Origin: Deferrisomatales bacterium | Lineage (GTDB): Bacteria; Desulfobacterota; Deferrisomatia; Deferrisomatales; Deferrisomataceae | Assembly (NCBI GenBank): GCA_024277875.1 | Contig: JAJRUI010000038.1 | Location: 1 to 64,000 of the forward strand | Reading direction: 5' to 3' | Length of the DNA stretch: 64,000 bases | Shown: in pieces, positions 1-64,000 of the stretch | How positions within the stretch are numbered: the first letter of the stretch is position 1 | Layout: each line of letters opens with the position of its first letter | Program-made: the position numbers and the translations under genes | Notes under the pieces: model-generated | Database searches by the model: none | Seen by the model: the letters and a program-made list of their open reading frames with translations, nothing else | Told to the model about the DNA's origin: nothing

Positions 1-137
1 CCTGCGCCTCGCTACGCTCGACTTCGGAGCCAGCCACCACACCCATTCCCAACGGCTTTCCCATGCCTTCCCTCCTCGCTTCGGTGGAGGGGTTTGTCTA
101 CGAGAAAAGTGTCAACTCTTCAACCCCGGACAGGGTA

Positions 138-159
138 GGGTTTTTCAGCATCTTGCTAG
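138..159 (+). repeat. Remnant of the intergenic palindromic repeat (copy E, 3' end only)
   Basis: The sequence GGGTTTTTCAGCATCTTGCTA matches the right-hand end of the full repeat at 22696-22716 with one mismatch. The matching left arm of the hairpin is degenerate here, with only a GGGGTTG-like trace further left. The rest of 1-200 looks non-coding. It lies just downstream of the minus-strand gene ending at 201, so it may mark the end of that transcript. Confidence 0.6.
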
Positions 160-200
160 ACCGGTACGAAACCAGCCGTCCCTGGATGGCGAAAGCGGTC

Positions 201-1391
201 TCAACGCCCGAGGAACCGGCCCGTCAACAACCCCTTCATTCCGTTCCGGACCGCGTCGATCAGCGCCTTTTTCGTTCGGCGCAAATTGACCGCGCGCAAC
301 CGCCGCTCCAGGACCCGCACCCATTCTTCGTCCGAACGCCCAATTTGCCTCACGTGATCGACGATGTCCTGCAGCAAGTGGACCTGCACCTCGTTCCGGA
401 GCCGAAGCGACCGGATCTGATCGAGGGTCACATCGGACTCGAAACACGGGGGCAACCGTCCAGCCGAGGCCCGGAAATCGAGGATCGTCCGGATGCACTT
501 CTCACACCGGCAACAGTTCTGGTCCCTGCGGGGGCCCTCCCAGCACACCCGCAGATTCCGGCACCCTTCGGGCCACCCGGAAAGAACCGCCGTTTTCTCA
601 ACCCTCGAGAACCCCGCACCATCATTCACGATCTCGAAACGCTCACTGGAGAACATCGGGATGGTCAGGGGGGTCGCACCCCAGGGCAGAAGATAGTCGT
701 AGGTCTCGGAAGCGGCGATCAAGGCACCCTGGAATTGCCCGGCGAAAAAGGTCAGGCACGAAGCCAACGCCGCCCCGAATCCGTCCTCCCAGTCCACCCC
801 CAGCGCCCTCCAGTTCGTGCGCATCGCTAGCAGCCTGATGCCCAGCGCCCCGCAGGTCTCCCGCGCCCCAGCCCAGGCTCTGTTCCATTCCACCCCGTTG
901 TCGAGCGGGATGTCGAACCCATGGACCATCAACGCGTCGGTCACCGGCCGGCGTTGCCGGCCACATCGGCCCGTCGCATGTCGGTACAGGGTGAACAGCG
1001 AATCGACGCCTCCTGAAAAAGCCGCCAGGAAACGGGCGGGGGGCGGGCCCTGCCGTTCGCGCTCGTGATCCGCCGAGACTTCCACGGGCCGATACCGGTC
1101 CGGCTTCCACCTGTGCCACACCCGGGAGAGTTCTTCGAGGTTGCGAAGCAGAACCGGTGACACCTCGCCATGGATGCGAAGCCCCGCCCCCCCGGCCATG
1201 GCCACGAACAGGCTGGCAATGGCGAACGGGTCCACGACGTTCCCGGGGCGGCAGGGAGAAGATTCGGGTACCGAGTACCACAGTTCGGTCCGAGAACCCT
1301 TCGCCTTTTCCACCACGCTGGGGAAGAAGACGTGACCTCCCTCTGTGTAGGGCGCCAGAGGCCAGGCGTCCACCGTGTGACCGGATCGCAT
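201..1391 (-). CDS. PP-loop (QueC-like) ATP-pyrophosphatase family protein
   Basis: This 396-residue protein has the PP-loop signature SGGVDS at residues 126-131, which binds ATP in the adenine-nucleotide alpha-hydrolase fold used by QueC, TilS and related enzymes. A cysteine cluster near residues 283-299 (Cys283, Cys293, Cys294, Cys296, Cys299) resembles the zinc site that follows the PP-loop domain in QueC-like proteins. The protein is longer than typical QueC (about 230 residues), with an extra N-terminal domain of about 115 residues. The ATG is preceded by TAGGAG at suitable spacing. It is the last gene of the polysaccharide locus, so an unidentified role in modifying a sugar or a precursor is plausible, but the substrate cannot be read from sequence. 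A role in queuosine synthesis is less likely because no other que genes are nearby. Confidence 0.75.
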   Translation of the reverse strand: MRSGHTVDAWPLAPYTEGGHVFFPSVVEKAKGSRTELWYSVPESSPCRPGNVVDPFAIASLFVAMAGGAGLRIHGEVSPVLLRNLEELSRVWHRWKPDRYRPVEVSADHERERQGPPPARFLAAFSGGVDSLFTLYRHATGRCGRQRRPVTDALMVHGFDIPLDNGVEWNRAWAGARETCGALGIRLLAMRTNWRALGVDWEDGFGAALASCLTFFAGQFQGALIAASETYDYLLPWGATPLTIPMFSSERFEIVNDGAGFSRVEKTAVLSGWPEGCRNLRVCWEGPRRDQNCCRCEKCIRTILDFRASAGRLPPCFESDVTLDQIRSLRLRNEVQVHLLQDIVDHVRQIGRSDEEWVRVLERRLRAVNLRRTKKALIDAVRNGMKGLLTGRFLGR

Positions 1392-1752
1392 GTACTGGTG
1401 CTCCTATAGGGATCTTCAAAAGTATTACCGCACGCCCCCGGGGCGGCGCCCGGTTCCGGCCGGGTGCGATGGCAGCACCCGATCGCCGCGCGAGGGTGCC
1501 CGGCAGCAACGCCGTGGGCCCTGGAAAGCGGTGTGTCGAGCCCTGGCGGCGCACCAGACGTCCCGGTGCGCGACGAGCCGAGGGGCCGCACTCGCGCCCG
1601 GCCGGAACCAGGCGCCCACCCCGTACCCTGGCAATACAATTGCAGGTCTTAGTATATCCTCGGTTGTGCGGGAACTCCCCACAAGGGCTGTCCCAAGATC
1701 GAGGGACGTCCTGGGGCGGGCCGCCCGGCAAAACGAGACACGACATCCGGGT
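1392..1752. other. 361-nt intergenic gap with an AT-rich patch
   Basis: No convincing gene is visible between the PP-loop gene and the first glycosyltransferase. Around 1631-1680 the composition drops sharply in GC, and a TATACT hexamer can be read on the minus strand at 1651-1656. No good -35 box lies 16-18 nt upstream of it, so a promoter for the PP-loop gene here is only a weak possibility. The longer frames through this stretch have no recognisable domain. Confidence 0.5.
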
Positions 1753-2799
1753 TCAACGGCTTCGGCGGACGCGGTCTCCACCGCCGACACCTGCCGGCGC
1801 CGCCATCGTTTCCGGTTCACGGTGTTTCAACGCTCGTCTCAACAGGCGCACCGCCACGGCGAGCCGGTCCGGCACGGAGACGCCGCCCAGCATGGCGGCT
1901 GCCCGGAGGATCTCCCGGACGTACCGGCGGGGAGGGACACCTTCCATCCGGGAACGGTGCTTCACGTATGTCCACGAGAGCCAGGGAGAGAAACCCGCGG
2001 GCTCACCGGCTCTCTCCATCACCGAGTTCACGTAGGCGGTCTTCACCTCGAGGAGGCGGCAGTAACGACGCGGTTCCTCCCAGCCGTCGACGTCCTCGAA
2101 CGGATCCGCGGCCGGACCCGGCGTCCGAGAGTCCCCGTGCCCCACCGTCCCCTGCCGGCCGGCCCACAGGTTCTCTCCGTGGATCCGGTAGCGCGACAGC
2201 GGTTCGGGAACGAACCGCACCGGCGCCAGAAGGGCCGCAGCCGGGGCGACCAGATCGTCCGCGTTTCCCCGCAACACCGTTGCGAGCGGGAACACGTGCC
2301 CTGCAACTTGTCGGGAGAGACACAAGGTTGATGTCGGCCGAAACATCCAAGGCAGGCACTTCAACCGCACCAGCCTCCTGACGTCCCCGTCCGCCGTCCT
2401 GGACGCCACGACCTGATCCGGGACGGATCGCCCCCTGTCGGCAACGGTCTCCACCTCATGATAGACCAGCCCCACATCCGGACGGCTCCGGAGCACTTCG
2501 GTCACGGTTGAGAGCTTCCCTGGCCGCCATACGTCGTCTGCGTCGAGCAGACAAACGATGTCACCCGAACTCGCTGCGTATGCCGTGTTCAATGCCGCCG
2601 CCATGCCCCGGTTCTCCTGGCGGATGCATGTCACGCGGCCCCGGTACGCCTCCAGGACCTCGGGCGTGCCGTCAGTGGACCCGTCGTCCACCACGATACA
2701 CTCCACGGGCCCGTCGTAGTCCTGGGCGAGCACAGAGTCCACCGCCTCTCCGACGAAACGCGCGTAGTTGTGCGCTGGGACCAGCACGGAAGCCTTCAT
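1753..2799 (-). CDS. Glycosyltransferase family 2 (GT-A fold)
   Basis: This 348-residue protein begins with the nucleotide-sugar-binding half of a GT-A domain: VLVPAHNYARF at the N-terminus, VVDDGSTDG near residues 37-45, and the metal-binding acidic motif DADD near 86-89. These are standard inverting family 2 features, so it should transfer a sugar from a nucleotide donor on the cytoplasmic face of the membrane. No transmembrane segment is obvious. The next gene (2806-3780) is a close paralogue with the same motif order and a similar middle section, which suggests a tandem duplication. Donor and acceptor sugars cannot be predicted. The last 20 or so residues are basic and low in complexity. 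Confidence 0.85.
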   Translation of the reverse strand: MKASVLVPAHNYARFVGEAVDSVLAQDYDGPVECIVVDDGSTDGTPEVLEAYRGRVTCIRQENRGMAAALNTAYAASSGDIVCLLDADDVWRPGKLSTVTEVLRSRPDVGLVYHEVETVADRGRSVPDQVVASRTADGDVRRLVRLKCLPWMFRPTSTLCLSRQVAGHVFPLATVLRGNADDLVAPAAALLAPVRFVPEPLSRYRIHGENLWAGRQGTVGHGDSRTPGPAADPFEDVDGWEEPRRYCRLLEVKTAYVNSVMERAGEPAGFSPWLSWTYVKHRSRMEGVPPRRYVREILRAAAMLGGVSVPDRLAVAVRLLRRALKHREPETMAAPAGVGGGDRVRRSR

Positions 2800-2805
2800 C
2801 GCACC

Positions 2806-3780
2806 TCACCGGTGCCCGGGAGCCGAGCGGATCCGCCTGTGGTACCGAACGGCCTTTCGGACGAGCGTGGCGGCCAAACCGATCCGGAGCGGCCACCAGA
2901 TCCCTCGCACCTCGCCCAGCGCGGCGAACGCCCGAGGGAGATATCGGACCGGTGACGCCTGGTTCACGATGGCCGACGCCTTGAGATAGTCCCACTTCAT
3001 CCAGGGGGATAGACGCACCGGCACGCCCGCCCGCACCGAGGCTTCGTTGGCCTGCCGCACCTTCTCCACGAGCATGGCCATGTAGGACTCCGCCCAGCCG
3101 CGCCCTTCCCGGCCGGCCGAGCGTGCGGCCGTGGCCCACTGGTTTGCTCCGTGGATGCGGTAGAGCCCCAGGGGCTCGTCGACGTACCGTACAGGGGCCA
3201 GCAGAGCGGCCACCGGGGCGATCAGTTCGTCGGCACTGATCCGCAGAGTGGTGCGCAACGGGAACACCCAGGCCGCCACGGCACGGCTCACGCACAAGCC
3301 CGAAGTGGGTGTGAACATCCAACGCAACACCTTGCGCCGCATCACGCCTCGCACATCGCCCTGGGCCGGGGGCGTCCGGCCGAAAAACGGCGCGTCCAGC
3401 CCCACCCCTGTGCCGTCCACCACGCGGAGGGCGTGGTGGACGAGACCGGCTTCCGGAAACCGCTCGAACTCCTGGACGACCCGCTCCACCTTGCGCGGGC
3501 GCCACAGGTCGTCCGCATCCAGCAAGCACAGGACATCCCCTGTGCTGGCCCGGAACGCGGCGTTGAACGCCGCGGCCTGCCCCTGGTTTGCCTGCCGGAG
3601 GACGACCACCCGGTCCCGGTAGGGTTCCAGCACCTCGTCCGTTCCGTCGGTGGACCCGTCGTCCACCACGATGCACTCCACCCAGCCCGGATAGGTCTGC
3701 CCGAGCACCGAATCCAGGGCCTCTCCGATGAACCGCGCATAGTTGTACGCGGTGACCAGCACCGACACCCGCGCGCTCAT
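2806..3780 (-). CDS. Glycosyltransferase family 2 (GT-A fold), paralogue of the neighbour
   Basis: The start at 3780 gives 324 residues beginning MSARVSVLVTAYNYARF and creates an ATGA overlap with the upstream gene. A longer reading frame exists, but its N-terminus shows no homology signal. VVDDGSTDG lies near residues 38-46 and DADD near 88-91, as expected for an inverting GT2 enzyme binding UDP- or similar sugars through a divalent metal. The middle and C-terminal sections (a YRIHG motif, a conserved SPWM-W segment) match the paralogue at 1753-2799. It probably adds a residue to the same surface glycan. Specificity is unknown. Confidence 0.85.
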   Translation of the reverse strand: MSARVSVLVTAYNYARFIGEALDSVLGQTYPGWVECIVVDDGSTDGTDEVLEPYRDRVVVLRQANQGQAAAFNAAFRASTGDVLCLLDADDLWRPRKVERVVQEFERFPEAGLVHHALRVVDGTGVGLDAPFFGRTPPAQGDVRGVMRRKVLRWMFTPTSGLCVSRAVAAWVFPLRTTLRISADELIAPVAALLAPVRYVDEPLGLYRIHGANQWATAARSAGREGRGWAESYMAMLVEKVRQANEASVRAGVPVRLSPWMKWDYLKASAIVNQASPVRYLPRAFAALGEVRGIWWPLRIGLAATLVRKAVRYHRRIRSAPGHR

Positions 3781-4715
3781 CCTCCACGGGCCCCCGGCCG
3801 GACCGCCCTGAGCGCCACCGCGGCTGCCCAGCGCAGCACCGGCCCCAGTCCGGGCCGCAGCTTCGTCGATCGTGCAAACGCCCGCTGCGCCAGGGCCGCG
3901 TCTCCCGCGTGCCACGCGTAGCGCCCCACGCGGAACCAGGCAGCCGCATGGACCCTGGAAACCTCCGCGGCCGGCAGTCCTGACAAGAAGTCCGGGGGGG
4001 CGTCGAGTTCCCTAAGGAGCAGCCTTAGCCAGGCGGCCCGGCGCGCGTCCTTCTGGAGGGAGATGTTCCCGCCGTGGTACACCTGAACGGCCATGGGCGT
4101 GTCCAGGTAGCGGATCTGGAGGCCCATCCGGCAGGCCCGGAGCCACAGGTCCGCATCCTCGCTGGGTGGGAACCGGGCGTCGTATCCTCCGAGTTCTTCG
4201 AACCCCTCCCGCCGGAAGCACGCCGTTGAGTTGTTGACGGGATTGCCCTCCAGCAGGGCGAGATACTGCCGCTCCGGAGACCGGGCGAACACCTCCACCC
4301 GGCGCGCCCCCCCCCGGTAGTTGACCTGCTCGCCGTTTTCGTCTTCCACCGACATGCCCCCGAACACCATCCATGTCTCCGGGTTTTCCCTGAGGAAATG
4401 AACCTGGCGTTCCAGTTTGCCGGGCAGCCACCGGTCGTCCGCGTCCAGTTGGGCGAGAATCCCGTACCGGGCTTCCGACACCGCCCGATTGCGGGCCCGG
4501 GCCGGGCCCGCGTTCTCTTGGCGCACGAGCTTCACCTGGAGGCGATCGGCAAAGGCCCGCACCAGTTCTGCCAACCCACCGGCGGCATCGCCCGATGACC
4601 CATCGTCCACCAGGACCACTTCGAGGCCCCGGATCCCCTGGGCAGCCACGCTCTCGAAGGCCCGAACCGTTAGAGAGAGCGGCGCGTTGTAAAACGGCAT
4701 GATCACACTGATCAC
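3777..4715 (-). CDS. Glycosyltransferase family 2
   Basis: The GTG at 4715 starts the protein at VISVIMPFYNA, immediately at the first beta strand of the GT-A fold, and is preceded by AGGGGCGGG, so I prefer it to the GTG at 4802. The 312-residue product has VLVDDGSSGD and DADDRW acidic motifs, a middle section with SEDADLWLR typical of the acceptor-binding half, and a basic C-terminus. It should be a cytoplasmic inverting glycosyltransferase of the polysaccharide locus. Its stop codon overlaps the ATG of the next gene, so the three GT2 genes are translationally coupled. Acceptor and donor are unknown. Confidence 0.83.
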   Translation of the reverse strand: MISVIMPFYNAPLSLTVRAFESVAAQGIRGLEVVLVDDGSSGDAAGGLAELVRAFADRLQVKLVRQENAGPARARNRAVSEARYGILAQLDADDRWLPGKLERQVHFLRENPETWMVFGGMSVEDENGEQVNYRGGARRVEVFARSPERQYLALLEGNPVNNSTACFRREGFEELGGYDARFPPSEDADLWLRACRMGLQIRYLDTPMAVQVYHGGNISLQKDARRAAWLRLLLRELDAPPDFLSGLPAAEVSRVHAAAWFRVGRYAWHAGDAALAQRAFARSTKLRPGLGPVLRWAAAVALRAVRPGARGG

Positions 4716-4824
4716 GGTTGCCCGCCCCTGCAGCCGAGCTCGCCCGGCATCCCTTCGCCGGATCGTGCCGGGTGCGTTCCAGGGGGTCGGCTGCCGGCCC
4801 ACTCCTCCCGGTGAACCCGGACGC

Positions 4825-5919
4825 TCACCGGTCCGCCCCCCCCAGGACCCGGTCGTACACCTCCAGGGTCTTTTGGCATTTGTGCTCCGGGGTGAACCGC
4901 TCCGAGATCTTCCGGCGGCCAGCCTCGCCCATGTCCCTTCCTCTGTCCGGGAGCGACAAGATCTCGTTCACCGCTGCGGCCAACGCTCCCGGTTCACCCC
5001 GCGGCACGATCAGTCCCGTGCGGCCGGGCTCCACGATCTCTGGCACGCCCCCCACCCCCGACCCGACCACCGGCACCCCCACGTCCATGGCCTCGAGCAG
5101 CACGTTGGGGCACGACTCCATGTCCACGGAGGAGAGCGCGAACACGTCGAACAGCGACATGATCGCCACGGCGTCGGCCCGGTGTCCCGGCAGCCGGAAC
5201 CGCTCTCGGATCCCCAACGCCTCCAGCCGGGGAACGAACCGCTCCGTGCCCGCGCCCACCAGCACGAACTGCGCCCCGGGGTGCCGACGCAGGATCTCGG
5301 GAGCCGCTTCCACCAGGAACTGCATGCCTTTCTCCGGCCGGGCGCTGCTCACGGCGCCCACCACCGGTCCGTCCCCGAGCCGGAGTTCCTCCCGGAGGCC
5401 GGGGGCGGACCGGAGCAGGCCTTCCCGGTCGGCTGGCACCCGGGCGTTGTACACCACGTGCACCTTGCCCCCGGGGATCCGGCACCCCTCCAACACGCGC
5501 TTCACCGCCCGGGAGTTGGTGATGACGGCGGCCGTGCGACGGCTCCGGAACTTGGCCGGGAACTCGGGCCGGAACAGGACCCCCCGGTTGGCGACCACGG
5601 GGGGGAACCCGCCCCCGAACGTGGCCAGCAGGGCCACGTTGTGGCCCTTGGTGTGGTGGGCATGGACCACGTCTGGCCGCGCGTCCCGGACGACTTGCCG
5701 GAGCCACCGGGAGGCGGCCCACTGCCCCCTCACCCCCGACAGGTCCGGGAGCGGTCGGGCCCGAACCCCTTCCTCCTGCGCCCACCGGAGGATCGCGGCT
5801 CCCCCAGGTGCGAGGACGTGCACGTCGTACCCCGCCTCCCGCTGGGCCCGGGCGAGGAGGAATGCCTGCCGCGTGCCTCCACTGCGGTTGCCCGAACTCG
5901 TGACGTGCACGACCTTCAC
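4825..5919 (-). CDS. Glycosyltransferase family 4 (GT-B fold)
   Basis: Starting at the GTG at 5919 gives 364 residues and a GTGA overlap with the gene upstream. The N-terminus (VKVVHVTSSGNRSGGTRQAF) is the glycine-rich acceptor-side loop of GT4 enzymes. The C-terminal half has the GAVSSARPEKG donor-binding strand and ALSSVDMESCPNVLLEAM, which contains the family's E-x7-E-type region. These are retaining GT-B transferases that use nucleotide-activated sugars. With several similar enzymes nearby it probably builds part of the LPS outer core or O-chain. Confidence 0.85.
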   Translation of the reverse strand: MKVVHVTSSGNRSGGTRQAFLLARAQREAGYDVHVLAPGGAAILRWAQEEGVRARPLPDLSGVRGQWAASRWLRQVVRDARPDVVHAHHTKGHNVALLATFGGGFPPVVANRGVLFRPEFPAKFRSRRTAAVITNSRAVKRVLEGCRIPGGKVHVVYNARVPADREGLLRSAPGLREELRLGDGPVVGAVSSARPEKGMQFLVEAAPEILRRHPGAQFVLVGAGTERFVPRLEALGIRERFRLPGHRADAVAIMSLFDVFALSSVDMESCPNVLLEAMDVGVPVVGSGVGGVPEIVEPGRTGLIVPRGEPGALAAAVNEILSLPDRGRDMGEAGRRKISERFTPEHKCQKTLEVYDRVLGGADR

Positions 5920-7268
5920 GGGTGTTCCCCTTCCAGACCTTCCGGCGAGCCGCCGGGGGCGAGCAACCGGGCGAGCCGCTCCGCCCCACGGCGGCGGTCG
6001 AACCGGTCCAGCAGGTTCTCCGGCACCGGCCTGGCCAGATCGCCGGATCGCCACCGGCCCACGAGCCCGGCCAAGGCGGACCGGATCGCGTCGGGGTCCT
6101 CCCCATCGGCGCTCGCGCCCAGCCCGTACGCGTCCACCAGGCGCGTGGCCCCGCACGGCGGCGCCAACACGAGGATGGGCGGCCCGGCCCGCACGTACTC
6201 GAAGATCTTGCCGGTGTACGCGGTGGGCCCGCCCTCTTCCCTCTGGATCAACACGAGAAGCACGTCTGCAGCCAGCATGTACCGGAGCGCGTCCCGGTGG
6301 GACACTTGGCCGTGGAAGTGGACCCGGTCGGCCAACACCGCTTCCCACCGCGCCGGGTCGTCCCGGAACCCCCCCACGAAATGGACGTGGAGGGCACGGA
6401 GGGCAGCGGGGTCCACGGCACCCAGCCGTTCCAACGCTTCGAGCAGCACGTACGTGGTCCGCGTGCCGCCCGCGTACCCCGTGTACACCACGTGGAGCCC
6501 GTTCCCGGGCAGGTCCACCGGTTCCAGGCCCTCGAAGTCCTCCGGGTCGAACCCGTTGAAAATGGTGGAGAGTTTGCCGGCGGCTCCCGGATACCGGCCG
6601 CGGTACACGTCCTCGATCAGGTCGGTTGCACACACGACGGCGTCGGCCCGCTGGAACACCCGCTGCTCCTGGCGCCGCTCGCCCACCACCCGGAGTGGGT
6701 TTCTGGTGTGGAAATTGAAAGGATCTCCGTACCACCCGTCCCGGAAGTCCACGACCCAGCGGAGCCGGGGCCGGCGGGCCTTGACCCCGGCGGCAGCGAC
6801 CAACAGGCTCCGCTCGGGGCAGGTGGTGAGCAACACGTCTCCCGGACCGGGATCCAGCACCCGTTCCAGGTAGGTCGTGGCTGCCCGGCTCCAGAACAGT
6901 TTCCCGTCCGGGTACACGAGGAGATCCTTGAGGGCCAGGTACGCGCCGTACACCGGCCGGTACGCGGCCCGGGTCGCGGCCAGCCCGAGGCGGGCCGCGC
7001 CGGATACCGCCCGCCCCCGCCGGTCGAGCGCCCGCTTCCACTCCCGGGGATCGCCCCTCGGCGGCACCCGGTGCACGGTACACTGTCCGGCCACATCCCG
7101 CTCCAGGGCGGGGTCGCCGGTCTCCCCCTCGGCCGGGGACGTGATCACGTGGATCTCGCCGTCGAAGAACTCCGGGAGATACTTCACGAACTTGACCACC
7201 CGGAACGTCCCGCCGGTCACCTTGGGGGGAAACGAGTAGGCGGCGAGGAACAGCCTGCGGCGGCTCAC
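5916..7268 (-). CDS. Glycosyltransferase, GT4-like, long N-terminal domain
   Basis: The GTG at 7268 overlaps the stop of the epimerase gene (GTGA) and places the start at VSRRRLFLAAYSFPPKVTGG, a typical first strand and loop of GT4-like N-terminal domains. The product is 450 residues. The middle contains VVDFRDGWYGDPF and a SLFNGFDPEDF-like turn (SRRQTLHHF is only the shadow frame), and the C-terminal domain has VLLVLIQREEGG and GKIFEYVRAG, the latter matching the acidic nucleotide-sugar site of GT-B enzymes. It is likely a surface-glycan transferase. Family membership is clear, specificity is not. Confidence 0.8.
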   Translation of the reverse strand: MSRRRLFLAAYSFPPKVTGGTFRVVKFVKYLPEFFDGEIHVITSPAEGETGDPALERDVAGQCTVHRVPPRGDPREWKRALDRRGRAVSGAARLGLAATRAAYRPVYGAYLALKDLLVYPDGKLFWSRAATTYLERVLDPGPGDVLLTTCPERSLLVAAAGVKARRPRLRWVVDFRDGWYGDPFNFHTRNPLRVVGERRQEQRVFQRADAVVCATDLIEDVYRGRYPGAAGKLSTIFNGFDPEDFEGLEPVDLPGNGLHVVYTGYAGGTRTTYVLLEALERLGAVDPAALRALHVHFVGGFRDDPARWEAVLADRVHFHGQVSHRDALRYMLAADVLLVLIQREEGGPTAYTGKIFEYVRAGPPILVLAPPCGATRLVDAYGLGASADGEDPDAIRSALAGLVGRWRSGDLARPVPENLLDRFDRRRGAERLARLLAPGGSPEGLEGEHP

Positions 7269-8341
7269 TGGCCCGCCTCTGCGACGAGGGCGGCGACCCG
7301 GGCCGCGGCCCGGCCCGCACCGAACGGTCCCAGGTCGGGCACGCCCCGGGGCGGATCCTCCAGCGCGCGCCGGGCGGCCTCCACGATCCGCGCCGCAGAC
7401 GCGCCGGCCAGACGGTTCCAGCCGTTGAGCAGGGTTTCGCCCCATTCGGTCTCGTCCCGGAAGGTCACGCAGGGAACCCCCAGGAAAAACGCCTCCTTCT
7501 GTACCCCGCCCGAATCGGTGAGAACCAACGCGGCGCCGGCCTGGAGGTCGATCATCTCGTGGTACGGCAAGGGATCCAGCACCGTCACCGCCGGTCCCGG
7601 GTCCACCCCCAGTGCGTCCATCGCAGACCGGGTCCGGGGGTGGGCCGGGAAGAACACGGGCAGCCGCTCCGACAGGGCCCGGATCCCTGCCACGATCTCC
7701 CGGAGCCGGGCCGGGTCGTCGGTGTTCTCGGCCCTGTGGCAGGTGGCGGCTGCGTAGCGCTCTTCATCCGGGCCCGTGAGCCGCCGGGCCCGGCCACGGG
7801 CACGCTCCCGGAAATGGCGCACGGCGTCCAGCATCACGTCGCCGACCCAGTGGACCCCGTCCGTCACCCCCTCCGCGGCCAGGTGCGCAACTGCGGCCCG
7901 GGTGGCGCACAGGTGCAGGCTCGCCAGGTGGTCGGTGACCACACGGTTGACCTCCTCGGGCATCCGACGGTTGAACGAGCGCATGCCGGCCTCCACGTGG
8001 GCGACCGGAACGTGGAGTTTCACGGCTGCCAGCGCCCCGGCCAGCGTGCTGTTCGTATCGCCGTACACCAGCACCAGGTCCGGGGTCTCCGCCTCGAGCA
8101 CCGTCTCCAGTCGCTCGAGCACCCGGGCGGTCTGCGCCCCGTGGGACCCGCTGCCCACCCCCAGGTTGTGGGCCGGCTCCGGGATCCCCATCTCCTCGAA
8201 GAACACCCGGCTCATCGCGTCGTCGTAGTGCTGGCCCGTGTGCACGAGGCGCTCCTCCACCCCCAACCGGGCCAGGTCCCGGCTCACCACCGCCGCCTTC
8301 ACGAACTGGGGCCGCGCGCCCACCACCGTAACGACCCTCAT
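7265..8341 (-). CDS. wecB: UDP-N-acetylglucosamine 2-epimerase, non-hydrolysing
   Basis: The 358-residue product interconverts UDP-GlcNAc and UDP-ManNAc, supplying N-acetylmannosamine-type donors for surface polysaccharide. The N-terminus VVGARPQFVKAA, the TGQHYD loop, VYGDTNST, HVEAGMRSF and the C-terminal LTDSGGVQKEAFFLGVP are all hallmark segments of the WecB/MnaA family. Length is normal for the family (about 370). It is coupled to its neighbours by 4-nt overlaps on both sides. The epimerase implies that at least one of the adjacent glycosyltransferases uses a ManNAc-derived donor. No UDP-ManNAc dehydrogenase (wecC) is present in this window. Confidence 0.95.
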   Translation of the reverse strand: MRVVTVVGARPQFVKAAVVSRDLARLGVEERLVHTGQHYDDAMSRVFFEEMGIPEPAHNLGVGSGSHGAQTARVLERLETVLEAETPDLVLVYGDTNSTLAGALAAVKLHVPVAHVEAGMRSFNRRMPEEVNRVVTDHLASLHLCATRAAVAHLAAEGVTDGVHWVGDVMLDAVRHFRERARGRARRLTGPDEERYAAATCHRAENTDDPARLREIVAGIRALSERLPVFFPAHPRTRSAMDALGVDPGPAVTVLDPLPYHEMIDLQAGAALVLTDSGGVQKEAFFLGVPCVTFRDETEWGETLLNGWNRLAGASAARIVEAARRALEDPPRGVPDLGPFGAGRAAARVAALVAEAGQ

Positions 8342-9321
8342 CGCCCACTCTCCCGTCCGAGCCCGTACAGGTCCAGGAACCCTTCGCGCACCCGGTCCCG
8401 CCCCAGCGTCTCGCGCACGTACCGCATCCCCTCCCCGTTGGGGCCCTGCCGGCCCGCGATGTGCTCCACGGCCCGCGCCACGTCCGCGTCCCCGGCCGCC
8501 CGGTGGCAGCCGGGGAGGTCACCGGTGTACACCACGTAGCGCCCCCGCGCCAGCGCCTCGACCACGAGGTTGGGGAGCCCGTCGTGCTGCGTCAACCGGA
8601 GCAGCCCGTGACTTTTGGCGATCAACTGCGGCACGTCGTCCCGCCAGCCGAGCAACTGGACGTTCGGGGGCAGGTCCACGCCCTTGGCGTCCTCCGCGGA
8701 CATCGACAGCACCTGGAACAGGTCGCCCGGCCGTCGGCGCGCCAGCGACAGGACCCTGGAAAACCCGTAGAACTCCAGCCGGTCGGGGGGGACGTAGGTC
8801 AGGAACCGCCACGGGGGCCCGGGCACCCACGCGACCTCCCCGGGTTCCGGGTACGCCTTGGCGCTGACGAACGGGACGAGCCGCGCCCGCACGCCCACCT
8901 GCTGGAGTTCGTCCACCAGGTTCTGGCTCACGGCCGCCACCGCGGTCCACCGGGACAACAGCCGCGCCTCCCGGCGTTTCCGGGCGGGCGCCTCGAGCAG
9001 CTTCAGGACGTCCGTACCGATGAAATGCTGGATCACCCTCCGGCCGCCGAGGCGGAGCGCGGCGACCTCTGCGCTCTTCATGCGAGCCCAGTAGAAGTGG
9101 ACCGCCCGTACCCTCCTGGCCGCGGCGAGTCGGCGGGATAGCGACCACCGGCGCCAGGTTGGCACATCCACGCACACGGGTTCCACGTAGCCCTTGAGAA
9201 GCACCGAGATCTCTTTCAGGAAGTGGGGAAAGCTGACGAATAGGACGCGGGGGAGGCGCACCGATCGTCCCACGGAAACTGCGTCTTGGTACCGTTCAGG
9301 TCGTCCGTTCAGGTCGTCCAC
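8338..9321 (-). CDS. Glycosyltransferase family 4-like protein
   Basis: This 327-residue protein has a weakly conserved N-terminal half and a clearer GT-B C-terminal half: NVQLLGWRDDVPQLI followed by LLRLTQHDGLPNLVVEAL, the last containing the glutamate region typical of retaining GT4 enzymes. A HFIGTD segment sits at the domain junction. The GTG at 9321 is the longest start in frame, but its ribosome-binding site is poor, and a downstream GTG closer to VRLPRVLFVSFPHF is possible. It overlaps wecB by ATGA. Expected role: transfer of a sugar to the LPS or polysaccharide chain. Confidence 0.75.
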   Translation of the reverse strand: MDDLNGRPERYQDAVSVGRSVRLPRVLFVSFPHFLKEISVLLKGYVEPVCVDVPTWRRWSLSRRLAAARRVRAVHFYWARMKSAEVAALRLGGRRVIQHFIGTDVLKLLEAPARKRREARLLSRWTAVAAVSQNLVDELQQVGVRARLVPFVSAKAYPEPGEVAWVPGPPWRFLTYVPPDRLEFYGFSRVLSLARRRPGDLFQVLSMSAEDAKGVDLPPNVQLLGWRDDVPQLIAKSHGLLRLTQHDGLPNLVVEALARGRYVVYTGDLPGCHRAAGDADVARAVEHIAGRQGPNGEGMRYVRETLGRDRVREGFLDLYGLGRESGR

Positions 9322-9339
9322 GAGGTGTCCGTCAGCCCA

Positions 9340-10431
9340 TCACGAGGCTTCCAAAGGCTCCTTGATATCGCTATACAAAACACGTCTCATCTTGATCGGA
9401 ATTGAAACAACGACACATTTTGATGATCCACACCCACGGACAATGGTTTTCTTATACACAGATTCCATGCCACTCAGTGTCACGACAGGATCAATGCCCA
9501 AAACAGATACATTCATTTCATACCAATATATATGGTTGAACAGGTTTGCATACTCTGTACGCACGATCTTCCAGTTCATATCCGCAACAGCGCCTGGATC
9601 GATACGCTTGCATATCACATCATCCACATCGCTGCGATGCAGAAAACAAATCGTGTCCAGCGGAGAAGCATCATTGCGAACGGAACCAAAGAGAATATCT
9701 GGAGGAACCCTTCGTCTCACCTTTTGAGGACCCCTTTTCCTCATCTGGACATTCCACTGGACACGATCCAGGACGCCCCGCCCGGAAAACACCTTGTCCT
9801 TGAGCAAGGGGTCGCCCTCTACGTTGTATCCGTAGATCTTCGGGTACGCCAGGTTGGGGAAAACGTCCCCGGTCGAGCCCAGCAACGTGAAGTCGTCCGC
9901 CACGAAATCGCATTCCGGGTCAAACGCGCACTCGAGCAACATCGACGTCTTCCCGACCCCTCCGGTGCCCCCGAAAACGGTGACTCCCCGCCCCTCCCAC
10001 CCGACCGCGCTCCCGTGCACTGGTGCGATGTCGGGGAAGAACCACAGCAGGGACGGGATGAGCACCACCTCGTGGAAGAACTGGGGCATCCGGTCGCTGG
10101 GGTGGGAGTACTGGCGGTCCTTCCACTTCTTCTTGAAATCCCTCTTGCCCCGATAGGCGATGGTCACCGTGAGCACGTCCCGCAGTTGCCAGGAGACGAC
10201 GCACCGCCCCAGGTCTGCGACGAAGCCGCCGTCGATGACGGAATGGATGGAGGGGTTCCGGGCACGGACGCCGGTGGGCATGGGGCCGTTCACCTCGACC
10301 ACGAGATCCGGATGTTGGTCATCGTGCTCTCGGGGATACAGGGCCAATTCCTTTCGCAAACTGGCGGAGGCGTGGTCTCCCCGGTAGGTGACACGCACCC
10401 GTTTGCCTGCGATCCGGTACGTGACGTTCAT
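9340..10431 (-). CDS. HPr-kinase-like P-loop protein of the polysaccharide locus
   Basis: The 363-residue protein has a P-loop GGTGGVGKTS near residues 152-161, preceded by PVHGSAVGWEGRGV. This is the arrangement of HPr kinase / PEPCK-like C-terminal domains (HprK-related kinases), in which the strand before the P-loop begins with a conserved H-(G/A)-S. No HPr or PTS gene is nearby, so the target is unlikely to be HPr, and related proteins elsewhere occur in exopolysaccharide clusters with unknown substrates. The last 130 or so codons (about 9340-9735) are far richer in A+T than everything around them, which suggests that the 3' part came from elsewhere by recombination. Both ends fit the operon, with an ATGA overlap upstream. 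Confidence 0.7.
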   Translation of the reverse strand: MNVTYRIAGKRVRVTYRGDHASASLRKELALYPREHDDQHPDLVVEVNGPMPTGVRARNPSIHSVIDGGFVADLGRCVVSWQLRDVLTVTIAYRGKRDFKKKWKDRQYSHPSDRMPQFFHEVVLIPSLLWFFPDIAPVHGSAVGWEGRGVTVFGGTGGVGKTSMLLECAFDPECDFVADDFTLLGSTGDVFPNLAYPKIYGYNVEGDPLLKDKVFSGRGVLDRVQWNVQMRKRGPQKVRRRVPPDILFGSVRNDASPLDTICFLHRSDVDDVICKRIDPGAVADMNWKIVRTEYANLFNHIYWYEMNVSVLGIDPVVTLSGMESVYKKTIVRGCGSSKCVVVSIPIKMRRVLYSDIKEPLEAS

Positions 10432-11606
10432 CGGCCTCTTCCTTTGGGCACGGCGTCCTGCAAGGCCCGGACCACCCGGCCCCTGTGGTCCGGATCCAGG
10501 TACGGCCCGAACGGCAGGCTGAGCACCTGGCGGCTCGCGCGCTCCGCCTCCGGGAAGTCCCCGGGCCCGTACCCAAGACCACGAAACGCGCTCTGCAGGT
10601 GCAAGGGCTTCGGGTAGTAGACCACGGCCGGGATCCCGGCCTGTGCCAACCGCTCCGCCACCGCGTCCCGGTCTGCGCCGGTGGCGCGCACGGTGTACTG
10701 GGCCCAGGCGGACCGGACCCCTTCCGGCTCCCGGGGCACCTCAAGTCCGTCCACCGTGGACAGCGCGTCCGCGTAGGCCCCGGCCAGCGCCCGGCGCCGG
10801 TCCAACTCGGCCGGGAACGCGTCGAACTTGGCGAGCAGGATCGCCGCCTGCAAGGTGTCGAGCCGGGCGTTGAGGCCGATCCGCACGTTGTCGTACTTGT
10901 GGCCGCCCTTGCCGTGGACCCGCAGGGACCGCATCGTGTCGGCCAGGTCGTCCCGGTCGGTGAACACCATGCCCCCGTCGCCGTAACACCCCAGGGGCTT
11001 GGCCGGGAAGAAACTGGTGGCCGCCGCGTCTCCCAACGCGCCCACCCGCCTGCCCCGGGCCTCGGCCCCGAACGACTGGGCCGCGTCCCCGAGCAGGAAC
11101 AGGCCGCAGCCGGCGCAGATCCTCCCGATGGCGTCGTAGTCCGCCGGCAACCCGTACAAGTCCACGGCGATCACGGCCCGGGGGCGCAGCCGTTCGTACC
11201 CGGCGGGCAGGGGGTGCAGGGCCGGATCTCCGGCGTCCAGCGCCCGGACGGCCAGGTCCAGGCGCGAGGGGTCGAGGTTGTACGTGGCCGGGTCCACGTC
11301 CACGAACACCGGGGTCGCCCCCAGTAGGCTGACCACCTCGGCGGTGGCGATGAAGGTGAACGGCGTGGTGAACACGGCGTCGCCGGGGCCCACGCCGCAG
11401 GCCATGAGGGCCAGGAGCAGCGCGTCGGTCCCGGACGAGCACCCCACCGCGTGCCGCACGCCGGCGTACGCGGCGAGCCGGGCCTAGAGTTCGGCCACCT
11501 CCGGGCCCAGGATGTACCGGCCGTGGTCGAGCACGCCCCGGATGCGGTCCAGGATCGGCCCCTCCAGGGCCCGCTGCTGGGCTTTCAGGTCGACGAACGG
11601 GATCAT
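10428..11606 (-). pseudogene. DegT/DnrJ/EryC1/StrS-type sugar aminotransferase interrupted by an in-frame TAG
   Basis: Reading from the ATG at 11606 gives MIPFVDLKAQ..., the usual start of PLP-dependent sugar aminotransferases, but codon 41 (11484-11486) is TAG. Translation would resume in the same frame as ARLAAYAGVRHAVG and continue without interruption to 10428. The remainder holds GTDALLLAL, DAAQSFGA and the PLP-lysine context FFPAKPLGCYGDGG. Family members usually read ELE at this point, so a single GAG-to-TAG change explains the break. The enzyme would make an amino sugar for the neighbouring transferases. Either the gene is newly inactivated, the base is a sequencing error, or an internal start gives a truncated product of about 343 residues from 11459. 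The start overlaps the upstream gene by ATGA. Confidence 0.8.
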
Positions 11607-12781
11607 CGGGCTGCTCCCTTTCCCGGACCGGTCCGGTCCGACGCGAGTTCCGCGTACAGCGCCGCCGTGGCCTCGACGGCGGCCTCCAGGCCGAACCGCC
11701 GGGCCCGGGAGCGGGCGCCGGCCGACGCCCGCTCCCGCAGGGCCGGGTCGGTCAGGTACGGGACGGCGGCCCGGACCAGCCCCTCCACGTCCCCGACCCC
11801 GACGCGGGCGCCGCACGCGTCCCCCAGGATCTCCTCCATCATCGGCAGGTCGAACGCAACCACCGGCGTGCCCGCGGCCAGGGCCTCGATCACCACGCCG
11901 GGCAGCCCGTCCTGGATCCGGTCGCCGGCTTCGGGGCGGCTGGTGAACAGGAACACGTCCATCGCACCGAGCGCGGCGGCAACATTGTCCCTGTGCCCCG
12001 CGAACACGACCCGATCCGCGATCCCCAACGCCACCGCCAGGGACTCGAGTTCGCCGCGGCGGCCGCCGTCGCCCACGACCAGCAGTCTTACCTCCGGCAC
12101 CCTGCAAACAATTTCGCAGCCGGCCCGGAGAAAGGCGTCGTGCCCCTTGCCCCGGGACAGCCGGCCGACGATGCCGGCCACCGGCACGTCCCGGGGGATC
12201 CCGAACGCGGCCCGGAACGGCCCCGCGGCGGCCCGGGCAGCGGCGAACGCGCCCAGGTCGATCCCGTTGTACAACACCCGGCACGCGTCCGCCGGCAGCC
12301 CGGTGGCGTCCAGGAACACCCGGCGCACGGCGTCGCTCACCGCCAGGGTCGTGTGGGCCCTGAGCGCGGCCCGCCGGTCGGCCCGGACACGCAGCCGCGT
12401 CCGGACCGGACCACCCCACCCCCACGGCGCCATGCTGTGCAGGTGGCGCACCCGCACGGGGACCCCGACCCGCCACGCGGCGTGCACGCCCAGGGTGTTG
12501 GCCGTGTACTCGTGGGTGTGGACCACGTCTGGCGCGTGCCGGCGGAAGTACGCCACGTACCGGGCCACGTTCCAGGGCGCCCACTTGGACCCCATCGGGA
12601 CCACGTCCACCGGGATCCCGGCCGCCGCCAGTTCGTCGGCCCGGCTTCCCCGGGACCGGTAGCACAGCACCCGCAGATCCACGTGCTCGGCCAGCCGGGG
12701 CAACAGGTCCATCAGCCGGGTCTGGACCCCGCCGCCGGCGTCCAGGTTCTTGTACATCCGAACCACCCGCAGGCGCCTCAC
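11603..12781 (-). CDS. Glycosyltransferase family 4
   Basis: The GTG at 12781 forms a GTGA overlap with the preceding gene and starts the protein at VRRLRVVRMYKNLDAGGGVQT, giving 392 residues. HTHEYTANTLGV and RHLHSM lie in the N-terminal acceptor domain. The C-terminal donor domain has GIVGRLSRGKGHDAF and DGLPGVVIEALAAGTPVVA, which contains the conserved glutamate region of retaining GT4 enzymes. It is a likely cytoplasmic transferase for LPS core or O-antigen assembly. An N-terminal gene-calling extension is possible because frames stay open upstream in this GC-rich DNA, but it lacks homology. Confidence 0.87.
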   Translation of the reverse strand: MRRLRVVRMYKNLDAGGGVQTRLMDLLPRLAEHVDLRVLCYRSRGSRADELAAAGIPVDVVPMGSKWAPWNVARYVAYFRRHAPDVVHTHEYTANTLGVHAAWRVGVPVRVRHLHSMAPWGWGGPVRTRLRVRADRRAALRAHTTLAVSDAVRRVFLDATGLPADACRVLYNGIDLGAFAAARAAAGPFRAAFGIPRDVPVAGIVGRLSRGKGHDAFLRAGCEIVCRVPEVRLLVVGDGGRRGELESLAVALGIADRVVFAGHRDNVAAALGAMDVFLFTSRPEAGDRIQDGLPGVVIEALAAGTPVVAFDLPMMEEILGDACGARVGVGDVEGLVRAAVPYLTDPALRERASAGARSRARRFGLEAAVEATAALYAELASDRTGPGKGAAR

Positions 12782-13857
12782 CGGCCCGCCACCTCTGCGA
12801 ACAACCGCTCCAGCATTGCGACGTTGCGACCGAGGTCGTACGCGTCCGCGGCCCGGCGGCGGGCCCGGCACCCCCAGGTCCGCCGCAGGTCCGGGTCCCG
12901 GGCGAACCGCTCCAGGGCCGCGGCCAGGCCGTCCACGTCGCCCGGCGCCACCAGGACGCCCGCGTCCCCCACCACCTCGGGCACCCCTCCGGCGCGGAAC
13001 GCGACCACCGGGAGCCCCGCGAACATCGCCTCCAGCACCGCGTTGGAGAAGCTCTCGTTCAGGCTCGGCAGCACGAACCCGTGGAGGCCGGCCAGGAAGT
13101 CCGGGACCGACGCCTGGAATCCGTCGAACGACACCAGCGCGCCCAACCCGCGGCGATCGCACTCGGTCCGCAGGCGCGCCTCCAGCCCCCCCGTACCCGC
13201 GATCCGGAGTCGGAAATCGACCCCCCGTACCCGGAGTTTCTCGCACGCCTGGAGCAGGTAAAGGTGGCCCTTGGACGGGCTGAGCTGGCTGGTCACCCCG
13301 AACACCACCGGACCTTCCGCGTCCCCCGGACGGGCCAGCGGCACCCCGTCGGGCCGTTTGCTGTTGGGCACCACCGCGAGCCGGTCCGCCGAGAACCACG
13401 GAACCGTCTCCAGCAGGCGGTCGCGCAGGTACCGGCTCGGCACCACGGCCCGGTCCACCAGGAACCGGTGCCACAGGCGTTCCTCCCGGCTCCCCTTGAA
13501 GTCCTCCACCAGGCCGATCCGGTGGACCACCGGAACCCGGGCGATTCGCGCCGCAACGGCTCCCACGTTGAGATCCTTGGAAATATTCACCACGGCCACG
13601 TCCGGCCGCTCCGCGCGCAGGACGGCCAGCACCCTTGCGATCCCCACCGGGCTGTACTTGGCGCCGAGCCGCACGGGGTGGACCCCGAACCCCGCGCGGC
13701 GACAGGCGTCGACGAACGCCGTGGCCGGCCGCACCACCACCGCGACCCGGTGCCCCCGGTCCTGGAGGGCACGGCCGTAGTCCAGGGTCCAGGTCTTCAC
13801 TCCTCCCCACTTGCGGGTATAATTCACAAATAATATGGAAAGGCACCGGGCCTTCAT
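12778..13857 (-). CDS. Glycosyltransferase family 4
   Basis: The ATG at 13857 starts at MKARCLSILFVNYTRKWGGVKT, whose glycine-rich turn is the usual GT4 opening, and overlaps the upstream stop by ATGA. The product is 359 residues. The donor domain includes FGVTSQLSPSKGHLYLLQ, RIAGTGGLEARL and SLNESFSNAVLEAMFAGLPVVAF, carrying the catalytic-site glutamate pair of retaining GT-B enzymes. The first codons are noticeably A+T-rich compared with the rest. It is expected to add a sugar to the lipid-linked or LPS acceptor made by this operon. Confidence 0.88.
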   Translation of the reverse strand: MKARCLSILFVNYTRKWGGVKTWTLDYGRALQDRGHRVAVVVRPATAFVDACRRAGFGVHPVRLGAKYSPVGIARVLAVLRAERPDVAVVNISKDLNVGAVAARIARVPVVHRIGLVEDFKGSREERLWHRFLVDRAVVPSRYLRDRLLETVPWFSADRLAVVPNSKRPDGVPLARPGDAEGPVVFGVTSQLSPSKGHLYLLQACEKLRVRGVDFRLRIAGTGGLEARLRTECDRRGLGALVSFDGFQASVPDFLAGLHGFVLPSLNESFSNAVLEAMFAGLPVVAFRAGGVPEVVGDAGVLVAPGDVDGLAAALERFARDPDLRRTWGCRARRRAADAYDLGRNVAMLERLFAEVAGR

Positions 13858-14879
13858 CGAACAAGCCCTCCTGGTGTGGCACCGGCCGGAGCCAGGGATC
13901 CCTCCCGGGCGACCCGCTCCACATCCAGCCCCCGGAGGCACCGGTGGTGCCCCAGCGGACACCGGTCGTCCCCGTGCAGGCTGCACGGCCGGCACGGCAG
14001 GTCCAGGTCCACCACCCTGTCCTCCGGCCCGAGCGGGAAGAACCCAAACCCCCGTACCGTGGGGCCGAACAGGGCCACCACCCGGGTGCCCACGGCGGTG
14101 GCCAGGTGGAGGGGGGCCGAGTCGTTGGTCACCAGCACCTCGCAGCGCTCCAGCACGGCCGCGGTCTCGGGGATCGAGGTCTCGCCGGCCAGGTTCGCGC
14201 CCGGCCCTCCGGCTAGGATCCGCTCCGCCAGGTCCCGATCGCCGGTTCCGCCAACGATCACGGGAAACCCCCGGCCCTCTCCCCGAATCCGGGAGACCAG
14301 GTCGATCCAGTGGGTCTCCGGCCACGCCTTGGTGGCCCAGCGGGCGCCCGGCGCCAACGCGATCAGGGGCTGGCCCGCCCACCCCGAGGCCCGGAGGAGG
14401 GCCTCCGCCCGGCCGCGGTCGGCCTCGGCCGGGAACACCCGGGGCCGGCGCCGGACCGGCCGCACCCCCAGGGGGGCGAGGGCGTGGACGTAGCGGTCCA
14501 CCACGTGCGTTCGGTCCAGCACGGCCGGCTTTCGCAGCCACACGGCCACCCTCCGGCGAACGCTTCCCTTGCGGTACCGGCTCCACCCCACCGTGGGCGT
14601 CAGCGCCCGCAGGGCCCGGGTGCGCAGGTTCCCGTGGAGGTCCACCACCCGGTGGTAGTCCTCCCCGCGGACTCGCCGGGCCAGCAGCCCGAGCCCTTCC
14701 GACGGATCCCATGCCAGGCACCGGGCCACGGCCGGATGGTTCCGGAACACCTCGCGAAACGCCGGCTTGGTGAGCACGTGGATCTCCGCGTCGGGCCGAT
14801 CCCCGGCCAGGGCCTCCACGGCAGCGGTGGCCAGCACCACGTCCCCCAGGGACGACAGGCGCACGACCAGCACCTTCAC
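13854..14879 (-). CDS. Glycosyltransferase family 9 (LPS heptosyltransferase family)
   Basis: Starting at the GTG at 14879 (GTGA overlap) gives 341 residues beginning VKVLVVRLSSLGDVV, the signature of ADP-heptose:LPS heptosyltransferases. Further family motifs are APGARWATKAWP, the ADP-heptose-binding VTNDSAPLHLA, and a C-terminal cysteine cluster CRPCSLHGDDRCPLGHHRC. It should transfer heptose from ADP-heptose to the LPS inner core at the inner membrane. Two more family 9 enzymes lie downstream and upstream in the operon together with gmhB, which supports an inner-core heptose pathway. WaaC, WaaF or WaaQ type cannot be decided reliably. Confidence 0.88.
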   Translation of the reverse strand: MKVLVVRLSSLGDVVLATAAVEALAGDRPDAEIHVLTKPAFREVFRNHPAVARCLAWDPSEGLGLLARRVRGEDYHRVVDLHGNLRTRALRALTPTVGWSRYRKGSVRRRVAVWLRKPAVLDRTHVVDRYVHALAPLGVRPVRRRPRVFPAEADRGRAEALLRASGWAGQPLIALAPGARWATKAWPETHWIDLVSRIRGEGRGFPVIVGGTGDRDLAERILAGGPGANLAGETSIPETAAVLERCEVLVTNDSAPLHLATAVGTRVVALFGPTVRGFGFFPLGPEDRVVDLDLPCRPCSLHGDDRCPLGHHRCLRGLDVERVAREGSLAPAGATPGGLVR

Positions 14880-15958
14880 GGCCCGAACTCCCGGTACACG
14901 GCCAGGTTGCCCTCGACCATCGCGTCCACGCTGAACTCCCGGAGCACCCTCTCCCGTCCCGTACGGGCCAGTTCGGCGGCCCGGATGGGGTCGGCGGCCA
15001 TCTCCAGGATCGCGCCGGCCAGGGCCCCGGGATCCCGGGGCGGCACCAGCAGCCCGTGGACCCCGTGGTCGATGGCGTCCGGCACCCCGCCGGTGCGGGT
15101 GGCCACCACCGGGGTGCACGCAGCCAGGGCGTCCAGGACGATCGTGCCGAGGCCCTCCAGGTGGGACGACAGCACGAACAGGTCCAGGCCGTCGAGCACG
15201 GCGGGCACGTCGTCCCGGAACCCGGTGAACACCAGCCGGTCCCCGAGGTCGAGGGCGTCGGCCTGCCGCCGGAGGTCGGCCTCGAGTTCGCCCTCCCCCA
15301 CGATCACGAACCGCGCCCGGGGGCACGCGGCCAGCACCCGGGGCGCGGCCTCCACGAGGTAGCCCTGCCCCTTGTGGTCGGCCAGATGGGCCACGTTGCC
15401 CACGAGGTACGCGTCGGGCGCCAGCCCCAACTCGGTCCGGAACGCGGCCCCGGCCCCCGGCCGGGCGCGGGCCGGGTCCACCCCGCTCGCGACCACCCGG
15501 AGCCGGGCACCGGACACGCCGTACCGGGCCAGGATCTCCCGGATCGCCCGGCTGATCGCGATCCACCGGTCGGGCCGGCCGTACTTCCACCGGTGGAACG
15601 GCCCGGCGCCGGGAAGAAAGTCCACCCGGCGGGTGGCCACCACGGCCGCCCCCGGCGCGAACAGCCGCGCCAGGGCCGCCAGGGTCACGGCGTGGGAGCT
15701 GTGGGCGTGGATCACCCGCGCCCCCGCCCGCCGGGCCAGGCGGCCCACGGCCCACGCGGAAGCGAGATCCCACTCCCCCCGCAGGGGGAGCCCCGCCACG
15801 GGCAGGCCCCGGGCCCGGGCGCGCCGCAGGAGCTGGCCGCCCCGGGTGCACGCGAGCACGCTGTCCACCCCCCGGTCCAGGAGCCCCTGGTGCAGGTAGA
15901 GCACCTGCTGCTGGCCCCCACGCCAGGTGCGCCCGGTGTCCAGGTGGAGCACGGTCAC
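14876..15958 (-). CDS. Glycosyltransferase family 4
   Basis: The GTG at 15958 starts the 360-residue protein at VTVLHLDTGRTWRGGQQQ, again overlapping the previous stop by GTGA. HAHSSHAVTLAAL and TRRVDF mark the N-terminal domain. The C-terminal domain has NVAHLADHKGQGYLVEA, VFTGFRDDVPAVL and SSHLEGLGTIVLDALAACTPVVA. This set is typical of LPS core transferases that follow heptosyltransferases. Its place between two family 9 genes suggests inner- or outer-core assembly. The donor sugar is not predictable from the motifs. Confidence 0.88.
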   Translation of the reverse strand: MTVLHLDTGRTWRGGQQQVLYLHQGLLDRGVDSVLACTRGGQLLRRARARGLPVAGLPLRGEWDLASAWAVGRLARRAGARVIHAHSSHAVTLAALARLFAPGAAVVATRRVDFLPGAGPFHRWKYGRPDRWIAISRAIREILARYGVSGARLRVVASGVDPARARPGAGAAFRTELGLAPDAYLVGNVAHLADHKGQGYLVEAAPRVLAACPRARFVIVGEGELEADLRRQADALDLGDRLVFTGFRDDVPAVLDGLDLFVLSSHLEGLGTIVLDALAACTPVVATRTGGVPDAIDHGVHGLLVPPRDPGALAGAILEMAADPIRAAELARTGRERVLREFSVDAMVEGNLAVYREFGP

Positions 15959-16989
15959 GCGCCGCCCCCCAGCACCTGCCGGCAGGCGGCCAGCACCGCG
16001 CCGGGGCCGATCTGCCCCATGCACCGGAAGTGCCCGTGCGGGCACCGGTGGCCGCCGTGCAGGCCGCACGGCCGGCACGGCAGGTCCACCTGCACCACCC
16101 GGGTCCGGCCGTGGAACGGCCCGAACCCCAGGTCCAGGGTGGTGGCCCCGAACACCGCCACGGTGGGCGCGCCCCGGGCCGCGGCCACGTGCAGGGGCGC
16201 CGAGTCGTTGGTCACCACCACCCGGGCCCGGTCCATCCACGCGGCCAGGGCCTTGAGGGACGTGCGGCCCGCGGCGTCCGCCGCCCCGGGCCCGATCCCC
16301 CGGGCCACCCGGCCGGCCACGTCCCGGTCGCCGGGCCCGCCGAGAACCACCACCCGGAGCCCGTCCCCGGCCAGGGCCCGGCCTACGGCGGCGAAACCGT
16401 CGGCCTGCCACCGCTTGGTGGCCCACACCGAGCCCGGGCACAGGATCGCCAGGGGCGCGTCCGCCGGGACCCCGGCCCCGGAGAGAACCGCCGACACCTG
16501 CTGCGCCTCCAGCTCGGTGTAGCCCACGTGGAGCACCCGGTCGCCGGATTCCGGCGCCGCCCCCAAGCCCCGCAGCAGCGCCAGGTTCCGGTCCACCTCG
16601 TGCCGGGCCAGGGGCCGGTGGACGACCCCGTGGTACAGGAACGCGAGCCCGGCGTCGGCGAAACCCACCCGCCGGGGCACCCCGGCCAGCGCGCCCACCA
16701 GGCTGGTGCGCGCAGACCGGTGGGGCGCCACCCACAGGTCGTACCGGCCGGCCCGGATCTTCCGGACCACGGCGGCCAGGCCGTCGCCGCCGCCTTTGTC
16801 GTAGGTGAGCACCCGGTCCAGGTGGGGATCCTCTTCCACCAGGGGGGCGGCCGCAGGGGTGGTCACCAGGTCGAGCCGGGCGGACGGGTACAACCGGCGG
16901 AGCGCCCGGAACAACGGGGTGGTCAGCACCACGTCCCCGAGGAACGCGGTCTGGACGACGAGGATCCGGCGGGCAGGGGTCGGGGAGAT
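15955..16989 (-). CDS. Glycosyltransferase family 9, LPS heptosyltransferase II-like, possible ATC start
   Basis: Homology clearly begins upstream of the first canonical start: the codons before the GTG at 16932 spell RRILVVQTAFLGDVVLTTP, the essential N-terminal motif of WaaF-type enzymes. No ATG, GTG or TTG lies in frame further upstream. An ATC codon at 16987-16989 sits 5 nt after a strong GGGAGGGG sequence, and beginning there gives a 344-residue product of normal family length. The rest has CPGSVWATKRWQ, VTNDSAPLHVAAARG and the cysteine cluster CRPCGLHGGHRCPHGHFRC. It transfers heptose from ADP-heptose to inner-core heptose. Initiation at ATC, or a recent ATG-to-ATC change, is an inference. 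Starting at 16932 would lose the donor/acceptor loop. Confidence 0.8.
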   Translation of the reverse strand: MSPTPARRILVVQTAFLGDVVLTTPLFRALRRLYPSARLDLVTTPAAAPLVEEDPHLDRVLTYDKGGGDGLAAVVRKIRAGRYDLWVAPHRSARTSLVGALAGVPRRVGFADAGLAFLYHGVVHRPLARHEVDRNLALLRGLGAAPESGDRVLHVGYTELEAQQVSAVLSGAGVPADAPLAILCPGSVWATKRWQADGFAAVGRALAGDGLRVVVLGGPGDRDVAGRVARGIGPGAADAAGRTSLKALAAWMDRARVVVTNDSAPLHVAAARGAPTVAVFGATTLDLGFGPFHGRTRVVQVDLPCRPCGLHGGHRCPHGHFRCMGQIGPGAVLAACRQVLGGGA

Positions 16990-17002
16990 GGCAGCCCCTC
17001 CC

Positions 17003-17860
17003 TCAACTGGCTTCGGTGCCGGAGCCCGGCGGGTCCGGGACGCGACCGGCGCCCCGGCCTTCCCGGTGCCACGGCCGTTCGTCCCCGATCCGCTCGGCCT
17101 CCCACAGCTTGGCGAACTTCAGGAACACGTAGAACGCGGACAGGGTCGCGACGTAGAACCCCGGGGCACCGTCCCGGTACCCCTTCTTGAGCACGTACTT
17201 CTTGAGGAACTCCAGGGGCGGGCGGCCGAGCAGCGCCAGCCACGAGAACCGCCGGCCCCGGGCCCGGTGCTCCCGGGCCAGGATCGAGCTGAACCGGTTC
17301 AGGGTGCGAACGTGGTCGGCCAGATCGTCGTAGGTGTAGTGGACAATCTCTCCCTCTAGATCGCCGAGGGCGCCGTCCACCCGCACGTCGTAGTGGGGAT
17401 CCACCCCTTCCCACCGCCCCTTCTCCCGCCGGAACAGCCGAACCCGGGGCTCGGGGTACCACCCGGAGTGGTCGATCCACCGGCCCAGGTAGTGGACGTG
17501 CCGGGTGATCCGGAACCCGTCCACCCCCGGCTCGCCGGACCGCAGCAACGCCTGGATCTCCCGGGCCAGCTCCGGGGTCACCCGCTCGTCCGCATCGATC
17601 GACAGCACCCACTGCCCCCGGGCCGCGCCCCGGGCGAAGTTCTGCTGGGCCACGTACCCGGGCCAGTCGCGCTCGACCACCCGGTCGGCCAGTTCCCGCG
17701 CGATCGCGACCGTACCGTCGGTGCTGCCCGAGTCCACCACCACCACCTCGTCGCAGAACCGCACGCTCTCCAGGCACCCGCGGATTTTCTCGGCCTCGTC
17801 CTTGCAGATGACGGTGGCCGAAAGGCGCGGCGGGGCGGCGGTGTTCCGGTGCACGTCCAC
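17003..17860 (-). CDS. Glycosyltransferase family 2, LPS core WaaE/KdtX-like
   Basis: I take the GTG at 17860, which follows GGAGGGGTGAGG at good spacing, giving 285 residues. The GTG at 17869 is an alternative that overlaps the Trm112 stop by GTGA. The motifs ATVICKDEAEKIRGCL, VVVDSGSTDGT and SIDADERVTPEL are those of the WaaE group of GT2 enzymes that add beta-glucose to core heptose. A hydrophobic, aromatic stretch near the C-terminus (FYVATLSAFYVFLKFAKLW) may associate with the membrane. Its neighbours, a heptosyltransferase and Trm112, fit LPS core synthesis. Confidence 0.85.
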   Translation of the reverse strand: MDVHRNTAAPPRLSATVICKDEAEKIRGCLESVRFCDEVVVVDSGSTDGTVAIARELADRVVERDWPGYVAQQNFARGAARGQWVLSIDADERVTPELAREIQALLRSGEPGVDGFRITRHVHYLGRWIDHSGWYPEPRVRLFRREKGRWEGVDPHYDVRVDGALGDLEGEIVHYTYDDLADHVRTLNRFSSILAREHRARGRRFSWLALLGRPPLEFLKKYVLKKGYRDGAPGFYVATLSAFYVFLKFAKLWEAERIGDERPWHREGRGAGRVPDPPGSGTEAS

Positions 17861-17865
17861 GGGCC

Positions 17866-18039
17866 TCACCCCTCCAGGGGGGTGGCCTCCTCCAGGAGCA
17901 TCACCGGGATGTCGTCCTCGACCCGGTAGCGTAGCTTGCACCCGTGGCACAACAGGGCGGCCTCGTCCTCCCGGTACTCCAGCTCACCCTTGCAGCCGGG
18001 GCACAACAGGATCTCGAGCAGTTCGGGGGAAAGACTCAT
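17866..18039 (-). CDS. Trm112 family small zinc-ribbon protein
   Basis: This 57-residue gene starts [20 protein letters not shown] and ends just before the GT2 start. It is easily missed because of its size. It has the two-CxxC pattern of the YcaR/Trm112 family: LLCPGCKG and [12 protein letters not shown], followed by [12 protein letters not shown]. In Proteobacteria these small proteins are often encoded beside lpxK or LPS genes, and their relatives in archaea and eukaryotes activate methyltransferases. A partner methyltransferase is not obvious here, although the membrane methyltransferase-like gene at 18112-18675 is adjacent. Confidence 0.88.
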
Positions 18040-18050
18040 GGGGGCCTCTT

Positions 18051-18103
18051 GATGGGTGATGGGTGATCGGTGACCGGAAACCTCGAACCTTGAACCTTGA
18101 ACC
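18051..18103. repeat. Two adjacent heptanucleotide tandem repeat arrays
   Basis: On the plus strand the unit GATGGGT occurs at 18051-18057 and 18058-18064, with variants GATCGGT at 18065-18071 and GACCGG at 18072-18077. After a 7-nt spacer a different 7-nt unit, GAACCTT, occurs at 18085-18091 and 18092-18098, with a partial copy at 18099-18103. Both arrays fill the short gap between the Trm112 gene and the membrane methyltransferase-like gene. They resemble the short tandemly repeated repetitive heptamers described in some cyanobacterial genomes, though any relation is inference. Confidence 0.75.
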
Positions 18104-18111
18104 CCGCTTTC

Positions 18112-18675
18112 CTACGCCCGCAGCAGCAGGAACAGGGTCACGGCGTACAGGCCGAGCCACGCCTGCCACTCCTTGTGTTTGCGCCACATGCGCGCCGCGT
18201 CGTACCCCGCCCGGGGCAGCGGCCACACCAGGCGGGGCCAGAACCGGGGAACCCGGCGGCAGTAGGCCAGGAACGCGTCGCCGTGGCGCTCGAGTAGGCG
18301 TTTTTCCTCCTTGCGGATCAGCGTGCCGTACACCGGCAGGAAGAACGCTGCGGCCAGCACCGGGAACCACCACCGGCCGCCCATGAGCCCCACCCCGAGG
18401 GCCATGAGGAAGCTCCCGAAGTACAGCGGGTTGCGGGTCATGCTGTACGGCCCCTCGGTGGCCAGCACATCGGTCTTCACGATCACCCCGGACGACCAGG
18501 TGCGCACCGCCTCGCCGGCCAGGGCGAGCCAGAACCCCCAGAACACGCTCGACGGCGTGGGGTCGGCGAACAGCAGGAACACCGCTGCGAACACGTATCC
18601 CCAGGTGACCCGCCGCTTGACCACGTTCCGGTACAGCCAGCTCGTCTCGTCGATGCGCCCCACGTCGTCGCTCAC
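18112..18675 (-). CDS. Isoprenylcysteine carboxyl methyltransferase-like integral membrane protein
   Basis: The GTG at 18675 (GTGA overlap, preceded by GGAG) gives 187 residues. Several hydrophobic segments are visible: about residues 24-42 (WGYVFAAVFLLFA), 46-60, 84-115 (YFGSFLMALGVGLMG...FPVLAAAFFLPVYG) and a C-terminal one (LGLYAVTLFLLL). The segment GPYSMTRNPLYFGSF is the conserved RNPxY-type motif shared by ICMT and phospholipid methyltransferase families, which use S-adenosylmethionine at the membrane. A lipid or glycolipid substrate is plausible given the LPS operon, but no substrate can be assigned. Confidence 0.75.
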   Translation of the reverse strand: MSDDVGRIDETSWLYRNVVKRRVTWGYVFAAVFLLFADPTPSSVFWGFWLALAGEAVRTWSSGVIVKTDVLATEGPYSMTRNPLYFGSFLMALGVGLMGGRWWFPVLAAAFFLPVYGTLIRKEEKRLLERHGDAFLAYCRRVPRFWPRLVWPLPRAGYDAARMWRKHKEWQAWLGLYAVTLFLLLRA

Positions 18676-19835
18676 GTCCGTTTCTCCTCCCGGGTCCGGG
18701 CGATCCCCCGGACCGTCGCACCCAGCAGTTCGCCGGGGTCCACCCGTTCGTAACACTTGACCGGCCGGTCGCACGAGCGCTGCCAGCACGGCCGGCACGA
18801 CACCTCGGCGGTCACGATCTCACCCCGGTCGAACAGGTCGATCTCCTGCTCGCAGGTGAGGCCGAACCACGCCACCACCCACTTGCCCAGCCCGATCGCC
18901 AGGTGCATCCCCAGGGAGTCCCCGGTGACCACCACGTCGGCCAGGTCCATGTACTGGATGCCGCGGCGCAGCCCCTCGGTGCACGGGGTCTCCAGCACGG
19001 CTGTCCGCGCGGCCCGGGCGATCGCCGCGTTCCGCTCCCGGTCCTCCGGGCCGCCCATGAGCACGATCCGCACGTCCGGCTCCTGCACGGCCACCGCGTC
19101 GATCAACGCCGCCTGGGCCGCAACAGGGAGCTTCTTGTACGGGTAGAGTTCGGAACACCCGGTGTTGAGCCCCAGGACCACCCGGCCTTCGAGGCCCCAC
19201 GCCCGCCGCCGTTCGGCCACGAACGCCCGCTCGGCCTCGGACAGCTCGAGCACATACCGGTCGCGCCGGAACGGGAAGCCCATGGTCCGGGCGAGCATCT
19301 CCTGCTCGCTCTTCCGGTTCCGGTGGAACTTGAGGTCGTCGTCCAGGCCGGTCCAGTACTGGTAGTCGGCCGCCGGCGCCAGGGGCACGATGGCCCCGTG
19401 CCGGTCCACCCCGAAGCCCCGCCGCTCCCCGGCCCGGACCCGCTGGGCCAGGGCCCCGGACCGGCGGCTCTTGTCCACGTTGAGCACGAGATCGAACTCC
19501 CGGGGTTCCAGCTCCAGCACGGTCTCGGGCCCGTACGGGAGCACCTCGTCCACGTACGGGTTGTTCTCGAGGATCGGCGCGGCCGCCTTCAGGGTGACCC
19601 ACGCGATGTGGCTCGACGGGTGCGCCCGTTTGATCGCCGGCAGGAGCGCCGTGGTCCGGACCACGTCCCCCAGGGCGTCCAGGTTGACCAGCAGGATCCG
19701 CACAGCCGGTGCGTCGTAGTGCGGGCACCCGGCGCACGGCCGCTTGTGGGGGCACGGTTTGTACCCGGTAAACCACCGGCAGTCCACCGCGTACGGGCCG
19801 AATCCCTCTGCCTCGGGCCACGCATCTCGTCTCAC
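18672..19835 (-). CDS. Glycosyltransferase family 9 with N-terminal cysteine motif
   Basis: From the GTG at 19835 (GTGA overlap with gmhB) the product has 387 residues. The first 45 residues precede the GT9 domain and contain DCRWFTGYKPCPHKRPCAGC, a four-cysteine motif that could bind metal. The GT9 domain then starts at RILLVNLDALGDVVRTTALL, with LGLNTGCSELYPYKKLP and VVTGDSLGMHLAIGLGKWVVAWFG as the nucleotide-heptose-binding part, and ends with another cysteine group, CRPCWQRSC. It probably transfers heptose or a related sugar to LPS. The function of the cysteine region is unknown, and it may be structural. Confidence 0.83.
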   Translation of the reverse strand: MRRDAWPEAEGFGPYAVDCRWFTGYKPCPHKRPCAGCPHYDAPAVRILLVNLDALGDVVRTTALLPAIKRAHPSSHIAWVTLKAAAPILENNPYVDEVLPYGPETVLELEPREFDLVLNVDKSRRSGALAQRVRAGERRGFGVDRHGAIVPLAPAADYQYWTGLDDDLKFHRNRKSEQEMLARTMGFPFRRDRYVLELSEAERAFVAERRRAWGLEGRVVLGLNTGCSELYPYKKLPVAAQAALIDAVAVQEPDVRIVLMGGPEDRERNAAIARAARTAVLETPCTEGLRRGIQYMDLADVVVTGDSLGMHLAIGLGKWVVAWFGLTCEQEIDLFDRGEIVTAEVSCRPCWQRSCDRPVKCYERVDPGELLGATVRGIARTREEKRT

Positions 19836-20380
19836 GGTCCCAAGATCTCCTCCACGACGCCGGCCAGGTCGTCCGCCACCACATCCGGCAGCGCGCCCCG
19901 GCCGGCCAGTTCCAGTTCGGTCTCGCGCCCGTACCCGGTGCGCACCAGCCCGGCCCGGCAGCCGGCGTTGCGGGCCAGGTCCACGTCGGCCCGCTTGTCC
20001 CCGACGACCCAGCTCCGGGCCGGGTCGAGCCCCCTCTCGGCCACGGCCCGGTCCACCAGGCCGGTGGCCGGCTTGCGGCAATCGCACGGGCCGGTCCAGT
20101 CCGGGTGGTGGGGGCACACGTACCACCCCTCCAGGTCCGCGCCCGCCTGCCGGAGCCGGGCCCGCAGCTCCCGGTGCACCCGCTCGACGAACGCCAGGTC
20201 GAAAAAGCCCCGGGCCACCCCGGACTGGTTGGTCACCAGGATCCGCTGAAAGCCCGCGTCCCCCAGCGCTTTCAGGGCGGCGGCCGCGCCGGGCAGCACC
20301 TCCAGGTCCTCCAGCCGCGACAGGTAGCTCACCTCCCGAACCACGGTGCCGTCCCGGTCCAGGAACACCGCGGCGGTCAC
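19832..20380 (-). CDS. gmhB: D-glycero-D-manno-heptose 1,7-bisphosphate phosphatase
   Basis: Beginning at the GTG at 20380 (GTGA overlap) the 182-residue protein carries the HAD nucleophile motif FLDRDGTVV at residues 6-14, the LVTNQSGVARG motif, the zinc-binding segment CPHHPDWTGPCDCRKP and the C-terminal VVGDKRADVDLA. These define GmhB, which removes the 7-phosphate from heptose bisphosphate on the way to ADP-heptose, the donor for the three nearby family 9 transferases. No other heptose-pathway genes (gmhA, hldE, hldD) are in the window. Confidence 0.93.
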   Translation of the reverse strand: MTAAVFLDRDGTVVREVSYLSRLEDLEVLPGAAAALKALGDAGFQRILVTNQSGVARGFFDLAFVERVHRELRARLRQAGADLEGWYVCPHHPDWTGPCDCRKPATGLVDRAVAERGLDPARSWVVGDKRADVDLARNAGCRAGLVRTGYGRETELELAGRGALPDVVADDLAGVVEEILGP

Positions 20381-21282
20381 GGCTGCCACCCGTCGTGGAG
20401 CCGCCACCGCCGGTGCACCCAGAACCACTGCTCCGGGTGTTCCCGCACGGCCGCCTCGATCACCGCGTCGAACCGGCGGGTGAACGTGACCACCCGCTCC
20501 TTCCGGTCGCCCTCTTCCGGCGGGGGGACCGGCGGCAGCAGCCACACCCGGTGCACGTCGCCGCAGCGCACCGTGAACATGGGCACCACGGGCGCGCCGG
20601 TTCTCAACGCCAGGACCGCAAGGCCCTGGTTGGTGGCCACCGGCCGCCCGAAGAACTCGCTGCGCACCGACTCCCGCGACGGCGCCCGCTGGTCCAGGAG
20701 GAACCCCACCAGGGCGCCGCCCCGCAAGGCCCTGAGCACCGGCCTCACGGCGTTGCGGTGCGGGATCAGCCGGCCGCCGTACCGCTGCCGGAGTTCGGCG
20801 ACCCACGCGTCCACCCCGGGGTTGCGGATCCGCCGGCCGATCGCGCACACGTCGCGCTCCCGGACCGCCAGGGCCATGCCCGCCACCTCCCAGTTGCCCA
20901 GGTGGGCGGTCAGGGCGAGCACGCCCGTGCCCCCGGCCCGGGCCGCCGCCAGGTGGTCGAGCCCCTCGAACCGGAACCGCCCGACCAGCACGTCCGGTCC
21001 GGTCCGGGCCAGGCCGGCGAACTCGGCCAGCACGGTACCCAGGTGCTCGAAGTTGGCCCGCACCAGGGCCCGAACCCGGGCGGCGTCCCAGTCCGGGAAC
21101 GCCCGGGCCACGTTGTCCGTGGCCAGCCGGCGCCGGCCCGCGTCGGCCGCGTACCACGCCCGGCCGAGCCACTGCCCCAGCCGGGCCCGCCGCTGCCAGC
21201 CGAGAGCCGACAGGGCGCCCTCGGCCCCCCGGAGCAGGGTGTACTGGGCGCGGTGCACCGGGGCCAGCACGGCGCGGTTCAC
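20377..21282 (-). CDS. Lysophospholipid / lipid A acyltransferase, LpxL-HtrB family
   Basis: The GTG at 21282 (GTGA overlap) gives 301 residues. The catalytic HX4E motif is present as HLGNWE, within LTAHLGNWEVAG, and other family segments are RRIRNPGVDAWV, FLLDQRAPSRESV, FFGRPVATNQG and a C-terminal EQWFWVHRRWR. LpxL-type enzymes add a secondary fatty acid to Kdo-lipid A from acyl-ACP at the inner membrane. A clear N-terminal anchor is not obvious, although the first 35 residues are partly hydrophobic. The location in an LPS core operon supports the assignment. Confidence 0.87.
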   Translation of the reverse strand: MNRAVLAPVHRAQYTLLRGAEGALSALGWQRRARLGQWLGRAWYAADAGRRRLATDNVARAFPDWDAARVRALVRANFEHLGTVLAEFAGLARTGPDVLVGRFRFEGLDHLAAARAGGTGVLALTAHLGNWEVAGMALAVRERDVCAIGRRIRNPGVDAWVAELRQRYGGRLIPHRNAVRPVLRALRGGALVGFLLDQRAPSRESVRSEFFGRPVATNQGLAVLALRTGAPVVPMFTVRCGDVHRVWLLPPVPPPEEGDRKERVVTFTRRFDAVIEAAVREHPEQWFWVHRRWRLHDGWQP

Positions 21283-22427
21283 ACCCGCACGAACGGGTCG
21301 AACAACCGCCGGTACTCTTCGAGGCAGCTCCGGTCGGTCATGCCCGCGATCCGGTCGCACACGGCCCGCTTGACCGCCACCCGGTCCAGGTCCTGGCACT
21401 CGGGCCCCAGCAGGCCCGGGTTGTCCACGTACGCCTCGAACAACCGGGTGAGGAACCGCTCCGACTTGAACCGCATCGCCTCCACCTTGGGGTGGTGGTA
21501 CAGGCGCGTGTGCAAAAACTCCTTGAGCTGGCCGTTCTTTCGCTCCATCGCCGGGGAACGGGTCACCAGGCGGCGGCCGGCCCGGCGCACGTCGTCCAGG
21601 GTCTCGACCCCGGCGGCCCGCAAGTTGGCCGTGGTCGCGGCCACCAGATCGGCCATCATCCGGCCGATCAGGTGGCTGATGGTCTGGTACACGGCCACCC
21701 GGCCGGCAACGCCCGGGTGGCGCTCCGCCACCAGCGCCCGGGTGTCCCGCCACACCTCCACGGTCTCCAGATCGTCCAGGGTAAAGTACCCGGCTTCCAG
21801 ACCGTCGTCGATGTCGTGGTTGTTGTAGGCGATTTCGTCGGCCAGATCGATCAGCTGGGCTTCCAGGGTCGGCTGGAGGTCCAACTCGTACGCGTCCAGG
21901 CCTTCCGTCCGGGGCGCGTCCCAGCTGGACGCGTGCTTGACAATGCCCTCCCGGACCTCCCAGGTCAGGTTGAGCCCCCGAAACCCGGGGTAGCGCTCCT
22001 CCAACTCGGTCACCACCCGGAGGCCCTGGAGGTTGTGTTCGAACCCGCCCACGTCGGCCATCAGCCGGTCCAACACCTCCTCGCCGGTGTGGCCGAACGG
22101 CGTGTGCCCCAGGTCGTGGGCCAGGGCCAGGGCCTCGGCCAGTTCCTCGTTGAGCCCGAGCCGGCGGGCCAGCCCCCGGGCGATCTGGGCCACCTCCAGG
22201 CTGTGGGTCAGCCGGGTGCGGTAGTAGTCGCCCTCGTGGTTCAGGAACACCTGGGTCTTGTACTCCAGCCTCCGGAACGCCGCCGAGTGGATCACCCGGT
22301 CGCGATCGCGCTCGAACGCGGGACGTTCGTCCTTGGGCAACTCGGGGTGTTCGCGCCCCCGGCTGTGCTCGCTCCGCGCCGCGTACGGCGCGAGATCGGG
22401 CCGTTCGCCCCGGTCGGTACCCGTCAT
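21279..22427 (-). CDS. dgt: Deoxyguanosinetriphosphate triphosphohydrolase-like protein
   Basis: The ATG at 22427 follows GGAGC and begins MTGTDRGERPDLAPYAARSE, giving 382 residues. A longer frame upstream has no similarity. The HD-domain metal ligands appear as RLTHSLEV and HDLGHTPFGHTGE, with DEIAYNNHDIDDGLEAG carrying the last aspartate. Such proteins hydrolyse dGTP or other dNTPs to the nucleoside and triphosphate. It is the promoter-proximal gene of the minus-strand locus, with its stop overlapping the acyltransferase start by GTGA, but it has no obvious link to LPS. Confidence 0.9.
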   Translation of the reverse strand: MTGTDRGERPDLAPYAARSEHSRGREHPELPKDERPAFERDRDRVIHSAAFRRLEYKTQVFLNHEGDYYRTRLTHSLEVAQIARGLARRLGLNEELAEALALAHDLGHTPFGHTGEEVLDRLMADVGGFEHNLQGLRVVTELEERYPGFRGLNLTWEVREGIVKHASSWDAPRTEGLDAYELDLQPTLEAQLIDLADEIAYNNHDIDDGLEAGYFTLDDLETVEVWRDTRALVAERHPGVAGRVAVYQTISHLIGRMMADLVAATTANLRAAGVETLDDVRRAGRRLVTRSPAMERKNGQLKEFLHTRLYHHPKVEAMRFKSERFLTRLFEAYVDNPGLLGPECQDLDRVAVKRAVCDRIAGMTDRSCLEEYRRLFDPFVRV

Positions 22428-22796
22428 CAGTTCGTGCTCCCGTGCCGGCCGCAAGGCCGGTTCCCAAGAAGAAGCGCAACGGTACCAGATCACCCGGAAA
22501 AAGGGCAATCGCCCTGCACCCCTCCTGGATGCGGGATTTGCAACCGGCCCCGGGTTGCCCTAACAGGCCGCTGAAAAAGCGGCCTGCGCGCACCCCACGG
22601 AGGGGGTGCCAAATCACGAGGGTTGAAAACCCGAGTGATTTGAAAGACCTCGACGGGGCCGTCCCCGAGAGGCCGCCGCTGAAAAACCCATGGACGGGTT
22701 TTTCAGCATCCTGCTAAGATTCCGCCCCTGCCGGCCGCGCCCGGAGTCGCGTGCGGCCCGCCTTCCGTTCGCCGGACATTCCTCAAGGAGGACCCC
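22428..22796. other. 369-nt divergent intergenic region, mostly occupied by repeat copy A
   Basis: This gap separates the divergent dgt and bmp transcription units. It holds a small CCGGCC-GCAA-GGCCGG hairpin at about 22448-22463 and the full intergenic repeat at 22561-22717. No gene is seen. Promoters for both directions are expected here, but I find no convincing -35/-10 pair. The only clear translation signal is AAGGAGG immediately before the ATG at 22797. Confidence 0.5.
22561..22717 (+). repeat. Full-length palindromic intergenic repeat, copy A
   Basis: Five consecutive hairpins can be drawn. Stem 1 is 22564-22572 with 22578-22586 (loop GAAAA). Stem 2 is 22590-22596 with 22603-22609. 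Stem 3 is 22611-22617 with 22635-22641, and encloses an inner stem 22620-22624 with 22628-22632 across a symmetric GA/GA internal loop. Stem 4 is CCTC...GAGG around GGGGCCGTCCCC. Stem 5 is 22678-22689 with 22696-22707, a perfect 12-bp stem. The ends (TAACAGG... and ...CCTGCTA) are inverted. Compared with copy B, stems 1, 2, 4 and the inner stem 3 differ by paired substitutions that keep pairing. It may be a REPIN- or MITE-like element. Confidence 0.85.
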
Positions 22797-23975
22797 ATGC
22801 GCACCCGCTCCCTCGCCTTCGTCGCGGCAGCCCTCGCGGTCGCCCTCGCGGCCGCCCCGGCCCTGGCCGGGGACGCGTTCCGGTTCGGCCTGCTCCTGGT
22901 CGGCCCCCACAACGACCGGGGCTGGAGCCAGGCCCACTACGAAGCCGGCCGGCACGTGGAGAAGACCCTGCCCGGGACTCAGATGGTCTACATCGACAAG
23001 GTGAACCCGGCGGACCGGCCCGGGATCACGATCCCCCAGCTGGTGGACGACCTGGTGGACAAGGGGTGCAGGCTGATCATCGCCAACTCCGACGACATGA
23101 AGGACGGGGTCCTCCAGGCTGCCCAGGAACACCCGGACGTGTACTTCGTGCACGTCTCTGGCGACCACGCGCTCACCGGCACCGCGCCGCCGAACCTGAG
23201 CAACCTGATGGGCCGCATGGAGTACGGCAAGATGATCGCGGGCGCGGCGGCCGCCCTCACCACCCGGACCGGGAAGATCGGGTACGTGGGCCCCCTGATC
23301 AACGACGAGACCCGACGGCTGACCGCGTCGTGCTACCTGGGCGCCCGGTACGCGTGGGAGAAGATCCTGGGCAGGCCGGCCAAGGACCTGGAGTTCCGGG
23401 TGAGCTGGATCGGGTTCTGGTTCAACATCCCGGGCGTCACCGCCGACCCCACCCAGGTGTCCCAAAACTTCTTCGACAACGGGTACGACGTGGTCGTCTC
23501 GGGCATCGACACCACCGAGGCCCTGGTGGTGGCCGACCAGAAGCGCAAGCAGGGCAAGGCCGTGTGGGCGATCCCCTACGACTACGAGGGCGCGTGCGAC
23601 ACCGCGCCCGACGCGTGCCTCGGGGTGCCGTACTTCAACTGGGTGCCCGGCTACACCGAACTGCTCCGCCAGGCCCGGGAGGGCACCTGGAAGTCTACCT
23701 GGCTGTGGCTCGGGCCGGACCGGAAGGATCTCAACAACAAGGAAACCAGCTCGGTCGGGTTCCTGCCCGGCCCCGCCCTCGCCCCGGAGGCCAAGGCAAA
23801 GCTGGACGCGTTCGTCCGGGACCTGGCCGCCGGCAAGACCAACCTGTTCCAGGGCCCCCTCAACTACCAGGACGGCTCGCCGTTCCTGGCCGCCGGCGAA
23901 ACCGCGTCGGACAGGCAGATCTGGTACATGAAACAGCTCCTCCAGGGCATGGAGGGGCAAAGCAGCGCAAAATAG
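22797..23975 (+). CDS. BMP family ABC transporter substrate-binding protein
   Basis: The 392-residue precursor starts after AAGGAGG and has a Sec signal peptide of about 24 residues ending AAPALA-GD, without a lipobox cysteine, so it is likely periplasmic. The mature part opens FRFGLLLVGPHNDRGWSQAHYEA, the typical BMP/PnrA-family ligand loop, with IANSDDMKDGV, DVYFVHVSGD and VVSGIDTTEAL further on. BMP proteins bind nucleosides, or other small aromatic metabolites, for import through the permease genes that follow. It is the first gene of a four-gene plus-strand operon. Confidence 0.9.
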   Translation: MRTRSLAFVAAALAVALAAAPALAGDAFRFGLLLVGPHNDRGWSQAHYEAGRHVEKTLPGTQMVYIDKVNPADRPGITIPQLVDDLVDKGCRLIIANSDDMKDGVLQAAQEHPDVYFVHVSGDHALTGTAPPNLSNLMGRMEYGKMIAGAAAALTTRTGKIGYVGPLINDETRRLTASCYLGARYAWEKILGRPAKDLEFRVSWIGFWFNIPGVTADPTQVSQNFFDNGYDVVVSGIDTTEALVVADQKRKQGKAVWAIPYDYEGACDTAPDACLGVPYFNWVPGYTELLRQAREGTWKSTWLWLGPDRKDLNNKETSSVGFLPGPALAPEAKAKLDAFVRDLAAGKTNLFQGPLNYQDGSPFLAAGETASDRQIWYMKQLLQGMEGQSSAK

Positions 23976-24002
23976 CCGGTCCGGCCCCCGGCTGACCTCC
24001 GG

Positions 24003-24044
24003 CCCCGGGCCCCGGGTCCCCTGGCGGGATCCCGGGGCCCGGGG
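24003..24044 (+). promoter_or_regulatory. Perfect 14-bp GC hairpin between the binding-protein and ATPase genes
   Basis: Positions 24003-24016 and 24031-24044 are exact inverted complements made only of G and C (CCCCGGGCCCCGGG and its complement). The 14-nt loop can pair further as TCCC with GGGA. It sits in the 98-nt space after the binding-protein stop and about 30 nt before the ATPase start, with no T-run. Such hairpins in ABC operons often protect the upstream mRNA from decay or lower downstream expression, so that more binding protein than ATPase is made. That role is inferred here. Confidence 0.65.
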
Positions 24045-24073
24045 CGTTCCCGTCCTCCCTCGCCCGTGGACCC

Positions 24074-25525
24074 ATGCACATCCAACTCGTCGACATCCAC
24101 AAGCGGTTCGGTGCGGTGCACGCCAACCGGGGGATCAGCCTGTCCGTGGGGGCCGGCACGATCCACGGCGTGCTCGGCGAGAACGGCGCGGGCAAGAGCA
24201 CCCTGATGAAGATCGTCGCGGGGTTCCTGCCCAAGACCAGCGGCGAGATCCGCCTGGACGGGGAGGCGGTTTCGTACCGGGGCCCGGCCGACGCCACCCG
24301 GCGCGGGATCGGGATGCTGTACCAGGACCCCCTGGACTTCCCGGCCCTGACCGTGCTCGAGAACTTCCGGTTCGGGCTCGAGACCGCGGGCCGGGACCCG
24401 CGCGCCCTCCTGGCCGACCTGGCCGGGCGGTTCGGGTTCGACCTGCCCCCGGACCGGGTGGTGGAGCGGCTCACCGTTGGGGAGCGCCAGCAGCTCGAGA
24501 TCCTGCGGCTCGTGGCCCGGAACGTGCGTACCCTGATCCTGGACGAGCCGACCACCGGCATCTCGGCCACCCAGAAGGACGTGTTGTTCGCTGCCCTGCG
24601 CCGGCTGGCCGACGAAGGCCGCAGCGTGATCCTCGTGTCCCACAAGCTCGAGGACGTCCAGGTCCTGTGCGACCGGGTCACCGTGCTCCGGGAGGGGCGG
24701 GTCGCCGGGGAAGCCGAGCGCCCCCTGCGCACCAACGACCTGCTGGGGCTCATGTTCGGCACGGTGCCCCACCCGCCCCCCCGGTGCGAGAACCCGGCCG
24801 GAACCCCCGTGCTACGCCTGGACGGCGTGTCCGCGCCGGGCGGGCGGGCCGGCCTGCGGGACTGCACGGTCGCAATCCGGCGGGGCGAGGTCGTCGGGCT
24901 GGCCGGTGTGGAGGGCAGCGGCCAGGGCGTTTTCCTGAGGGTGGCCGCGGGCATGGTGCGGCCCCGCCGGGGCCGGGTGCTTTTCGAGGACGCCCCCCTG
25001 GGCAGGAGGGCCGCGGCCGGCCGCGTCGCGTTCCTGCCCACGGACCGGCTCGGTGAGGGTCTGGTGCCGGGGCTGACGGTCCGCGAGCACTTCGTCCTGC
25101 GCCTGCCCCGGGTGCCGTTCCTCCTGGACCGGGCCACGGCCGGTCCCGACGCACGGGCCGGGATCGACCGGTTGTCGATCCGGGGCACCCCGGGAACCCC
25201 GGTCGAGGCGCTGTCGGGCGGCAACCAGCAGCGGCTGCTCCTGGCCCTGCTGCCCGAACGGCCCGCCGTGCTCCTGTTGGAGAACCCCACCCGGGGCCTG
25301 GACCTGGAGTCGGCCCACGGCGTGTGGCGGGAACTCCAGCGGTACTGCGACGCCGGCACCGCCCTGGTGTTCAGCTCACCCGAACTGGATGAGATCCTGC
25401 TCGCGGCCGACCGGATCCTGGTGTTCCACAACGGAAGAATGGTGCTCGACACGCCCGCCAGCCGGACCACGCCGGACGAACTGGCCCGGGCGATCGCCGG
25501 CCTCGGCACCGGAGCGGCGGCGTGA
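24074..25525 (+). CDS. Nucleoside/sugar ABC transporter ATP-binding protein, two ABC domains (YufO-like)
   Basis: The 483-residue protein has two ABC cassettes. The first has Walker A GENGAGKST near residues 36-44, the signature-region LTVGERQQLEIL and Walker B LILDEPTTG. The second has a degenerate Walker A (GVEGSGQG), signature LSGGNQQRLLLA and a weaker Walker B, as in RbsA/YufO-type transporters where one site is catalytically reduced. It energises import of the ligand bound by the upstream BMP protein. Its stop overlaps the permease start by GTGA. Confidence 0.93.
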   Translation: MHIQLVDIHKRFGAVHANRGISLSVGAGTIHGVLGENGAGKSTLMKIVAGFLPKTSGEIRLDGEAVSYRGPADATRRGIGMLYQDPLDFPALTVLENFRFGLETAGRDPRALLADLAGRFGFDLPPDRVVERLTVGERQQLEILRLVARNVRTLILDEPTTGISATQKDVLFAALRRLADEGRSVILVSHKLEDVQVLCDRVTVLREGRVAGEAERPLRTNDLLGLMFGTVPHPPPRCENPAGTPVLRLDGVSAPGGRAGLRDCTVAIRRGEVVGLAGVEGSGQGVFLRVAAGMVRPRRGRVLFEDAPLGRRAAAGRVAFLPTDRLGEGLVPGLTVREHFVLRLPRVPFLLDRATAGPDARAGIDRLSIRGTPGTPVEALSGGNQQRLLLALLPERPAVLLLENPTRGLDLESAHGVWRELQRYCDAGTALVFSSPELDEILLAADRILVFHNGRMVLDTPASRTTPDELARAIAGLGTGAAA

Positions 25526-26544
25526 CGCGGGCCGCCGTCCGCTACGGCGTGACCGCCCTGGTCCTGGTGGCGTTCACCACGGCCGTCCTGCTGCTGGCCG
25601 GCGCGCCGCCGTGGGACGCGTACCGCAGCCTGGCCGTGGGCGCGTTCGGGTCCTGGGGACGGCTGGCCCGGGTGCTCACCGTGTGGGTTCCCCTGACCTT
25701 GTGCGCGTGCGGCCTGCTGTACACGTTCCGGATCGGGCTGTGGAACATCGGCGTCGAGGGCCAGGTGGTGATGGGCGCGATCGGAGCGACCTGGGCCCTG
25801 CGCCACCCGGCGCCGTCCGCGCCCGTCGCCGTGGCCGGGGCCCTCGCCGCCGGGGTGGTCCTGGGCGCGGCGTGGGCGTACGCGGCGGGCCTGCTGAAGA
25901 CCCGGGGCGGGGTCAACGAGATCTTCGCCGGCCTCGGACTGAACTTCGTGGCCCAGGGGTTCGTGCTGTGGCTGATCTTCGGGCCGTGGAAACGCCCCGG
26001 TGTGGCGTCCATGAGCGGCACCGCTCCGTTCCCGCCCGAGCTGTGGCTGCCCACCGCGTCGTGGGGCCGGGTTGCGCCGGTCGCCGTAGCCCTGGCCGTG
26101 GTCGCGGTGGCTGCCACGGCCGCGCTGCTCGCCCGCACCCGGGTGGGGCTCCACCTGTCCGCCGTGGGCCGCAACCCCCGGGCTGCCGCCCTGTTCGGGC
26201 TGTCCCCGGCCCGCAACATGCTCCTGGCCATGGCCCTGGGCGGGGGGCTGGCCGGCCTGGCCGGCGCCCTCCAGGTGGCCGGCGTGTACCACCGCCTGAT
26301 CCCAGCGATCTCCAGCGGGTACGGGTACCTGGGCCTGCTGGTGGCCATGCTGGCCGGGTACCGGCTGGCCCCGGTGCCGGTGATCGCCCTGTTTTTCGCG
26401 GCCCTCAACGTGGGCAGCATCCAGCTGCCCCTGGTGCTCGAGGTGGACTCGTCCCTGAGCGGGGTGATCCAGGGCGCGGTGGTCCTGGCCGTGCTAGTGG
26501 TCCACGGGTGGTCGGCCCGGCGGGCTCCGGAGGGGACGCCGTGA
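25522..26544 (+). CDS. ABC transporter permease, YufP-like
   Basis: The 340-residue protein starts with GTG in a GTGA overlap. Hydrophobic segments are spread along the whole sequence, for example ALVLVAFTTAVLLLAG, VPLTLCACGLLYTF, VAVALAVVAVAATAALL and LAVLVVHGW. The motif GLWNIGVEGQVVMGA near residues 72-88 and VGRNPRAAALFGLSP later are the conserved cytoplasmic loops of BPD_transp_2 permeases (NIGVEGQ and the EAA-like loop). It pairs with the next permease to form the membrane channel of the nucleoside importer. Confidence 0.92.
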   Translation: MTRAAVRYGVTALVLVAFTTAVLLLAGAPPWDAYRSLAVGAFGSWGRLARVLTVWVPLTLCACGLLYTFRIGLWNIGVEGQVVMGAIGATWALRHPAPSAPVAVAGALAAGVVLGAAWAYAAGLLKTRGGVNEIFAGLGLNFVAQGFVLWLIFGPWKRPGVASMSGTAPFPPELWLPTASWGRVAPVAVALAVVAVAATAALLARTRVGLHLSAVGRNPRAAALFGLSPARNMLLAMALGGGLAGLAGALQVAGVYHRLIPAISSGYGYLGLLVAMLAGYRLAPVPVIALFFAALNVGSIQLPLVLEVDSSLSGVIQGAVVLAVLVVHGWSARRAPEGTP

Positions 26545-27521
26545 ACGGCATGGAACTCACGACGCTGCTCGCCGCCGTGGTGGCGGGCGCGGCCCCGGTG
26601 ATCTTCGCCGCCGTCGGGGAGACCGTGACCGAGCGGGCCGGACTGATCAACCTGTCCCTGGACGGCTCGATCCTGCTCGGGGCCATGGCCGGGTTCGCCG
26701 CTGCCCTTTACACGGGCAGCGTGGCCGCCGGTTTCGCGGCCGCGGCCGCGGTGGGAGCCGTGGTGGCCGCTGTCGTGGCGGTCACCGGGGTGTACCTGGG
26801 CCAGTCCCAGGTGGCCGTGGGGTTCGTGCTCACCCTCACGTGCCGGGACCTCGCCTACTTCCTGGGGAACCCGCTGTCCCGCGTCCCCGGCCCCCAGGTG
26901 TCCCCCCTGCCGGTACCCGGGCTGGCCGACCTGCCCGGGGTGGGCGAGGTGCTGTTCCGCCACAACCTCGTGGTGTACGCGAGCATCGCCCTCGTGCCGG
27001 TGGCGTGGCTGCTGCTGTACCGAACCCGGTGGGGGCTGGCCGTGCGGGCCGTGGGGGAGCACCCGGCCGCAGCCTACGCCCGGGGCGTGGACCCCCGCCG
27101 GGTGCAGCTCGCGTGCGCCGTGGTCGGCGGCCTGCTCGTGGGGCTGGCCGGGGCAGCGTTCTCCCTGGCCGTGAAACCGGGGTGGGGCCGCCCCCAGGGC
27201 GCCGAGGGCATGGGGTGGATCGCCCTGGCCCTGGTGATCTTCGGGGGGTGGCACCCGGCCAAGGTGGCGGTGGGCGCGTACTTGTTCTCGCTGCTCCAGG
27301 TGGTCGGGATCCCGCTCCAGGCCCTGCTGCCCTCGGTGCCCACCCAGGTGTTCCAGGTGGCGCCGTTCCCCCTGATGATCTTCACCCTGTGGCTGATCCA
27401 TCTGACCCGCAGCGAGGCGGTGGAGCGCTGGGCAGGCGACCGGGCGTGGGCGTGGCGGCTGGTCCACGCCCTGCGGGCGTCGGCGCCCCGGGCCCTGGGC
27501 AAGCCCCTGTCCAGGGAGTGA
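26541..27521 (+). CDS. ABC transporter permease, YufQ-like
   Basis: GTG at 26541 overlaps the previous stop by GTGA, and an ATG nine bases later is an alternative. The 326-residue product has TVTERAGLINLSLDGSILLGAM near its N-terminus, the family's NLSLDG/E-G loop, and VGEHPAAAYARGVDPRRVQLA as the EAA-like coupling loop. Hydrophobic helices alternate throughout. It is the second channel subunit of the BMP-type importer and the last gene of the operon, directly followed by a fragment of the intergenic repeat. Confidence 0.92.
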   Translation: MNGMELTTLLAAVVAGAAPVIFAAVGETVTERAGLINLSLDGSILLGAMAGFAAALYTGSVAAGFAAAAAVGAVVAAVVAVTGVYLGQSQVAVGFVLTLTCRDLAYFLGNPLSRVPGPQVSPLPVPGLADLPGVGEVLFRHNLVVYASIALVPVAWLLLYRTRWGLAVRAVGEHPAAAYARGVDPRRVQLACAVVGGLLVGLAGAAFSLAVKPGWGRPQGAEGMGWIALALVIFGGWHPAKVAVGAYLFSLLQVVGIPLQALLPSVPTQVFQVAPFPLMIFTLWLIHLTRSEAVERWAGDRAWAWRLVHALRASAPRALGKPLSRE

Positions 27522-27548
27522 CCGGCCGCTTTTTCAGCGACCGGCTAA
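27521..27548 (-). repeat. Partial intergenic repeat, stem 1 only (copy D), possible terminator
   Basis: Immediately after the YufQ stop, CCGGCCGCT (27522-27530) pairs with AGCGACCGG (27536-27544) around TTTTC, with one G-T wobble in one orientation. On the minus strand it matches the first hairpin of the full repeat, including the GAAAA loop and the TAGC end. Its position at the exact end of the ABC operon suggests that it serves as, or has been recruited as, a transcription end or mRNA stabiliser, but no T-tract follows. Confidence 0.65.
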
Positions 27549-27622
27549 AGGTTTTCCCGCCAAGGACCGATCCGTGGGCCACGAGCCAGCAACCGGACAA
27601 CTCCAAGGACGGAGGAAGCCCC

Positions 27623-28471
27623 ATGATCACGGACGTCACCACGCCCCAGACCTTTGCCCCACCCCCTGCCGAGCGGTCCACCGGGTTCCAGTTCCGGGAA
27701 GCCGCCCTGTACCGGTCCGAGACCCTGGACCTCTCCTATACCGACCCGGCGGGCCGGTCGTACAACCTGCACCTGTCGCGGGAGACCTTTGCGTACGCGG
27801 CCACCTACTCTGCCACGGGCCGCCTCGACGACGGCGCGACCGCCACGCTGCCGTACGACCGGGAACAGATCGCCGACCTCAGGGATGATTTCAAGGAACT
27901 CAAGCACGATCTCAAGGATCTGCGCCACGACCTCAAGGAACTGGGAAAGGGGCTGGACGGCGAGGCTGCGGACGTGGTCCGGGACCTCCGGGACGCGTTC
28001 AAGCAGATCGAACGCGCCGTCGACGGCTTCAAACAGATCCTGAACGGGTTCCTGAAGCACGGCGCCGGCGCGGAAGGACCGCACGGGACCCCCAACCGAG
28101 AAGCCGGGGCCGTCCAGCAGTCTTCCGTGCTCGCGGTCGCCCAGACGGTCACCGTGGAGATGGAAATCACCGGCCCGGCCGTTGCCGACGACCCGTGGAC
28201 GGTGGAGAACACCGCATCACGGCTCCTGGACTTCGCCGTGAACCTGTTCCAGGGCGGTGAGCGGGAGGAGCACGCCGAACGGATGGCCGACGCCATGGAC
28301 CAGGGGTACCGGGAGGCCGAGACCGCGTTCGGCGGGTTCCTGCCACCGTCGGCCCGGGACACCGTGGACCTGGCCAAGGAACTGCTCGAGCGGTGGGCCG
28401 AGACCCGGGACGCGGACGACGCCCAGGACCCGGGCGGCGCCGCCCGGGCCGGCCTGGACCTGGTGGCATAA
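27623..28471 (+). CDS. Hypothetical protein with a charged amphipathic coiled-coil segment
   Basis: I do not recognise this 282-residue protein. The ATG follows GGAGG at proper spacing. Residues 22-60 (FQFREAALYRSETLDLSY...) look like a beta-rich N-terminal module. Residues 87-135 contain a heptad-like run of DL(R/K)-D/E-hydrophobic-K repeats (DLRDDFKELKHDLKDLRHDL) that should form a coiled coil, followed by a second helical stretch near 120-150. The C-terminal third is acidic and helical. No signal peptide or membrane span is seen. It stands alone between the importer and the bacteriohemerythrin gene. Related proteins with this N-terminal motif may occur in other Desulfuromonadia, which I could not check. 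Confidence 0.75.
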   Translation: MITDVTTPQTFAPPPAERSTGFQFREAALYRSETLDLSYTDPAGRSYNLHLSRETFAYAATYSATGRLDDGATATLPYDREQIADLRDDFKELKHDLKDLRHDLKELGKGLDGEAADVVRDLRDAFKQIERAVDGFKQILNGFLKHGAGAEGPHGTPNREAGAVQQSSVLAVAQTVTVEMEITGPAVADDPWTVENTASRLLDFAVNLFQGGEREEHAERMADAMDQGYREAETAFGGFLPPSARDTVDLAKELLERWAETRDADDAQDPGGAARAGLDLVA

Positions 28472-28790
28472 TCCCCACCCGCCCCCGACGCACACCGAAC
28501 TCCCCGCGGCCCCCTCCCCGGGGAGTTCGTCGTTCCCGGCCCTGACCCCGTCGGACCCGAAGCGGGACCCCGGCGGGGCAGGCAGGACGCCGCCTCCCGA
28601 AGGTCGGTGGAAGGGATCGGGGAGGACCGGCGTTGGAGAGGCTGCCCGGCGGACTGGCCCGGTGGTCTCCTTGAACCCCGGTTCCGGACGAAAAAACCTT
28701 TCGCGGTAACTTTAAGAAAAAGCCCTGCCGGGACGACAAGGGAACCATACGGCAAACGGACCGCTCCGCGGTCGGGGAAAGGAGGGGGGC
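28472..28790. other. 319-nt intergenic gap with a terminator-like hairpin
   Basis: The left part contains the hairpin listed separately at 28496-28529. Further right, 28685-28735 is distinctly A+T-richer (runs of A and a TAACTTTAAGAAAAAG segment) and is where a promoter for the bacteriohemerythrin gene would be expected. No -35/-10 pair with proper spacing stands out. I see no gene in this stretch. Confidence 0.45.
28496..28529 (+). terminator. Possible transcription terminator hairpin without T-tract
   Basis: CGAACTCCCCG (28496-28506) pairs perfectly over 11 bp with CGGGGAGTTCG (28519-28529), leaving a 12-nt loop. It starts 24 nt after the stop of the hypothetical gene. The bases after the stem (TCGTTCCC) are not a T-run, so a classic intrinsic terminator is uncertain, and the hairpin may be bidirectional or act with Rho. 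Confidence 0.5.
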
Positions 28791-29210
28791 ATGTTCGTCC
28801 AATGGAACCGCACGCTCCACATCGGCATCCCGAAAGTGGATCAGGAGCACCAGCACCTCGTGGCGATCGTCAACGCGTTCCACGACGTCCACAGAAGGGG
28901 AGCAGGCCGCGAGAAGGTTTTTACGGCCCTCAACCTGCTCATGAAATACGTGGAAATCCACTTCCAGCACGAAGAGGCCCTCATGGAGGCCGGCCACTAT
29001 CCGGCGCTGGAGGACCACCGAAAGGAGCACGAGGACCTCACCCGGCAGATCTTCGACCTGTACGCCCGGTGCAAGCGGGGCCAAGCCCAGATCACGGACG
29101 AGACCATGGAGTTCCTGAAGCACTGGCTCGTCGACCACATCCTGGGGATGGACAGGGAGATCCAGAGGTACTTCTCGTGCCGCGGCATCCCGAAGGGGTG
29201 GGAGATGTGA
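28791..29210 (+). CDS. Bacteriohemerythrin
   Basis: The 139-residue protein belongs to the bacteriohemerythrin / DcrH-Hr family, four-helix bundles with an O2-binding di-iron centre. Conserved ligands are visible as DQEHQHL near residues 17-23, HFQHEEALM near 55-63, HRKEHEDL near 75-82 and HWLVDHILGMD near 112-122, so all the expected histidines and acidic ligands are present. It starts FVQWNRTLHIGIPKVDQ, as usual for the family. It is encoded singly, with AGGAGG before the ATG. A role in oxygen sensing, storage or delivery is inferred from the family. Confidence 0.93.
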   Translation: MFVQWNRTLHIGIPKVDQEHQHLVAIVNAFHDVHRRGAGREKVFTALNLLMKYVEIHFQHEEALMEAGHYPALEDHRKEHEDLTRQIFDLYARCKRGQAQITDETMEFLKHWLVDHILGMDREIQRYFSCRGIPKGWEM

Positions 29211-29248
29211 GCCGCTTTTTCGGGGGGGCCACGTCGTAGGCCCCGGGT

Positions 29249-29815
29249 TCACCTCGGGGGGAACTTCTCCAGGATCCGGGCCACCGCGTCCTGGACCCGG
29301 GCGCGCACCTTCTCGTCCACCGCGATGCGGTCCACCCGGGACTGGGCCGTGCCGCGCCACACGGCTTCCTGGCTTCTCGCGTCCACCACGTCCAGCAGCA
29401 GGGTGCCCTCCTCGTAATAAGCCTGGACGATGGTCTCCGGCTCGTACGCGACGCGCACGCCCGCGTGGCGCCACGCCCGGCCGTACCCGTAGGTGGTCCG
29501 GATCGTGCGTACGTCGAGCTTTTGCTCCACCGACAAGGCGCAGGCCACGAGGAAGTCGGCGGCTTCACCCTCCGGGACCAGCCGATACCCCTTGGCCTGG
29601 AGTTCCCGGTCCACAGCTTCCCGCACCATTCGGCTGACCTTCGGGCCCGGCATGGTTTCGGCAGGTGCTTCCGGCTTCGGCTTTGCCCACCGATAGGTGA
29701 CCAGCTTCGAGAAGTCGTACGATTCGGCGTAATCCGTCCGGATCCAGGGCCCGGGGGCGCACCCCATCGCGCCGGCCACAGCCAGCGCCAGGATCCCGAT
29801 CAGAAAATCACGCAC
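29249..29815 (-). CDS. DUF4136 domain-containing lipoprotein
   Basis: The GTG at 29815 gives 188 residues starting VRDFLIGILALAVAGAMGC, a lipoprotein signal peptide with the modified cysteine at residue 19. The following segment (DYAESYDFSKLVTYRWAKP, then VREAVDRELQAKGYRLV and ADFLVACALSVEQKL) is the DUF4136 pattern, including the short 'D-(F/Y)-T-Y-W' stretch and the YEEGTLLLDVVDARSQEAVWRGTA segment. These proteins are attached to an envelope membrane and have no assigned activity. It is convergent with the bacteriohemerythrin gene. Confidence 0.87.
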   Translation of the reverse strand: MRDFLIGILALAVAGAMGCAPGPWIRTDYAESYDFSKLVTYRWAKPKPEAPAETMPGPKVSRMVREAVDRELQAKGYRLVPEGEAADFLVACALSVEQKLDVRTIRTTYGYGRAWRHAGVRVAYEPETIVQAYYEEGTLLLDVVDARSQEAVWRGTAQSRVDRIAVDEKVRARVQDAVARILEKFPPR

Positions 29816-29828
29816 CGGTCCCACTCCC

Positions 29829-30395
29829 TCAGTACCGGTACCGGTGGGAGCGCGTGCGTCCCCGGTATCGGGTGCTTCCTCGGTTGTAGTACTTGCGGAC
29901 CATCTTCTCCTGGTGTTTCTGCTGGCTCCTCTGCATCTCCCGGGCGGCCTTCTGCCGCTGCCGCTCCAGTTCCAGCTCGTGTTCCTGCTGGCTCTTCTGT
30001 AGGTACACGGACTCGAGCCGCTGGTAGTACTGGTCATCCTCGGACACCGTGCTCTGGGCGGCCTTCCGGTAGTAGGACGCTGCCAGCTTCTCGTCCTTGG
30101 GAACGCCGATCCCCTCTTCGTACAGTTCGCCGAGCTTCAGCTGGGCACGTGAGTCGCCCTGCTTGGCCGCCTCCTTGAGCCAGCGGGCCGCCTCTGCCTC
30201 GTTCTTCTCCACGTCGGCGCCCCGCAGGTACATCATGCCCACCGCGTACTGGGCCTGGGCGTTGCCCCACTCGGCCTCTTCGAGGGCGTCCCAGAACAGG
30301 GGGGTCGGCTCCTTCTCGATCGCGATCGCCGGGCCGGCCAGAACCCCCGCCACAACCACGGCGAGCAAGCCCGTCCGCATCCAACGAAACCTCAT
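29829..30395 (-). CDS. Sel1-repeat (SLR/TPR-like) exported protein
   Basis: The ATG at 30395 follows AAAGGAG and gives 188 residues. A signal peptide of about 27 residues (RTGLLAVVVAGVLAGPAIA) is followed by two or so Sel1-like repeats, with motifs AQAQYAVGMMYLRG..N..EAARWLKEAAKQG and AQLKLGELYEEG, which act as protein-interaction solenoids. A long charged helix comes next, and the C-terminus is rich in Arg, Tyr and Ser (RGRTRSHRYRY). The larger frame that reaches into the upstream repeat is not part of the gene. Likely periplasmic; partner unknown. Confidence 0.85.
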   Translation of the reverse strand: MRFRWMRTGLLAVVVAGVLAGPAIAIEKEPTPLFWDALEEAEWGNAQAQYAVGMMYLRGADVEKNEAEAARWLKEAAKQGDSRAQLKLGELYEEGIGVPKDEKLAASYYRKAAQSTVSEDDQYYQRLESVYLQKSQQEHELELERQRQKAAREMQRSQQKHQEKMVRKYYNRGSTRYRGRTRSHRYRY

Positions 30396-30448
30396 CTCCC
30401 GCTCCTTTCGCGAAGAGCTTTGTCCAACAGGTCCTCCCCGGGCCGCGC

Positions 30449-30604
30449 TAGCAGGTTGCGGAAAAAGCAACCTGCTACGCGCCCCACGGAAGGGGCGCCA
30501 AATCACGAGGCTTGAAAAGCCGAGTGATTTTAAAGGCATCGACGGGGCCGTCCCCGAGATGCCGTCGCTGAAAAACCCACGGACGGGGTTTTTCAGCATC
30601 CTGC
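30449..30604 (+). repeat. Full-length palindromic intergenic repeat, copy B
   Basis: It has the same five-hairpin layout as copy A in the same orientation. Stem 1 is a perfect 11-bp TAGCAGGTTGC (30449-30459) with GCAACCTGCTA (30467-30477). Stem 2 is GCGCCCC with GGGGCGC, where copy A has GCACCCC with GGGGTGC. Stem 3 has GCTT-GAAA-AGCC where copy A has GGTT-GAAA-AACC, stem 4 has GGCATC with GATGCC instead of CCTC with GAGG, and stem 5 is the CTGAAAAACCC / GGGTTTTTCAG palindrome. It lies between the divergent-free Sel1 gene and the end of the DUF2092 gene. Confidence 0.87.
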
Positions 30605-30633
30605 CGGGGCCGCGTCCGGCATCCGGCGCGCCA

Positions 30634-31410
30634 TCACCGGGTCCCCTTTTCTCCCCCGTCTTCGAGAGCGGGGAGCGTCACCTCACGAGCGCCCGGCGGC
30701 GGGGTGAACGTGAACTGGCTGTCGGCCAGACGGGGCGAGAAATCCCACTCGGACAGGTACGCGACGTACTCGGGCCGGCCCGGATCGTTCTTGTAGTCGA
30801 TCACCACCTTGCGGATCACCGGGCGCAGGCCGTTCTCCACCCACAGCTGGAGGTCGGCCACGTCCCCCTGGAACGCCAGCTGGATGCACTCGACCCCCCG
30901 CACCCACCGGCGACCGATCAGTTGGCCTGACCGCAGCGACGGCCGGACGACGCCGTAGGGGTCGCTGTAGAGCAGGTCCACCAGGGGCGGGAACACCCCG
31001 TAGCGCTCCGCCAGGTAGTCGAACGCCCGGTCGATGGTGGGGGGCGCCTTGATCGACGCGTAGGTGAACGCGTCCAGGTCGAGCAGGGTGAACCGCTTGC
31101 CGTTGTACCACACCCGCTGGGTGCCGAGGTCTCCCCGGGTGACCACGATCAAGCCGTCCGGCCGCCGGACACCGACCTGGTGGTTCTCGGAGACCTGGAT
31201 CTTCTGGCCCGACGCGAGCACCTCCTCGTGGGTGGCCTCGGAGCGGAAGGAAAACTGGGAAGACGATTTGAGATAGTCGCACGCGGCCTTCAGGATCTGG
31301 TCGGCCAGGGGCTCCACCGCAGGGGACGGGGCCTTCTCCGCTGACCACGCGCCGCCGGCCACGACGATCGCGGCCACCACGGCGAGAACACACCCTCTCC
31401 ACCTGCGCAT
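30634..31410 (-). CDS. DUF2092 domain-containing exported protein
   Basis: The 258-residue protein has a signal peptide of about 23 residues (LAVVAAIVVAGGAWS-A) and starts after GGAGG. The mature part matches the DUF2092 pattern: ILKAACDYLKSSSQFSFRSEATHEEVLASGQKIQ, RRPDGLIVVTRGDLGTQRVWYNGKRFTLLD and FQGDVADLQLWVE. Members are periplasmic, related in fold to LolA/LppX-like lipid-binding proteins, but their function is not known. The 88-residue gene 31 nt upstream may belong to the same transcript. Confidence 0.88.
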   Translation of the reverse strand: MRRWRGCVLAVVAAIVVAGGAWSAEKAPSPAVEPLADQILKAACDYLKSSSQFSFRSEATHEEVLASGQKIQVSENHQVGVRRPDGLIVVTRGDLGTQRVWYNGKRFTLLDLDAFTYASIKAPPTIDRAFDYLAERYGVFPPLVDLLYSDPYGVVRPSLRSGQLIGRRWVRGVECIQLAFQGDVADLQLWVENGLRPVIRKVVIDYKNDPGRPEYVAYLSEWDFSPRLADSQFTFTPPPGAREVTLPALEDGGEKGTR

Positions 31411-31441
31411 ACGAACCTCCTGCTTCTGGGGGTTGGAAACC

Positions 31442-31708
31442 TCAGGCGCGCCCGAACAGGGTCGCGCTCCGGATCACCGTATCCGGCAACGGGTCTGGCG
31501 CCGGGGTGATCTGGATCGACTTGATGCTGGTCACCGGGATGATGAACAGGCTGCCCTCCATCTCCACGGCCACGGACCGGGACGCCAGCGCCCGCTCCAG
31601 GGTCGTGCCGACCTCGGCGGCCGGGCCAGCCTGGGGAGGGAACTGGAACGTGAGGCTGGTGCCGTCGAGGAAGTGGATCACCCCGACCCGTTCGTTGTTT
31701 GCGTGCAT
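31442..31708 (-). CDS. Small conserved-looking hypothetical protein
   Basis: The ATG at 31708 follows AAAGGATCCC and gives 88 residues starting MHANNERVGVIHFLDGTSLTFQF. The sequence alternates beta-strand-like segments (RSVAVEMEGSLFIIPVTSIKSIQI) in a way that suggests a small beta-rich domain. There is no signal peptide, and I do not recognise the family. A 12-nt palindrome TTTGCCGGCAAA lies about 35 nt upstream of the start. It is co-oriented with and close to the DUF2092 gene, so it may share a transcript with it. Confidence 0.7.
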   Translation of the reverse strand: MHANNERVGVIHFLDGTSLTFQFPPQAGPAAEVGTTLERALASRSVAVEMEGSLFIIPVTSIKSIQITPAPDPLPDTVIRSATLFGRA

Positions 31709-31793
31709 GGGATCCTTTCCAAAAGAGTACCGGCGGGTTTGCCGGCAAAGGCACGCCGAACTCGCAAGTGACGAACACGGCCCTGCTCCGGGG

Positions 31794-34226
31794 TCAGGAA
31801 CCGCTCCGGGACAGATACGTCTCGACCCGTTCCTGCCACTGGGCGCGGACGCCCGGTGCGCCGAACGGGTCGAAGCACCCCACCGCCCGCTGGAGCTCGG
31901 CAAAATCCACGAGAAAATCGTATACGGCGTTCGCCGCCTTTTGTTCCGCCCGGAGGGCCAGGTTCTGCGCGTCCAGGAGGTCCACGATCGACTTCACGCC
32001 CCGCTCGTACGCCGCGGTGACCAGGTCCAGGTTCTTGCGCGCGGCCTCGGCCGCGGCCCTGGACAGGCCGATGCCCGGGTACGACGCCCGGATCCGGTGC
32101 AGGGCCCGGAGCACCCGCTGCCCCACTCGCTCGGCCGTGGCCCGCTGCTGCACCCTGAGCTGCACCAGCTCCTCGGTGGCCCGGCCGAGCACGGCCCGCT
32201 TGCCTCCACCTTCAAACAGGGGAAACGAGGCGACGATCCCCACCGACCAGTCGGTGTCGTTCAGGTCGGAACCGGAACGGGTGCCCTCCCCCCCCTGGCT
32301 CACCAGGTGGGTCACACCGCCCGTGGCCTCGAACCTGGGCAACCAGTACGCCCGTCTGGCCGCATCGGCCAGCCGCTGTCGGGCACCGATCTGTCCGTCG
32401 TACTGCCTCAGATCCGGGGAGAAGCGGTTCGCGTCCGCCAGGGCGAACGACCGGAACGCCCTGAACGCCGCGGGTTGGCGGGCAAGCCGCTCGAACAGCC
32501 CGGTCGCCCCCAACACCAGGGGGTCGTCCAGCTCCCGGGCCTCCACCTGGAACGGCTCGTCCAGGGGACGATTGAGCACGCGGTTGAGTTCGTTGCGGGC
32601 GTCCAGGGTGGCCGCCTCGGCCTCGAGCACCGCCCGCTGGTGGGTCGCGATCTCGCTCTCCCACCGGTACACCTCGTCCGGCCCGGCTGCACCGACCGCC
32701 TCCCGGGTGCGCGCCCGCTCCAGATTCGCCCGGGTGAGCTTGAGGTTGTCCCGCTCGATCCGCTCGAGGGTCCGGGCCCGGAGCACGTTCAGGTACGCCG
32801 TGGCCGCAGCCCGCATCACGTCGAGGCGCACCGCCTGTCGGGCCTCCACCCGGGACTTCTGGACCTGTTCCTCCGCCCGGTAGCCCGCCCACGTGTCCTC
32901 GGCGTAGAGCACCTGGGTCGCCGTTGCGGAGACATCCAACGCCCGCTCGGGGGCCGCGCCGCGGGAGACACGGGCCCGATCCTCGTCGATCGCACTCGCC
33001 GTCGAGTACAGGTCCAGGCGGGGCAGGAGTCTCGCCCGCGCCTCCCCCACACGGTTCGCTCCGGCGGACACCAACCGGTCGGCCGCGGCCAGGTCGAGGT
33101 TGCTGGCCAACGCCCCCTGGATCGCAGCCCGCAGATCGAGCACCCGGTCGCTTCCCCCGGCCTCGTCGAACAGCAGTTCGGCCTCGGTACGCAGCACGAG
33201 CCCGGGCAGGGTCCCCAACGCCCGGGCCACCTTCATGTTGACGACCAGCTGGCTGCCGTACCCGAACCGGGTCGGCAGCACGGCCGGGTTCTCCCCCGTC
33301 AGGATGTCCAGGACGCTCACCCCCGCCTGCCTCGCCAGTTGGAGCATCACCCCGTCCGGAGTGGTGGTGGCCAGGGCCCCCATCCGGACCTCGCTCGGCC
33401 CGAGGTACGAAAAAGCGGCCACCCCACGTTCCACGAGCAGCTTCATACCGGCTCGGAAAGCGTCCGGCCCGCACCGCATCAACGGGGTCAGGTAGACCGC
33501 GTCGACCTCCGGGGGCAGCGCTTCGATGGCCTCTACCAGGGTCCCGGTCACCCGCTGGAAGGTGACCTCGGCGTCCAGGGTCTCGGACATCCGGGCCTCG
33601 GCCGAAGACAGGGCCAGGGGCGCGGTCCGGGACAGGGCTTCGAGCACCACCCCCTCCACCAGGACGACCACGCGCCTGTACGGGACCAGTTCCCGGAGGC
33701 GCTTCAGATCCGAGGCCACCCGGCCCGGGTTTTCCAGGTACGCGAGATTGTCGACCCCGCTGCCCCCTTCCGGTCCCCGGGGCAGACGCTGGAGATCGGC
33801 GTCGAGCACCAGGGTCGCCAGCACCGGCCGCGCGTACGCCCCCTTCCGTGCGGCCAGGTCCGACGCCGCGTACCCGATGGCGAGCACCAGGTCCACCTCG
33901 TCGGTCCCCAGCGCCCGATCCACGGCCCGCTGGATCCCGTCCAGGGTCCATTCCCCGTCCAGGGCCCACGCCTCGGGGAACGCGACCCGGAAGTTGGCCT
34001 CCGCGGCCCTCCGGACCTCGCGCCGGAACGCGTCGAGGGACGAGGGGTCACGCTGCCACGGCCCGTCCTGGATCGTGGCGATCCGGACCACGGGGAGCTC
34101 CCGGGCCGGCGCTTCGAAGGCCGCCAGGAGCACCAACGCAACGGCGGTCCACCACAGGCGAAAGAGCCTGGACGTCATGGGTTTCCACTCCCTGGCACGG
34201 GGGTCCGGAACCGCTGCGGTCGTCAT
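31794..34226 (-). CDS. TolC-family outer-membrane efflux protein with N-terminal ABC-substrate-binding-like domain
   Basis: The ATG at 34226 follows GGAGG and overlaps the RND gene by ATGA, giving 810 residues. An internal ATG at 34178 would give a more typical signal peptide (MTSRLFRLWWTAVALVLLAAFEA). Residues of about 45-345 resemble the periplasmic ABC_sub_bind domain (VDLVLAIGYAASDLAA, VYLTPLMRCGPDAF, GVAAFSYLGPSEVRMGALAT). The C-terminal 450 or so residues are a TolC-like alpha-barrel protein with two repeats of long helices, e.g. DEVYRWESEIATHQRAVLEAEA and YERGVKSIVDLLDAQNLAL. TolC proteins of normal type are 420-500 residues, so this is a fusion. It is the outer-membrane component of the RND system encoded upstream. 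Confidence 0.83.
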   Translation of the reverse strand: MTTAAVPDPRAREWKPMTSRLFRLWWTAVALVLLAAFEAPARELPVVRIATIQDGPWQRDPSSLDAFRREVRRAAEANFRVAFPEAWALDGEWTLDGIQRAVDRALGTDEVDLVLAIGYAASDLAARKGAYARPVLATLVLDADLQRLPRGPEGGSGVDNLAYLENPGRVASDLKRLRELVPYRRVVVLVEGVVLEALSRTAPLALSSAEARMSETLDAEVTFQRVTGTLVEAIEALPPEVDAVYLTPLMRCGPDAFRAGMKLLVERGVAAFSYLGPSEVRMGALATTTPDGVMLQLARQAGVSVLDILTGENPAVLPTRFGYGSQLVVNMKVARALGTLPGLVLRTEAELLFDEAGGSDRVLDLRAAIQGALASNLDLAAADRLVSAGANRVGEARARLLPRLDLYSTASAIDEDRARVSRGAAPERALDVSATATQVLYAEDTWAGYRAEEQVQKSRVEARQAVRLDVMRAAATAYLNVLRARTLERIERDNLKLTRANLERARTREAVGAAGPDEVYRWESEIATHQRAVLEAEAATLDARNELNRVLNRPLDEPFQVEARELDDPLVLGATGLFERLARQPAAFRAFRSFALADANRFSPDLRQYDGQIGARQRLADAARRAYWLPRFEATGGVTHLVSQGGEGTRSGSDLNDTDWSVGIVASFPLFEGGGKRAVLGRATEELVQLRVQQRATAERVGQRVLRALHRIRASYPGIGLSRAAAEAARKNLDLVTAAYERGVKSIVDLLDAQNLALRAEQKAANAVYDFLVDFAELQRAVGCFDPFGAPGVRAQWQERVETYLSRSGS

Positions 34227-37200
34227 GCGTCCGCCTCCACCCGAAAGAAGATCGCGTACAACACGGGGACCACGAACAGGGTCAGGATCGTGGCGAAACC
34301 GAGCCCGAACATGATCGTCACCGCCATGGACACGAAGAACGCGTCCTTCACCAGCGGGATCATGCCCAGGATCGTGGTGAGGGCGGCCATGGACACCGGG
34401 ATCATCCGGCTCGCTCCGGAGTCCACGATCGCCTGGAACCCGGGCTTGCCCTGGGACAGTTCGAGATCGATCTGGTCGATCAGGACGATCGCGTTCTTGA
34501 TCAGCATGCCGGCCAGGCTCATCAGCCCGAGCAGGGACATGAACCCGAACGGCTGGCGCAGGAGCAACAGCCCCAGGGTGACCCCGATCAGGGCCAGGGG
34601 CACGGTGAGCCAGATGATCGCCGTCTTCTTCAGGGAGTTGAACAGCCAGACCACCATGAGCACCATCAGGCCGAAGAACACCTGGATGTAGAACGACAGC
34701 GCAGACTGGGACTTGGCCGAGTCCTCGGCCTCCCCGCCCCAGGCCATGTAGTACCCGGGCCGGCCCTCCAGCGGCAGGCGGTCCAGGTAGCGGACCCTGA
34801 TCGTGGACGCGGTCCACGCCTCGGAGGAGACGTCCCGACCCGTCACGGCGGCCACGTCCACCCCCAGCTCCTGCTCGACCCGGGCCTTGATCCGGGCGAA
34901 CAGTTCGCTGGGCAGTCCGGTCCGGGGATCCGCGTGGATCTTGAGCATCTTGGTCCGGTCTCGCCGCCAGATGTGGGGGTTCTCGAACGCCACCTCGAAC
35001 CCGTCCACCACCTGGCCCACCGGGATCATCCGGCCGGCCACCGGGCTCCACACCTGGACCGCGCCCAGGTTGGCCAAATCGGACCGCTCGGGGGCCGGGG
35101 CCCGGGCGATGATCGGCAGCAGTTCGTCCCGTTCCCGGTACACGCCCGCCCGGGTGCCCTCCACCGCGGCCTCCAGGGCCTTGGCGAGCATCGGCCGGGT
35201 GATCCCGGCCCGCCGGGCCTGGGCCTCGGCGAGCACGGGCCGCACCACCTTGACCTTGTTCCCCCACTCGCTCCGCACGCCGCGGGAGCCGGGGTCGGAC
35301 CGGATGATGTCCAGGGCCGTGTCCCCGAGCCGCCGCAGTTCCTCGGTGTCCGGACCGTAGATCCGGAGCTGGATTTTGCCGCCGCTGGACGGCCCGTTGA
35401 CGAACATCCGCGCGTTCACCACCGTCTCGGGCAGCCGATCCTCGAGCCCGGCCTGGATCTGCTGGATCATGGCCGGGATCTGCCGGTAGTCCGCCACGTC
35501 CACCAGGGTGCGGCCGAAGTTCCGGAACGGGGCCTCCGGTGTGTAGGTGAGCAGGAACCGCGGCTGCCCCCCACCCACCTCGGTGGTCACGTGCTCCACG
35601 CCCTCCTGCTCGAGGAGCCACTGTTCGATGTCCCCGATCCGCCGGGACGTTTCCTCGATGCTCGTGCCGTCCGGGAACCAGTAGTCCACGTAGAACTGGG
35701 GCCGGGTCGAGTCTGGGAAGAAGCTCTGTTTCACCCTGCCGAACCCCACCACCGACGCTGCGAACAGGGCCACCACCACGCCCATCGTGACCCACCGGTG
35801 CCGGATGCAGGACGCCAGGGCCCCCTTGTACAGGAGGAAGAACTTTCCGCCGTACGGGTCCAGGCCGTCGTCCTTGCCGCCTCCGGCGTCCGTCTTCAGG
35901 AACGTCTTGCACAGCAGCGGGGTGGCGGTCACCGCGGTGACCCAGCTGAGGGTCAGGGAGATGAAGATCACCGAGAACAGGGCCCGGCAGTACTCGCCGG
36001 TCCCGTCCTGGGAGGTGCCGATCGAGGCGAACGCCGCGATCGCGATGAACGTGGCCCCCAGCAGGGGGATCCCGGTCTGGCCCACCACCTCCCGTGCCGC
36101 GGTGAGGGCGTCCGCGCCCTGTTTCATCTTCATGCGCATGCCGTCGGTGACAACGATCGCGTTGTCCACCAGCATGCCCAGCGCGATGACCAGGGCGCCC
36201 AGAGAGATCCGCTCCAGGGTGATGGGCCCCATGCCCATGAACACGAACGTGCCCAGGATCGTGAGCAGGAGCACGAAACCGATGATCAGCCCGCTCCGGA
36301 GCCCCATAAACACCAGGAGCACCACCACCACGATCACCACGGCCTCGGCCAGGTTCACCAGGAACCCGTCGATCGCGGTGGTCACGGCGTCGGGCTGCAT
36401 CGAGACCGTGTGCAGTTCCACCCCCAGGGGGATCTGGGACTGGAGGTCCTGGAACTTCTCCTTGAGGGACGCGCCCATGGTGACCACGTTGCCGCCGGAC
36501 ACCGTGGAGATGGCCAGCCCCACAGCAGGCTTGCCGTCGTACCGCAGCAGGTTGTCCGGGGGCTCCGTGTACCCGCGGCGGATCCGGGCCACGTCCCGCA
36601 GGTACACGAGCCGTCCGCCCCCCTTGCCGCTCCGGCCGATCAACAGGTCCCCGAACTCCTTTTCGCTCCGGAACTCGCCGGTGGGGTTCACCGTCACGTA
36701 CTCGGCGCCCAGGAACACGTGCCCCGCGGTGACCGGAAGGTTCTTGGCCTTCAGGGCGTCGAAGATCTCCTGCTGGGAGACGCCCAGTTCGGCCATTTTC
36801 TCCCGGCGCATCTCCACGTACACGGCCTCCTTGCGCTGGCCGTACAGGACGATCTTCTTCACGTCCGTGGCGCCGAGCAACTCCCGCTGGAGGAATTTGG
36901 CCAGGTTGTACAGTTCACGGGGTTCGTACCCTCCCCCGGTGATGGCCAGGTACACCCCGAACACGTCGCCGTAGTCGTCGTTGACCACGGACGGGCCCGC
37001 TCCGGGGGGGAGCTGCTTCTGGTAGTCGCCCACCTTCCTGCGCAGTTCGTCCCACACCTGGGGCAGGGCCGCCTTGTCGTACTTGTCGTTGATCACGACC
37101 TTGATGCTCGACAGTCCCCGAGACGACCGGGACTCCACATACCGAAGCTGCCCCAGTTCCTGGACCGCCTTCTCGATGACGTTGGTGACCTCCTCCTCCA

Positions 37201-37375
37201 CCTCGGCCGCCGAAGCCCCCGGGTACGGCGTGACGACGATCGCCTCCTTGATTGTGAACTCGGGGTCCTCCAGGCGGGGCAGGCTCTGGAACGCCAGCCA
37301 CCCCACCACGACGAGCACCGCCGTCATCACCCACGTAATCGTGGCCTTGCGGATGCTGAGTTCGGCGATGTTCAT
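34223..37375 (-). CDS. RND family multidrug/cation efflux transporter, inner-membrane permease
   Basis: The 1050-residue protein shows the full HAE-RND architecture: TM1 near residues 13-30, a large periplasmic loop, TM2-6 around 345-480 with GMLVDNAIVVTDGM carrying the proton-relay aspartate region, a second periplasmic loop, and TM8-12 to the C-terminus with LMSLAGMLIKNAIVLIDQ. It exports substrates from the periplasm or inner membrane, driven by proton motive force, together with the adaptor upstream and TolC downstream. It overlaps both neighbours by 4 nt. Substrates cannot be predicted. Confidence 0.94.
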   Translation of the reverse strand: MNIAELSIRKATITWVMTAVLVVVGWLAFQSLPRLEDPEFTIKEAIVVTPYPGASAAEVEEEVTNVIEKAVQELGQLRYVESRSSRGLSSIKVVINDKYDKAALPQVWDELRRKVGDYQKQLPPGAGPSVVNDDYGDVFGVYLAITGGGYEPRELYNLAKFLQRELLGATDVKKIVLYGQRKEAVYVEMRREKMAELGVSQQEIFDALKAKNLPVTAGHVFLGAEYVTVNPTGEFRSEKEFGDLLIGRSGKGGGRLVYLRDVARIRRGYTEPPDNLLRYDGKPAVGLAISTVSGGNVVTMGASLKEKFQDLQSQIPLGVELHTVSMQPDAVTTAIDGFLVNLAEAVVIVVVVLLVFMGLRSGLIIGFVLLLTILGTFVFMGMGPITLERISLGALVIALGMLVDNAIVVTDGMRMKMKQGADALTAAREVVGQTGIPLLGATFIAIAAFASIGTSQDGTGEYCRALFSVIFISLTLSWVTAVTATPLLCKTFLKTDAGGGKDDGLDPYGGKFFLLYKGALASCIRHRWVTMGVVVALFAASVVGFGRVKQSFFPDSTRPQFYVDYWFPDGTSIEETSRRIGDIEQWLLEQEGVEHVTTEVGGGQPRFLLTYTPEAPFRNFGRTLVDVADYRQIPAMIQQIQAGLEDRLPETVVNARMFVNGPSSGGKIQLRIYGPDTEELRRLGDTALDIIRSDPGSRGVRSEWGNKVKVVRPVLAEAQARRAGITRPMLAKALEAAVEGTRAGVYRERDELLPIIARAPAPERSDLANLGAVQVWSPVAGRMIPVGQVVDGFEVAFENPHIWRRDRTKMLKIHADPRTGLPSELFARIKARVEQELGVDVAAVTGRDVSSEAWTASTIRVRYLDRLPLEGRPGYYMAWGGEAEDSAKSQSALSFYIQVFFGLMVLMVVWLFNSLKKTAIIWLTVPLALIGVTLGLLLLRQPFGFMSLLGLMSLAGMLIKNAIVLIDQIDLELSQGKPGFQAIVDSGASRMIPVSMAALTTILGMIPLVKDAFFVSMAVTIMFGLGFATILTLFVVPVLYAIFFRVEADA

Positions 37376-38667
37376 CGGCCGTAGCCCTCGAGTTCACCGA
37401 GGTCGCGCACCTTCATGCCCGCCCGCAGCAGTTCCACGCCCGTGACCGCGATCCGCTCCCCCGGCTGCAGCCCGAACACGATCTCCACCGTCCCGCCTTC
37501 GCCCAGTCCGCCGGTGACCACCTTGCGGGGCTCGACCGTCATCGCGTCCGGATCCACCACCCACACCCGGGGACTGCCGTCGTCGCCGGCGCCCACGGCC
37601 GTGGCCGGCACCGAGATAGGCCCGGCCGCGCCCTGTTCGTCCGGGGTCGTCACCGTGACCGTCGCCGTCATCCCGGGCAGAAGGGTCAGTCCCTCAGGCC
37701 GCTCCATCACCAGGGTCACCTCGTAGGTCTGGGTGTCGGGATCCGCCTGTGCCGCGTACTCCTTGAGGGTCAAGGGAAACCGTTCGCCCGGGGCGGTGGA
37801 GAACGAGGCGAACGCCTGGAGCCGCCCCTCCCCCTCGCTTCGAACCGCTGCTACCACCGACTCGGGCACCTGCACGACCACTTCCAGCCGGGACAAGTCC
37901 TGGAGGGTCACGACCCGCTGGAGAGGGCGCACCTCCTGGTAGTTGTCCACGTAACGGCGGGTGATCACCCCGGCGAACGGTGCCCTCAACTCGGTGTCGG
38001 CCAGCGCGTTGCGGGTGTCCCGGAGCTGGGCCCGGAGGCCCTGGATCCGGGACTGCATCGCCTCGATGTCCTCGGGCCGTGCGCCGGTCATCCCCACCGA
38101 CAGGTTCTCCTCGGCGGTCCGCAGCTGGGCCCGGGCCACGTCCCGGCCGGTCCGGTACCGGTCGAACTCGGCCTTGGACACCTGCCGTTTCACGTACAGG
38201 TCCTTGTACCGCTGGTACTGGGCCTCGGCGTTGGTCAACTGCGCCCGGGCCGCGGACACGGCCGCCTCCAGGGCGCGGATCTCCTCGGCCCGCGCGCCGG
38301 CCTTCATCGCCTTGAGCTGGGCCTCGGCCTCCCTCAGAGCGCCCAGGGTCCGTTCGACCCGGGTGCGGAAATCGCGCGGATCGATCCGCGCGATCAACTG
38401 GCCCCGGTCGACCTGCTGCCCCTCTTCCACCGGGACCGCGACCAGGGGGCCGCCCACCCGGAACGACAGGTCCGCCTTCCGGTCGGCCTCCACCCGGCCA
38501 GGCAGGCTGCGGGAGGCGGCGCCCCCCCTGCCCACGGTCGTCATTTTCACCGGGCGCACCGTCTCCCGGGGAGGGAGAGGCTCTTTCTTGTCGCAGGCGG
38601 CCAGCGCCAGGACCAGGGTGAGGCCGAGGGCGATGCCGCCCGTGTGGAGGACAAAGCGAAGGTCCAT
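37372..38667 (-). CDS. RND efflux periplasmic adaptor (membrane fusion) lipoprotein
   Basis: I take the second of two adjacent ATG codons, at 38667, because GAGG is better spaced to it; the other is at 38670. The 431-residue product has a lipoprotein signal ending LALAAC at about residue 25. A lipoyl/hairpin/beta-barrel layout follows: FRVGGPLVAVPVEEGQQVDRGQLIARID (half lipoyl), a long alpha-helical hairpin (about residues 105-225), DTELRAPFAGVITRRYVDNYQEV (other half), then barrel and membrane-proximal domains. It links the RND permease to TolC. It is the first gene of the efflux operon. Confidence 0.92.
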   Translation of the reverse strand: MDLRFVLHTGGIALGLTLVLALAACDKKEPLPPRETVRPVKMTTVGRGGAASRSLPGRVEADRKADLSFRVGGPLVAVPVEEGQQVDRGQLIARIDPRDFRTRVERTLGALREAEAQLKAMKAGARAEEIRALEAAVSAARAQLTNAEAQYQRYKDLYVKRQVSKAEFDRYRTGRDVARAQLRTAEENLSVGMTGARPEDIEAMQSRIQGLRAQLRDTRNALADTELRAPFAGVITRRYVDNYQEVRPLQRVVTLQDLSRLEVVVQVPESVVAAVRSEGEGRLQAFASFSTAPGERFPLTLKEYAAQADPDTQTYEVTLVMERPEGLTLLPGMTATVTVTTPDEQGAAGPISVPATAVGAGDDGSPRVWVVDPDAMTVEPRKVVTGGLGEGGTVEIVFGLQPGERIAVTGVELLRAGMKVRDLGELEGYGR

Positions 38668-38766
38668 CATCCATCCTCGATCGTCGTGCGGACGCGAAAC
38701 GGGTCCGAACTGGGAAAACGACCCGGAGAAGACCCGGCCCGGATCTCCCCCCAAAAAAGCGGAAAA

Positions 38767-38794
38767 AACCTATCACAAGGATTAAGCCTGGCAA
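38767..38794 (-). promoter_or_regulatory. Candidate sigma-70-type promoter for the efflux operon
   Basis: On the minus strand, TTGCCA (38789-38794) and TAGGTT (38767-38772) are separated by 16 nt. The region is unusually A+T-rich for this window and lies about 100 nt upstream of the adaptor start. The -10 box is weak, so this is only a candidate. No operator is recognisable. Confidence 0.35.
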
Positions 38795-38823
38795 GAACAC
38801 ACCGCCGGATCAGCCGGCACGGC

Positions 38824-40140
38824 TCACTCCGGATCGAACTGCTTCTCCAGCATGATCTGGAGGATCGTCCGGTCGGTCTCGATCATGCCGACGCAGCTCA
38901 GGGTGCCCAGGTTCTGCATGGTCTGCTCCGGGGATACGCCCACGATCCCGTCCGTGGCCTGCACGTTGACCCCGTGCAGGGAGAACAGGGCCGCCTGCAC
39001 GGCCGTTCCAGCGGCCGTGGCGAGCTTCAGGGCGCACCCGGACTTGGCGCCGTCACAGATCACCCCGGCCAGGTCGCTCACCAGGTTCTTGATCGCGCCG
39101 GCGATGTGGTGGTGGTTGCCCCCCAGCAGGTAGGTCACGCCGGCCGTGGCCCCGGCGCCGGCCGCCACAGAGCACCCGCACACCGCGGACAGGCGGCCGG
39201 TGTGGGCCTTGACGTACGCGGTCACCAGGTGGCTGAGGGCGATCGCCTCGAGCACCTCGGTGTCGCCCCTCGGGGTCACGAACTCCCGGACCGCCCAGAT
39301 CGGCAGCACGGCGGTCAGGCCGTGGTTGCCGCTGCCCCCCGAGCTCATGGCCGGCAGGTTCACCCCGGACATGCGGGCGTCCGCAGCACACGAGGTGAGC
39401 ACCTTGGCCTCGAGCACCATGTCCTGCCGGAGCAGGCGCTCGCGCACGAGCCGGTCCAGCCCCAGGCCGATGCCCAGGCCCGGGCCGTGCTTGCGGCCGT
39501 ACTCGGCCAGCCGCAGGTTGTACGCCACCCCCTGCTCGATGAACGCCAGGTCCTCGTCGTCCAGGTCGTCCAGCAGGTCGAGCAGGTCCTGGAGCCCCAG
39601 GGTCCGCAGCCACGCCTCCAGTTCCTCCAGCCCGCTGGCCTCGCCGTCCGCGCGGTGGACCAGGGGATGGTCGGGCTGCGCCTGGCCGTCAACGGCCAGG
39701 CGGGTGATCCGGTCGTGGACCCCCTCGATGGTGCATTCGGCCGACCGTCCACCTCCCGCCACCCGGACGCGTACGTACAGCCCGGGATGCTCCCGCTCCA
39801 CGTGCACGCGCACGCCGTTGTCGCGCACGAACCGCCGGCTGGCGGCAAGGGCGTCGTCGTCCACGGTCTCGAGCACCTCGAGCCGGCGGGTGGGATCACC
39901 GCCGAACACCCCGAGAGCCGCGGCCAGGTCCAGCCCGGACGCGCCCCGGGCGCCCGGGATCGACACGGCCAGCCCGTTCTTGTACACGTTGGGGTCCACC
40001 CAGACCTCGACCGCTCCGGGCGCCGCGCCCCCCAACAGGGCCGCGGCCGCGGCCCCGGCCAGGGCGATCGCCGACGGCTCGGTGCACCCGAGGGCCGGGG
40101 CCACCTCCATGCGCAGCACGTCCTTTACGCCGTAATCCAT
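38824..40140 (-). CDS. L-cysteine desulfidase / UPF0597 (serine dehydratase alpha-like) family protein
   Basis: The ATG at 40140 gives 438 residues. The N-terminal ALGCTEPSAIALA, the middle KVLTSCAADARMSG, and the C-terminal AVCGCSVAAGAGATAGVTYLLGGN and ICDGAKSGCALKLATA are the defining motifs of the CdsB/CyuA family, in which three cysteines bind a [4Fe-4S] cluster. The characterised members break L-cysteine to sulfide, ammonia and pyruvate. No cysteine transporter is adjacent. A fragment of the intergenic repeat lies just upstream of the start. Confidence 0.9.
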   Translation of the reverse strand: MDYGVKDVLRMEVAPALGCTEPSAIALAGAAAAALLGGAAPGAVEVWVDPNVYKNGLAVSIPGARGASGLDLAAALGVFGGDPTRRLEVLETVDDDALAASRRFVRDNGVRVHVEREHPGLYVRVRVAGGGRSAECTIEGVHDRITRLAVDGQAQPDHPLVHRADGEASGLEELEAWLRTLGLQDLLDLLDDLDDEDLAFIEQGVAYNLRLAEYGRKHGPGLGIGLGLDRLVRERLLRQDMVLEAKVLTSCAADARMSGVNLPAMSSGGSGNHGLTAVLPIWAVREFVTPRGDTEVLEAIALSHLVTAYVKAHTGRLSAVCGCSVAAGAGATAGVTYLLGGNHHHIAGAIKNLVSDLAGVICDGAKSGCALKLATAAGTAVQAALFSLHGVNVQATDGIVGVSPEQTMQNLGTLSCVGMIETDRTILQIMLEKQFDPE

Positions 40141-40169
40141 CTCGTCGTCTCCAGCTCGGGTTGCTCTAC

Positions 40170-40220
40170 CAGGATGCTGAAAAACCCCATCCGTGGGTTT
40201 TTCAGCGACGGCATCTCGGG
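40170..40220 (-). repeat. Partial intergenic repeat, stem 5 with half of stem 4 (copy C)
   Basis: These 51 nt match the 3' third of copy B on the opposite strand with only one mismatch. The 12-bp stem GCTGAAAAACCC (40176-40187) with GGGTTTTTCAGC (40195-40206) is intact, with a 7-nt loop. Beyond the GATGCC half of stem 4 the similarity stops, so the element is truncated. It lies between the HD-domain gene end and the cysteine desulfidase start. Confidence 0.85.
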
Positions 40221-40280
40221 TTACCCCGCGCCGCTGCGGATCGAGCCTGTTCCGATGCGCGGGCCGCCCAAAGGTTCCGG

Positions 40281-40868
40281 TCATCCCCCGGCCTCGACCA
40301 CCTCCCGCCTGAGCTGCGCGTACCGCTCCACGGCGGCGAACGGGTCCGGGTGGCCCTCGGACGCGGCCGCGTCGGCCCGGAGCAACGCCAGGAGCAGGGG
40401 GAACCGTGGGTCTGCCAGGAACCGGGCCTGCCGCCGGGTGAGCCGCGGCGGGTCCGGCAGGTGCCACGCGTGGTAGAACCCGTGGTGTTTGACCAGCCAC
40501 ACCACCCGCTCCAGGCGGGAACGGGGAAACCCGAGGCGCTCCAGGACGCTGCCGGCGACCCGGGCCCCCTCCCGGGCGTGGCCGTGGGCCGTGACCCTGC
40601 CGCCGCCGGACATCCGGGTGGTCGCCGGCTTGCCCAGATCGTGGAGCAGGGCCGCCCACAACAGGTCGGGGTCTGCCCCGGCCGGACACACCGCCACCGC
40701 CAGGCGGGTGTGGGCCGCCACGTCCCCCTCCGCGTGGTACTGCCGCGGCTGGGCCACCCCCTCCAGGGTCCGGAGTTCCGGGATCGCGCCGCACACCCGG
40801 CCCCACCACCCGCCGGTCCGGGCGACGAGTTCCGCCTCCACCGCGGCCCACCCGTGCGCCGCGTTCAC
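40281..40868 (-). CDS. HD-domain phosphohydrolase-like protein
   Basis: From the GTG at 40868 (GTGA overlap) the product has 195 residues. The HD signature is clear: VAAHTRLAV with the first histidine, ALLHDLGKPATT with the HD pair, and AHGHAREGARVAGSVLERLGFP and VVWLVKHHGF further on. This arrangement resembles the HD domain attached to tRNA nucleotidyltransferases and stand-alone metal-dependent phosphohydrolases. The substrate is unknown. It is co-translated with the CBS-domain gene. Confidence 0.8.
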   Translation of the reverse strand: MNAAHGWAAVEAELVARTGGWWGRVCGAIPELRTLEGVAQPRQYHAEGDVAAHTRLAVAVCPAGADPDLLWAALLHDLGKPATTRMSGGGRVTAHGHAREGARVAGSVLERLGFPRSRLERVVWLVKHHGFYHAWHLPDPPRLTRRQARFLADPRFPLLLALLRADAAASEGHPDPFAAVERYAQLRREVVEAGG

Positions 40869-41641
40869 AGCCGGCCCAGCAAGGTGTCCAGGTTGCCGGT
40901 GAACTTCACGATCCGCTCCCAGCTGTCGGCGATGATGCCCTGGGTGTGGGCCAGGTGGTTTCGCAGGGTCTCGAGTTCCCGGAGCGCCCGCAGCCCCTCC
41001 TTGCGGGACGGAAACCCGAGGGCCTCCCGGGCGCCGGGGTCCCGGAGCAGGATCTGCCCCTTGTCCGAGAACTGGAGGCACCCCAGCAGGTCGGCGTCGT
41101 GCCCCCTGCGGCGCCGCTCCGCGAGCAGGGCCTCGGCCTTTTCGAGCCGGCCCGACGAGACCAGCCCGGTCCAGCTCCCGTCCGGGAACCGGTTGCGGAC
41201 CTCCCGGACGAAGAGCATCTCGGCGATGGTCACCATGCCGAACAAGAACATGCGCACCGGCGGCTTCTCGAGGTCCTGGAGGGTGACGATGGCCGAGACC
41301 ACGTCGAACTGGGACACAAAGCACCGCCGGTTGATCCCCAGGGACTGGATCGCGTCCACCAGGGAGGCGGTGTCGGGCACGCGGTCGTCCGGACCGAACC
41401 GGACCAGATGGTCCCCGACCGCCCCTCCATGGGCCAGGTCTTCACGGATCACATAACCAGCTACGAGCCCCCCAACACGGACACCGACCAGGTCGAAATC
41501 TCGCTCCAACATGAACGCCACCGCCCGGTCCGACGGGTACCCGGCGTCGAACGAGGCCAGGGGCTCGGCAATGTCCATCACCGTGAACCCCTGGAGAAAC
41601 AGCCGGCGCAGCCGTTCCGGGGAGGTGTCCATCCAGGTCAC
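40865..41641 (-). CDS. CBS-domain-like protein
   Basis: The GTG at 41641, preceded by GGAGG at 6 nt, gives 258 residues; an ATG nine bases later is the alternative. The N-terminal half (TVMDIAEPLASFDAGYPSDRAVAFMLERDFDLVGVRVGGLVAGYVIREDL) reads like a CBS motif, which often senses adenosyl nucleotides. The C-terminal half is helical, with RELETLRNHLAHTQGII, a pattern seen in some HEPN-like or unclassified alpha-helical domains. It is coupled to the HD protein downstream, suggesting that a nucleotide signal is involved, which is inference. Confidence 0.65.
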   Translation of the reverse strand: MTWMDTSPERLRRLFLQGFTVMDIAEPLASFDAGYPSDRAVAFMLERDFDLVGVRVGGLVAGYVIREDLAHGGAVGDHLVRFGPDDRVPDTASLVDAIQSLGINRRCFVSQFDVVSAIVTLQDLEKPPVRMFLFGMVTIAEMLFVREVRNRFPDGSWTGLVSSGRLEKAEALLAERRRRGHDADLLGCLQFSDKGQILLRDPGAREALGFPSRKEGLRALRELETLRNHLAHTQGIIADSWERIVKFTGNLDTLLGRL

Positions 41642-41654
41642 GGCCGTCCTCCGG

Positions 41655-42827
41655 TCACGGGCCGCCGGGGGCGAGCCCGCGGAGGCCGGCCGCCACCCGC
41701 TCCCGCACGGCCTGCACCGTCTCGGGCCCGAACCGCCACCCGCCGCCGCGCAGGAGATCCCGGGTAAGCCGCTCCCACGCGCCGCCGCAGGGGCACGGCT
41801 CCCCGGGCGGGCGGCCCCGGGGCACCACCTGCCGCGTCCCGCACCCGGCGCAGCCGTACAGGTCCTTGGAGCCGGAACACTTGCCCCGCTTGGCCACGGG
41901 GCGGCCGTCCACCTCCACGATGTCCATCGAGAAGTCCACGGTGCGGGCCGCGCTGATCGCGGTGCCCACCCCAAACCCCTGGACCCACGGCCGAAGCCGG
42001 GTCAGGTCGGCCTCGGACAGGCCACCCGACACGAAGATGCCCACGTCCCGGTGGCCCCGCAGGTCGAGTTCCCACCGCACCTCCCGGATGATCCGTTCGA
42101 AATCCCCCCGCCGGGAACCCGGGGTGTCGAGCCGAACGGCGGCCAGGTCGCGGCCCAACGCGCCGGCCACCCGGAGCGCCTCGAACTTCTCGTCGTTGAA
42201 CGTGTCGATCAGGCTGACCAGCGGGACGTCCGGCCCCACCGCCCGGCGGAACGCCAGGGTGGCCTCGGCACAGTCCCCCACCACCAGGACGAGCGCGTGG
42301 GGCATGGTTCCCGTGGCCGGGATGCCGAGGCGGTCGGCCGCGGCCAGGGTGGACACACCGTCGCACCCCCCGATGTAGGCGCTGCGCTCGATCACCGGTG
42401 CCAGGGCCGGGTGCATCCGGCGGGCCCCGAACGACACCAGGGTGCGGTCGCCGGCCGCCAGCCGGCACCGGGCCGCCTGGGTGGCGATGCCGGTGGACTG
42501 GCACAGCAGCCCGAGCACGGCGGTCTCGTACACCGCGAACTCGGGGTACACGCCCTCGACCTCGAGCACCACCTCCCCGGGCCCGACGATCGTGCCCTCG
42601 GGCACCCCCCGCACGGTGACCGGGAGGCGGCCCAGCAACTCCAGCGCCTCGTGGGTTCCGGCCACCACGGCCCACGCCCACCCTTCGGGCAGGCGCCCGG
42701 CCGTGAACTCCGCCCGCACGCGGGGCCGGAGCCCCTCGGCCTCCAGCACCTTCAGGGTGCGGGAAAAGTACACGTCCGTGACACGACCCGCCACGATCTC
42801 GTCCCAGGATGCGATCCAGTCCTTCAC
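41655..42827 (-). CDS. Nicotinate phosphoribosyltransferase with C-terminal zinc-ribbon-like tail
   Basis: I start at the GTG at 42827 (VKDWIASWDEIVAGRVTDVYF), preceded by AGGGAG. A GTG at 42860 overlapping the pcm stop is also possible. The 390-residue product has the type II phosphoribosyltransferase fold motifs: SFGARRMHPALAP, TGTMPHALVLV, SLIDTFNDEKFEAL, RLDTPGSRRGDFERII, IFVSGGLSEADL and GFGVGTAIS. It converts nicotinate and PRPP to nicotinate mononucleotide for NAD salvage. The C-terminal CAGCGTRQVVPRG...CPCGG contributes four cysteines likely to bind zinc. Confidence 0.87.
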   Translation of the reverse strand: MKDWIASWDEIVAGRVTDVYFSRTLKVLEAEGLRPRVRAEFTAGRLPEGWAWAVVAGTHEALELLGRLPVTVRGVPEGTIVGPGEVVLEVEGVYPEFAVYETAVLGLLCQSTGIATQAARCRLAAGDRTLVSFGARRMHPALAPVIERSAYIGGCDGVSTLAAADRLGIPATGTMPHALVLVVGDCAEATLAFRRAVGPDVPLVSLIDTFNDEKFEALRVAGALGRDLAAVRLDTPGSRRGDFERIIREVRWELDLRGHRDVGIFVSGGLSEADLTRLRPWVQGFGVGTAISAARTVDFSMDIVEVDGRPVAKRGKCSGSKDLYGCAGCGTRQVVPRGRPPGEPCPCGGAWERLTRDLLRGGGWRFGPETVQAVRERVAAGLRGLAPGGP

Positions 42828-42856
42828 GTGGAATCTCCCTCCTTGCTGTCCGCCGT

Positions 42857-43501
42857 TCACCAGCCCTCCTCGCCCACCAGGGGGACGAACCGGCACCCCC
42901 CCAGCTTCTCGGTCGAGAACCGGCTGCCCCGCCGGGTGACCCCCAGCAGTTCCTGGAGACCGCGGCCGCCCACCGGCATCACCAGGGTGGCGCCTCCGGG
43001 GTCGAGCTGGTCCCGGAGCGGGCCGGGCACCCGGGGCCCGCCCGCGGTCACCACGACACCCCGGTACGGCGCTGCGTCCGGCCACCCCAGGGTGCCGTCC
43101 CCCTGGTGGACCGACACCTGGCCGTACCCCAGCCGGGCCAGCCGTTGAGCGGCCGCTTCGGCCAGGGCCGGGTCGCGCTCCACCGTGTGGACCCGGCACC
43201 CCATCTCGGCCAGGATCGCGGCCTGGTAGCCCGACCCGGTGCCCACTTCGAGCACCCGGTCCCCCGGCCCGACGCCCAGGGCCTCGGTCATCAGGGCGAC
43301 CATGTACGGCTGGGAGATCGTCTGCCCCCCGCCGATCGGCAGGGGGCAGTCGTCGTACGCGAGGGACCGCACCGCCTCGGGCACGAACGCGTGGCGGGGC
43401 ACCGCGGCCAGCGCGGCCAGCACGTTCGGGTCGCGCACCCCCCGGGCCTCGATCTGGGTGCGCACCATGCGCTCTCGGCGGCGGGTCCACGCGTCGGACA
43501 C
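42857..43501 (-). CDS. pcm: Protein-L-isoaspartate O-methyltransferase
   Basis: I use the GTG at 43501, 6 nt after GGAG, giving 214 residues; a GTG at 43513 is possible. The SAM-binding motif is VLEVGTGSGYQAAILAEMG, preceded by the family-specific IGGGQTISQPYMVALMTEAL, and followed by VHTVERDPAL. Pcm methylates L-isoaspartyl residues in damaged proteins as a repair step. The C-terminal part is normal in length. It is coupled to the nicotinate phosphoribosyltransferase gene. Confidence 0.92.
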   Translation of the reverse strand: MSDAWTRRRERMVRTQIEARGVRDPNVLAALAAVPRHAFVPEAVRSLAYDDCPLPIGGGQTISQPYMVALMTEALGVGPGDRVLEVGTGSGYQAAILAEMGCRVHTVERDPALAEAAAQRLARLGYGQVSVHQGDGTLGWPDAAPYRGVVVTAGGPRVPGPLRDQLDPGGATLVMPVGGRGLQELLGVTRRGSRFSTEKLGGCRFVPLVGEEGW

Positions 43502-43564
43502 GGCCCACTCCACTCCGACGGGGTACGGGAAACCGGTGGGAACGTAGCGGATCGGGGGGCGTTG

Positions 43565-44146
43565 TCAACGCCGCAGAATGTTCAGGACGTCCCGGGCGAG
43601 GTGTTTGAGGGGCTCGAACACGCCGATCCCATCGGGCGCCACCGATTCGAACTCGGGCAGGCCCGGGTCGCCCAGGGCCTTGCGGATCACCGGCACCGGC
43701 AGGGCGTCGGGCGCGTCGCGCTTGTTGTACTGGATCACGGCGGGCAGGGGCGGGATGGACAGGTTGTAGTTCTCGAGGTTCCGCCGCAGATCCTCCCACG
43801 ACTCGGCGTTGGCGTCGAGCCGGAGGGCCTGGCTGTCGGCCACGAACACCACCCCGTCCACGCCCTTGAGGATCAGCTTGCGGCTCGCGCCGTAAAACAC
43901 CTGGCCCGGCACGGTGTACAGGTGGAACCGCACGTTGAACCCCTTGATCTTTCCCAGGTTCATCGGCAGGAAGTCGAAGAACAGCGTGCGCTCGGTCTCG
44001 GTGGCCAGGCTGATCATCCTCCCCTTGAGGCGGTCGGGAGCCCGGTCGTACAGATAGCGCAGGTTGGTGGTCTTCCCGCACAGGCCGGGGCCGTAGTACA
44101 CGATCTTGACGTTGATCTCGCGGGACGAGTAGTTGACAAACGCCAC
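43565..44146 (-). CDS. mglA: MglA-type Ras-like polarity GTPase
   Basis: The 193-residue protein starts MAFVNYSSREINVKIVYYGPGLCGKTTNLRYL, the MglA P-loop, and has the family-specific TVPGQVFY in place of the usual DxxGQ, NKRD for guanine recognition, and a helical C-terminus. MglA-GTP marks a cell pole and controls motility reversals in Myxococcus, and related proteins are widespread in Desulfobacterota. The GTG start is preceded by AGGGGGCTGACC, whose AGGGG lies in one half of an 18-nt palindrome. MglB is encoded about 100 nt upstream. Confidence 0.93.
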   Translation of the reverse strand: MAFVNYSSREINVKIVYYGPGLCGKTTNLRYLYDRAPDRLKGRMISLATETERTLFFDFLPMNLGKIKGFNVRFHLYTVPGQVFYGASRKLILKGVDGVVFVADSQALRLDANAESWEDLRRNLENYNLSIPPLPAVIQYNKRDAPDALPVPVIRKALGDPGLPEFESVAPDGIGVFEPLKHLARDVLNILRR

Positions 44147-44153
44147 GGTCAGC

Positions 44154-44171
44154 CCCCTGGCCGGCCAGGGG
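44154..44171. promoter_or_regulatory. 18-nt perfect palindrome covering part of the mglA ribosome-binding site
   Basis: CCCCTGGCCGGCCAGGGG is its own reverse complement. On the minus strand its 3' half contains the AGGGG of the mglA Shine-Dalgarno sequence, 8 nt before the GTG start at 44146. If the mRNA folds as drawn, the ribosome-binding site would be paired, which could lower or regulate MglA synthesis. A protein-binding operator is an alternative reading. Confidence 0.5.
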
Positions 44172-44245
44172 CCGGAAACGCCGGGGCGTCTCGGGAGGGG
44201 AGGACGGCGGGAACCCTGGGGGGTGTCATCGAGAATCCGGGCGGG

Positions 44246-44746
44246 TCAGAACGAGAACAGCTCGTCGATGTCCTGCTCGGTGATCTCGCACAGGGGGTCC
44301 ACGTCCAGGCGGTCCTGGAGGCTCATGCGCTGGATGATCCGCTCCACGACCCCCTCGATCTCCTGGGCGGCCCGCCGGACTCGCAGCCGGACCATGCCCA
44401 GGGAAGCTTCCTTGCCGAAGATCACCGCCAGGATCACGCGGTCCCCGATCAGGCTGATGTGGATGCTGTCCTCCTTGCCCTGGTGGAACAGGATCGTGAA
44501 GTCGTTGTCGCCCAGCAGTCGGGCCATGGTGGCGGTGGCCGCGATGTTGGACGCGGCCAGGGAGCAAAACGCGGTCACGTCCAGCCCGGCCGTGTTCCCC
44601 CACTCGGCGATCAGCTGCCCGTTCACGTCCAGGAGCAGCACGGCCCGGCCCCGGCTCTCGGCGTGCACCCGCGCCAGGATCCGGCTCACCTCCCGGTGCT
44701 CTTCCTCGTACACGATGAGCTGGGGGATTCCCTCGTTGAGGCTCAC
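44246..44746 (-). CDS. mglB: MglB-type Roadblock/LC7 protein
   Basis: The 166-residue protein has a single Roadblock/LC7 domain with VHAESRGRAVLLLDVNGQLIAEWG, FCSLAASNIAATATMARLL, and IHISLIGDRVILAVIFGKE. MglB acts as a GTPase-activating protein and polarity partner of MglA. The gene overlaps the preceding receiver-HisKA gene by 4 nt, so a phosphorelay output and the GTPase switch are translated together. The C-terminal acidic stretch (DPLCEITEQDIDELF) is probably unstructured. Confidence 0.87.
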   Translation of the reverse strand: MSLNEGIPQLIVYEEEHREVSRILARVHAESRGRAVLLLDVNGQLIAEWGNTAGLDVTAFCSLAASNIAATATMARLLGDNDFTILFHQGKEDSIHISLIGDRVILAVIFGKEASLGMVRLRVRRAAQEIEGVVERIIQRMSLQDRLDVDPLCEITEQDIDELFSF

Positions 44747-45444
44747 GGCTCCCCGTCCTCCTCTCCCAGTTCCAGGATCCTCTCACCGGCCACGTACGGC
44801 TTGGGCACGACGCTGCGCACCCGTTCGAGCCGTTTGAGGATGTCCCGGATCCGGAGCGCGTTTTCCTGGATCATGCGGCTCCTGGTCAGGACGTCCGGGT
44901 CGCCCCCGTGGCGCTGTTCCAGGGCTTCGGCGCTCATCAGGATGGTGGCCAGGGGGTTGTTCACCTCGTGGGACACGCTGGCCACCACCTTGCGGAGCGT
45001 CTTGAGCTTCTCCACCTCGGTGGCGTGGGCCTGTTCGCGCCGGCGGGAGACCACCGAGGTCAGGCGCGCCCGCAACTCCCCGATGTCGAACGGCTTGCCC
45101 ACCGTATCATCGACCTGCCCCTGCAAATTCTTGATCCGCCCTTCCGGCGCGGACCGGCTGGTGAGAAGGATCACCGGGATGCCCTGGGTGCGCTCGTCCG
45201 ACCGGAGGCTGCGAACCACGTCGGCAGCATCCGGGTCGGCCAGCCACTGGTCGAGGAGCACCACGTCCGGCCCCCACTCACGGGCGGTCCGGATCCCCTC
45301 GTCGCCCGTATAGGCCGGCCGCACTTCGTAACCGTCCCCGCCGAGGAACATCTCGAGAAACCGCAGCAAGGCGGGATCCCCGTCCACCGCCAGCACGCGG
45401 ATCGGGCCGCCGTCCGGAGGGCGGCGGTCCGGGCCTCCGATCAC
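44743..45444 (-). CDS. Response regulator receiver + HisKA domain protein lacking an ATPase domain
   Basis: The GTG at 45444 (GTGA overlap with xseA; a GTG at 45453 is possible) gives 233 residues. Residues of about 15-130 are a receiver domain with the acidic pair VDGDP, phospho-acceptor context VVLLDQWL, and GKPFD carrying the conserved lysine. Residues of about 150-233 are a dimerisation/phosphoacceptor domain with SVSHEVNNPLATILMSAE, including the H-box histidine. No HATPase_c domain follows: the stop codon overlaps mglB. The protein therefore cannot autophosphorylate and may receive phosphate from another kinase or act as a phosphotransfer protein upstream of MglB/MglA. That link is inferred from the coupled genes. 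Confidence 0.85.
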   Translation of the reverse strand: MIGGPDRRPPDGGPIRVLAVDGDPALLRFLEMFLGGDGYEVRPAYTGDEGIRTAREWGPDVVLLDQWLADPDAADVVRSLRSDERTQGIPVILLTSRSAPEGRIKNLQGQVDDTVGKPFDIGELRARLTSVVSRRREQAHATEVEKLKTLRKVVASVSHEVNNPLATILMSAEALEQRHGGDPDVLTRSRMIQENALRIRDILKRLERVRSVVPKPYVAGERILELGEEDGEP

Positions 45445-46820
45445 TGTTTCCACGGCTCGCCTGGCTCCCTTTCCGCGCCGACCCCGGTCACCCGGCAGTC
45501 CAGCCAACCCCGGTGCAGCACCACCTCCACCGCGTCGCCGGGCGCGCACCGGCCGGCGTCGCGCACGACCCCTTCGCGGGTGCGCGCGATCGCGTACCCG
45601 CGCCCGAGCACGGCGTACGGACCGAGGGCGTCCAGCCGCGCCCGGGCCACGGCCGCCCGCTCCCGGGCGGAGCCCAGCCGGGCCGCGGCCACCCGCTCCA
45701 GCGCGGCCCGGCCCCGGTCCAGCCGCGCCCGCTGGCCGGCCACGGCTGCGGCGGGCGACCGGCTGCCTGCCCGGGCCGCGGCCTCGTCCACCTTCCGCCG
45801 GGCCGCGGTCAGGCGGCGGTCTACCGCGGCCGTACTCCGTTCCTGGAGCCGGTCCACCGCCACCCGCAACCGCTCGATCCGGCGCCCCGGGGACCACCGG
45901 CCGGGATCGGCGCGGTCCGCGCGTTCCCTGGCCCGGGCCAGCACCCCTGCCGCTGCCCGGCTCGCCCGTTCCCGTGCCACGGCCACCCGCTCGGCCCACC
46001 GCCCCCACTCGCGCACCGCCAGCTCGGCCGCTGCCGACGGGGTCGGCGCCCGGGCGTCGGCCGCAAAATCCACCAGGGTCACGTCGGTCTCGTGCCCCAC
46101 TCCGGTGATCACCGGCACGGGGCAGGACGCCACGGCCCGCACCAGCGCCTCGTCGTTGAACGCCCACAGATCCTCGAGGCTGCCGCCGCCCCGGGCCAGG
46201 ACGACCACCTCCACCTCCGGGCGGCGGACCACCAGGTCCAGGGCGTCCACCAACTCGGCTGCGGCGCCCGCCCCCTGGACCCGGGCCGGGGCCACCACCA
46301 CGTGGACCCCGGGCGCGCGCCGGGCCGTCACCTGGAGCACGTCCCGCACCGCGGCGCCCGTGTCCGACGTGACCACCCCCACGGCCCTGGGCACGGGTGG
46401 CAGGGGCCGTTTCCGGCCCGGCTCGAACAGCCCCTCGGCTGCCAGACGCTTCTTGCGGGCCTCGAACTCCAGGAGCAGGGCGCCCTCTCCCTGGGGCAAA
46501 ACGTCCTCCACGACCAGCTGGAGTTCGCCCCGGGCCTCGTACACCGTGGCCCGCGCCCGGGCGATCACGTGGAGCCCGTCCTCCAGGTCCGCGGCCAGGT
46601 ACCGCAGGGTGTTGCGGAAGCACACGGCCCGGATCTGCGCCCGGTCGTCCCCCAGGGAGAAGTAGGCGTGGCCCGACGCCGGCACCCGGACATTGCGCAC
46701 CTCGCCCTCGACCCAGACCTCTGGAAACGACCGTTCCACCCCGGCCCGGAGCCCGGCCACCAGGTCGGCCACCGGCAGGATCTCCCCTTCGGCCGGCTTC
46801 CACCCCGGATCAGTCCACAT
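45441..46820 (-). CDS. xseA: Exodeoxyribonuclease VII large subunit
   Basis: The 459-residue protein starts at the ATG at 46820 and overlaps the rpoH stop by 11 nt. It has an N-terminal OB fold (VWVEGEVRNVRVPASGHAYFSLGDDRAQIRAVCF) and the catalytic domain with ARVQGAGAAAELVDAL, VVLARGGGSLEDLWAFNDE, ITGVGHETDVTLVDFAADARAPTPSAAAEL, then a long Arg/Ala-rich coiled coil and a C-terminal segment (LGRGYAIART). It degrades single-stranded DNA together with XseB, whose gene is not seen in the window. Confidence 0.94.
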   Translation of the reverse strand: MWTDPGWKPAEGEILPVADLVAGLRAGVERSFPEVWVEGEVRNVRVPASGHAYFSLGDDRAQIRAVCFRNTLRYLAADLEDGLHVIARARATVYEARGELQLVVEDVLPQGEGALLLEFEARKKRLAAEGLFEPGRKRPLPPVPRAVGVVTSDTGAAVRDVLQVTARRAPGVHVVVAPARVQGAGAAAELVDALDLVVRRPEVEVVVLARGGGSLEDLWAFNDEALVRAVASCPVPVITGVGHETDVTLVDFAADARAPTPSAAAELAVREWGRWAERVAVARERASRAAAGVLARARERADRADPGRWSPGRRIERLRVAVDRLQERSTAAVDRRLTAARRKVDEAAARAGSRSPAAAVAGQRARLDRGRAALERVAAARLGSARERAAVARARLDALGPYAVLGRGYAIARTREGVVRDAGRCAPGDAVEVVLHRGWLDCRVTGVGAEREPGEPWKQ

Positions 46821-47829
46821 ACACGTCCCCCACCCCCGGCTGCTCCGATAGGTACCGTTTGAGGCGCCGCTTGAGGTCGGCCTCGACCTGGCGCACCCGC
46901 TCCCGGGACACCCCGAACGCTTCCCCCAGCTCCCGCAGGGTCACCGGTTCCTCGGCCACGAGCCTCCGGTCGAAGATCACCCGGTCCCGCTCGCCCAGGG
47001 TCTCGCGGAACGCGGCCAGCTTGCGCCGGACCAGCGCCTGGAACTCCCGGTCTGCCAGCTCTTCGGACGCGTCGGCGTCCGTGTCCGCCACGAAGTCCAG
47101 GCGGCTGGTTTCGGACTCGTCGTCCACGGGCGCGTCCAGGGACACGTCACCCCCGGACAGCCGCTTCTCCATCTCCACCACCTCGTCCTCCCGGACGTTG
47201 AGCTTGGCGGCGATCAGCTTGGGCTCGGGCTTGAACCCCTGGGCCTCGAGCTGCTGTTTGGCCTTCTTGAGGTTGAAGAACAACCGGCGCTGGTTCTGCG
47301 TGGTGCCGATCTTGACCAGGGACCAGTTGTTCAGGAGGTACCGGATGATGTACGCCCGGATCCACCACGCGGCGTAGGAAGAGAGCTTCACCCCGCGGTA
47401 CGGATCGAACTTCTCCACCGCCCGCATCAGACCGATGTTGCCCTCCTGGATCAGGTCCATCAGGTTCGCGAAGTTGCGCCGGAACTCGTACGCGATCTTC
47501 ACCACCAGCCGCAGGTTGGCCAGGACCATGGTGTACGCGGCCCGGGCGTCCCCTTCCTCCTTGTACTGGACGGCCAGGCGGTGTTCCTCCTCGGGGGTGA
47601 GCAGGGGATATCGGCTCACCTCGGCCATGTACTGCTGCAACGCGCCCCCCTCCACCACGTCGGTGGACGGCAACGGGGCCAGGTCGCCGGCGCCGAAGTA
47701 CCCCTCGGTCTCGGGCAGCAGCAGGACGGACTCGTCAGGAGCGGGCAGCGGCTCGGCCTCTGCCTGGGCCACGCCGGTGCCTCCTGCAACGGGCGCGGTT
47801 TCGTCGGTACGGGAGGGGACGTCTCCCAT
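46810..47829 (-). CDS. rpoH: RNA polymerase sigma factor RpoH (sigma-32)
   Basis: The ATG at 47829 follows AAGGAA and gives 339 residues. Region 2 shows NFANLMDLIQEGNIGLMRAVEKFDPYRGVKLSSYAAWWIRAYI, the SYAAWWIRA promoter-recognition helix being typical of heat-shock sigma factors. The RpoH-specific NNWSLVKIGTTQNQRRLFFNL follows, and region 4 has TLRELGEAFGVSRERVRQVE. An N-terminal extension of about 65 acidic and alanine-rich residues is longer than in E. coli RpoH. It should direct transcription of heat-shock genes. A plausible sigma-70 promoter lies 60 nt upstream. Confidence 0.93.
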   Translation of the reverse strand: MGDVPSRTDETAPVAGGTGVAQAEAEPLPAPDESVLLLPETEGYFGAGDLAPLPSTDVVEGGALQQYMAEVSRYPLLTPEEEHRLAVQYKEEGDARAAYTMVLANLRLVVKIAYEFRRNFANLMDLIQEGNIGLMRAVEKFDPYRGVKLSSYAAWWIRAYIIRYLLNNWSLVKIGTTQNQRRLFFNLKKAKQQLEAQGFKPEPKLIAAKLNVREDEVVEMEKRLSGGDVSLDAPVDDESETSRLDFVADTDADASEELADREFQALVRRKLAAFRETLGERDRVIFDRRLVAEEPVTLRELGEAFGVSRERVRQVEADLKRRLKRYLSEQPGVGDVYVD

Positions 47830-47887
47830 GGGGTTCCTTCCGGTGGCGGCCGGACCGGGTCCGGGGGTCGGTTGGGCGAAGTGTTCA

Positions 47888-47916
47888 ATGATAGGCCGTG
47901 CGGCGGCGGTGCGCAA
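47888..47916 (-). promoter_or_regulatory. Candidate sigma-70 promoter of rpoH
   Basis: On the minus strand TTGCGC (47911-47916) and TATCAT (47888-47893) are exactly 17 nt apart, with the -10 box about 60 nt upstream of the rpoH ATG. Both boxes match the consensus in 4 of 6 positions or better. The predicted leader is about 50 nt, without an obvious thermosensor fold that I could establish by eye. Confidence 0.5.
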
Positions 47917-47921
47917 ACGGC

Positions 47922-48590
47922 TCACCGGGAGTGGCAGGTGCGGCACCAGTTGCGCAGTTCCTTGCGCCCGAGGCACGACAGGCACCGGGGCTTGTGGGGG
48001 TCGTGGCACGAGGCGCAGTCCATCGGCCGGCCGGGCCGCCGGGGGTCCCGGGCCGACCGCAGGGCGTGGCGCAAACCGGGGTGCTTGCGCAGGTACCCCT
48101 CGTGGCACTCACCGCAGATCGCCTCCACGGAAGCGGGCAACCGGCCGGGACCGGGATGGCACAGGGCGCACCCGCGGGTGAGCAGCTCGGTGTGCCGGGT
48201 ATCCGGCCACCGGTGGCACCCGGCGCACCCGTCGTCCCCGAGGTCGTGGCAGGCCGTGCACTTCCGGTCCGCACCCGCGTGGAACCCGGTGGGCCGGGCT
48301 GCACCGCCGTACACGGCCAGGCTGGCGCTGCCGCCGGGCCACGACACGACGACCCGGGAACCGTCGGTGCGCAGCGACCCGAGCCGCACGTGGTGCACCC
48401 CTTGTTCGCTGCGCACCACCGGGGCGGTCGCACCGTCCACCGTGACCGAGGGCGGCTCCGGCGCCCTCACCACGAGCCACGCCGCGTCCCCCCACACCCG
48501 CTCCCCGTCCGACGGTACGAGCACCTCGGGCGCCGCGACGGCCCACCGGGCGACCGCGAGCAGCACCAGGGCCGCGAGGCAGCGCCTCAT
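47922..48590 (-). CDS. Multiheme c-type cytochrome (six CxxCH motifs)
   Basis: The ATG at 48590 gives 222 residues and overlaps the upstream FAD-protein stop by ATGA. A signal peptide of about 20 residues is present (LAALVLLAVARWAVA). Residues 20-105 form a beta-rich domain without hemes. From residue 110 on there are six CxxCH sites: CTACH, CAGCH, CALCH, CGECH, CASCH and the C-terminal CRTCH, plus a degenerate CLSCL that lacks the histidine. The gene may take part in periplasmic or outer-membrane electron transfer, as in metal- or sulfur-reducing relatives. The number of bound hemes is inferred from motifs. Confidence 0.88.
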   Translation of the reverse strand: MRRCLAALVLLAVARWAVAAPEVLVPSDGERVWGDAAWLVVRAPEPPSVTVDGATAPVVRSEQGVHHVRLGSLRTDGSRVVVSWPGGSASLAVYGGAARPTGFHAGADRKCTACHDLGDDGCAGCHRWPDTRHTELLTRGCALCHPGPGRLPASVEAICGECHEGYLRKHPGLRHALRSARDPRRPGRPMDCASCHDPHKPRCLSCLGRKELRNWCRTCHSR

Positions 48591-50179
48591 CCCGCGCCTC
48601 CGGCTGCCAGCACCGCGGCGTACGCGTCCGCGGCCCGGGCGCCGTCCACGGCCGAACTCACGATGCCCCCCGACTGGCCAGATCCCTCTCCCACCGGGTA
48701 TAACATAGAAATGGTCGAAGACTGGAGGTCCGGCCCCCGGACGAGGCGTACCGGGCTCGAGGTCCGGGTTTCGACCCCCAGGAGCAACGCCCCGGCCAGC
48801 GGGGGCAGGCGCCGGGCCAGGGACGGCAACGCCCCGGCCAGGGCCGCGACGGCGAACCCGGGCAGGCACGTGCGAAGGTCTGCGGGCGCGACCCGCCACG
48901 GGCAGCTCGACCGGGGCAGCCGCCCGGCTCCGGGGCGGCCGAGGAACGAGGCCACGGTCTGGGCCGGCACAGTGGACGGCCCGGTGGCCCGGGCGGCCCG
49001 GCGTTCCCACTCCTGCTGGAGGTCGTACCCGGCCAGGGGGGCGCCGCCGAAGTCGGACGGGAACACCTCGACCACCAGGGCTGCGTTGGCCCACCGTCCG
49101 GCCCGGCGCGATCCGCTCATCCCGTTGACCACCACGCCGTCCGGTTCGGTGCCCGCCGGCACCACCGTGCCGCCGGGGCACATGCAGAACGAGTACACCC
49201 CCCGGCCCGCGGCCCGGGCCCGCACCGAGAACTCGGCGGGCGGCAGGCCGGGAAGGCCGTGCCACCGGCCGTACTGCTGGCGGTCCACGGCGTGTTGGGG
49301 GAGTTCGGCCCGCACCCCCAGGGCGAACCCCTTGGCCTCGGCAGCCACGCCCTGGCCCACACAGGTCCTGATCAGGTCCCGGGCGCCGTGTCCAGGGGCC
49401 AGGAACACCGCGCCGGCGGCCAGGAGCCCCGTCCGGGTCTCCACTCCAAGCACCCGGCCCCGGTCCAGCACCAGCCGTTCCACCCGCTCCCCGAACCGGA
49501 ACCGGCCCCCCGCTGCGAGCAGCCGGGCCCGGACCGCCCGTAGCACGGTGCGCAGGCGGTCGGTCCCCAGGTGGGGCCGGGCGTCCACCAGGATGTCCCC
49601 GGGCGCGCCGCACGCCACCAGGGCCTGGAACACCCACGCCTTCAGCGGGTCCTTTCCCCTGTACGTGAGCTTGCCGTCCGAGAACGTGCCCGCCCCGCCC
49701 TCCCCGAACGCCACGTTGCTGTCGGGATCGAGCTCGCCCCGGCGCCAGTACCGGGCCACGTCCCGCACCCGTTCTTCCACCGGCTTTCCCCGCTCCACCA
49801 CCACGGGCCGCAGGCCGTGGGCAGCCAGGCGCAGGGCTGCGAACAGGCCGGCGGGGCCGGCCCCCACCACCACCGGTGGGTGCGGGGGAACGGGCACGGG
49901 GAGGGGCTCGGGCACGGGACGGTCGTCCCACCGGGACACCCCCCCCTTCTGGGCCACCGGCAGGTCGGCCCGGAGTTCCAGGCCGACCCGGCACACGAAC
50001 CGGGGCGGCCGGTCGCCCCGGGCGTCCAGGGAGCGCCGGAGCACCCGCCACGACCGGACCTCGCCTGCGGGTACGCCCAGGCTGCGGGCCGCGCGCTCCT
50101 TCAACCGCTCCGGGGGCTCGTCCAGTCCCACGGGGATCCCGGACACGGCCCACCGGGGAGGGGGGTCAGACGGTGGCAT
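48587..50179 (-). CDS. FAD-dependent NAD(P)-type oxidoreductase (FAD-dependent protein family)
   Basis: This 530-residue protein has a GxGPAG dinucleotide motif (PVVVGAGPAGLFAALRLAAHGLRPVVVERG) at about residue 103, after an N-terminal domain of 100 residues. The middle GELDPDSNVAFGEGGAGTFSDGKLTYRGKDP, CMCPGGTVVPAGTEPDGVVVNGMS and the C-terminal YPVGEGSGQSGGIVSSAVDG identify it with the large conserved FAD-dependent protein family related to YtfP-like and geranylgeranyl-reductase-like oxidoreductases. The electron donor and substrate are unknown. It overlaps the PilZ gene stop by 14 nt and the cytochrome start by 4 nt. Confidence 0.88.
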   Translation of the reverse strand: MPPSDPPPRWAVSGIPVGLDEPPERLKERAARSLGVPAGEVRSWRVLRRSLDARGDRPPRFVCRVGLELRADLPVAQKGGVSRWDDRPVPEPLPVPVPPHPPVVVGAGPAGLFAALRLAAHGLRPVVVERGKPVEERVRDVARYWRRGELDPDSNVAFGEGGAGTFSDGKLTYRGKDPLKAWVFQALVACGAPGDILVDARPHLGTDRLRTVLRAVRARLLAAGGRFRFGERVERLVLDRGRVLGVETRTGLLAAGAVFLAPGHGARDLIRTCVGQGVAAEAKGFALGVRAELPQHAVDRQQYGRWHGLPGLPPAEFSVRARAAGRGVYSFCMCPGGTVVPAGTEPDGVVVNGMSGSRRAGRWANAALVVEVFPSDFGGAPLAGYDLQQEWERRAARATGPSTVPAQTVASFLGRPGAGRLPRSSCPWRVAPADLRTCLPGFAVAALAGALPSLARRLPPLAGALLLGVETRTSSPVRLVRGPDLQSSTISMLYPVGEGSGQSGGIVSSAVDGARAADAYAAVLAAGGAG

Positions 50180-50915
50180 CCAGCACTTTGCGCTCGGCGA
50201 TGTAGGAGCGGATCACGGACAGCCCGGGCTCGTCCATCCCCTCGAACGCGAGGCTCGCCCGGTACCGCCTCGGCAGGCTGATCCCGCCGAGCTCGGCCAC
50301 CACGTTGCCCACCACCCGGCCCTGGACCGTGATCACCGGCAACCGGCCCAACTCCAGCAGGATCTCCCGGACCACGGTGCCCGGCCGGAGCCGGCCGATG
50401 GCAGCCTCGTACTCGAACGCGAGGCCGCCCTCGCTCACGTTCACCACGAGCGCGTCCAGGCGAAACGGGTGCAGGAACGACAGGGAAGCGTCCCCGGCCG
50501 TATCGATCCGCGGGCTCTTGCGCCGGCGCTCCCCGGGGAGTTCGTCCGGGTACGCCAGTTTGAACGCGGGCAGTTCGTCCACGAACTGCACCTTGGCGAG
50601 CACCTGGGTCTCGAACGCGTACGAGATGCCCTGGAGCAGGGTTTCCACCCGCACGGGCCGCCCGGGCACCATCCGGCGATCCCCGTCCGGCGGGGACAGG
50701 GTGTCCACGAAGAACCCGTCCCGGCCGAGTCCCACCACCTCGGTCGTGTACGCGTCCGGACCTCCGGCGTGGACCAGCAACTGGACCCCGGCCTTTTTCA
50801 GGCGCTCGAGGGTCCCGAGCACCTGGGGATCGGCGGGCTGGACCTCGGGCTCGGGGGCCGGCCGCTCGGCCGGCGGGGGCTCGGTCTTCTTTTTCTTCCG
50901 GAAAAGCACGGGCAT
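50166..50915 (-). CDS. PilZ-domain (c-di-GMP-binding) protein
   Basis: The ATG at 50915 follows GGAGGAGGG and gives 249 residues. After a short basic and proline-rich start, residues 40-130 look like a YcgR-type flagellar-brake N-terminal domain. Residues 140-245 form the PilZ domain, with the c-di-GMP motifs GERRRKSPRID (RxxxR) and VVNVSEGGLAFEY (N/DxSxxG). Binding of c-di-GMP usually changes flagellar or polysaccharide output, but the target here is unknown. Confidence 0.88.
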   Translation of the reverse strand: MPVLFRKKKKTEPPPAERPAPEPEVQPADPQVLGTLERLKKAGVQLLVHAGGPDAYTTEVVGLGRDGFFVDTLSPPDGDRRMVPGRPVRVETLLQGISYAFETQVLAKVQFVDELPAFKLAYPDELPGERRRKSPRIDTAGDASLSFLHPFRLDALVVNVSEGGLAFEYEAAIGRLRPGTVVREILLELGRLPVITVQGRVVGNVVAELGGISLPRRYRASLAFEGMDEPGLSVIRSYIAERKVLDATV

Positions 50916-50985
50916 CCCTCCTCCCGGTGGCGGGAAGCCACACCATAACAAACGGGCCGGCCCCCTTCAAAGGGCCGGCCCGGGT

Positions 50986-51927
50986 TCACGGTGCGGCCGC
51001 GAGCCTCCGGAGGCGCTCGGCGAATTCGGCCGGATCCTTGGCCGCGCCGGCGCGCAGGATCCGGGAGCCCACCTGGAACCGTTCCAGCCGCAGGCACAGG
51101 AACCTCAGGCACGCCCGCCGCAGGTAGTCGGGCAGGAGCCGGTACTCGTCCCGGCACAGCGCCCGGACGGCCCGGTATCCCCGCAGGAACGCCCGGGCCC
51201 GGTCGCCGTCGATCCCGTCACCGGTCCACGCTCCGTCCACCAGGGCCACGGCGACGTCGAACAGCCACGGCCCGGGGCCGGCCATGTGGAAGTCCAGCAG
51301 CGCGACCACTTCCGGCCGGGAGGGAGAGAACAGCACGTTGTCCAGGAACAGGTCACCGTGGACCACCCCGCCCGGCAACCCCGCTTCCGGAACCCCGGCC
51401 TGGTGGTCCGCCTCGCTCTCCAGGAGCCGGGCCAGGGCCGGGTCGTCCACCCGGACGAGACCGGCCAACTCCCGCGCCCGAGCCACCAGTACGGCGCCCT
51501 GGTGAGCTGCCGACCCGGGGGCGGGGACGTCCCGGGCCGCCAGGTGGAAGCGGGCCACGGCAGCGCCCAGGGCCTCCAGGCCGGCCTCGTCCGGTTCGAG
51601 GCGCACCTCGCCGGGCACGAACGGGACCACCGACGCCGGGCGACCCTCCAGGCGCCCTACCGGGCCGTCCGGCCGCTCCACGGGTGCTGGCACGGGCACG
51701 CCCCGATCCGCCAGGGCCCGGGTGAGGGCCAGGTCGGCGGCCACGGCCACTGGGTCCACATCCTCGTACAGGGTGACCACCCAGTCCCGTCCCCCGGCCC
51801 GCACCCGGTAGTTGGTGTTCTCGATCCCCTGGGGAATCGGCTCCACCGCCTCCACGGGCCCGAGGCCGTACCCGTCCAGGAACGCGGCCATCCGGCCCGG
51901 GGGCACCCGGGTGTACACGGCGCTCAC
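50986..51927 (-). CDS. thrB: Homoserine kinase, ThrB type II
   Basis: From the GTG at 51927 (GTGA overlap with rsmA) the 313-residue product starts VSAVYTRVPPGRMAAFLDGYGLGPVEAVEPIPQGIENTNYRV, which is characteristic of the APH-fold homoserine kinase. The catalytic loop VVHGDLFLDNVLF and the metal-binding LLDFHMAG are present. It phosphorylates homoserine with ATP for threonine synthesis. Related APH-like kinases with other substrates exist, but the N-terminal pattern favours ThrB. No other threonine genes are nearby. Confidence 0.87.
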   Translation of the reverse strand: MSAVYTRVPPGRMAAFLDGYGLGPVEAVEPIPQGIENTNYRVRAGGRDWVVTLYEDVDPVAVAADLALTRALADRGVPVPAPVERPDGPVGRLEGRPASVVPFVPGEVRLEPDEAGLEALGAAVARFHLAARDVPAPGSAAHQGAVLVARARELAGLVRVDDPALARLLESEADHQAGVPEAGLPGGVVHGDLFLDNVLFSPSRPEVVALLDFHMAGPGPWLFDVAVALVDGAWTGDGIDGDRARAFLRGYRAVRALCRDEYRLLPDYLRRACLRFLCLRLERFQVGSRILRAGAAKDPAEFAERLRRLAAAP

Positions 51928-52739
51928 CCCCGGCCCTCCGTTCCGCCGGGGCCGGCCAGGGCGTTGGCCACCCGGATCCACGCAGGGGCGTCCAGGTCTT
52001 CGGCGCGGTCGGTGGGCCGCACCCCGGCCGCCGCCAACGCGGCGGTCGGGTCGGGAGCCAGGGCCTTGAGGGTGTTGCGGAGCATCTTGCGCCGCTGGCC
52101 GAACCCCGCGCGCACCGCAGCCCACAGCAGGCCCTCGTCCGCGAGGGGGGCCACCGGTCCGGGGAGCACGTCGAGCCGCACCACCCGGCTCTCGACCCTG
52201 GGCGGCGGGCGAAACGCGCCCGGCGGCACCCGGAGCACCGGGCGCACCGAGCAAAAGCACTGGGCCAGCGCGCTCAGCCCTCCCCGGGCCCGGGTTCCCG
52301 GCGGCGCCACGAGCCGGTCAGCCACCTCCCGCTGGAGCATCACGGTCATGGACCGCAGCGCGCGGCGCTGGCGGAGGAGGCGGGCCAGCAGCGGGCCCGA
52401 GATGTTGTACGGCAGGTTCGCGACCAGCTTCAGGCGGCCGCCCGCGGCCTCGGCCACGGCCGGGTAGTCCACCGCCAGCGCGTCGCCCTGGGTCAACTGG
52501 AGGCCGGGCAGGGCCGCCCGGGCCAGGTGCGCCACCATGCGCGGATCGGCCTCCACGGCCCACACCCGGGCGCCCGCGGCCAGGAGGGCCCGGGTCAGCC
52601 CCCCCGGGCCGGGGCCGATCTCCAGCACCCGGTCGCCGGGCTCCACCCCGGCCGCCCGGACGATCCGCTCCAGGATGTTCGGATCGGACAGGAAGTGCTG
52701 GCCCAGGGACTTCCTGGGCCGCGGGACGGTCTCACCCAT
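51924..52739 (-). CDS. rsmA: 16S rRNA (adenine1518-N6/adenine1519-N6)-dimethyltransferase
   Basis: The 271-residue protein has KSLGQHFLSDPNIL at the N-terminus, the SAM site VLEIGPGPGGLTRALLAAG, WAVEADPRMVAHL, and NLPYNISGPLLARLL, the NxPY catalytic motif of KsgA/Dim1. It dimethylates two adjacent adenines in helix 45 of 16S rRNA. It overlaps the tsaD gene by 8 nt, a common arrangement. Confidence 0.95.
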   Translation of the reverse strand: MGETVPRPRKSLGQHFLSDPNILERIVRAAGVEPGDRVLEIGPGPGGLTRALLAAGARVWAVEADPRMVAHLARAALPGLQLTQGDALAVDYPAVAEAAGGRLKLVANLPYNISGPLLARLLRQRRALRSMTVMLQREVADRLVAPPGTRARGGLSALAQCFCSVRPVLRVPPGAFRPPPRVESRVVRLDVLPGPVAPLADEGLLWAAVRAGFGQRRKMLRNTLKALAPDPTAALAAAGVRPTDRAEDLDAPAWIRVANALAGPGGTEGRG

Positions 52740-53799
52740 CCAGCCGCTCCAGGGGCCAGGTGGGCACGGCGTTGAGGTCCGGACCGGCCCGGACCCCGGC
52801 GTGGAACCGGAACCACCCCGCGCTCGCTACCATGACCGCATTGTCGGTGCAGTACCGGGGCCGGGGGACCACCAGGGTCACGCCCAGGTCCCGGGCCATT
52901 GCTTCGGCCCGCTCCCGCAGCCGGCCGTTGCACGCCACGCCCCCGCACACGACCAGGGTGCGGGCTCCGGTCCGCTCCAGGGCCCGCCGGGCCTTGGCGA
53001 GCAGGGAGTCCACCACCGCCTCCTGGAACGACGCGCAGGTGTCGGCCAGGTCGTTCCCGGACGGCGGCCCACCCGGGAACCGGGCCAGGTGGGTCCGCAC
53101 CGCGGTCTTGAGGCCCGAGAACGAGAAGTCCAGGTCCGGGCTCCGGTGCAGGGGCCGGGGGAAACCGAACCGGCCCGGATCCCCCTGCCGGGCCAGGCGG
53201 TCGATCGCGACCCCGCCCGGGTAGCCCAGGCCGAGCATCTTGGCCACCTTGTCGAACGCCTCACCGGCAGCGTCGTCCAGGGTCTGGCCCAGGGCCTGGT
53301 ACCGGCCCCGTACGCCGGACAGGTACAGGGCGGTGTGGCCCCCGGACACCACGAGCCCCACCAGGGGCAGATCCGGGGTCCCCTCCAGGTACGCGGCCGA
53401 CAGGTGGGCCTCCAGGTGGTTCACCGGCACGAGCGGAAGCCGGTGCGCCCACGCCGCGGCCTTGGCAAAGGACAGCCCCACGAGCAGGGCGCCCACCAGC
53501 CCCGGCCCCTGGGTGACGGCCACCGCGTCCAGGTCCGTCCAGCCGAGGCCGGCGTCGGCCAGGGCCCGTTCCACCACCGGCCCCACGGACTCCAGGTGCG
53601 CCCGGCACGCGATCTCGGGCACCACCCCGCCGTAGGCGGCGTGCAGGTCGACCTGGCTGGCCACCACGTCGGCCAGCACCTCGCGGCCGCCCCGCACAAC
53701 GGCTGCCGCGGTCTCGTCGCACGAGGTCTCCACCGCCAGGAGCACGGTGGCGTCCGGGTCTCGGGGCGCCGGCACCGCCCGGGGAGCGCCGCCGTTCAC
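52732..53799 (-). CDS. tsaD: tRNA N6-adenosine threonylcarbamoyltransferase
   Basis: The GTG at 53799 (GTGA overlap) gives 355 residues. After a short N-terminal extension, LLAVETSCDETAAAVV is the phosphate-1 motif of the ASKHA fold, VNHLEAHLSAAYL gives the metal-binding HxxxH, and VSGGHTALYL and VVCGGVACNGRLRE are further family motifs. TsaD completes t6A37 formation in ANN-decoding tRNAs, together with TsaB, TsaC and TsaE. Confidence 0.95.
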   Translation of the reverse strand: MNGGAPRAVPAPRDPDATVLLAVETSCDETAAAVVRGGREVLADVVASQVDLHAAYGGVVPEIACRAHLESVGPVVERALADAGLGWTDLDAVAVTQGPGLVGALLVGLSFAKAAAWAHRLPLVPVNHLEAHLSAAYLEGTPDLPLVGLVVSGGHTALYLSGVRGRYQALGQTLDDAAGEAFDKVAKMLGLGYPGGVAIDRLARQGDPGRFGFPRPLHRSPDLDFSFSGLKTAVRTHLARFPGGPPSGNDLADTCASFQEAVVDSLLAKARRALERTGARTLVVCGGVACNGRLRERAEAMARDLGVTLVVPRPRYCTDNAVMVASAGWFRFHAGVRAGPDLNAVPTWPLERLDG

Positions 53800-55109
53800 A
53801 GCACGTTCGCGGCCAGCTCGGCCAGGGGGCTGCGCTCGCCCTTGACCAGGGTCACGTGGGCAGCGAGCGCCTGGTTCTTGAGCCGCTGCACGCAGTAGGT
53901 CAGGCCGTTGCTGGTGGCGTCGATGTACGGGTTGTCGATCTGGTACGGGTCGCCGGTGAGCACGATCTTGGTGCCCTCCCCGGCCCGGGTGATGATCGTC
54001 TTGATCTCGTGGGGCGTGAGGTTCTGGGCCTCGTCCACGATCATGTACTGGTACGGGATCGACCGGCCCCGGATGTAGGTCAGCGGCTCCAGGCTGAGCA
54101 TGTCCATGTCCATCAGCTCCTGGTACCCCCGGCGCCGGCGCCCGTCCCGGTCCTCTACCCCGGAGAACAGGAAGTCCACATTGTCGAAGATCGGCTGCAT
54201 CCACGGCCGCAGCTTCTCCTGAATGTCCCCGGGCAGGAACCCCACGTCCCGGCCCATCGGGAAAATCGGGCGGGACACGAGCAGGCGCTTGTACACCTCC
54301 TCCTCCACGGACTTCTGCAGGCCCGCCGCGATCGCGAGCAGGGTCTTGCCAGTGCCGGCCTTGCCCACGAGGGTCACGAGTTGGATCCGGTCGTCCAGCA
54401 GGGCGTCCATGGCGTAGCGCTGCTCCCGGTTGCGGGGGTGGATGCCCCAGGTCGGGTCCTTGGGCAGCCGCAGGGGCACCACCTGCCCGCCCTTCTTGAC
54501 GAACCGCCCCAGGCCGGTGTGCTGGGGGTTCTGCTCGTCCACCAGGCACACGTACTGGTTGTCCGAAAGGTCTGCCGACACCTCCACGGCGCCGTCCCGG
54601 AAGAACCGGTCCACCGCGTCCTTGGGGACAGACACCTCGGCCGCTCCCGTGTACATCTCGTCGGGCCGGACCTTGCCCCGCTCGTAGTCCTCGGCCCGGA
54701 TCCCGAGGGCGTTGGCCTTGATCCGCAGGTTGGTGTCCTTGGTGACGAACACCACGGGCAGGTCCTCGGTGTCCTTGAGGGCGAGGCACACCGCGAGGAT
54801 CCGGTTGTCGCCCTTGCCCACGGCCAGCTCCGGGGGCAGGCGGTCCACGTAGTTGAGCCCGAACAGCACGCGTACCGTGCCGCCCCCCTCGGTCTGGATC
54901 CCCTCGCGCAGGTCCCCGGACAGCCGCAAGCCGTCCAGGTACCGGGACACGTGGCGGGCGTTGCGGCCGATCTCGTCCAGGTTCTTCTTGAACCGGTCGA
55001 TCTCCTCGATCACGGTGATCGGGATGTTGACGGTGTTGTCCTCGAACGCACGGTGGGCCTCCGGGTCGTGGAGCAGCACGTTGGTGTCGAGCACGTAGTT
55101 CTTCTTCAC
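53796..55109 (-). CDS. PIN domain-PhoH family ATPase
   Basis: The GTG at 55109 follows AAAGGGG and starts VKKNYVLDTNVLLHDPEAH, giving 437 residues. Residues 5-140 are a PIN ribonuclease domain (DTNVLLHD, VIEEIDRFKK, DLPVVFVTKDTNLR). Residues 220-437 are the PhoH-like ATPase (LVTLVGKAGTGKTLLAIAAGLQ, with VDEAQNLTPHEIKTIITR and VLTGDPYQIDNPYI). The combination resembles PhoH2-like RNA helicase-nucleases. The gene overlaps tsaD by GTGA. A precise cellular role has not been established for this group. Confidence 0.9.
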   Translation of the reverse strand: MKKNYVLDTNVLLHDPEAHRAFEDNTVNIPITVIEEIDRFKKNLDEIGRNARHVSRYLDGLRLSGDLREGIQTEGGGTVRVLFGLNYVDRLPPELAVGKGDNRILAVCLALKDTEDLPVVFVTKDTNLRIKANALGIRAEDYERGKVRPDEMYTGAAEVSVPKDAVDRFFRDGAVEVSADLSDNQYVCLVDEQNPQHTGLGRFVKKGGQVVPLRLPKDPTWGIHPRNREQRYAMDALLDDRIQLVTLVGKAGTGKTLLAIAAGLQKSVEEEVYKRLLVSRPIFPMGRDVGFLPGDIQEKLRPWMQPIFDNVDFLFSGVEDRDGRRRRGYQELMDMDMLSLEPLTYIRGRSIPYQYMIVDEAQNLTPHEIKTIITRAGEGTKIVLTGDPYQIDNPYIDATSNGLTYCVQRLKNQALAAHVTLVKGERSPLAELAANVL

Positions 55110-55167
55110 GGAAGACCCCTTTCTCGGATCGGGAAAGACGGGCAGCCGGCGAGGACGCGGGCGACGG

Positions 55168-56304
55168 CTACAGCGACGACAGCTCCCGGAGGGCGCGCAC
55201 CAGGGCGTCGGCGTCGGCAACGGTGGAGAACGGGCCGAGGCTGGCCCGCACGGATCCGGCCGGAAACGAGCCCAGGGCCTTGTGGGCGTCGGGCGCGCAG
55301 TGGAGCCCCACCCGCACCGCGATTCCGTACGCCTCGTCCAGGGCGAACCCCACGTGGGCGCCGTCCCGGCCGGCCAGATTGAACGACAGCACCGCCACCC
55401 GGCCGTCCGCCCCGCGAGGACCGTACAGGACGAGGCCGGGCACCTCCAGCAACCGGGGCAGCGCGTGGGCGAGCAGTTCCCGTTCGGCCGCGCGCACCGC
55501 GTCCACACCCCGGTCCAGCAGGTACCTCACCCCGGCGCCGAGCCCTGCGATGCCCGGCGTGTTCAGGGTACCGGCCTCCAGGGCCTCGGGCAGCTCGTCA
55601 GGCATGGTGCGCTGTTCGCTCCGGACCCCGGTGCCCCCCTCCAGGAGCGGGCGGATCCGGGCCCGGGGGCCCACGTACAGGACCCCGGTGCCCTGTGGCC
55701 CCAGCAATCCCTTGTGCCCGGGCGCGGCCAGCAGGTCCACCCCGAGCGCCTCCACGTCGATCGGGACGACCCCGGCGGTCTGGGCCGCGTCCAGGAGCAG
55801 CAGCACGCCCCGGTCCCGGCACACCCGGCCCACGGCCGCGGCGTCCTGCAGCGTGCCCGACACGTTGGAAGCGTGGCACAGGGCCACGAGCCGGGTCTCG
55901 GGCCGCAGCGCCGCGGCAACGCCGGCCGGATCCACCCGTCCGTCCGGGTCGGCGCCCACCAGGGTGATCGCCACCCCGGCCCTTTCCAGGGAGGCCAGGG
56001 GCCGGAGCACGCTGTTGTGCTCCATCACGGTGGACACCACATGGTCTCCCGGGCCGACGACCCCCTTGAGCGCCAGGTTAAGGGCGTGGGTGCCGTTGGC
56101 CGTGAACACGATCCTGGCCGGGTCGCCGCATCCGAGCAGTTCGGCCACGGCGCTGCGCGCGTCCAGGATCACGCGGGCCGCCTCCAGGGCCGGCCCGTGA
56201 CCCGACCGGCCCGGGTTGGCGCCCAGGGCCAGGGCGTCGGCCACGGCCCGGGCCACCCCGGGCGGTTTCGGGTGGGAGCTGGCCGCGTTGTCCAGGTAGA
56301 TCAC
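55168..56304 (-). CDS. Cysteine desulfurase family protein (class V aminotransferase)
   Basis: From the GTG at 56304 (GTGA overlap) the product has 378 residues. It starts VIYLDNAASSHPKPPGVARAV and has the PLP-site GHKGLLGPQGTG with the Schiff-base lysine, TMEHNSVLRPL, and GLHCAPDAHKALG, whose cysteine could carry the persulfide in the flexible catalytic loop. This is the subgroup of cysteine desulfurase-like enzymes found in many Clostridia and Desulfobacterota. Its coupling to a SPASM-only protein suggests sulfur supply for iron-sulfur clusters or for a modified product, which is inference. Confidence 0.87.
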   Translation of the reverse strand: MIYLDNAASSHPKPPGVARAVADALALGANPGRSGHGPALEAARVILDARSAVAELLGCGDPARIVFTANGTHALNLALKGVVGPGDHVVSTVMEHNSVLRPLASLERAGVAITLVGADPDGRVDPAGVAAALRPETRLVALCHASNVSGTLQDAAAVGRVCRDRGVLLLLDAAQTAGVVPIDVEALGVDLLAAPGHKGLLGPQGTGVLYVGPRARIRPLLEGGTGVRSEQRTMPDELPEALEAGTLNTPGIAGLGAGVRYLLDRGVDAVRAAERELLAHALPRLLEVPGLVLYGPRGADGRVAVLSFNLAGRDGAHVGFALDEAYGIAVRVGLHCAPDAHKALGSFPAGSVRASLGPFSTVADADALVRALRELSSL

Positions 56305-57155
56305 GGCCCGGCCTCCCTCGGCCCGGGACAGGACGGATCCCGGCCCAGATCGGCGGGCCCCCGGCACCCCCCCACGCACGCCGCAACCAGGGTGCAGCCT
56401 GCGCACGCTTCGGGTGCCACGGCCAGGCGCTCCCGCAACGCCGCCCGTTCCGGCCCGTCCCAAAGCGCTTTCAGGGGCCGGGTGAGCAAGTCGCCCAGGA
56501 CCACGGGCAGGGTGCGGCACGCCAAGAGCCGCCCTTCCGCGGTCACGTGGGCCAGGGCAGCCCCGGCCTGGCACGCGGCGTACCGGCCGAACGGATCGAG
56601 TCCCAGTGCGTCTGCGAGGAACAGGTCGTGGATCCGGGCCTCCAGGCCCTCCCCCCCGGCGCGCCACGCGGCCGCGGCCCGCGCCCTGTCAGCCGGGGAA
56701 AGGGGCTCGGCCGGGGCCGGGGGATGGAGCGCGGCCACGGCGGCGAGCCGGTACCGGCGGGCCAGGGAAACGGCGTCCCCGAACGCGGCGAGGCCGGGCG
56801 GGTCGCACCACACGGCCGGCGTGATCCGGTGGGTGACGGCGACCAGGCGCTCCAGCGAAAGCTCGGGCGCGAACGGCGGCAGCACCACCCAGTCCGCGCC
56901 GGCCACGCCCCGGGGCCCCAGGGCGGCCAGGGCGGCCAGGAGCGGGTCGGGCCGCCCCAGCACGGACAGGCGCGGCCCTGGCCGGTCGGACGCGCCCGCT
57001 GCCAGGCCTGGCAGTCCTCCCTGGGCGTCCGGCCGCACCCGGACCTCCACGAACAGCACCCGGCCCTCGGCCAGCCGGGCCCACACCCGGGCCGCCCGGC
57101 CGGGATCGGGGGGCAGGTCCCAGGTGACCCGGACGGGTGCGCTCGGGTCACGCAT
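56301..57155 (-). CDS. SPASM-domain protein without radical SAM domain (GeoRSP-like)
   Basis: This 284-residue protein has no CxxxCxxC radical SAM motif anywhere, but its C-terminal part matches the SPASM pattern: GRYAACQAGAALAHVTAEGRLLACRTLPVVLGDLL followed by CAGCTLVAACVGGCRG, which provides auxiliary [4Fe-4S] cluster ligands. The N-terminal 190 residues look like a TIM-barrel-like fold with alternating hydrophobic strands. It resembles the SPASM-only component of the GeoRSP system of Geobacter-like organisms, in which a separate radical SAM partner exists. No such partner is in this window. Confidence 0.72.
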   Translation of the reverse strand: MRDPSAPVRVTWDLPPDPGRAARVWARLAEGRVLFVEVRVRPDAQGGLPGLAAGASDRPGPRLSVLGRPDPLLAALAALGPRGVAGADWVVLPPFAPELSLERLVAVTHRITPAVWCDPPGLAAFGDAVSLARRYRLAAVAALHPPAPAEPLSPADRARAAAAWRAGGEGLEARIHDLFLADALGLDPFGRYAACQAGAALAHVTAEGRLLACRTLPVVLGDLLTRPLKALWDGPERAALRERLAVAPEACAGCTLVAACVGGCRGPADLGRDPSCPGPREAGP

Positions 57156-57615
57156 CGAACTTGGGCACCGGGATCTTCAGAAACGCCACCCCTTCTTCCC
57201 GGAGGGCCTCTTCCTCGGCGCCGGTGGTCGTTCCCCGGATGTTGCGGGCCTCGGCCTCGCCCTGGTGGATCTTGCGCGCCTCGTCGGCGAACCGGGTCCC
57301 CACGTCTTCGAACCCGTCCTCGACGAACCGGGCCAGGGCCCGGAGGAACGACTCGGCGCGAACGGCCTTTCCTTCGGCCTCGCCCTCCCCCACGTTCCCA
57401 GGGCGATCCCCGGCACGGTCGGGGAGGGGCTGGGGCGGACCGGTCCGGCGCGAGACGTGCACGGCCACCGCGCTCGGTTTCCGGGTGATCCGGGTGGAAC
57501 CGCACAGGGGGCACTGGAGCAGCCCGCCGGCGAGCTGATCCTCGAAGTCCTCCCGGTTGCGGAACCACCCTTCGAACCGGTGTTCCCGGTGGCAGCACAG
57601 ATCAAAGGTGATCAT
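57148..57615 (-). CDS. DUF1178 family protein
   Basis: The 155-residue protein begins MITFDLCCHREHRFEGWFRNREDFEDQLAGGLLQCPLCGST and ends IPVPKFDA-like, which matches the DUF1178 family. Two cysteine pairs (LCCHREH and CPLCG) near residues 7-8 and 35-38 suggest a small zinc site. Function is unknown. The start overlaps the aminotransferase gene stop by ATGA, and the stop overlaps the SPASM gene by 8 nt, so it belongs to the same transcript. Confidence 0.88.
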   Translation of the reverse strand: MITFDLCCHREHRFEGWFRNREDFEDQLAGGLLQCPLCGSTRITRKPSAVAVHVSRRTGPPQPLPDRAGDRPGNVGEGEAEGKAVRAESFLRALARFVEDGFEDVGTRFADEARKIHQGEAEARNIRGTTTGAEEEALREEGVAFLKIPVPKFDA

Positions 57616-58805
57616 CGTCTCCCGTCCCCCGGCCGGCGCCCGAGATACGCCTCGAGGCGGTCCATGCCCTCCCGGATGTTCTCCAGGGAGTTGGCATAGG
57701 TGAACCGGAGGTAGCCCTCGCCCTCCGAGCCGAAGTCGACCCCGGGGGTGCAGCCCACCCGGGCCTTCTCGAGGATGTCGAACGCCAGGCGGTAGCAGTC
57801 GTCCGTGAGGTGCCGGACGTTCACGAACAGGTAGAACGCGCCGGTGGGGCGGCACCGGAACGACAGCCCCATGGCCTCGAACCTCTCGATCATGTACCGC
57901 CGCCGCTCGTCGTAGGTTGCGACCATCCGGCGCACGTGGTCGTCCGTCTGGGACAGGGCTGCGATCCCGGCACGCTGCACGAACGCGTTGGCCGAAATGA
58001 AGAAGTTCTGCTGGATCTTCTGGATCGGCCGCACGAACTCCGGGGGCGCGATCAGGTATCCCAGCCGCCAGCCGGTCATCGCGTACAGTTTGGAGAAACC
58101 GTTGATCACGAACGCCCGGTCGGTGAACTCCAGCACCGAGTGTTCCCGGCCCTCGTACACCAGGCCGTGGTAGATCTCGTCCGACAGCACGTACGCGCCG
58201 CCCGCCTCGGCCCTTCGCACCACCTCTTCAAGCCGGTCCCGGTCGATCAGGGTGCCGGTCGGGTTGGCCGGGGAGTTGATCAGCACCGCCTTGGTGCGGG
58301 GGCCGAGGCGCCGGGCCATCTCGTCGGGCACGTACTGGAACGCGTCCTCCTCGCGCACCGGCACGTACACCGGCTCCCCGTCGCAGAACGTCACGAAGGT
58401 GGGGTAGGACGCGTAGTGGGGGTTCGACAGCACCACCTGGTCCCCGGGGTCGAGCAACGCAGCCAGGGCCAGGAAGATCGCCGGGGAAGACCCGGAGGTC
58501 ACCACCACCCGTTCGGGGTCCACGTCGGCCCCGTACCGGGCCCGGTAGTGGGCTGCGATGGCCACCCGCAGTTCGTGGAGGCCCAGGCTGTGGGTGTAGT
58601 GGGTCTCGCCCCGCTCCAGGGCCTCCAAGGCGGCCCGGCGCACCGGCTCGGGCGTGTCGAAATCCGGCTCGCCCACCTCGAGGTGGATCACGTGCTCGCC
58701 GCTGCGCTCCATGGCCTGGGCCGTCTCCAGCACGTCCATGGCGATGAAGCTCGGCAGGTTCCGGGCCTTGGCCGAGACGGCCTGGGCCGAGGGGTGGTCG
58801 TCCAA
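57612..58805 (-). CDS. PLP-dependent aminotransferase, class I/II (aspartate/aromatic-type)
   Basis: I choose the TTG at 58805, 6 nt after GGAGGACC, giving 397 residues. The upstream frame is open but not homologous. Motifs include VIHLEVGEPDFDTPEPV, TSGSSPAIFLAL, INSPANPTGTLID, SDEIYHGLVYEG and the PLP-lysine segment NGFSKLYAMTGWRLGYLI. C-terminal RFTYANSLENIREGMDRL is also typical. It should transfer amino groups between an amino acid and a 2-oxo acid, with the exact substrate unclear. It is the first gene of a minus-strand group that faces the TonB-like gene. Confidence 0.9.
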   Translation of the reverse strand: MDDHPSAQAVSAKARNLPSFIAMDVLETAQAMERSGEHVIHLEVGEPDFDTPEPVRRAALEALERGETHYTHSLGLHELRVAIAAHYRARYGADVDPERVVVTSGSSPAIFLALAALLDPGDQVVLSNPHYASYPTFVTFCDGEPVYVPVREEDAFQYVPDEMARRLGPRTKAVLINSPANPTGTLIDRDRLEEVVRRAEAGGAYVLSDEIYHGLVYEGREHSVLEFTDRAFVINGFSKLYAMTGWRLGYLIAPPEFVRPIQKIQQNFFISANAFVQRAGIAALSQTDDHVRRMVATYDERRRYMIERFEAMGLSFRCRPTGAFYLFVNVRHLTDDCYRLAFDILEKARVGCTPGVDFGSEGEGYLRFTYANSLENIREGMDRLEAYLGRRPGDGRR

Positions 58806-58962
58806 CGGGGTCCTCCGGCGGGGATGCGCAGCAGCCGTGATGATAACAACCGGGTTCGGCAACCGGCAAGCGGCCTTGCCCCCCGGGGCCGGGTGGCTTA
58901 CCCTCGACCCAAGAGCCGGGACGCCCTCCCGTCCGGCTGCACCGCCGAGGCCCCGGAACCCC

Positions 58963-59769
58963 ATGGACTACCGTCGCGACCTGCTCCCCCCGGCGCTCTG
59001 CCTGGCCCTGAGCGTGGCCCTCCACGGAACGCTGCTGAGTTGGCACCCGCCCGAACCCGCACCGGACCGGTCGCCGCCCCAGGCGGTGGAACTGCTCTAT
59101 CTGCCGCTGCCTCCGACAGCCGAGGCGACCCCGGCGCCCCGGCGCACCGAACCCGTGGCAAAACGGCCCGTACCCGAACCGAAGACGACATCCCCGCCCG
59201 CCTCGCCCGAGCCAAGGCCGGAACCGGAGGCGCAACCGGAGCCGGAACCCGGCCCGGTCGCGACCGAAGCGCCCCTTGTGGAACAGGCGGCCCCTGCCCC
59301 GGAGGTCCCGCCTCCGGCGCCGGCTCCGGAGGCCGTGCCAGCTCCGGCGCCCGAGCCCCTCACCCTGGCCCAGTTGATGCCCCGGCCCGAGGACCTGGAC
59401 GCCGGACCGGCTGCAGGGGAGACCCCGGACCCGACGGCAAAGGGGGTGAAGGAGGCGAGTCTGTCCCTCACCGACACGGACGCCCGGTACCGAGGGTACC
59501 TGGACCGGGTACAGGACGCGGTGGACCTGTCGTGGCGGTGGAAAGAGGCCCTGCTGGCCGCCGGCGCGCCGGGCACCGTGGTGGTCCGGTTCACCCTGGT
59601 GCCGGCCGGCGGTGTGGACGACGTGGTGGTGGTGCAGAGTTCGGGAAACCCGTTTCTGGACCGGGAGGCCACCGACGCGGTCCGGCGCGCGCCGCTGCCC
59701 CCGTTTCCCGGACACTGGAGGATCCAGCGCCTCCACCTGGTGGCCCAGTTCGACTACCGGTTCGAGTGA
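58963..59769 (+). CDS. TonB-like energy-transducer protein
   Basis: This 268-residue protein has an N-terminal hydrophobic anchor (LPPALCLALSVALHGTLL, about residues 8-25), then a proline-, glutamate- and alanine-rich periplasmic spacer from residue 30 to 135 (for example AQPEPEPGPVA), and a C-terminal domain with ARYRGYLDRVQDAVDLSWRW, VVVRFTLVPAGGVDDVVVV and GNPFLDREATDAVRRAPLPPFP, the TonB C-terminal fold. It couples the inner-membrane proton motive force to outer-membrane transporters. No ExbB/ExbD or receptor genes are adjacent. The only plus-strand gene in this part of the window, it is convergent with the next gene. Confidence 0.88.
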   Translation: MDYRRDLLPPALCLALSVALHGTLLSWHPPEPAPDRSPPQAVELLYLPLPPTAEATPAPRRTEPVAKRPVPEPKTTSPPASPEPRPEPEAQPEPEPGPVATEAPLVEQAAPAPEVPPPAPAPEAVPAPAPEPLTLAQLMPRPEDLDAGPAAGETPDPTAKGVKEASLSLTDTDARYRGYLDRVQDAVDLSWRWKEALLAAGAPGTVVVRFTLVPAGGVDDVVVVQSSGNPFLDREATDAVRRAPLPPFPGHWRIQRLHLVAQFDYRFE

Positions 59770-59776
59770 CGGGAGG

Positions 59777-60535
59777 TCACGCCGGGATCTCGGGGCTCCA
59801 CACCCACCGGTCCGCGCCCAGCCGGGCCACGTAGGACGGGGGAGGGTCCGCCTCCCGGCGCAGGAACAGCGCGTTTCCCCGGCTCCACAAAGGGACCGGG
59901 TCCTGGCGGGTCGCCAGCCGGGCCGGCGGGTGGCGGGTACACGGCCGGGAGCAGTCCAGGGGGTCGTCGGTCCACGGGCACGCCGGGGCAACGGTCACGG
60001 GCAGCCACGGACCGCACACGCTCAGGGCCACCCCGGGCGGCAAGGGCGGCGGCCAGGTGCCCTGGACGAGCAGGTCCAGTTCGACCCGCACCCCGCCCAG
60101 TTTCAGGAGCCGTTCCCGGGCCTCGGCGCCGTCCCACAGGCTGCCCCTCAGCGCACGCGCCTGCCCCGGCGACCCCTCGGCGAGCAGGGCCACCACCCGG
60201 GGGCCCCGGCGCTGGCGGCCCAGCAGCCGGCCGGCCACGGCCGCCACGGGCAGTCCCTGCGCCCGGGCCAGCCGCCACAGCCCCCAGTCGTTGAACACCA
60301 CCTCCACCCCGGGAAGCGCCTCGACGATCCCGGCGAGCCAGCCGGCGGTCCGGCCCAGGAGCCCTTCGCGCACCACCGGGGTCACCAGACTGAACCCCAC
60401 CCCGTCCAGGGCGCACCGGCGGGCGGTCCGCACCACTTCGGACAGGGGGGGCACGCGCCACGGACAGAACTCGGCGCCCAGGGCGATCCCGTCGAACCCC
60501 GGGGGCAGGACCGCACCGGGCGGCGGGGCGGACAA
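59777..60535 (-). CDS. Peptidase U32-like protein with cysteine cluster, function unassigned
   Basis: No ATG or GTG lies in the right place. A TTG at 60535 or a CTG at 60541 that overlaps the mobB stop are the best starts, giving about 252-254 residues. The sequence has alternating hydrophobic strands consistent with a TIM-barrel, with EVVFNDWGLWRLARAQGLPV resembling the NDWG-type segment of UbiU/UbiV and U32-family proteins. A first cysteine lies in GAEFCPWR, and a C-terminal group (CGPWLP...CPWTDDPLDCSRPC) could bind an iron-sulfur cluster as in UbiU/V. The gene's link to molybdopterin genes is unexplained. The family is a tentative call. Confidence 0.55.
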   Translation of the reverse strand: MSAPPPGAVLPPGFDGIALGAEFCPWRVPPLSEVVRTARRCALDGVGFSLVTPVVREGLLGRTAGWLAGIVEALPGVEVVFNDWGLWRLARAQGLPVAAVAGRLLGRQRRGPRVVALLAEGSPGQARALRGSLWDGAEARERLLKLGGVRVELDLLVQGTWPPPLPPGVALSVCGPWLPVTVAPACPWTDDPLDCSRPCTRHPPARLATRQDPVPLWSRGNALFLRREADPPPSYVARLGADRWVWSPEIPA

Positions 60536-60537
60536 CC

Positions 60538-61047
60538 TCAGGTAGCGCCGGACCGCAGGTGCTGCACCAGGAGGCCGGCAACGGCGTCCGCGTCGTCGAG
60601 GGCCACCACCGGGCAGGTCGCCCGGTAGCCCTCGACGTCGGTGGCGACGCACAAAACCCCGTCGGTACACGGCAGTTCCCTTTCTCGCCCCTGCCGGACC
60701 ACCTCGATCCGGAGCCGGCCGCGGAGTTCCTTGAACCCCTCCACCAGGAGGACCTCGACGCCCGGAGGGCACCGGCGGGCCAGGTCTTCCGGTTGAAAAG
60801 CGGCTGGCCGGTCCTCGAACGTCACCACCGCGTCGGCCGTGACGAAAAAGGTGGCCCGGGCACCGGCCCTGCGGTGGCGCCAGGTGTCCTTGCCCGGCGC
60901 GTCCACCTCGACCCGGTGCCGGTGGTGCTTGACCGTCGCCGCCAGGACCCGCCGCCCGGCCAGGGCCGGGATCAGCCGCTCGATCAGGGTGGTCTTGCCG
61001 CTGCCCGACGGGCCGGACACCAGGCAGACCACGGGGGGCCGGCTCAC
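60538..61047 (-). CDS. mobB: Molybdopterin-guanine dinucleotide biosynthesis protein B
   Basis: The GTG at 61047 (GTGA overlap with moeA) gives 169 residues. The P-loop GPSGSGKTTLIERLIPAL is at residues 11-28, followed by VLAATVKHHRHRVEVD and KDTWRHRRAGARATFFV, which match MobB, a GTP-binding helper in making the guanine dinucleotide form of the molybdenum cofactor. EGFKELRGRLRIEVVRQ is also a family segment. MobA is not seen. Confidence 0.93.
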   Translation of the reverse strand: MSRPPVVCLVSGPSGSGKTTLIERLIPALAGRRVLAATVKHHRHRVEVDAPGKDTWRHRRAGARATFFVTADAVVTFEDRPAAFQPEDLARRCPPGVEVLLVEGFKELRGRLRIEVVRQGRERELPCTDGVLCVATDVEGYRATCPVVALDDADAVAGLLVQHLRSGAT

Positions 61048-62288
61048 CCCTCGTCCCACAGGCCCGCGTCCTGGCGGTCGAACAAGGCCGGGTCGTACAC
61101 CTGTACGCGGACCCGGGCACCCGGCTCCACCCGGTCCTGGCCCGCGTCCACCACCAGCAGCCCGTTGGCCTCGACCAGGGTGGACAGGATCCCGGAACCC
61201 TGGCTCTTGAGGGCCACCACCCGATAGCCGTCACCCCGGCGCTCCACCCGGCATCGGACGAAGTCGGTGCGCTCCGTCCGGGTGCGCACCGTGCCGGCCT
61301 CGGCGCCCAGTTCCGCCCACACCACCGGCCGGAACAGGCTCCGAAACCCCTGGAGCTTGCGCAGGACGGGCCGCACCAACTGCTCGAATACCACCATGGC
61401 CGACACCGGGTTGCCCGGCAGGCCGAACACCGGCACCCGGCCCCGGGTGCCGAACACCACCGGTTTGCCGGGCTTGATCGCGACCTTCCAGAACCGCACG
61501 TCCACCCCGGACCGGGCGAGCACCGGCCGCACGTAGTCCCGGTCCCCCATGGACACCCCGCCGGTGGTGAGCACCACGTCGCACCCGGCGGCCCGGCCGA
61601 GCATCTCCAGGAGCCCGTCCGGGTCGTCCCGGCCGATCCCCAGAACCACGGGCACGCCGCCGGCCTCGGCCACCTGGGCCGCGACGCCGTAGGAGTTGGA
61701 GTTGATGATCTTGCCGCCCGTGGTCGGGGCGTCCAGGTCCACGATCTCGTCGCCCGTGGCCAGCACGGCCACCCTGGGACGCTGGTGCACCAACACGAAC
61801 GACCGGCCCAGGCTGGCCAACATGCCAACTTCTGCCGGCCGCACGGGCGACCCCCGGGGGATCACCCGTTGCCCCGCCTGCACGTCCTCCCCGGCCGGGC
61901 GGATGTGGGCGCCGGCTGCCGGGGGGGCAAGCACCGTCAACCGGTCCCCCTCCACCCGGGTGTCCTCCACCGGAACGACGGTGTCGGCCCCCGGGGGGAT
62001 CGGTGCGCCGGTCATGATCTTGGTCGCCTCCCCCGGCCCCACCGGGGTCGAGCCGTCGTTTCCGGCCGCCACCACGCCGGTGATGCGGAGCGGTCCGCCG
62101 CCGGCCAGGTCCGCGTGGCGCACAGCGAACCCGTCCATGGCCGAGTTGTCCCTCGGGGGCAGTGCCCTGGGCGCCACCGCGTCCTCGGCCAACACCCGGC
62201 CACGGGCGTCCAGGAGCGACACTTTCTCCGGGGGCAGGGGCTCCACCGCCCCCAGGACGACATCGAGTGCTTCCCGAACCGGGATCAT
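61044..62288 (-). CDS. moeA: Molybdopterin molybdenumtransferase
   Basis: The ATG at 62288 follows GGAGG and gives 414 residues. Domains I-III of MoeA are present: PRDNSAMDGFAVRHADL, GEATKIMTGAPIPPGADTVVPVEDT, AVLATGDEIVDL, INSNSYGVAAQVAEAGG, TTGGVSMGDRDYVRPVL and GLPGNPVSAMVVFEQLV, then a C-terminal beta-barrel domain. MoeA inserts molybdate (or tungstate) into adenylylated molybdopterin. Together with mobB this supports the presence of molybdo- or tungstoenzymes. Confidence 0.94.
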   Translation of the reverse strand: MIPVREALDVVLGAVEPLPPEKVSLLDARGRVLAEDAVAPRALPPRDNSAMDGFAVRHADLAGGGPLRITGVVAAGNDGSTPVGPGEATKIMTGAPIPPGADTVVPVEDTRVEGDRLTVLAPPAAGAHIRPAGEDVQAGQRVIPRGSPVRPAEVGMLASLGRSFVLVHQRPRVAVLATGDEIVDLDAPTTGGKIINSNSYGVAAQVAEAGGVPVVLGIGRDDPDGLLEMLGRAAGCDVVLTTGGVSMGDRDYVRPVLARSGVDVRFWKVAIKPGKPVVFGTRGRVPVFGLPGNPVSAMVVFEQLVRPVLRKLQGFRSLFRPVVWAELGAEAGTVRTRTERTDFVRCRVERRGDGYRVVALKSQGSGILSTLVEANGLLVVDAGQDRVEPGARVRVQVYDPALFDRQDAGLWDEG

Positions 62289-62354
62289 GAACGCCTCCGC
62301 GTTGAGACCGAACCACAGGGGCCGGATCGTACCAACCGAGCCCGGGGTCGGCAA

Positions 62355-62373
62355 GCCGGTCCGGCGGACCGGC
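62355..62373. other. Short GC hairpin between divergent moeA and MFS genes
   Basis: GCCGGTCC (62355-62362) pairs with GGACCGGC (62366-62373) around a 3-nt loop. It sits in the 124-nt space between the divergent moeA and transporter starts. It could be an operator or an mRNA leader hairpin; there is no further evidence. Confidence 0.35.
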
Positions 62374-62412
62374 CCTTCCCCCCCGCACCGGGTTCGGGCA
62401 CAATCCGCCCCC

Positions 62413-63585
62413 ATGCCCCGATCCTCTCCCTCCCTGGGCGCCCAGCTGGCGGTCGCCACCGTGGGCCGCGTGTTCCTGAACACGGCCCGGCGGTTTCCGT
62501 ACCCGTTCGCCGCCGACCTGGCCCGGGGTTCGGGTTTCCCCCTGGTCTGGATCACCGCGGCGATCGCGGCCAGCCAGGCCACGGCCCTGCTGGGACCCGT
62601 GTTCGGTCCCCTGGGCGACCGGTGGGGGTACCGCCGCCTGATGCTCCTGGGCCTGGCGCTCCTGGCGGTCGGGTTCCTGGCTGCGGGCGCCCTGCCCGGG
62701 TACCCGAGCCTCCTCATCGGCATCCTGCTGGCGGCCCTGGGCAAGACCGTGTTCGACCCGGCCGTACAGGCGTACGTGGGCAGCCGGGTTCCCCTCGAAC
62801 GGCGGGGGTTCGCGATCGGGTGGATCGAGACCGCGTGGTCCGGGAGCACCCTGGTGGGCATCCCGGTGGTGGGCCTGGTGATCGGCGCGCTCGGGTGGCG
62901 GGCGCCGTTCTGGGCCCTGGCCGCCCTGGCCGGGCTCTGGCTGTGGGCCCTGGCCCGCGTCCTGCCCCGGGACGACGCGCCCCGCCACGCTTCCCGCCGG
63001 ACCCTCCCGTCCTGGCGAGCGCTGTGGCACCAACCGGGAGCCCGGGCAGCCCTGGGGTTCGGCCTGCTCATGAGCGCGGCCAACGACAGCGTGTTCGTGG
63101 CCTACGGCGCGTGGCTCGAGGCCAGCTTCGGCTTCGGTGTCGCGGCCGTGGGTGCGGCCACCATCGCCATCGGCGCTGCAGAACTCTCCGGAGAGTCCCT
63201 GACCGCCCTGCTGTCGGACCGGCTGGGACTGGCCCGGGCAACAGCCGTCGGCCTCGGCCTGTCCACCCTGGGCTACGCGGTCCTGCCGCTGGCCGGCGGG
63301 TCGATCCCGGCCGCCCTGGGCAGCCTGTTCGCGGCGTTCGTGGCGTACGAGTTCACGATCGTCACCTCGTTTTCCCTGTGCACGGAGATCGCGCCGGAAG
63401 CCCGGGCCAGCCTCCTTTCAGGGTACATGGCCGTGCTCGGCCTGGGCCGGATGATCGGTGCCCTGGCCGGGGGGGTCCTGTGGCAGTGGGGCGGCATGCC
63501 CGCGGTCGCGCTGTCCGCCGCCGCGGTCAACGCGGCGGCGCTGGCAGCGATTCTCCGGGGGTTCCCGGCGGCCCGGCGCCTGTAG
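62413..63585 (+). CDS. Major facilitator superfamily transporter
   Basis: The 390-residue protein has about 12 hydrophobic helices across its length, with the MFS loop 2-3 motif GPLGDRWGYRRLMLLG after TM2 and a second-half pattern LLSDRLGLARATAVG. PTG-type and ETAWSGS motifs near TM5 are seen in the MDR-like group. It is probably a proton-coupled exporter. There is no neighbouring regulator to suggest the substrate. Confidence 0.87.
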   Translation: MPRSSPSLGAQLAVATVGRVFLNTARRFPYPFAADLARGSGFPLVWITAAIAASQATALLGPVFGPLGDRWGYRRLMLLGLALLAVGFLAAGALPGYPSLLIGILLAALGKTVFDPAVQAYVGSRVPLERRGFAIGWIETAWSGSTLVGIPVVGLVIGALGWRAPFWALAALAGLWLWALARVLPRDDAPRHASRRTLPSWRALWHQPGARAALGFGLLMSAANDSVFVAYGAWLEASFGFGVAAVGAATIAIGAAELSGESLTALLSDRLGLARATAVGLGLSTLGYAVLPLAGGSIPAALGSLFAAFVAYEFTIVTSFSLCTEIAPEARASLLSGYMAVLGLGRMIGALAGGVLWQWGGMPAVALSAAAVNAAALAAILRGFPAARRL

Positions 63586-63588
63586 GAA

Positions 63589-63606
63589 GGCTTGCCACGG
63601 CAAGCC
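63589..63606 (+). terminator. Possible terminator hairpin after the MFS gene
   Basis: GGCTTGCC (63589-63596) and GGCAAGCC (63599-63606) are perfect complements just 4 nt after the transporter stop. The central bases would form the loop, leaving about 7 bp of stem. The bases after it are C-rich, not T-rich, so this is a weak terminator candidate. Confidence 0.35.
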
Positions 63607-63654
63607 CTCCCCCCGTATCGTTGGACCGCTCCCCACCCGTTCCGGACGGACGCG

Positions 63655-64000
63655 ATGTGCACCCTCCACCTGTGGTTCCAGGTCTTTGCGGAAGCGCCCG
63701 TGGTGTTCGCCGCCAACCGCGACGAAAACCTGGGCCGGCCGTGGCAGCCCCCGGCGCTCCTGCTGGCCCGTCCCCGGGTGTACGGCCCCCGGGACGGCGC
63801 AGCCGGCGGCACCTGGCTCGGGGTGAACGAGGGAGGGGTGCTGGTGAGCCTGGCCAACCACCATGGCACCCTGGCCACCGGCGCCAGCCTGTGCAGCCGT
63901 GGCGCGTACGTGCTGGACGCCCTGCGCCGGACCGATGCCGGGGAGGCGCTTCGATTCGCCCGGGACGGAGCCCCCGCGTGCAAGGCGTTCACCTTGCTCG
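63655..64000 (+). CDS. NRDE (TANGO2-like) family protein, cut by the window end
   Basis: The ATG at 63655 opens MCTLHLWFQVFAEAPVVFAANRDE, with the family-defining N-terminal cysteine and the NRDE motif at residues 21-24, followed by GGTWLGVNEGGVLVSLANHH. The first 115 residues are present and the frame continues to the end of the window. The cysteine at position 2 is reminiscent of Ntn-hydrolases, to which the family is distantly related. Its role in bacteria is not established. Confidence 0.88.
   Translation, partial: MCTLHLWFQVFAEAPVVFAANRDENLGRPWQPPALLLARPRVYGPRDGAAGGTWLGVNEGGVLVSLANHHGTLATGASLCSRGAYVLDALRRTDAGEALRFARDGAPACKAFTLL

Follow-up and report, generated by a model that had tools for sequence, protein, structure and literature searches.

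The window, by which we mean the whole stretch of 64,000 nucleotides that was analysed, contains two full copies of a dispersed structured element: copy A at 22561-22717 and copy B at 30449-30604. A sequence-only reading made before the present analysis had placed both copies at these positions and proposed a five-hairpin layout, and both statements hold: A and B each fold as five hairpins (H1 to H5) and are 87% identical over their full length. The stem pairs quoted in that reading are correct for both copies, the paired changes in the stems are seen, and the inverted ends are real, in the form CAGG[CC/TT]GC.GAAAAA...TTTTTCAGCATCCTG. Having recognized the hairpins, the ends and the mobility, it overlooked the ANGGAX loops, which match CsrA sites, a 73-nt module, deletion derivatives and the spread of the element through the phylum. 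The window also holds a third, partial copy and smaller remnants (Table 1).

Table 1. Element copies, their parts and their remnants in the 64-kb window
Feature	Position	Strand	Description
Copy A, left target duplication (CTAA)	22560-22563		Same four bases as 22714-22717; NTAR duplication established from a set of 57 copies of the same genome
Copy A, element	22564-22713	+	CAGG...CCTG, five hairpins
Copy A, H1	22564-22586	+	Left terminal repeat CAGGCCGCTGAAAAA and its complement
Copy A, H2	22590-22609	+	Stem GCACCCC/GGGGTGC; hexaloop ACGGAG (22597-22602), CsrA-type ANGGAX
Copy A, H3	22610-22642	+	Outer stem CAAATCAC/GTGATTTG, GA/GA internal loop, inner stem GGGTT/AACCC
Copy A, H4	22646-22674	+	Stem around CGGGG-CCGT-CCCCG; where the 73-nt module inserts in long copies
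Copy A, H5	22678-22707	+	GCTGAAAAACCC/GGGTTTTTCAGC; CsrA-type loop ATGGAC (22690-22695); terminator-like on both strands
Copy A, right target duplication (CTAA)	22714-22717
Copy B, left target duplication (CTAG)	30448-30451		Right one decayed to CCGG (30604-30607)
Copy B, element	30452-30603	+
Copy B, H2	30479-30498	+	Loop ACGGAA (30486-30491)
Copy B, H5	30567-30597	+	Loop ACGGAC (30579-30584)
Third copy, 3' remnant	40166-40220	-	End of H4, H5 and right end
Decayed remnant	about 27524-27547	-	H1 region
Right-end remnant	138-158	+	GGGTTTTTCAGCATCTTGCTA

Copy A matches about 42 places in its own 2.98-Mb draft genome (BLAST). A covariance-model search, which the earlier reading had proposed as a check, finds at least 132 matches in this genome at E≤1e-4, a count to which truncated copies and weak echoes on the opposite strand contribute. 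These numbers are far beyond chance. Taken alone, the end motif has 204 occurrences, versus one for a reversed control. Three forms with common ends occur: derivatives of 47-65 bp, the five-hairpin form of about 150 bp and a long form of about 230 bp, in which the 73-nt module, comprising three extra hairpins, is inserted in H4. The derivatives consist either of H5 alone or of a fusion of H1 and H5 that joins the CCCCACGGA repeats present in H2 and in H5; the 47-bp examples (L119, L175) are H5 flanked by both ends, and those of 62-65 bp (L116, L121, L128-L130, L134, L135, L172) have a deletion between the two repeats. At L014 (1498-1696), two copies lie in direct tandem with one common end, the second being cut by the end of the contig.

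Within our sample of the phylum, matches were found in 13 of 297 genomes; carriers outside the order that was searched closely have 6-27 matches each. A family-level search found further carriers beyond these 13, and the element has relatives in six or more families of this phylum. When genome contigs were scanned for the exact pattern, real elements were returned only from the MAG Deltaproteobacteria bacterium NC_groundwater_1907 (G007). Hits of this kind in Chelativorans, Rhodobacter, Demequina and Anaerolineae were rejected, as they have only a 21-base core or no covariance-model match. The phages, plasmids and viral contigs that we searched contain no copy of the element. Plasmids of Paracoccus versutus (L266, L268; 3005-3165) have a MITE-like sequence of roughly 160 bp with the terminal repeat CAGGCTGCTGAAAAAGTCCTT in common and a seemingly unrelated interior. 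A second, unrelated repeat family is present in 40 places in the element's own genome, G000 (e.g., L206-L235), with the sequence TACCCAAGGGGAAGGGCAAGGATCTGGCAATACTTTCGTTGGATTTAG or, in a variant form, TCCGGCAAAACTTTCGTTGG. Several elements adjoin this repeat or nest in it, and the nested ones yielded no clean empty site.

The proposal that the element is MITE-like and mobile is borne out. The element is short, has no transposase gene, is present in many copies and has terminal repeats, a target duplication and ends like those of a DUF772 insertion sequence. Its terminal inverted repeats read CAGG..GC.GAAAAA, and its 4-bp target duplication has the consensus NTAR. We compared the four bases before CAGG with the four after CCTG, and found a full 4-bp duplication for 31 of 57 copies in the element's own genome, against an expectation of 10.7 and a maximum of 18 over 2000 shuffles. 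The corresponding figures for copies in other genomes are 19 of 49, 5.6 expected and at most 14 in shuffles. DUF772 insertion sequences, which we take to belong to the IS5/IS1182-like class, resemble the element in their terminal repeat, CAGG.TG.TGA.AAA, and in their CTAG-type target duplication, but encode a transposase. One of them, of 1295 bp (G303:C26), has at both ends CAGGCTGTTGAAAAAG, which is the terminal repeat of the element. Another (G303:C4) has a GACAAA end variant that is lineage-specific and also occurs in G303's own elements, and pSymA of Sinorhizobium (S. meliloti) has a remnant with the common terminal repeat and CTAG on both sides. No DUF772 gene, as a parent transposase, was found in the assembly of the element's own genome.

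About 16 of 43 copies in this genome are inserted exactly on the stop codon of a neighboring gene (e.g., L003, L004, L036), where neighbors are as called by a simple codon-usage script. At such insertions, the NTAR duplication recreates the neighbor's TAG or TAA stop. Flanks vary between insertion sites, with no conserved flank. The orientation of copies to neighboring genes is unbiased (++ 10, -- 14, -+ 6, +- 5), and a role in 5' or 3' UTRs, for which we looked by way of such a bias, was set aside. We looked for promoters in the element by eye only and noticed none. Because orientation is unbiased and no promoter was seen, about half of the copies would yield the wrong strand.

The sequence-only reading also held that the folded form is selected, and both sets of copies agree with it: compensatory changes affect 14 of 54 pairs within the genome and 47 of 54 across families, numbers that no shuffle reached. 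Among 36 copies of the element's own genome, 96.7% of cells are paired, and the 14 pairs changed on both sides compare with 7.5 in shuffles (0 of 500 reach 14). For 66 matches in other genomes, 92.9% of cells are paired, and the changes on both sides amount to 687 cells versus 180. The cross-family covariation score is 0.503, versus 0.165 for shuffled and at most 0.123 for slid alignments; fitting the alignment to the covariance model favors structure, but the slid controls still score far lower. Stems are almost wholly rewritten between families yet still paired, such that the H2 stem, for example, occurs as GCACCCC, GCAATCC, GCGGCCC, GCGGGCC and GCGCGCC. G-U mismatches outnumber A-C mismatches by 45 to 25 in the element's own genome and 97 to 77 elsewhere. 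Because this excess is slight, it speaks weakly for the strand and for RNA as the selected molecule. In G026, the H2-H5 core is borne on different ends, an arrangement that suggests conservation of the core in its own right. These copies (e.g., L096, L160-L167) have terminal repeats TGCTGCACGG, and their core stands behind a conserved AT-rich leader, AACATAACAAATGTTGTAAAAACAGATRATAACCTGTGAAACATG, which might be a promoter site.

The loops of the element show a pattern of their own. The H2 hexaloop has the form A-N-G-G-A-X, in which the A, G, G and A positions hardly vary and N and X come close to random. The family-weighted entropies of these six positions are 0.47, 1.75, 0.15, 0.07, 0.20 and 1.81 bits, respectively, compared with 1.06 as the loop mean. 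Of 65 H2 loops, 58 contain ANGGA, and the pair that closes the loop is C-G in 64 of 64. The same number of H5 loops (58 of 65) contain A(N)GGA, with the weaker AGGA form being frequent (ANGGA 39, AGGA 19). Two additional loops, AGGAX and ATGGAX, are contributed by the 73-nt module, and all 14 of its copies have GGA in both, while X varies. Thus counted, the + strand has two A(N)GGA loops in short copies and four in long ones. NMR work has defined the high-affinity site of CsrA/RsmE as a hexaloop, ANGGAX, that sits immediately on a C-G-closed stem and in which N and X may vary (PMC4005645). The signature of the H2 loop and its closing pair is equal to this published site.

A blind Rfam scan covered 4,227 families. 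On the + strand of long copies, RsmY ranked first by E-value in 5 of 6 cases (E = 0.0011, 0.018, 0.042, 0.4 and 0.43), all of them sub-threshold: the RsmY scores of long copies are 17.5-22.6 bits, versus a gathering score of 57. For a copy in G308, rsmX is in the Rfam listing at an E-value of 0.23, also below the gathering score. No family matches the element at the gathering score, and the result is, on the scores, a resemblance to RsmY and rsmX and not membership.

The element is like CsrB, CsrC, RsmX, RsmY and RsmZ (RsmY RF00195, rsmX RF02144) in having several A(N)GGA-loop hairpins on one strand, and the sub-threshold alignments of long copies pair both loops of the extra module with GGA loops of RsmY. 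However, it consists of many mobile copies instead of one or a few stand-alone genes, has only two to four GGA loops and no promoter that we could see, lies outside Gammaproteobacteria and stays below the Rfam gathering score. Hairpins with AYGGAY-type loops also characterize TwoAYGGAY (RF01731), which has tandem GA in a stem, and Bacillaceae-1 (RF01690), both proposed CsrA-binding RNAs outside Gammaproteobacteria (PMC4333381). The element has hairpins with such loops as well, but those two motifs occur in other phyla and are not described as transposable, and Rfam gives no match of either to the element even at E≤5-10. ERIC, Correia/NEMIS, BOX and Chunjie (Geobacter uraniireducens) are short and non-autonomous, with terminal inverted repeats, target duplications and many intergenic copies (PMC10969869). 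In contrast to these, each inner hairpin of the element is kept by compensatory change throughout the phylum, with CsrA-type loops; for Chunjie, the comparison is with its published description. Papers on Geobacter and Pelobacter list unnamed 'multicopy nucleotide sequences', and these may include related elements.

Genomes that carry the element usually also encode CsrA. The element's own genome has one csrA gene, whose product matches solved CsrA/RsmE chains. In the phylum sample, csrA is present in 142 of 297 genomes, and in 12 of the 13 carriers. Among genomes of at least 80% completeness in family f19, the element is found in 6 of 7 with csrA versus 1 of 9 without it. These associations are phylogenetically confounded. 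The carrier that lacks csrA, G126, has three copies, of which one (L248) keeps all stems and has lost GGA from both loops; in the other two, the H2 stem is broken. Intact GGA hairpins number 1 of 6 in this genome, versus 117 of 130 elsewhere, a contrast drawn from three copies. G307 has 18 element matches, and no csrA was found in its assembly, which is 71% complete. One long-form copy (L132 1269-1499; G000:C50:64266-64499) is located between convergent genes, some 50 bp downstream from the only csrA gene of its genome and antisense to that gene; this proximity is possibly due to chance.

We consider it probable, on the combined sequence evidence, that the element is a non-autonomous MITE mobilized by a DDE transposase of the DUF772 type and that its cargo is a CsrA-binding structured RNA produced by read-through. 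Transcription, CsrA binding and an effect on the cell are the parts that we infer. Since no promoter is visible in it, its RNA would come by read-through, such that an insertion in the sense direction would lead to + strand RNA from neighboring genes. The A(N)GGAX loops of H2 and H5 would then bind a CsrA dimer, and in some copies the 73-nt module would provide two further CsrA-binding loops. The bound RNA could act as a distributed decoy of CsrA, or as a local CsrA-bound element within its transcript.

The main rival, which we regard as unlikely, is a passive MITE with an inert RNA, in which mutational events such as quasi-palindrome correction and template switching, or else the requirements of transposition, maintain perfect hairpins. 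Such mutational processes could create paired changes without selection, and the unbiased orientation, the lack of a promoter seen and the persistence of many deletion derivatives fit it. However, stem correction predicts the reverse of what we observe, in that the loops are most conserved (0.15 and 0.07 bits at the two G positions of H2) and the stems are rewritten. Nor does it sit well with N and X varying freely inside an otherwise conserved loop, or with the core on other terminal repeats in G026.

We think it improbable that the likeness to CsrA sites is a coincidence, with the hairpins serving another GGA-binding protein or acting at transcript ends as a bidirectional terminator or 3' stabilizer. 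H5 has the form AAAAACCC...GGGTTTTT, which is terminator-like on both strands, and the insertions on stop codons agree with a role at transcript ends. However, a terminator has no need of ANGGAX, either in H2 or in the extra module; some copies, including copy A, are found between divergent genes; and the carriers encode CsrA.

Very little probability attaches to single-stranded or cruciform DNA as the selected form, with a function in recombination, replication or the nucleoid. Given the weak asymmetry between G-U and A-C, pairing alone cannot separate RNA from DNA, but the loop signature lies on one strand and equals a known RNA-protein site, and the scan of RNA families singled out RsmY and rsmX. 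Least credible is the earlier suggestion of a REPIN, which a RAYT (Y1 transposase) would mobilize: the element resembles REPINs in its dispersed hairpins and inverted ends, and its own genome has two Y1 genes, but these are not flanked by element ends. Carriers G026, G178 and G284 have no Y1/RAYT transposase, and no dependence on RAYT is seen. In addition, the element has a 4-bp target duplication, unlike REPINs, and its terminal repeats are those of DUF772 elements.

CsrA-antagonist RNAs are known mainly from Gammaproteobacteria. According to a 2026 paper, none have been characterized in Geobacter sulfurreducens (PMC13407953), and our literature search for a link between MITEs and CsrA found none. 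We see an even chance that a MITE family of the delta-proteobacterial phylum spreads CsrA-binding hairpins, as a mobile CsrA sponge or switch that would constitute a CsrA-titrating RNA outside Gammaproteobacteria and be kept only where CsrA exists. If these MITEs do bind CsrA, decoys or switches would number in the dozens in a carrier genome, and any transposition event could alter the wiring of the CsrA network. They would further provide a clear bacterial example of selection conserving the inner RNA of a MITE in different families, and the question of whether MITEs carry functional RNA becomes directly testable with one purified protein.
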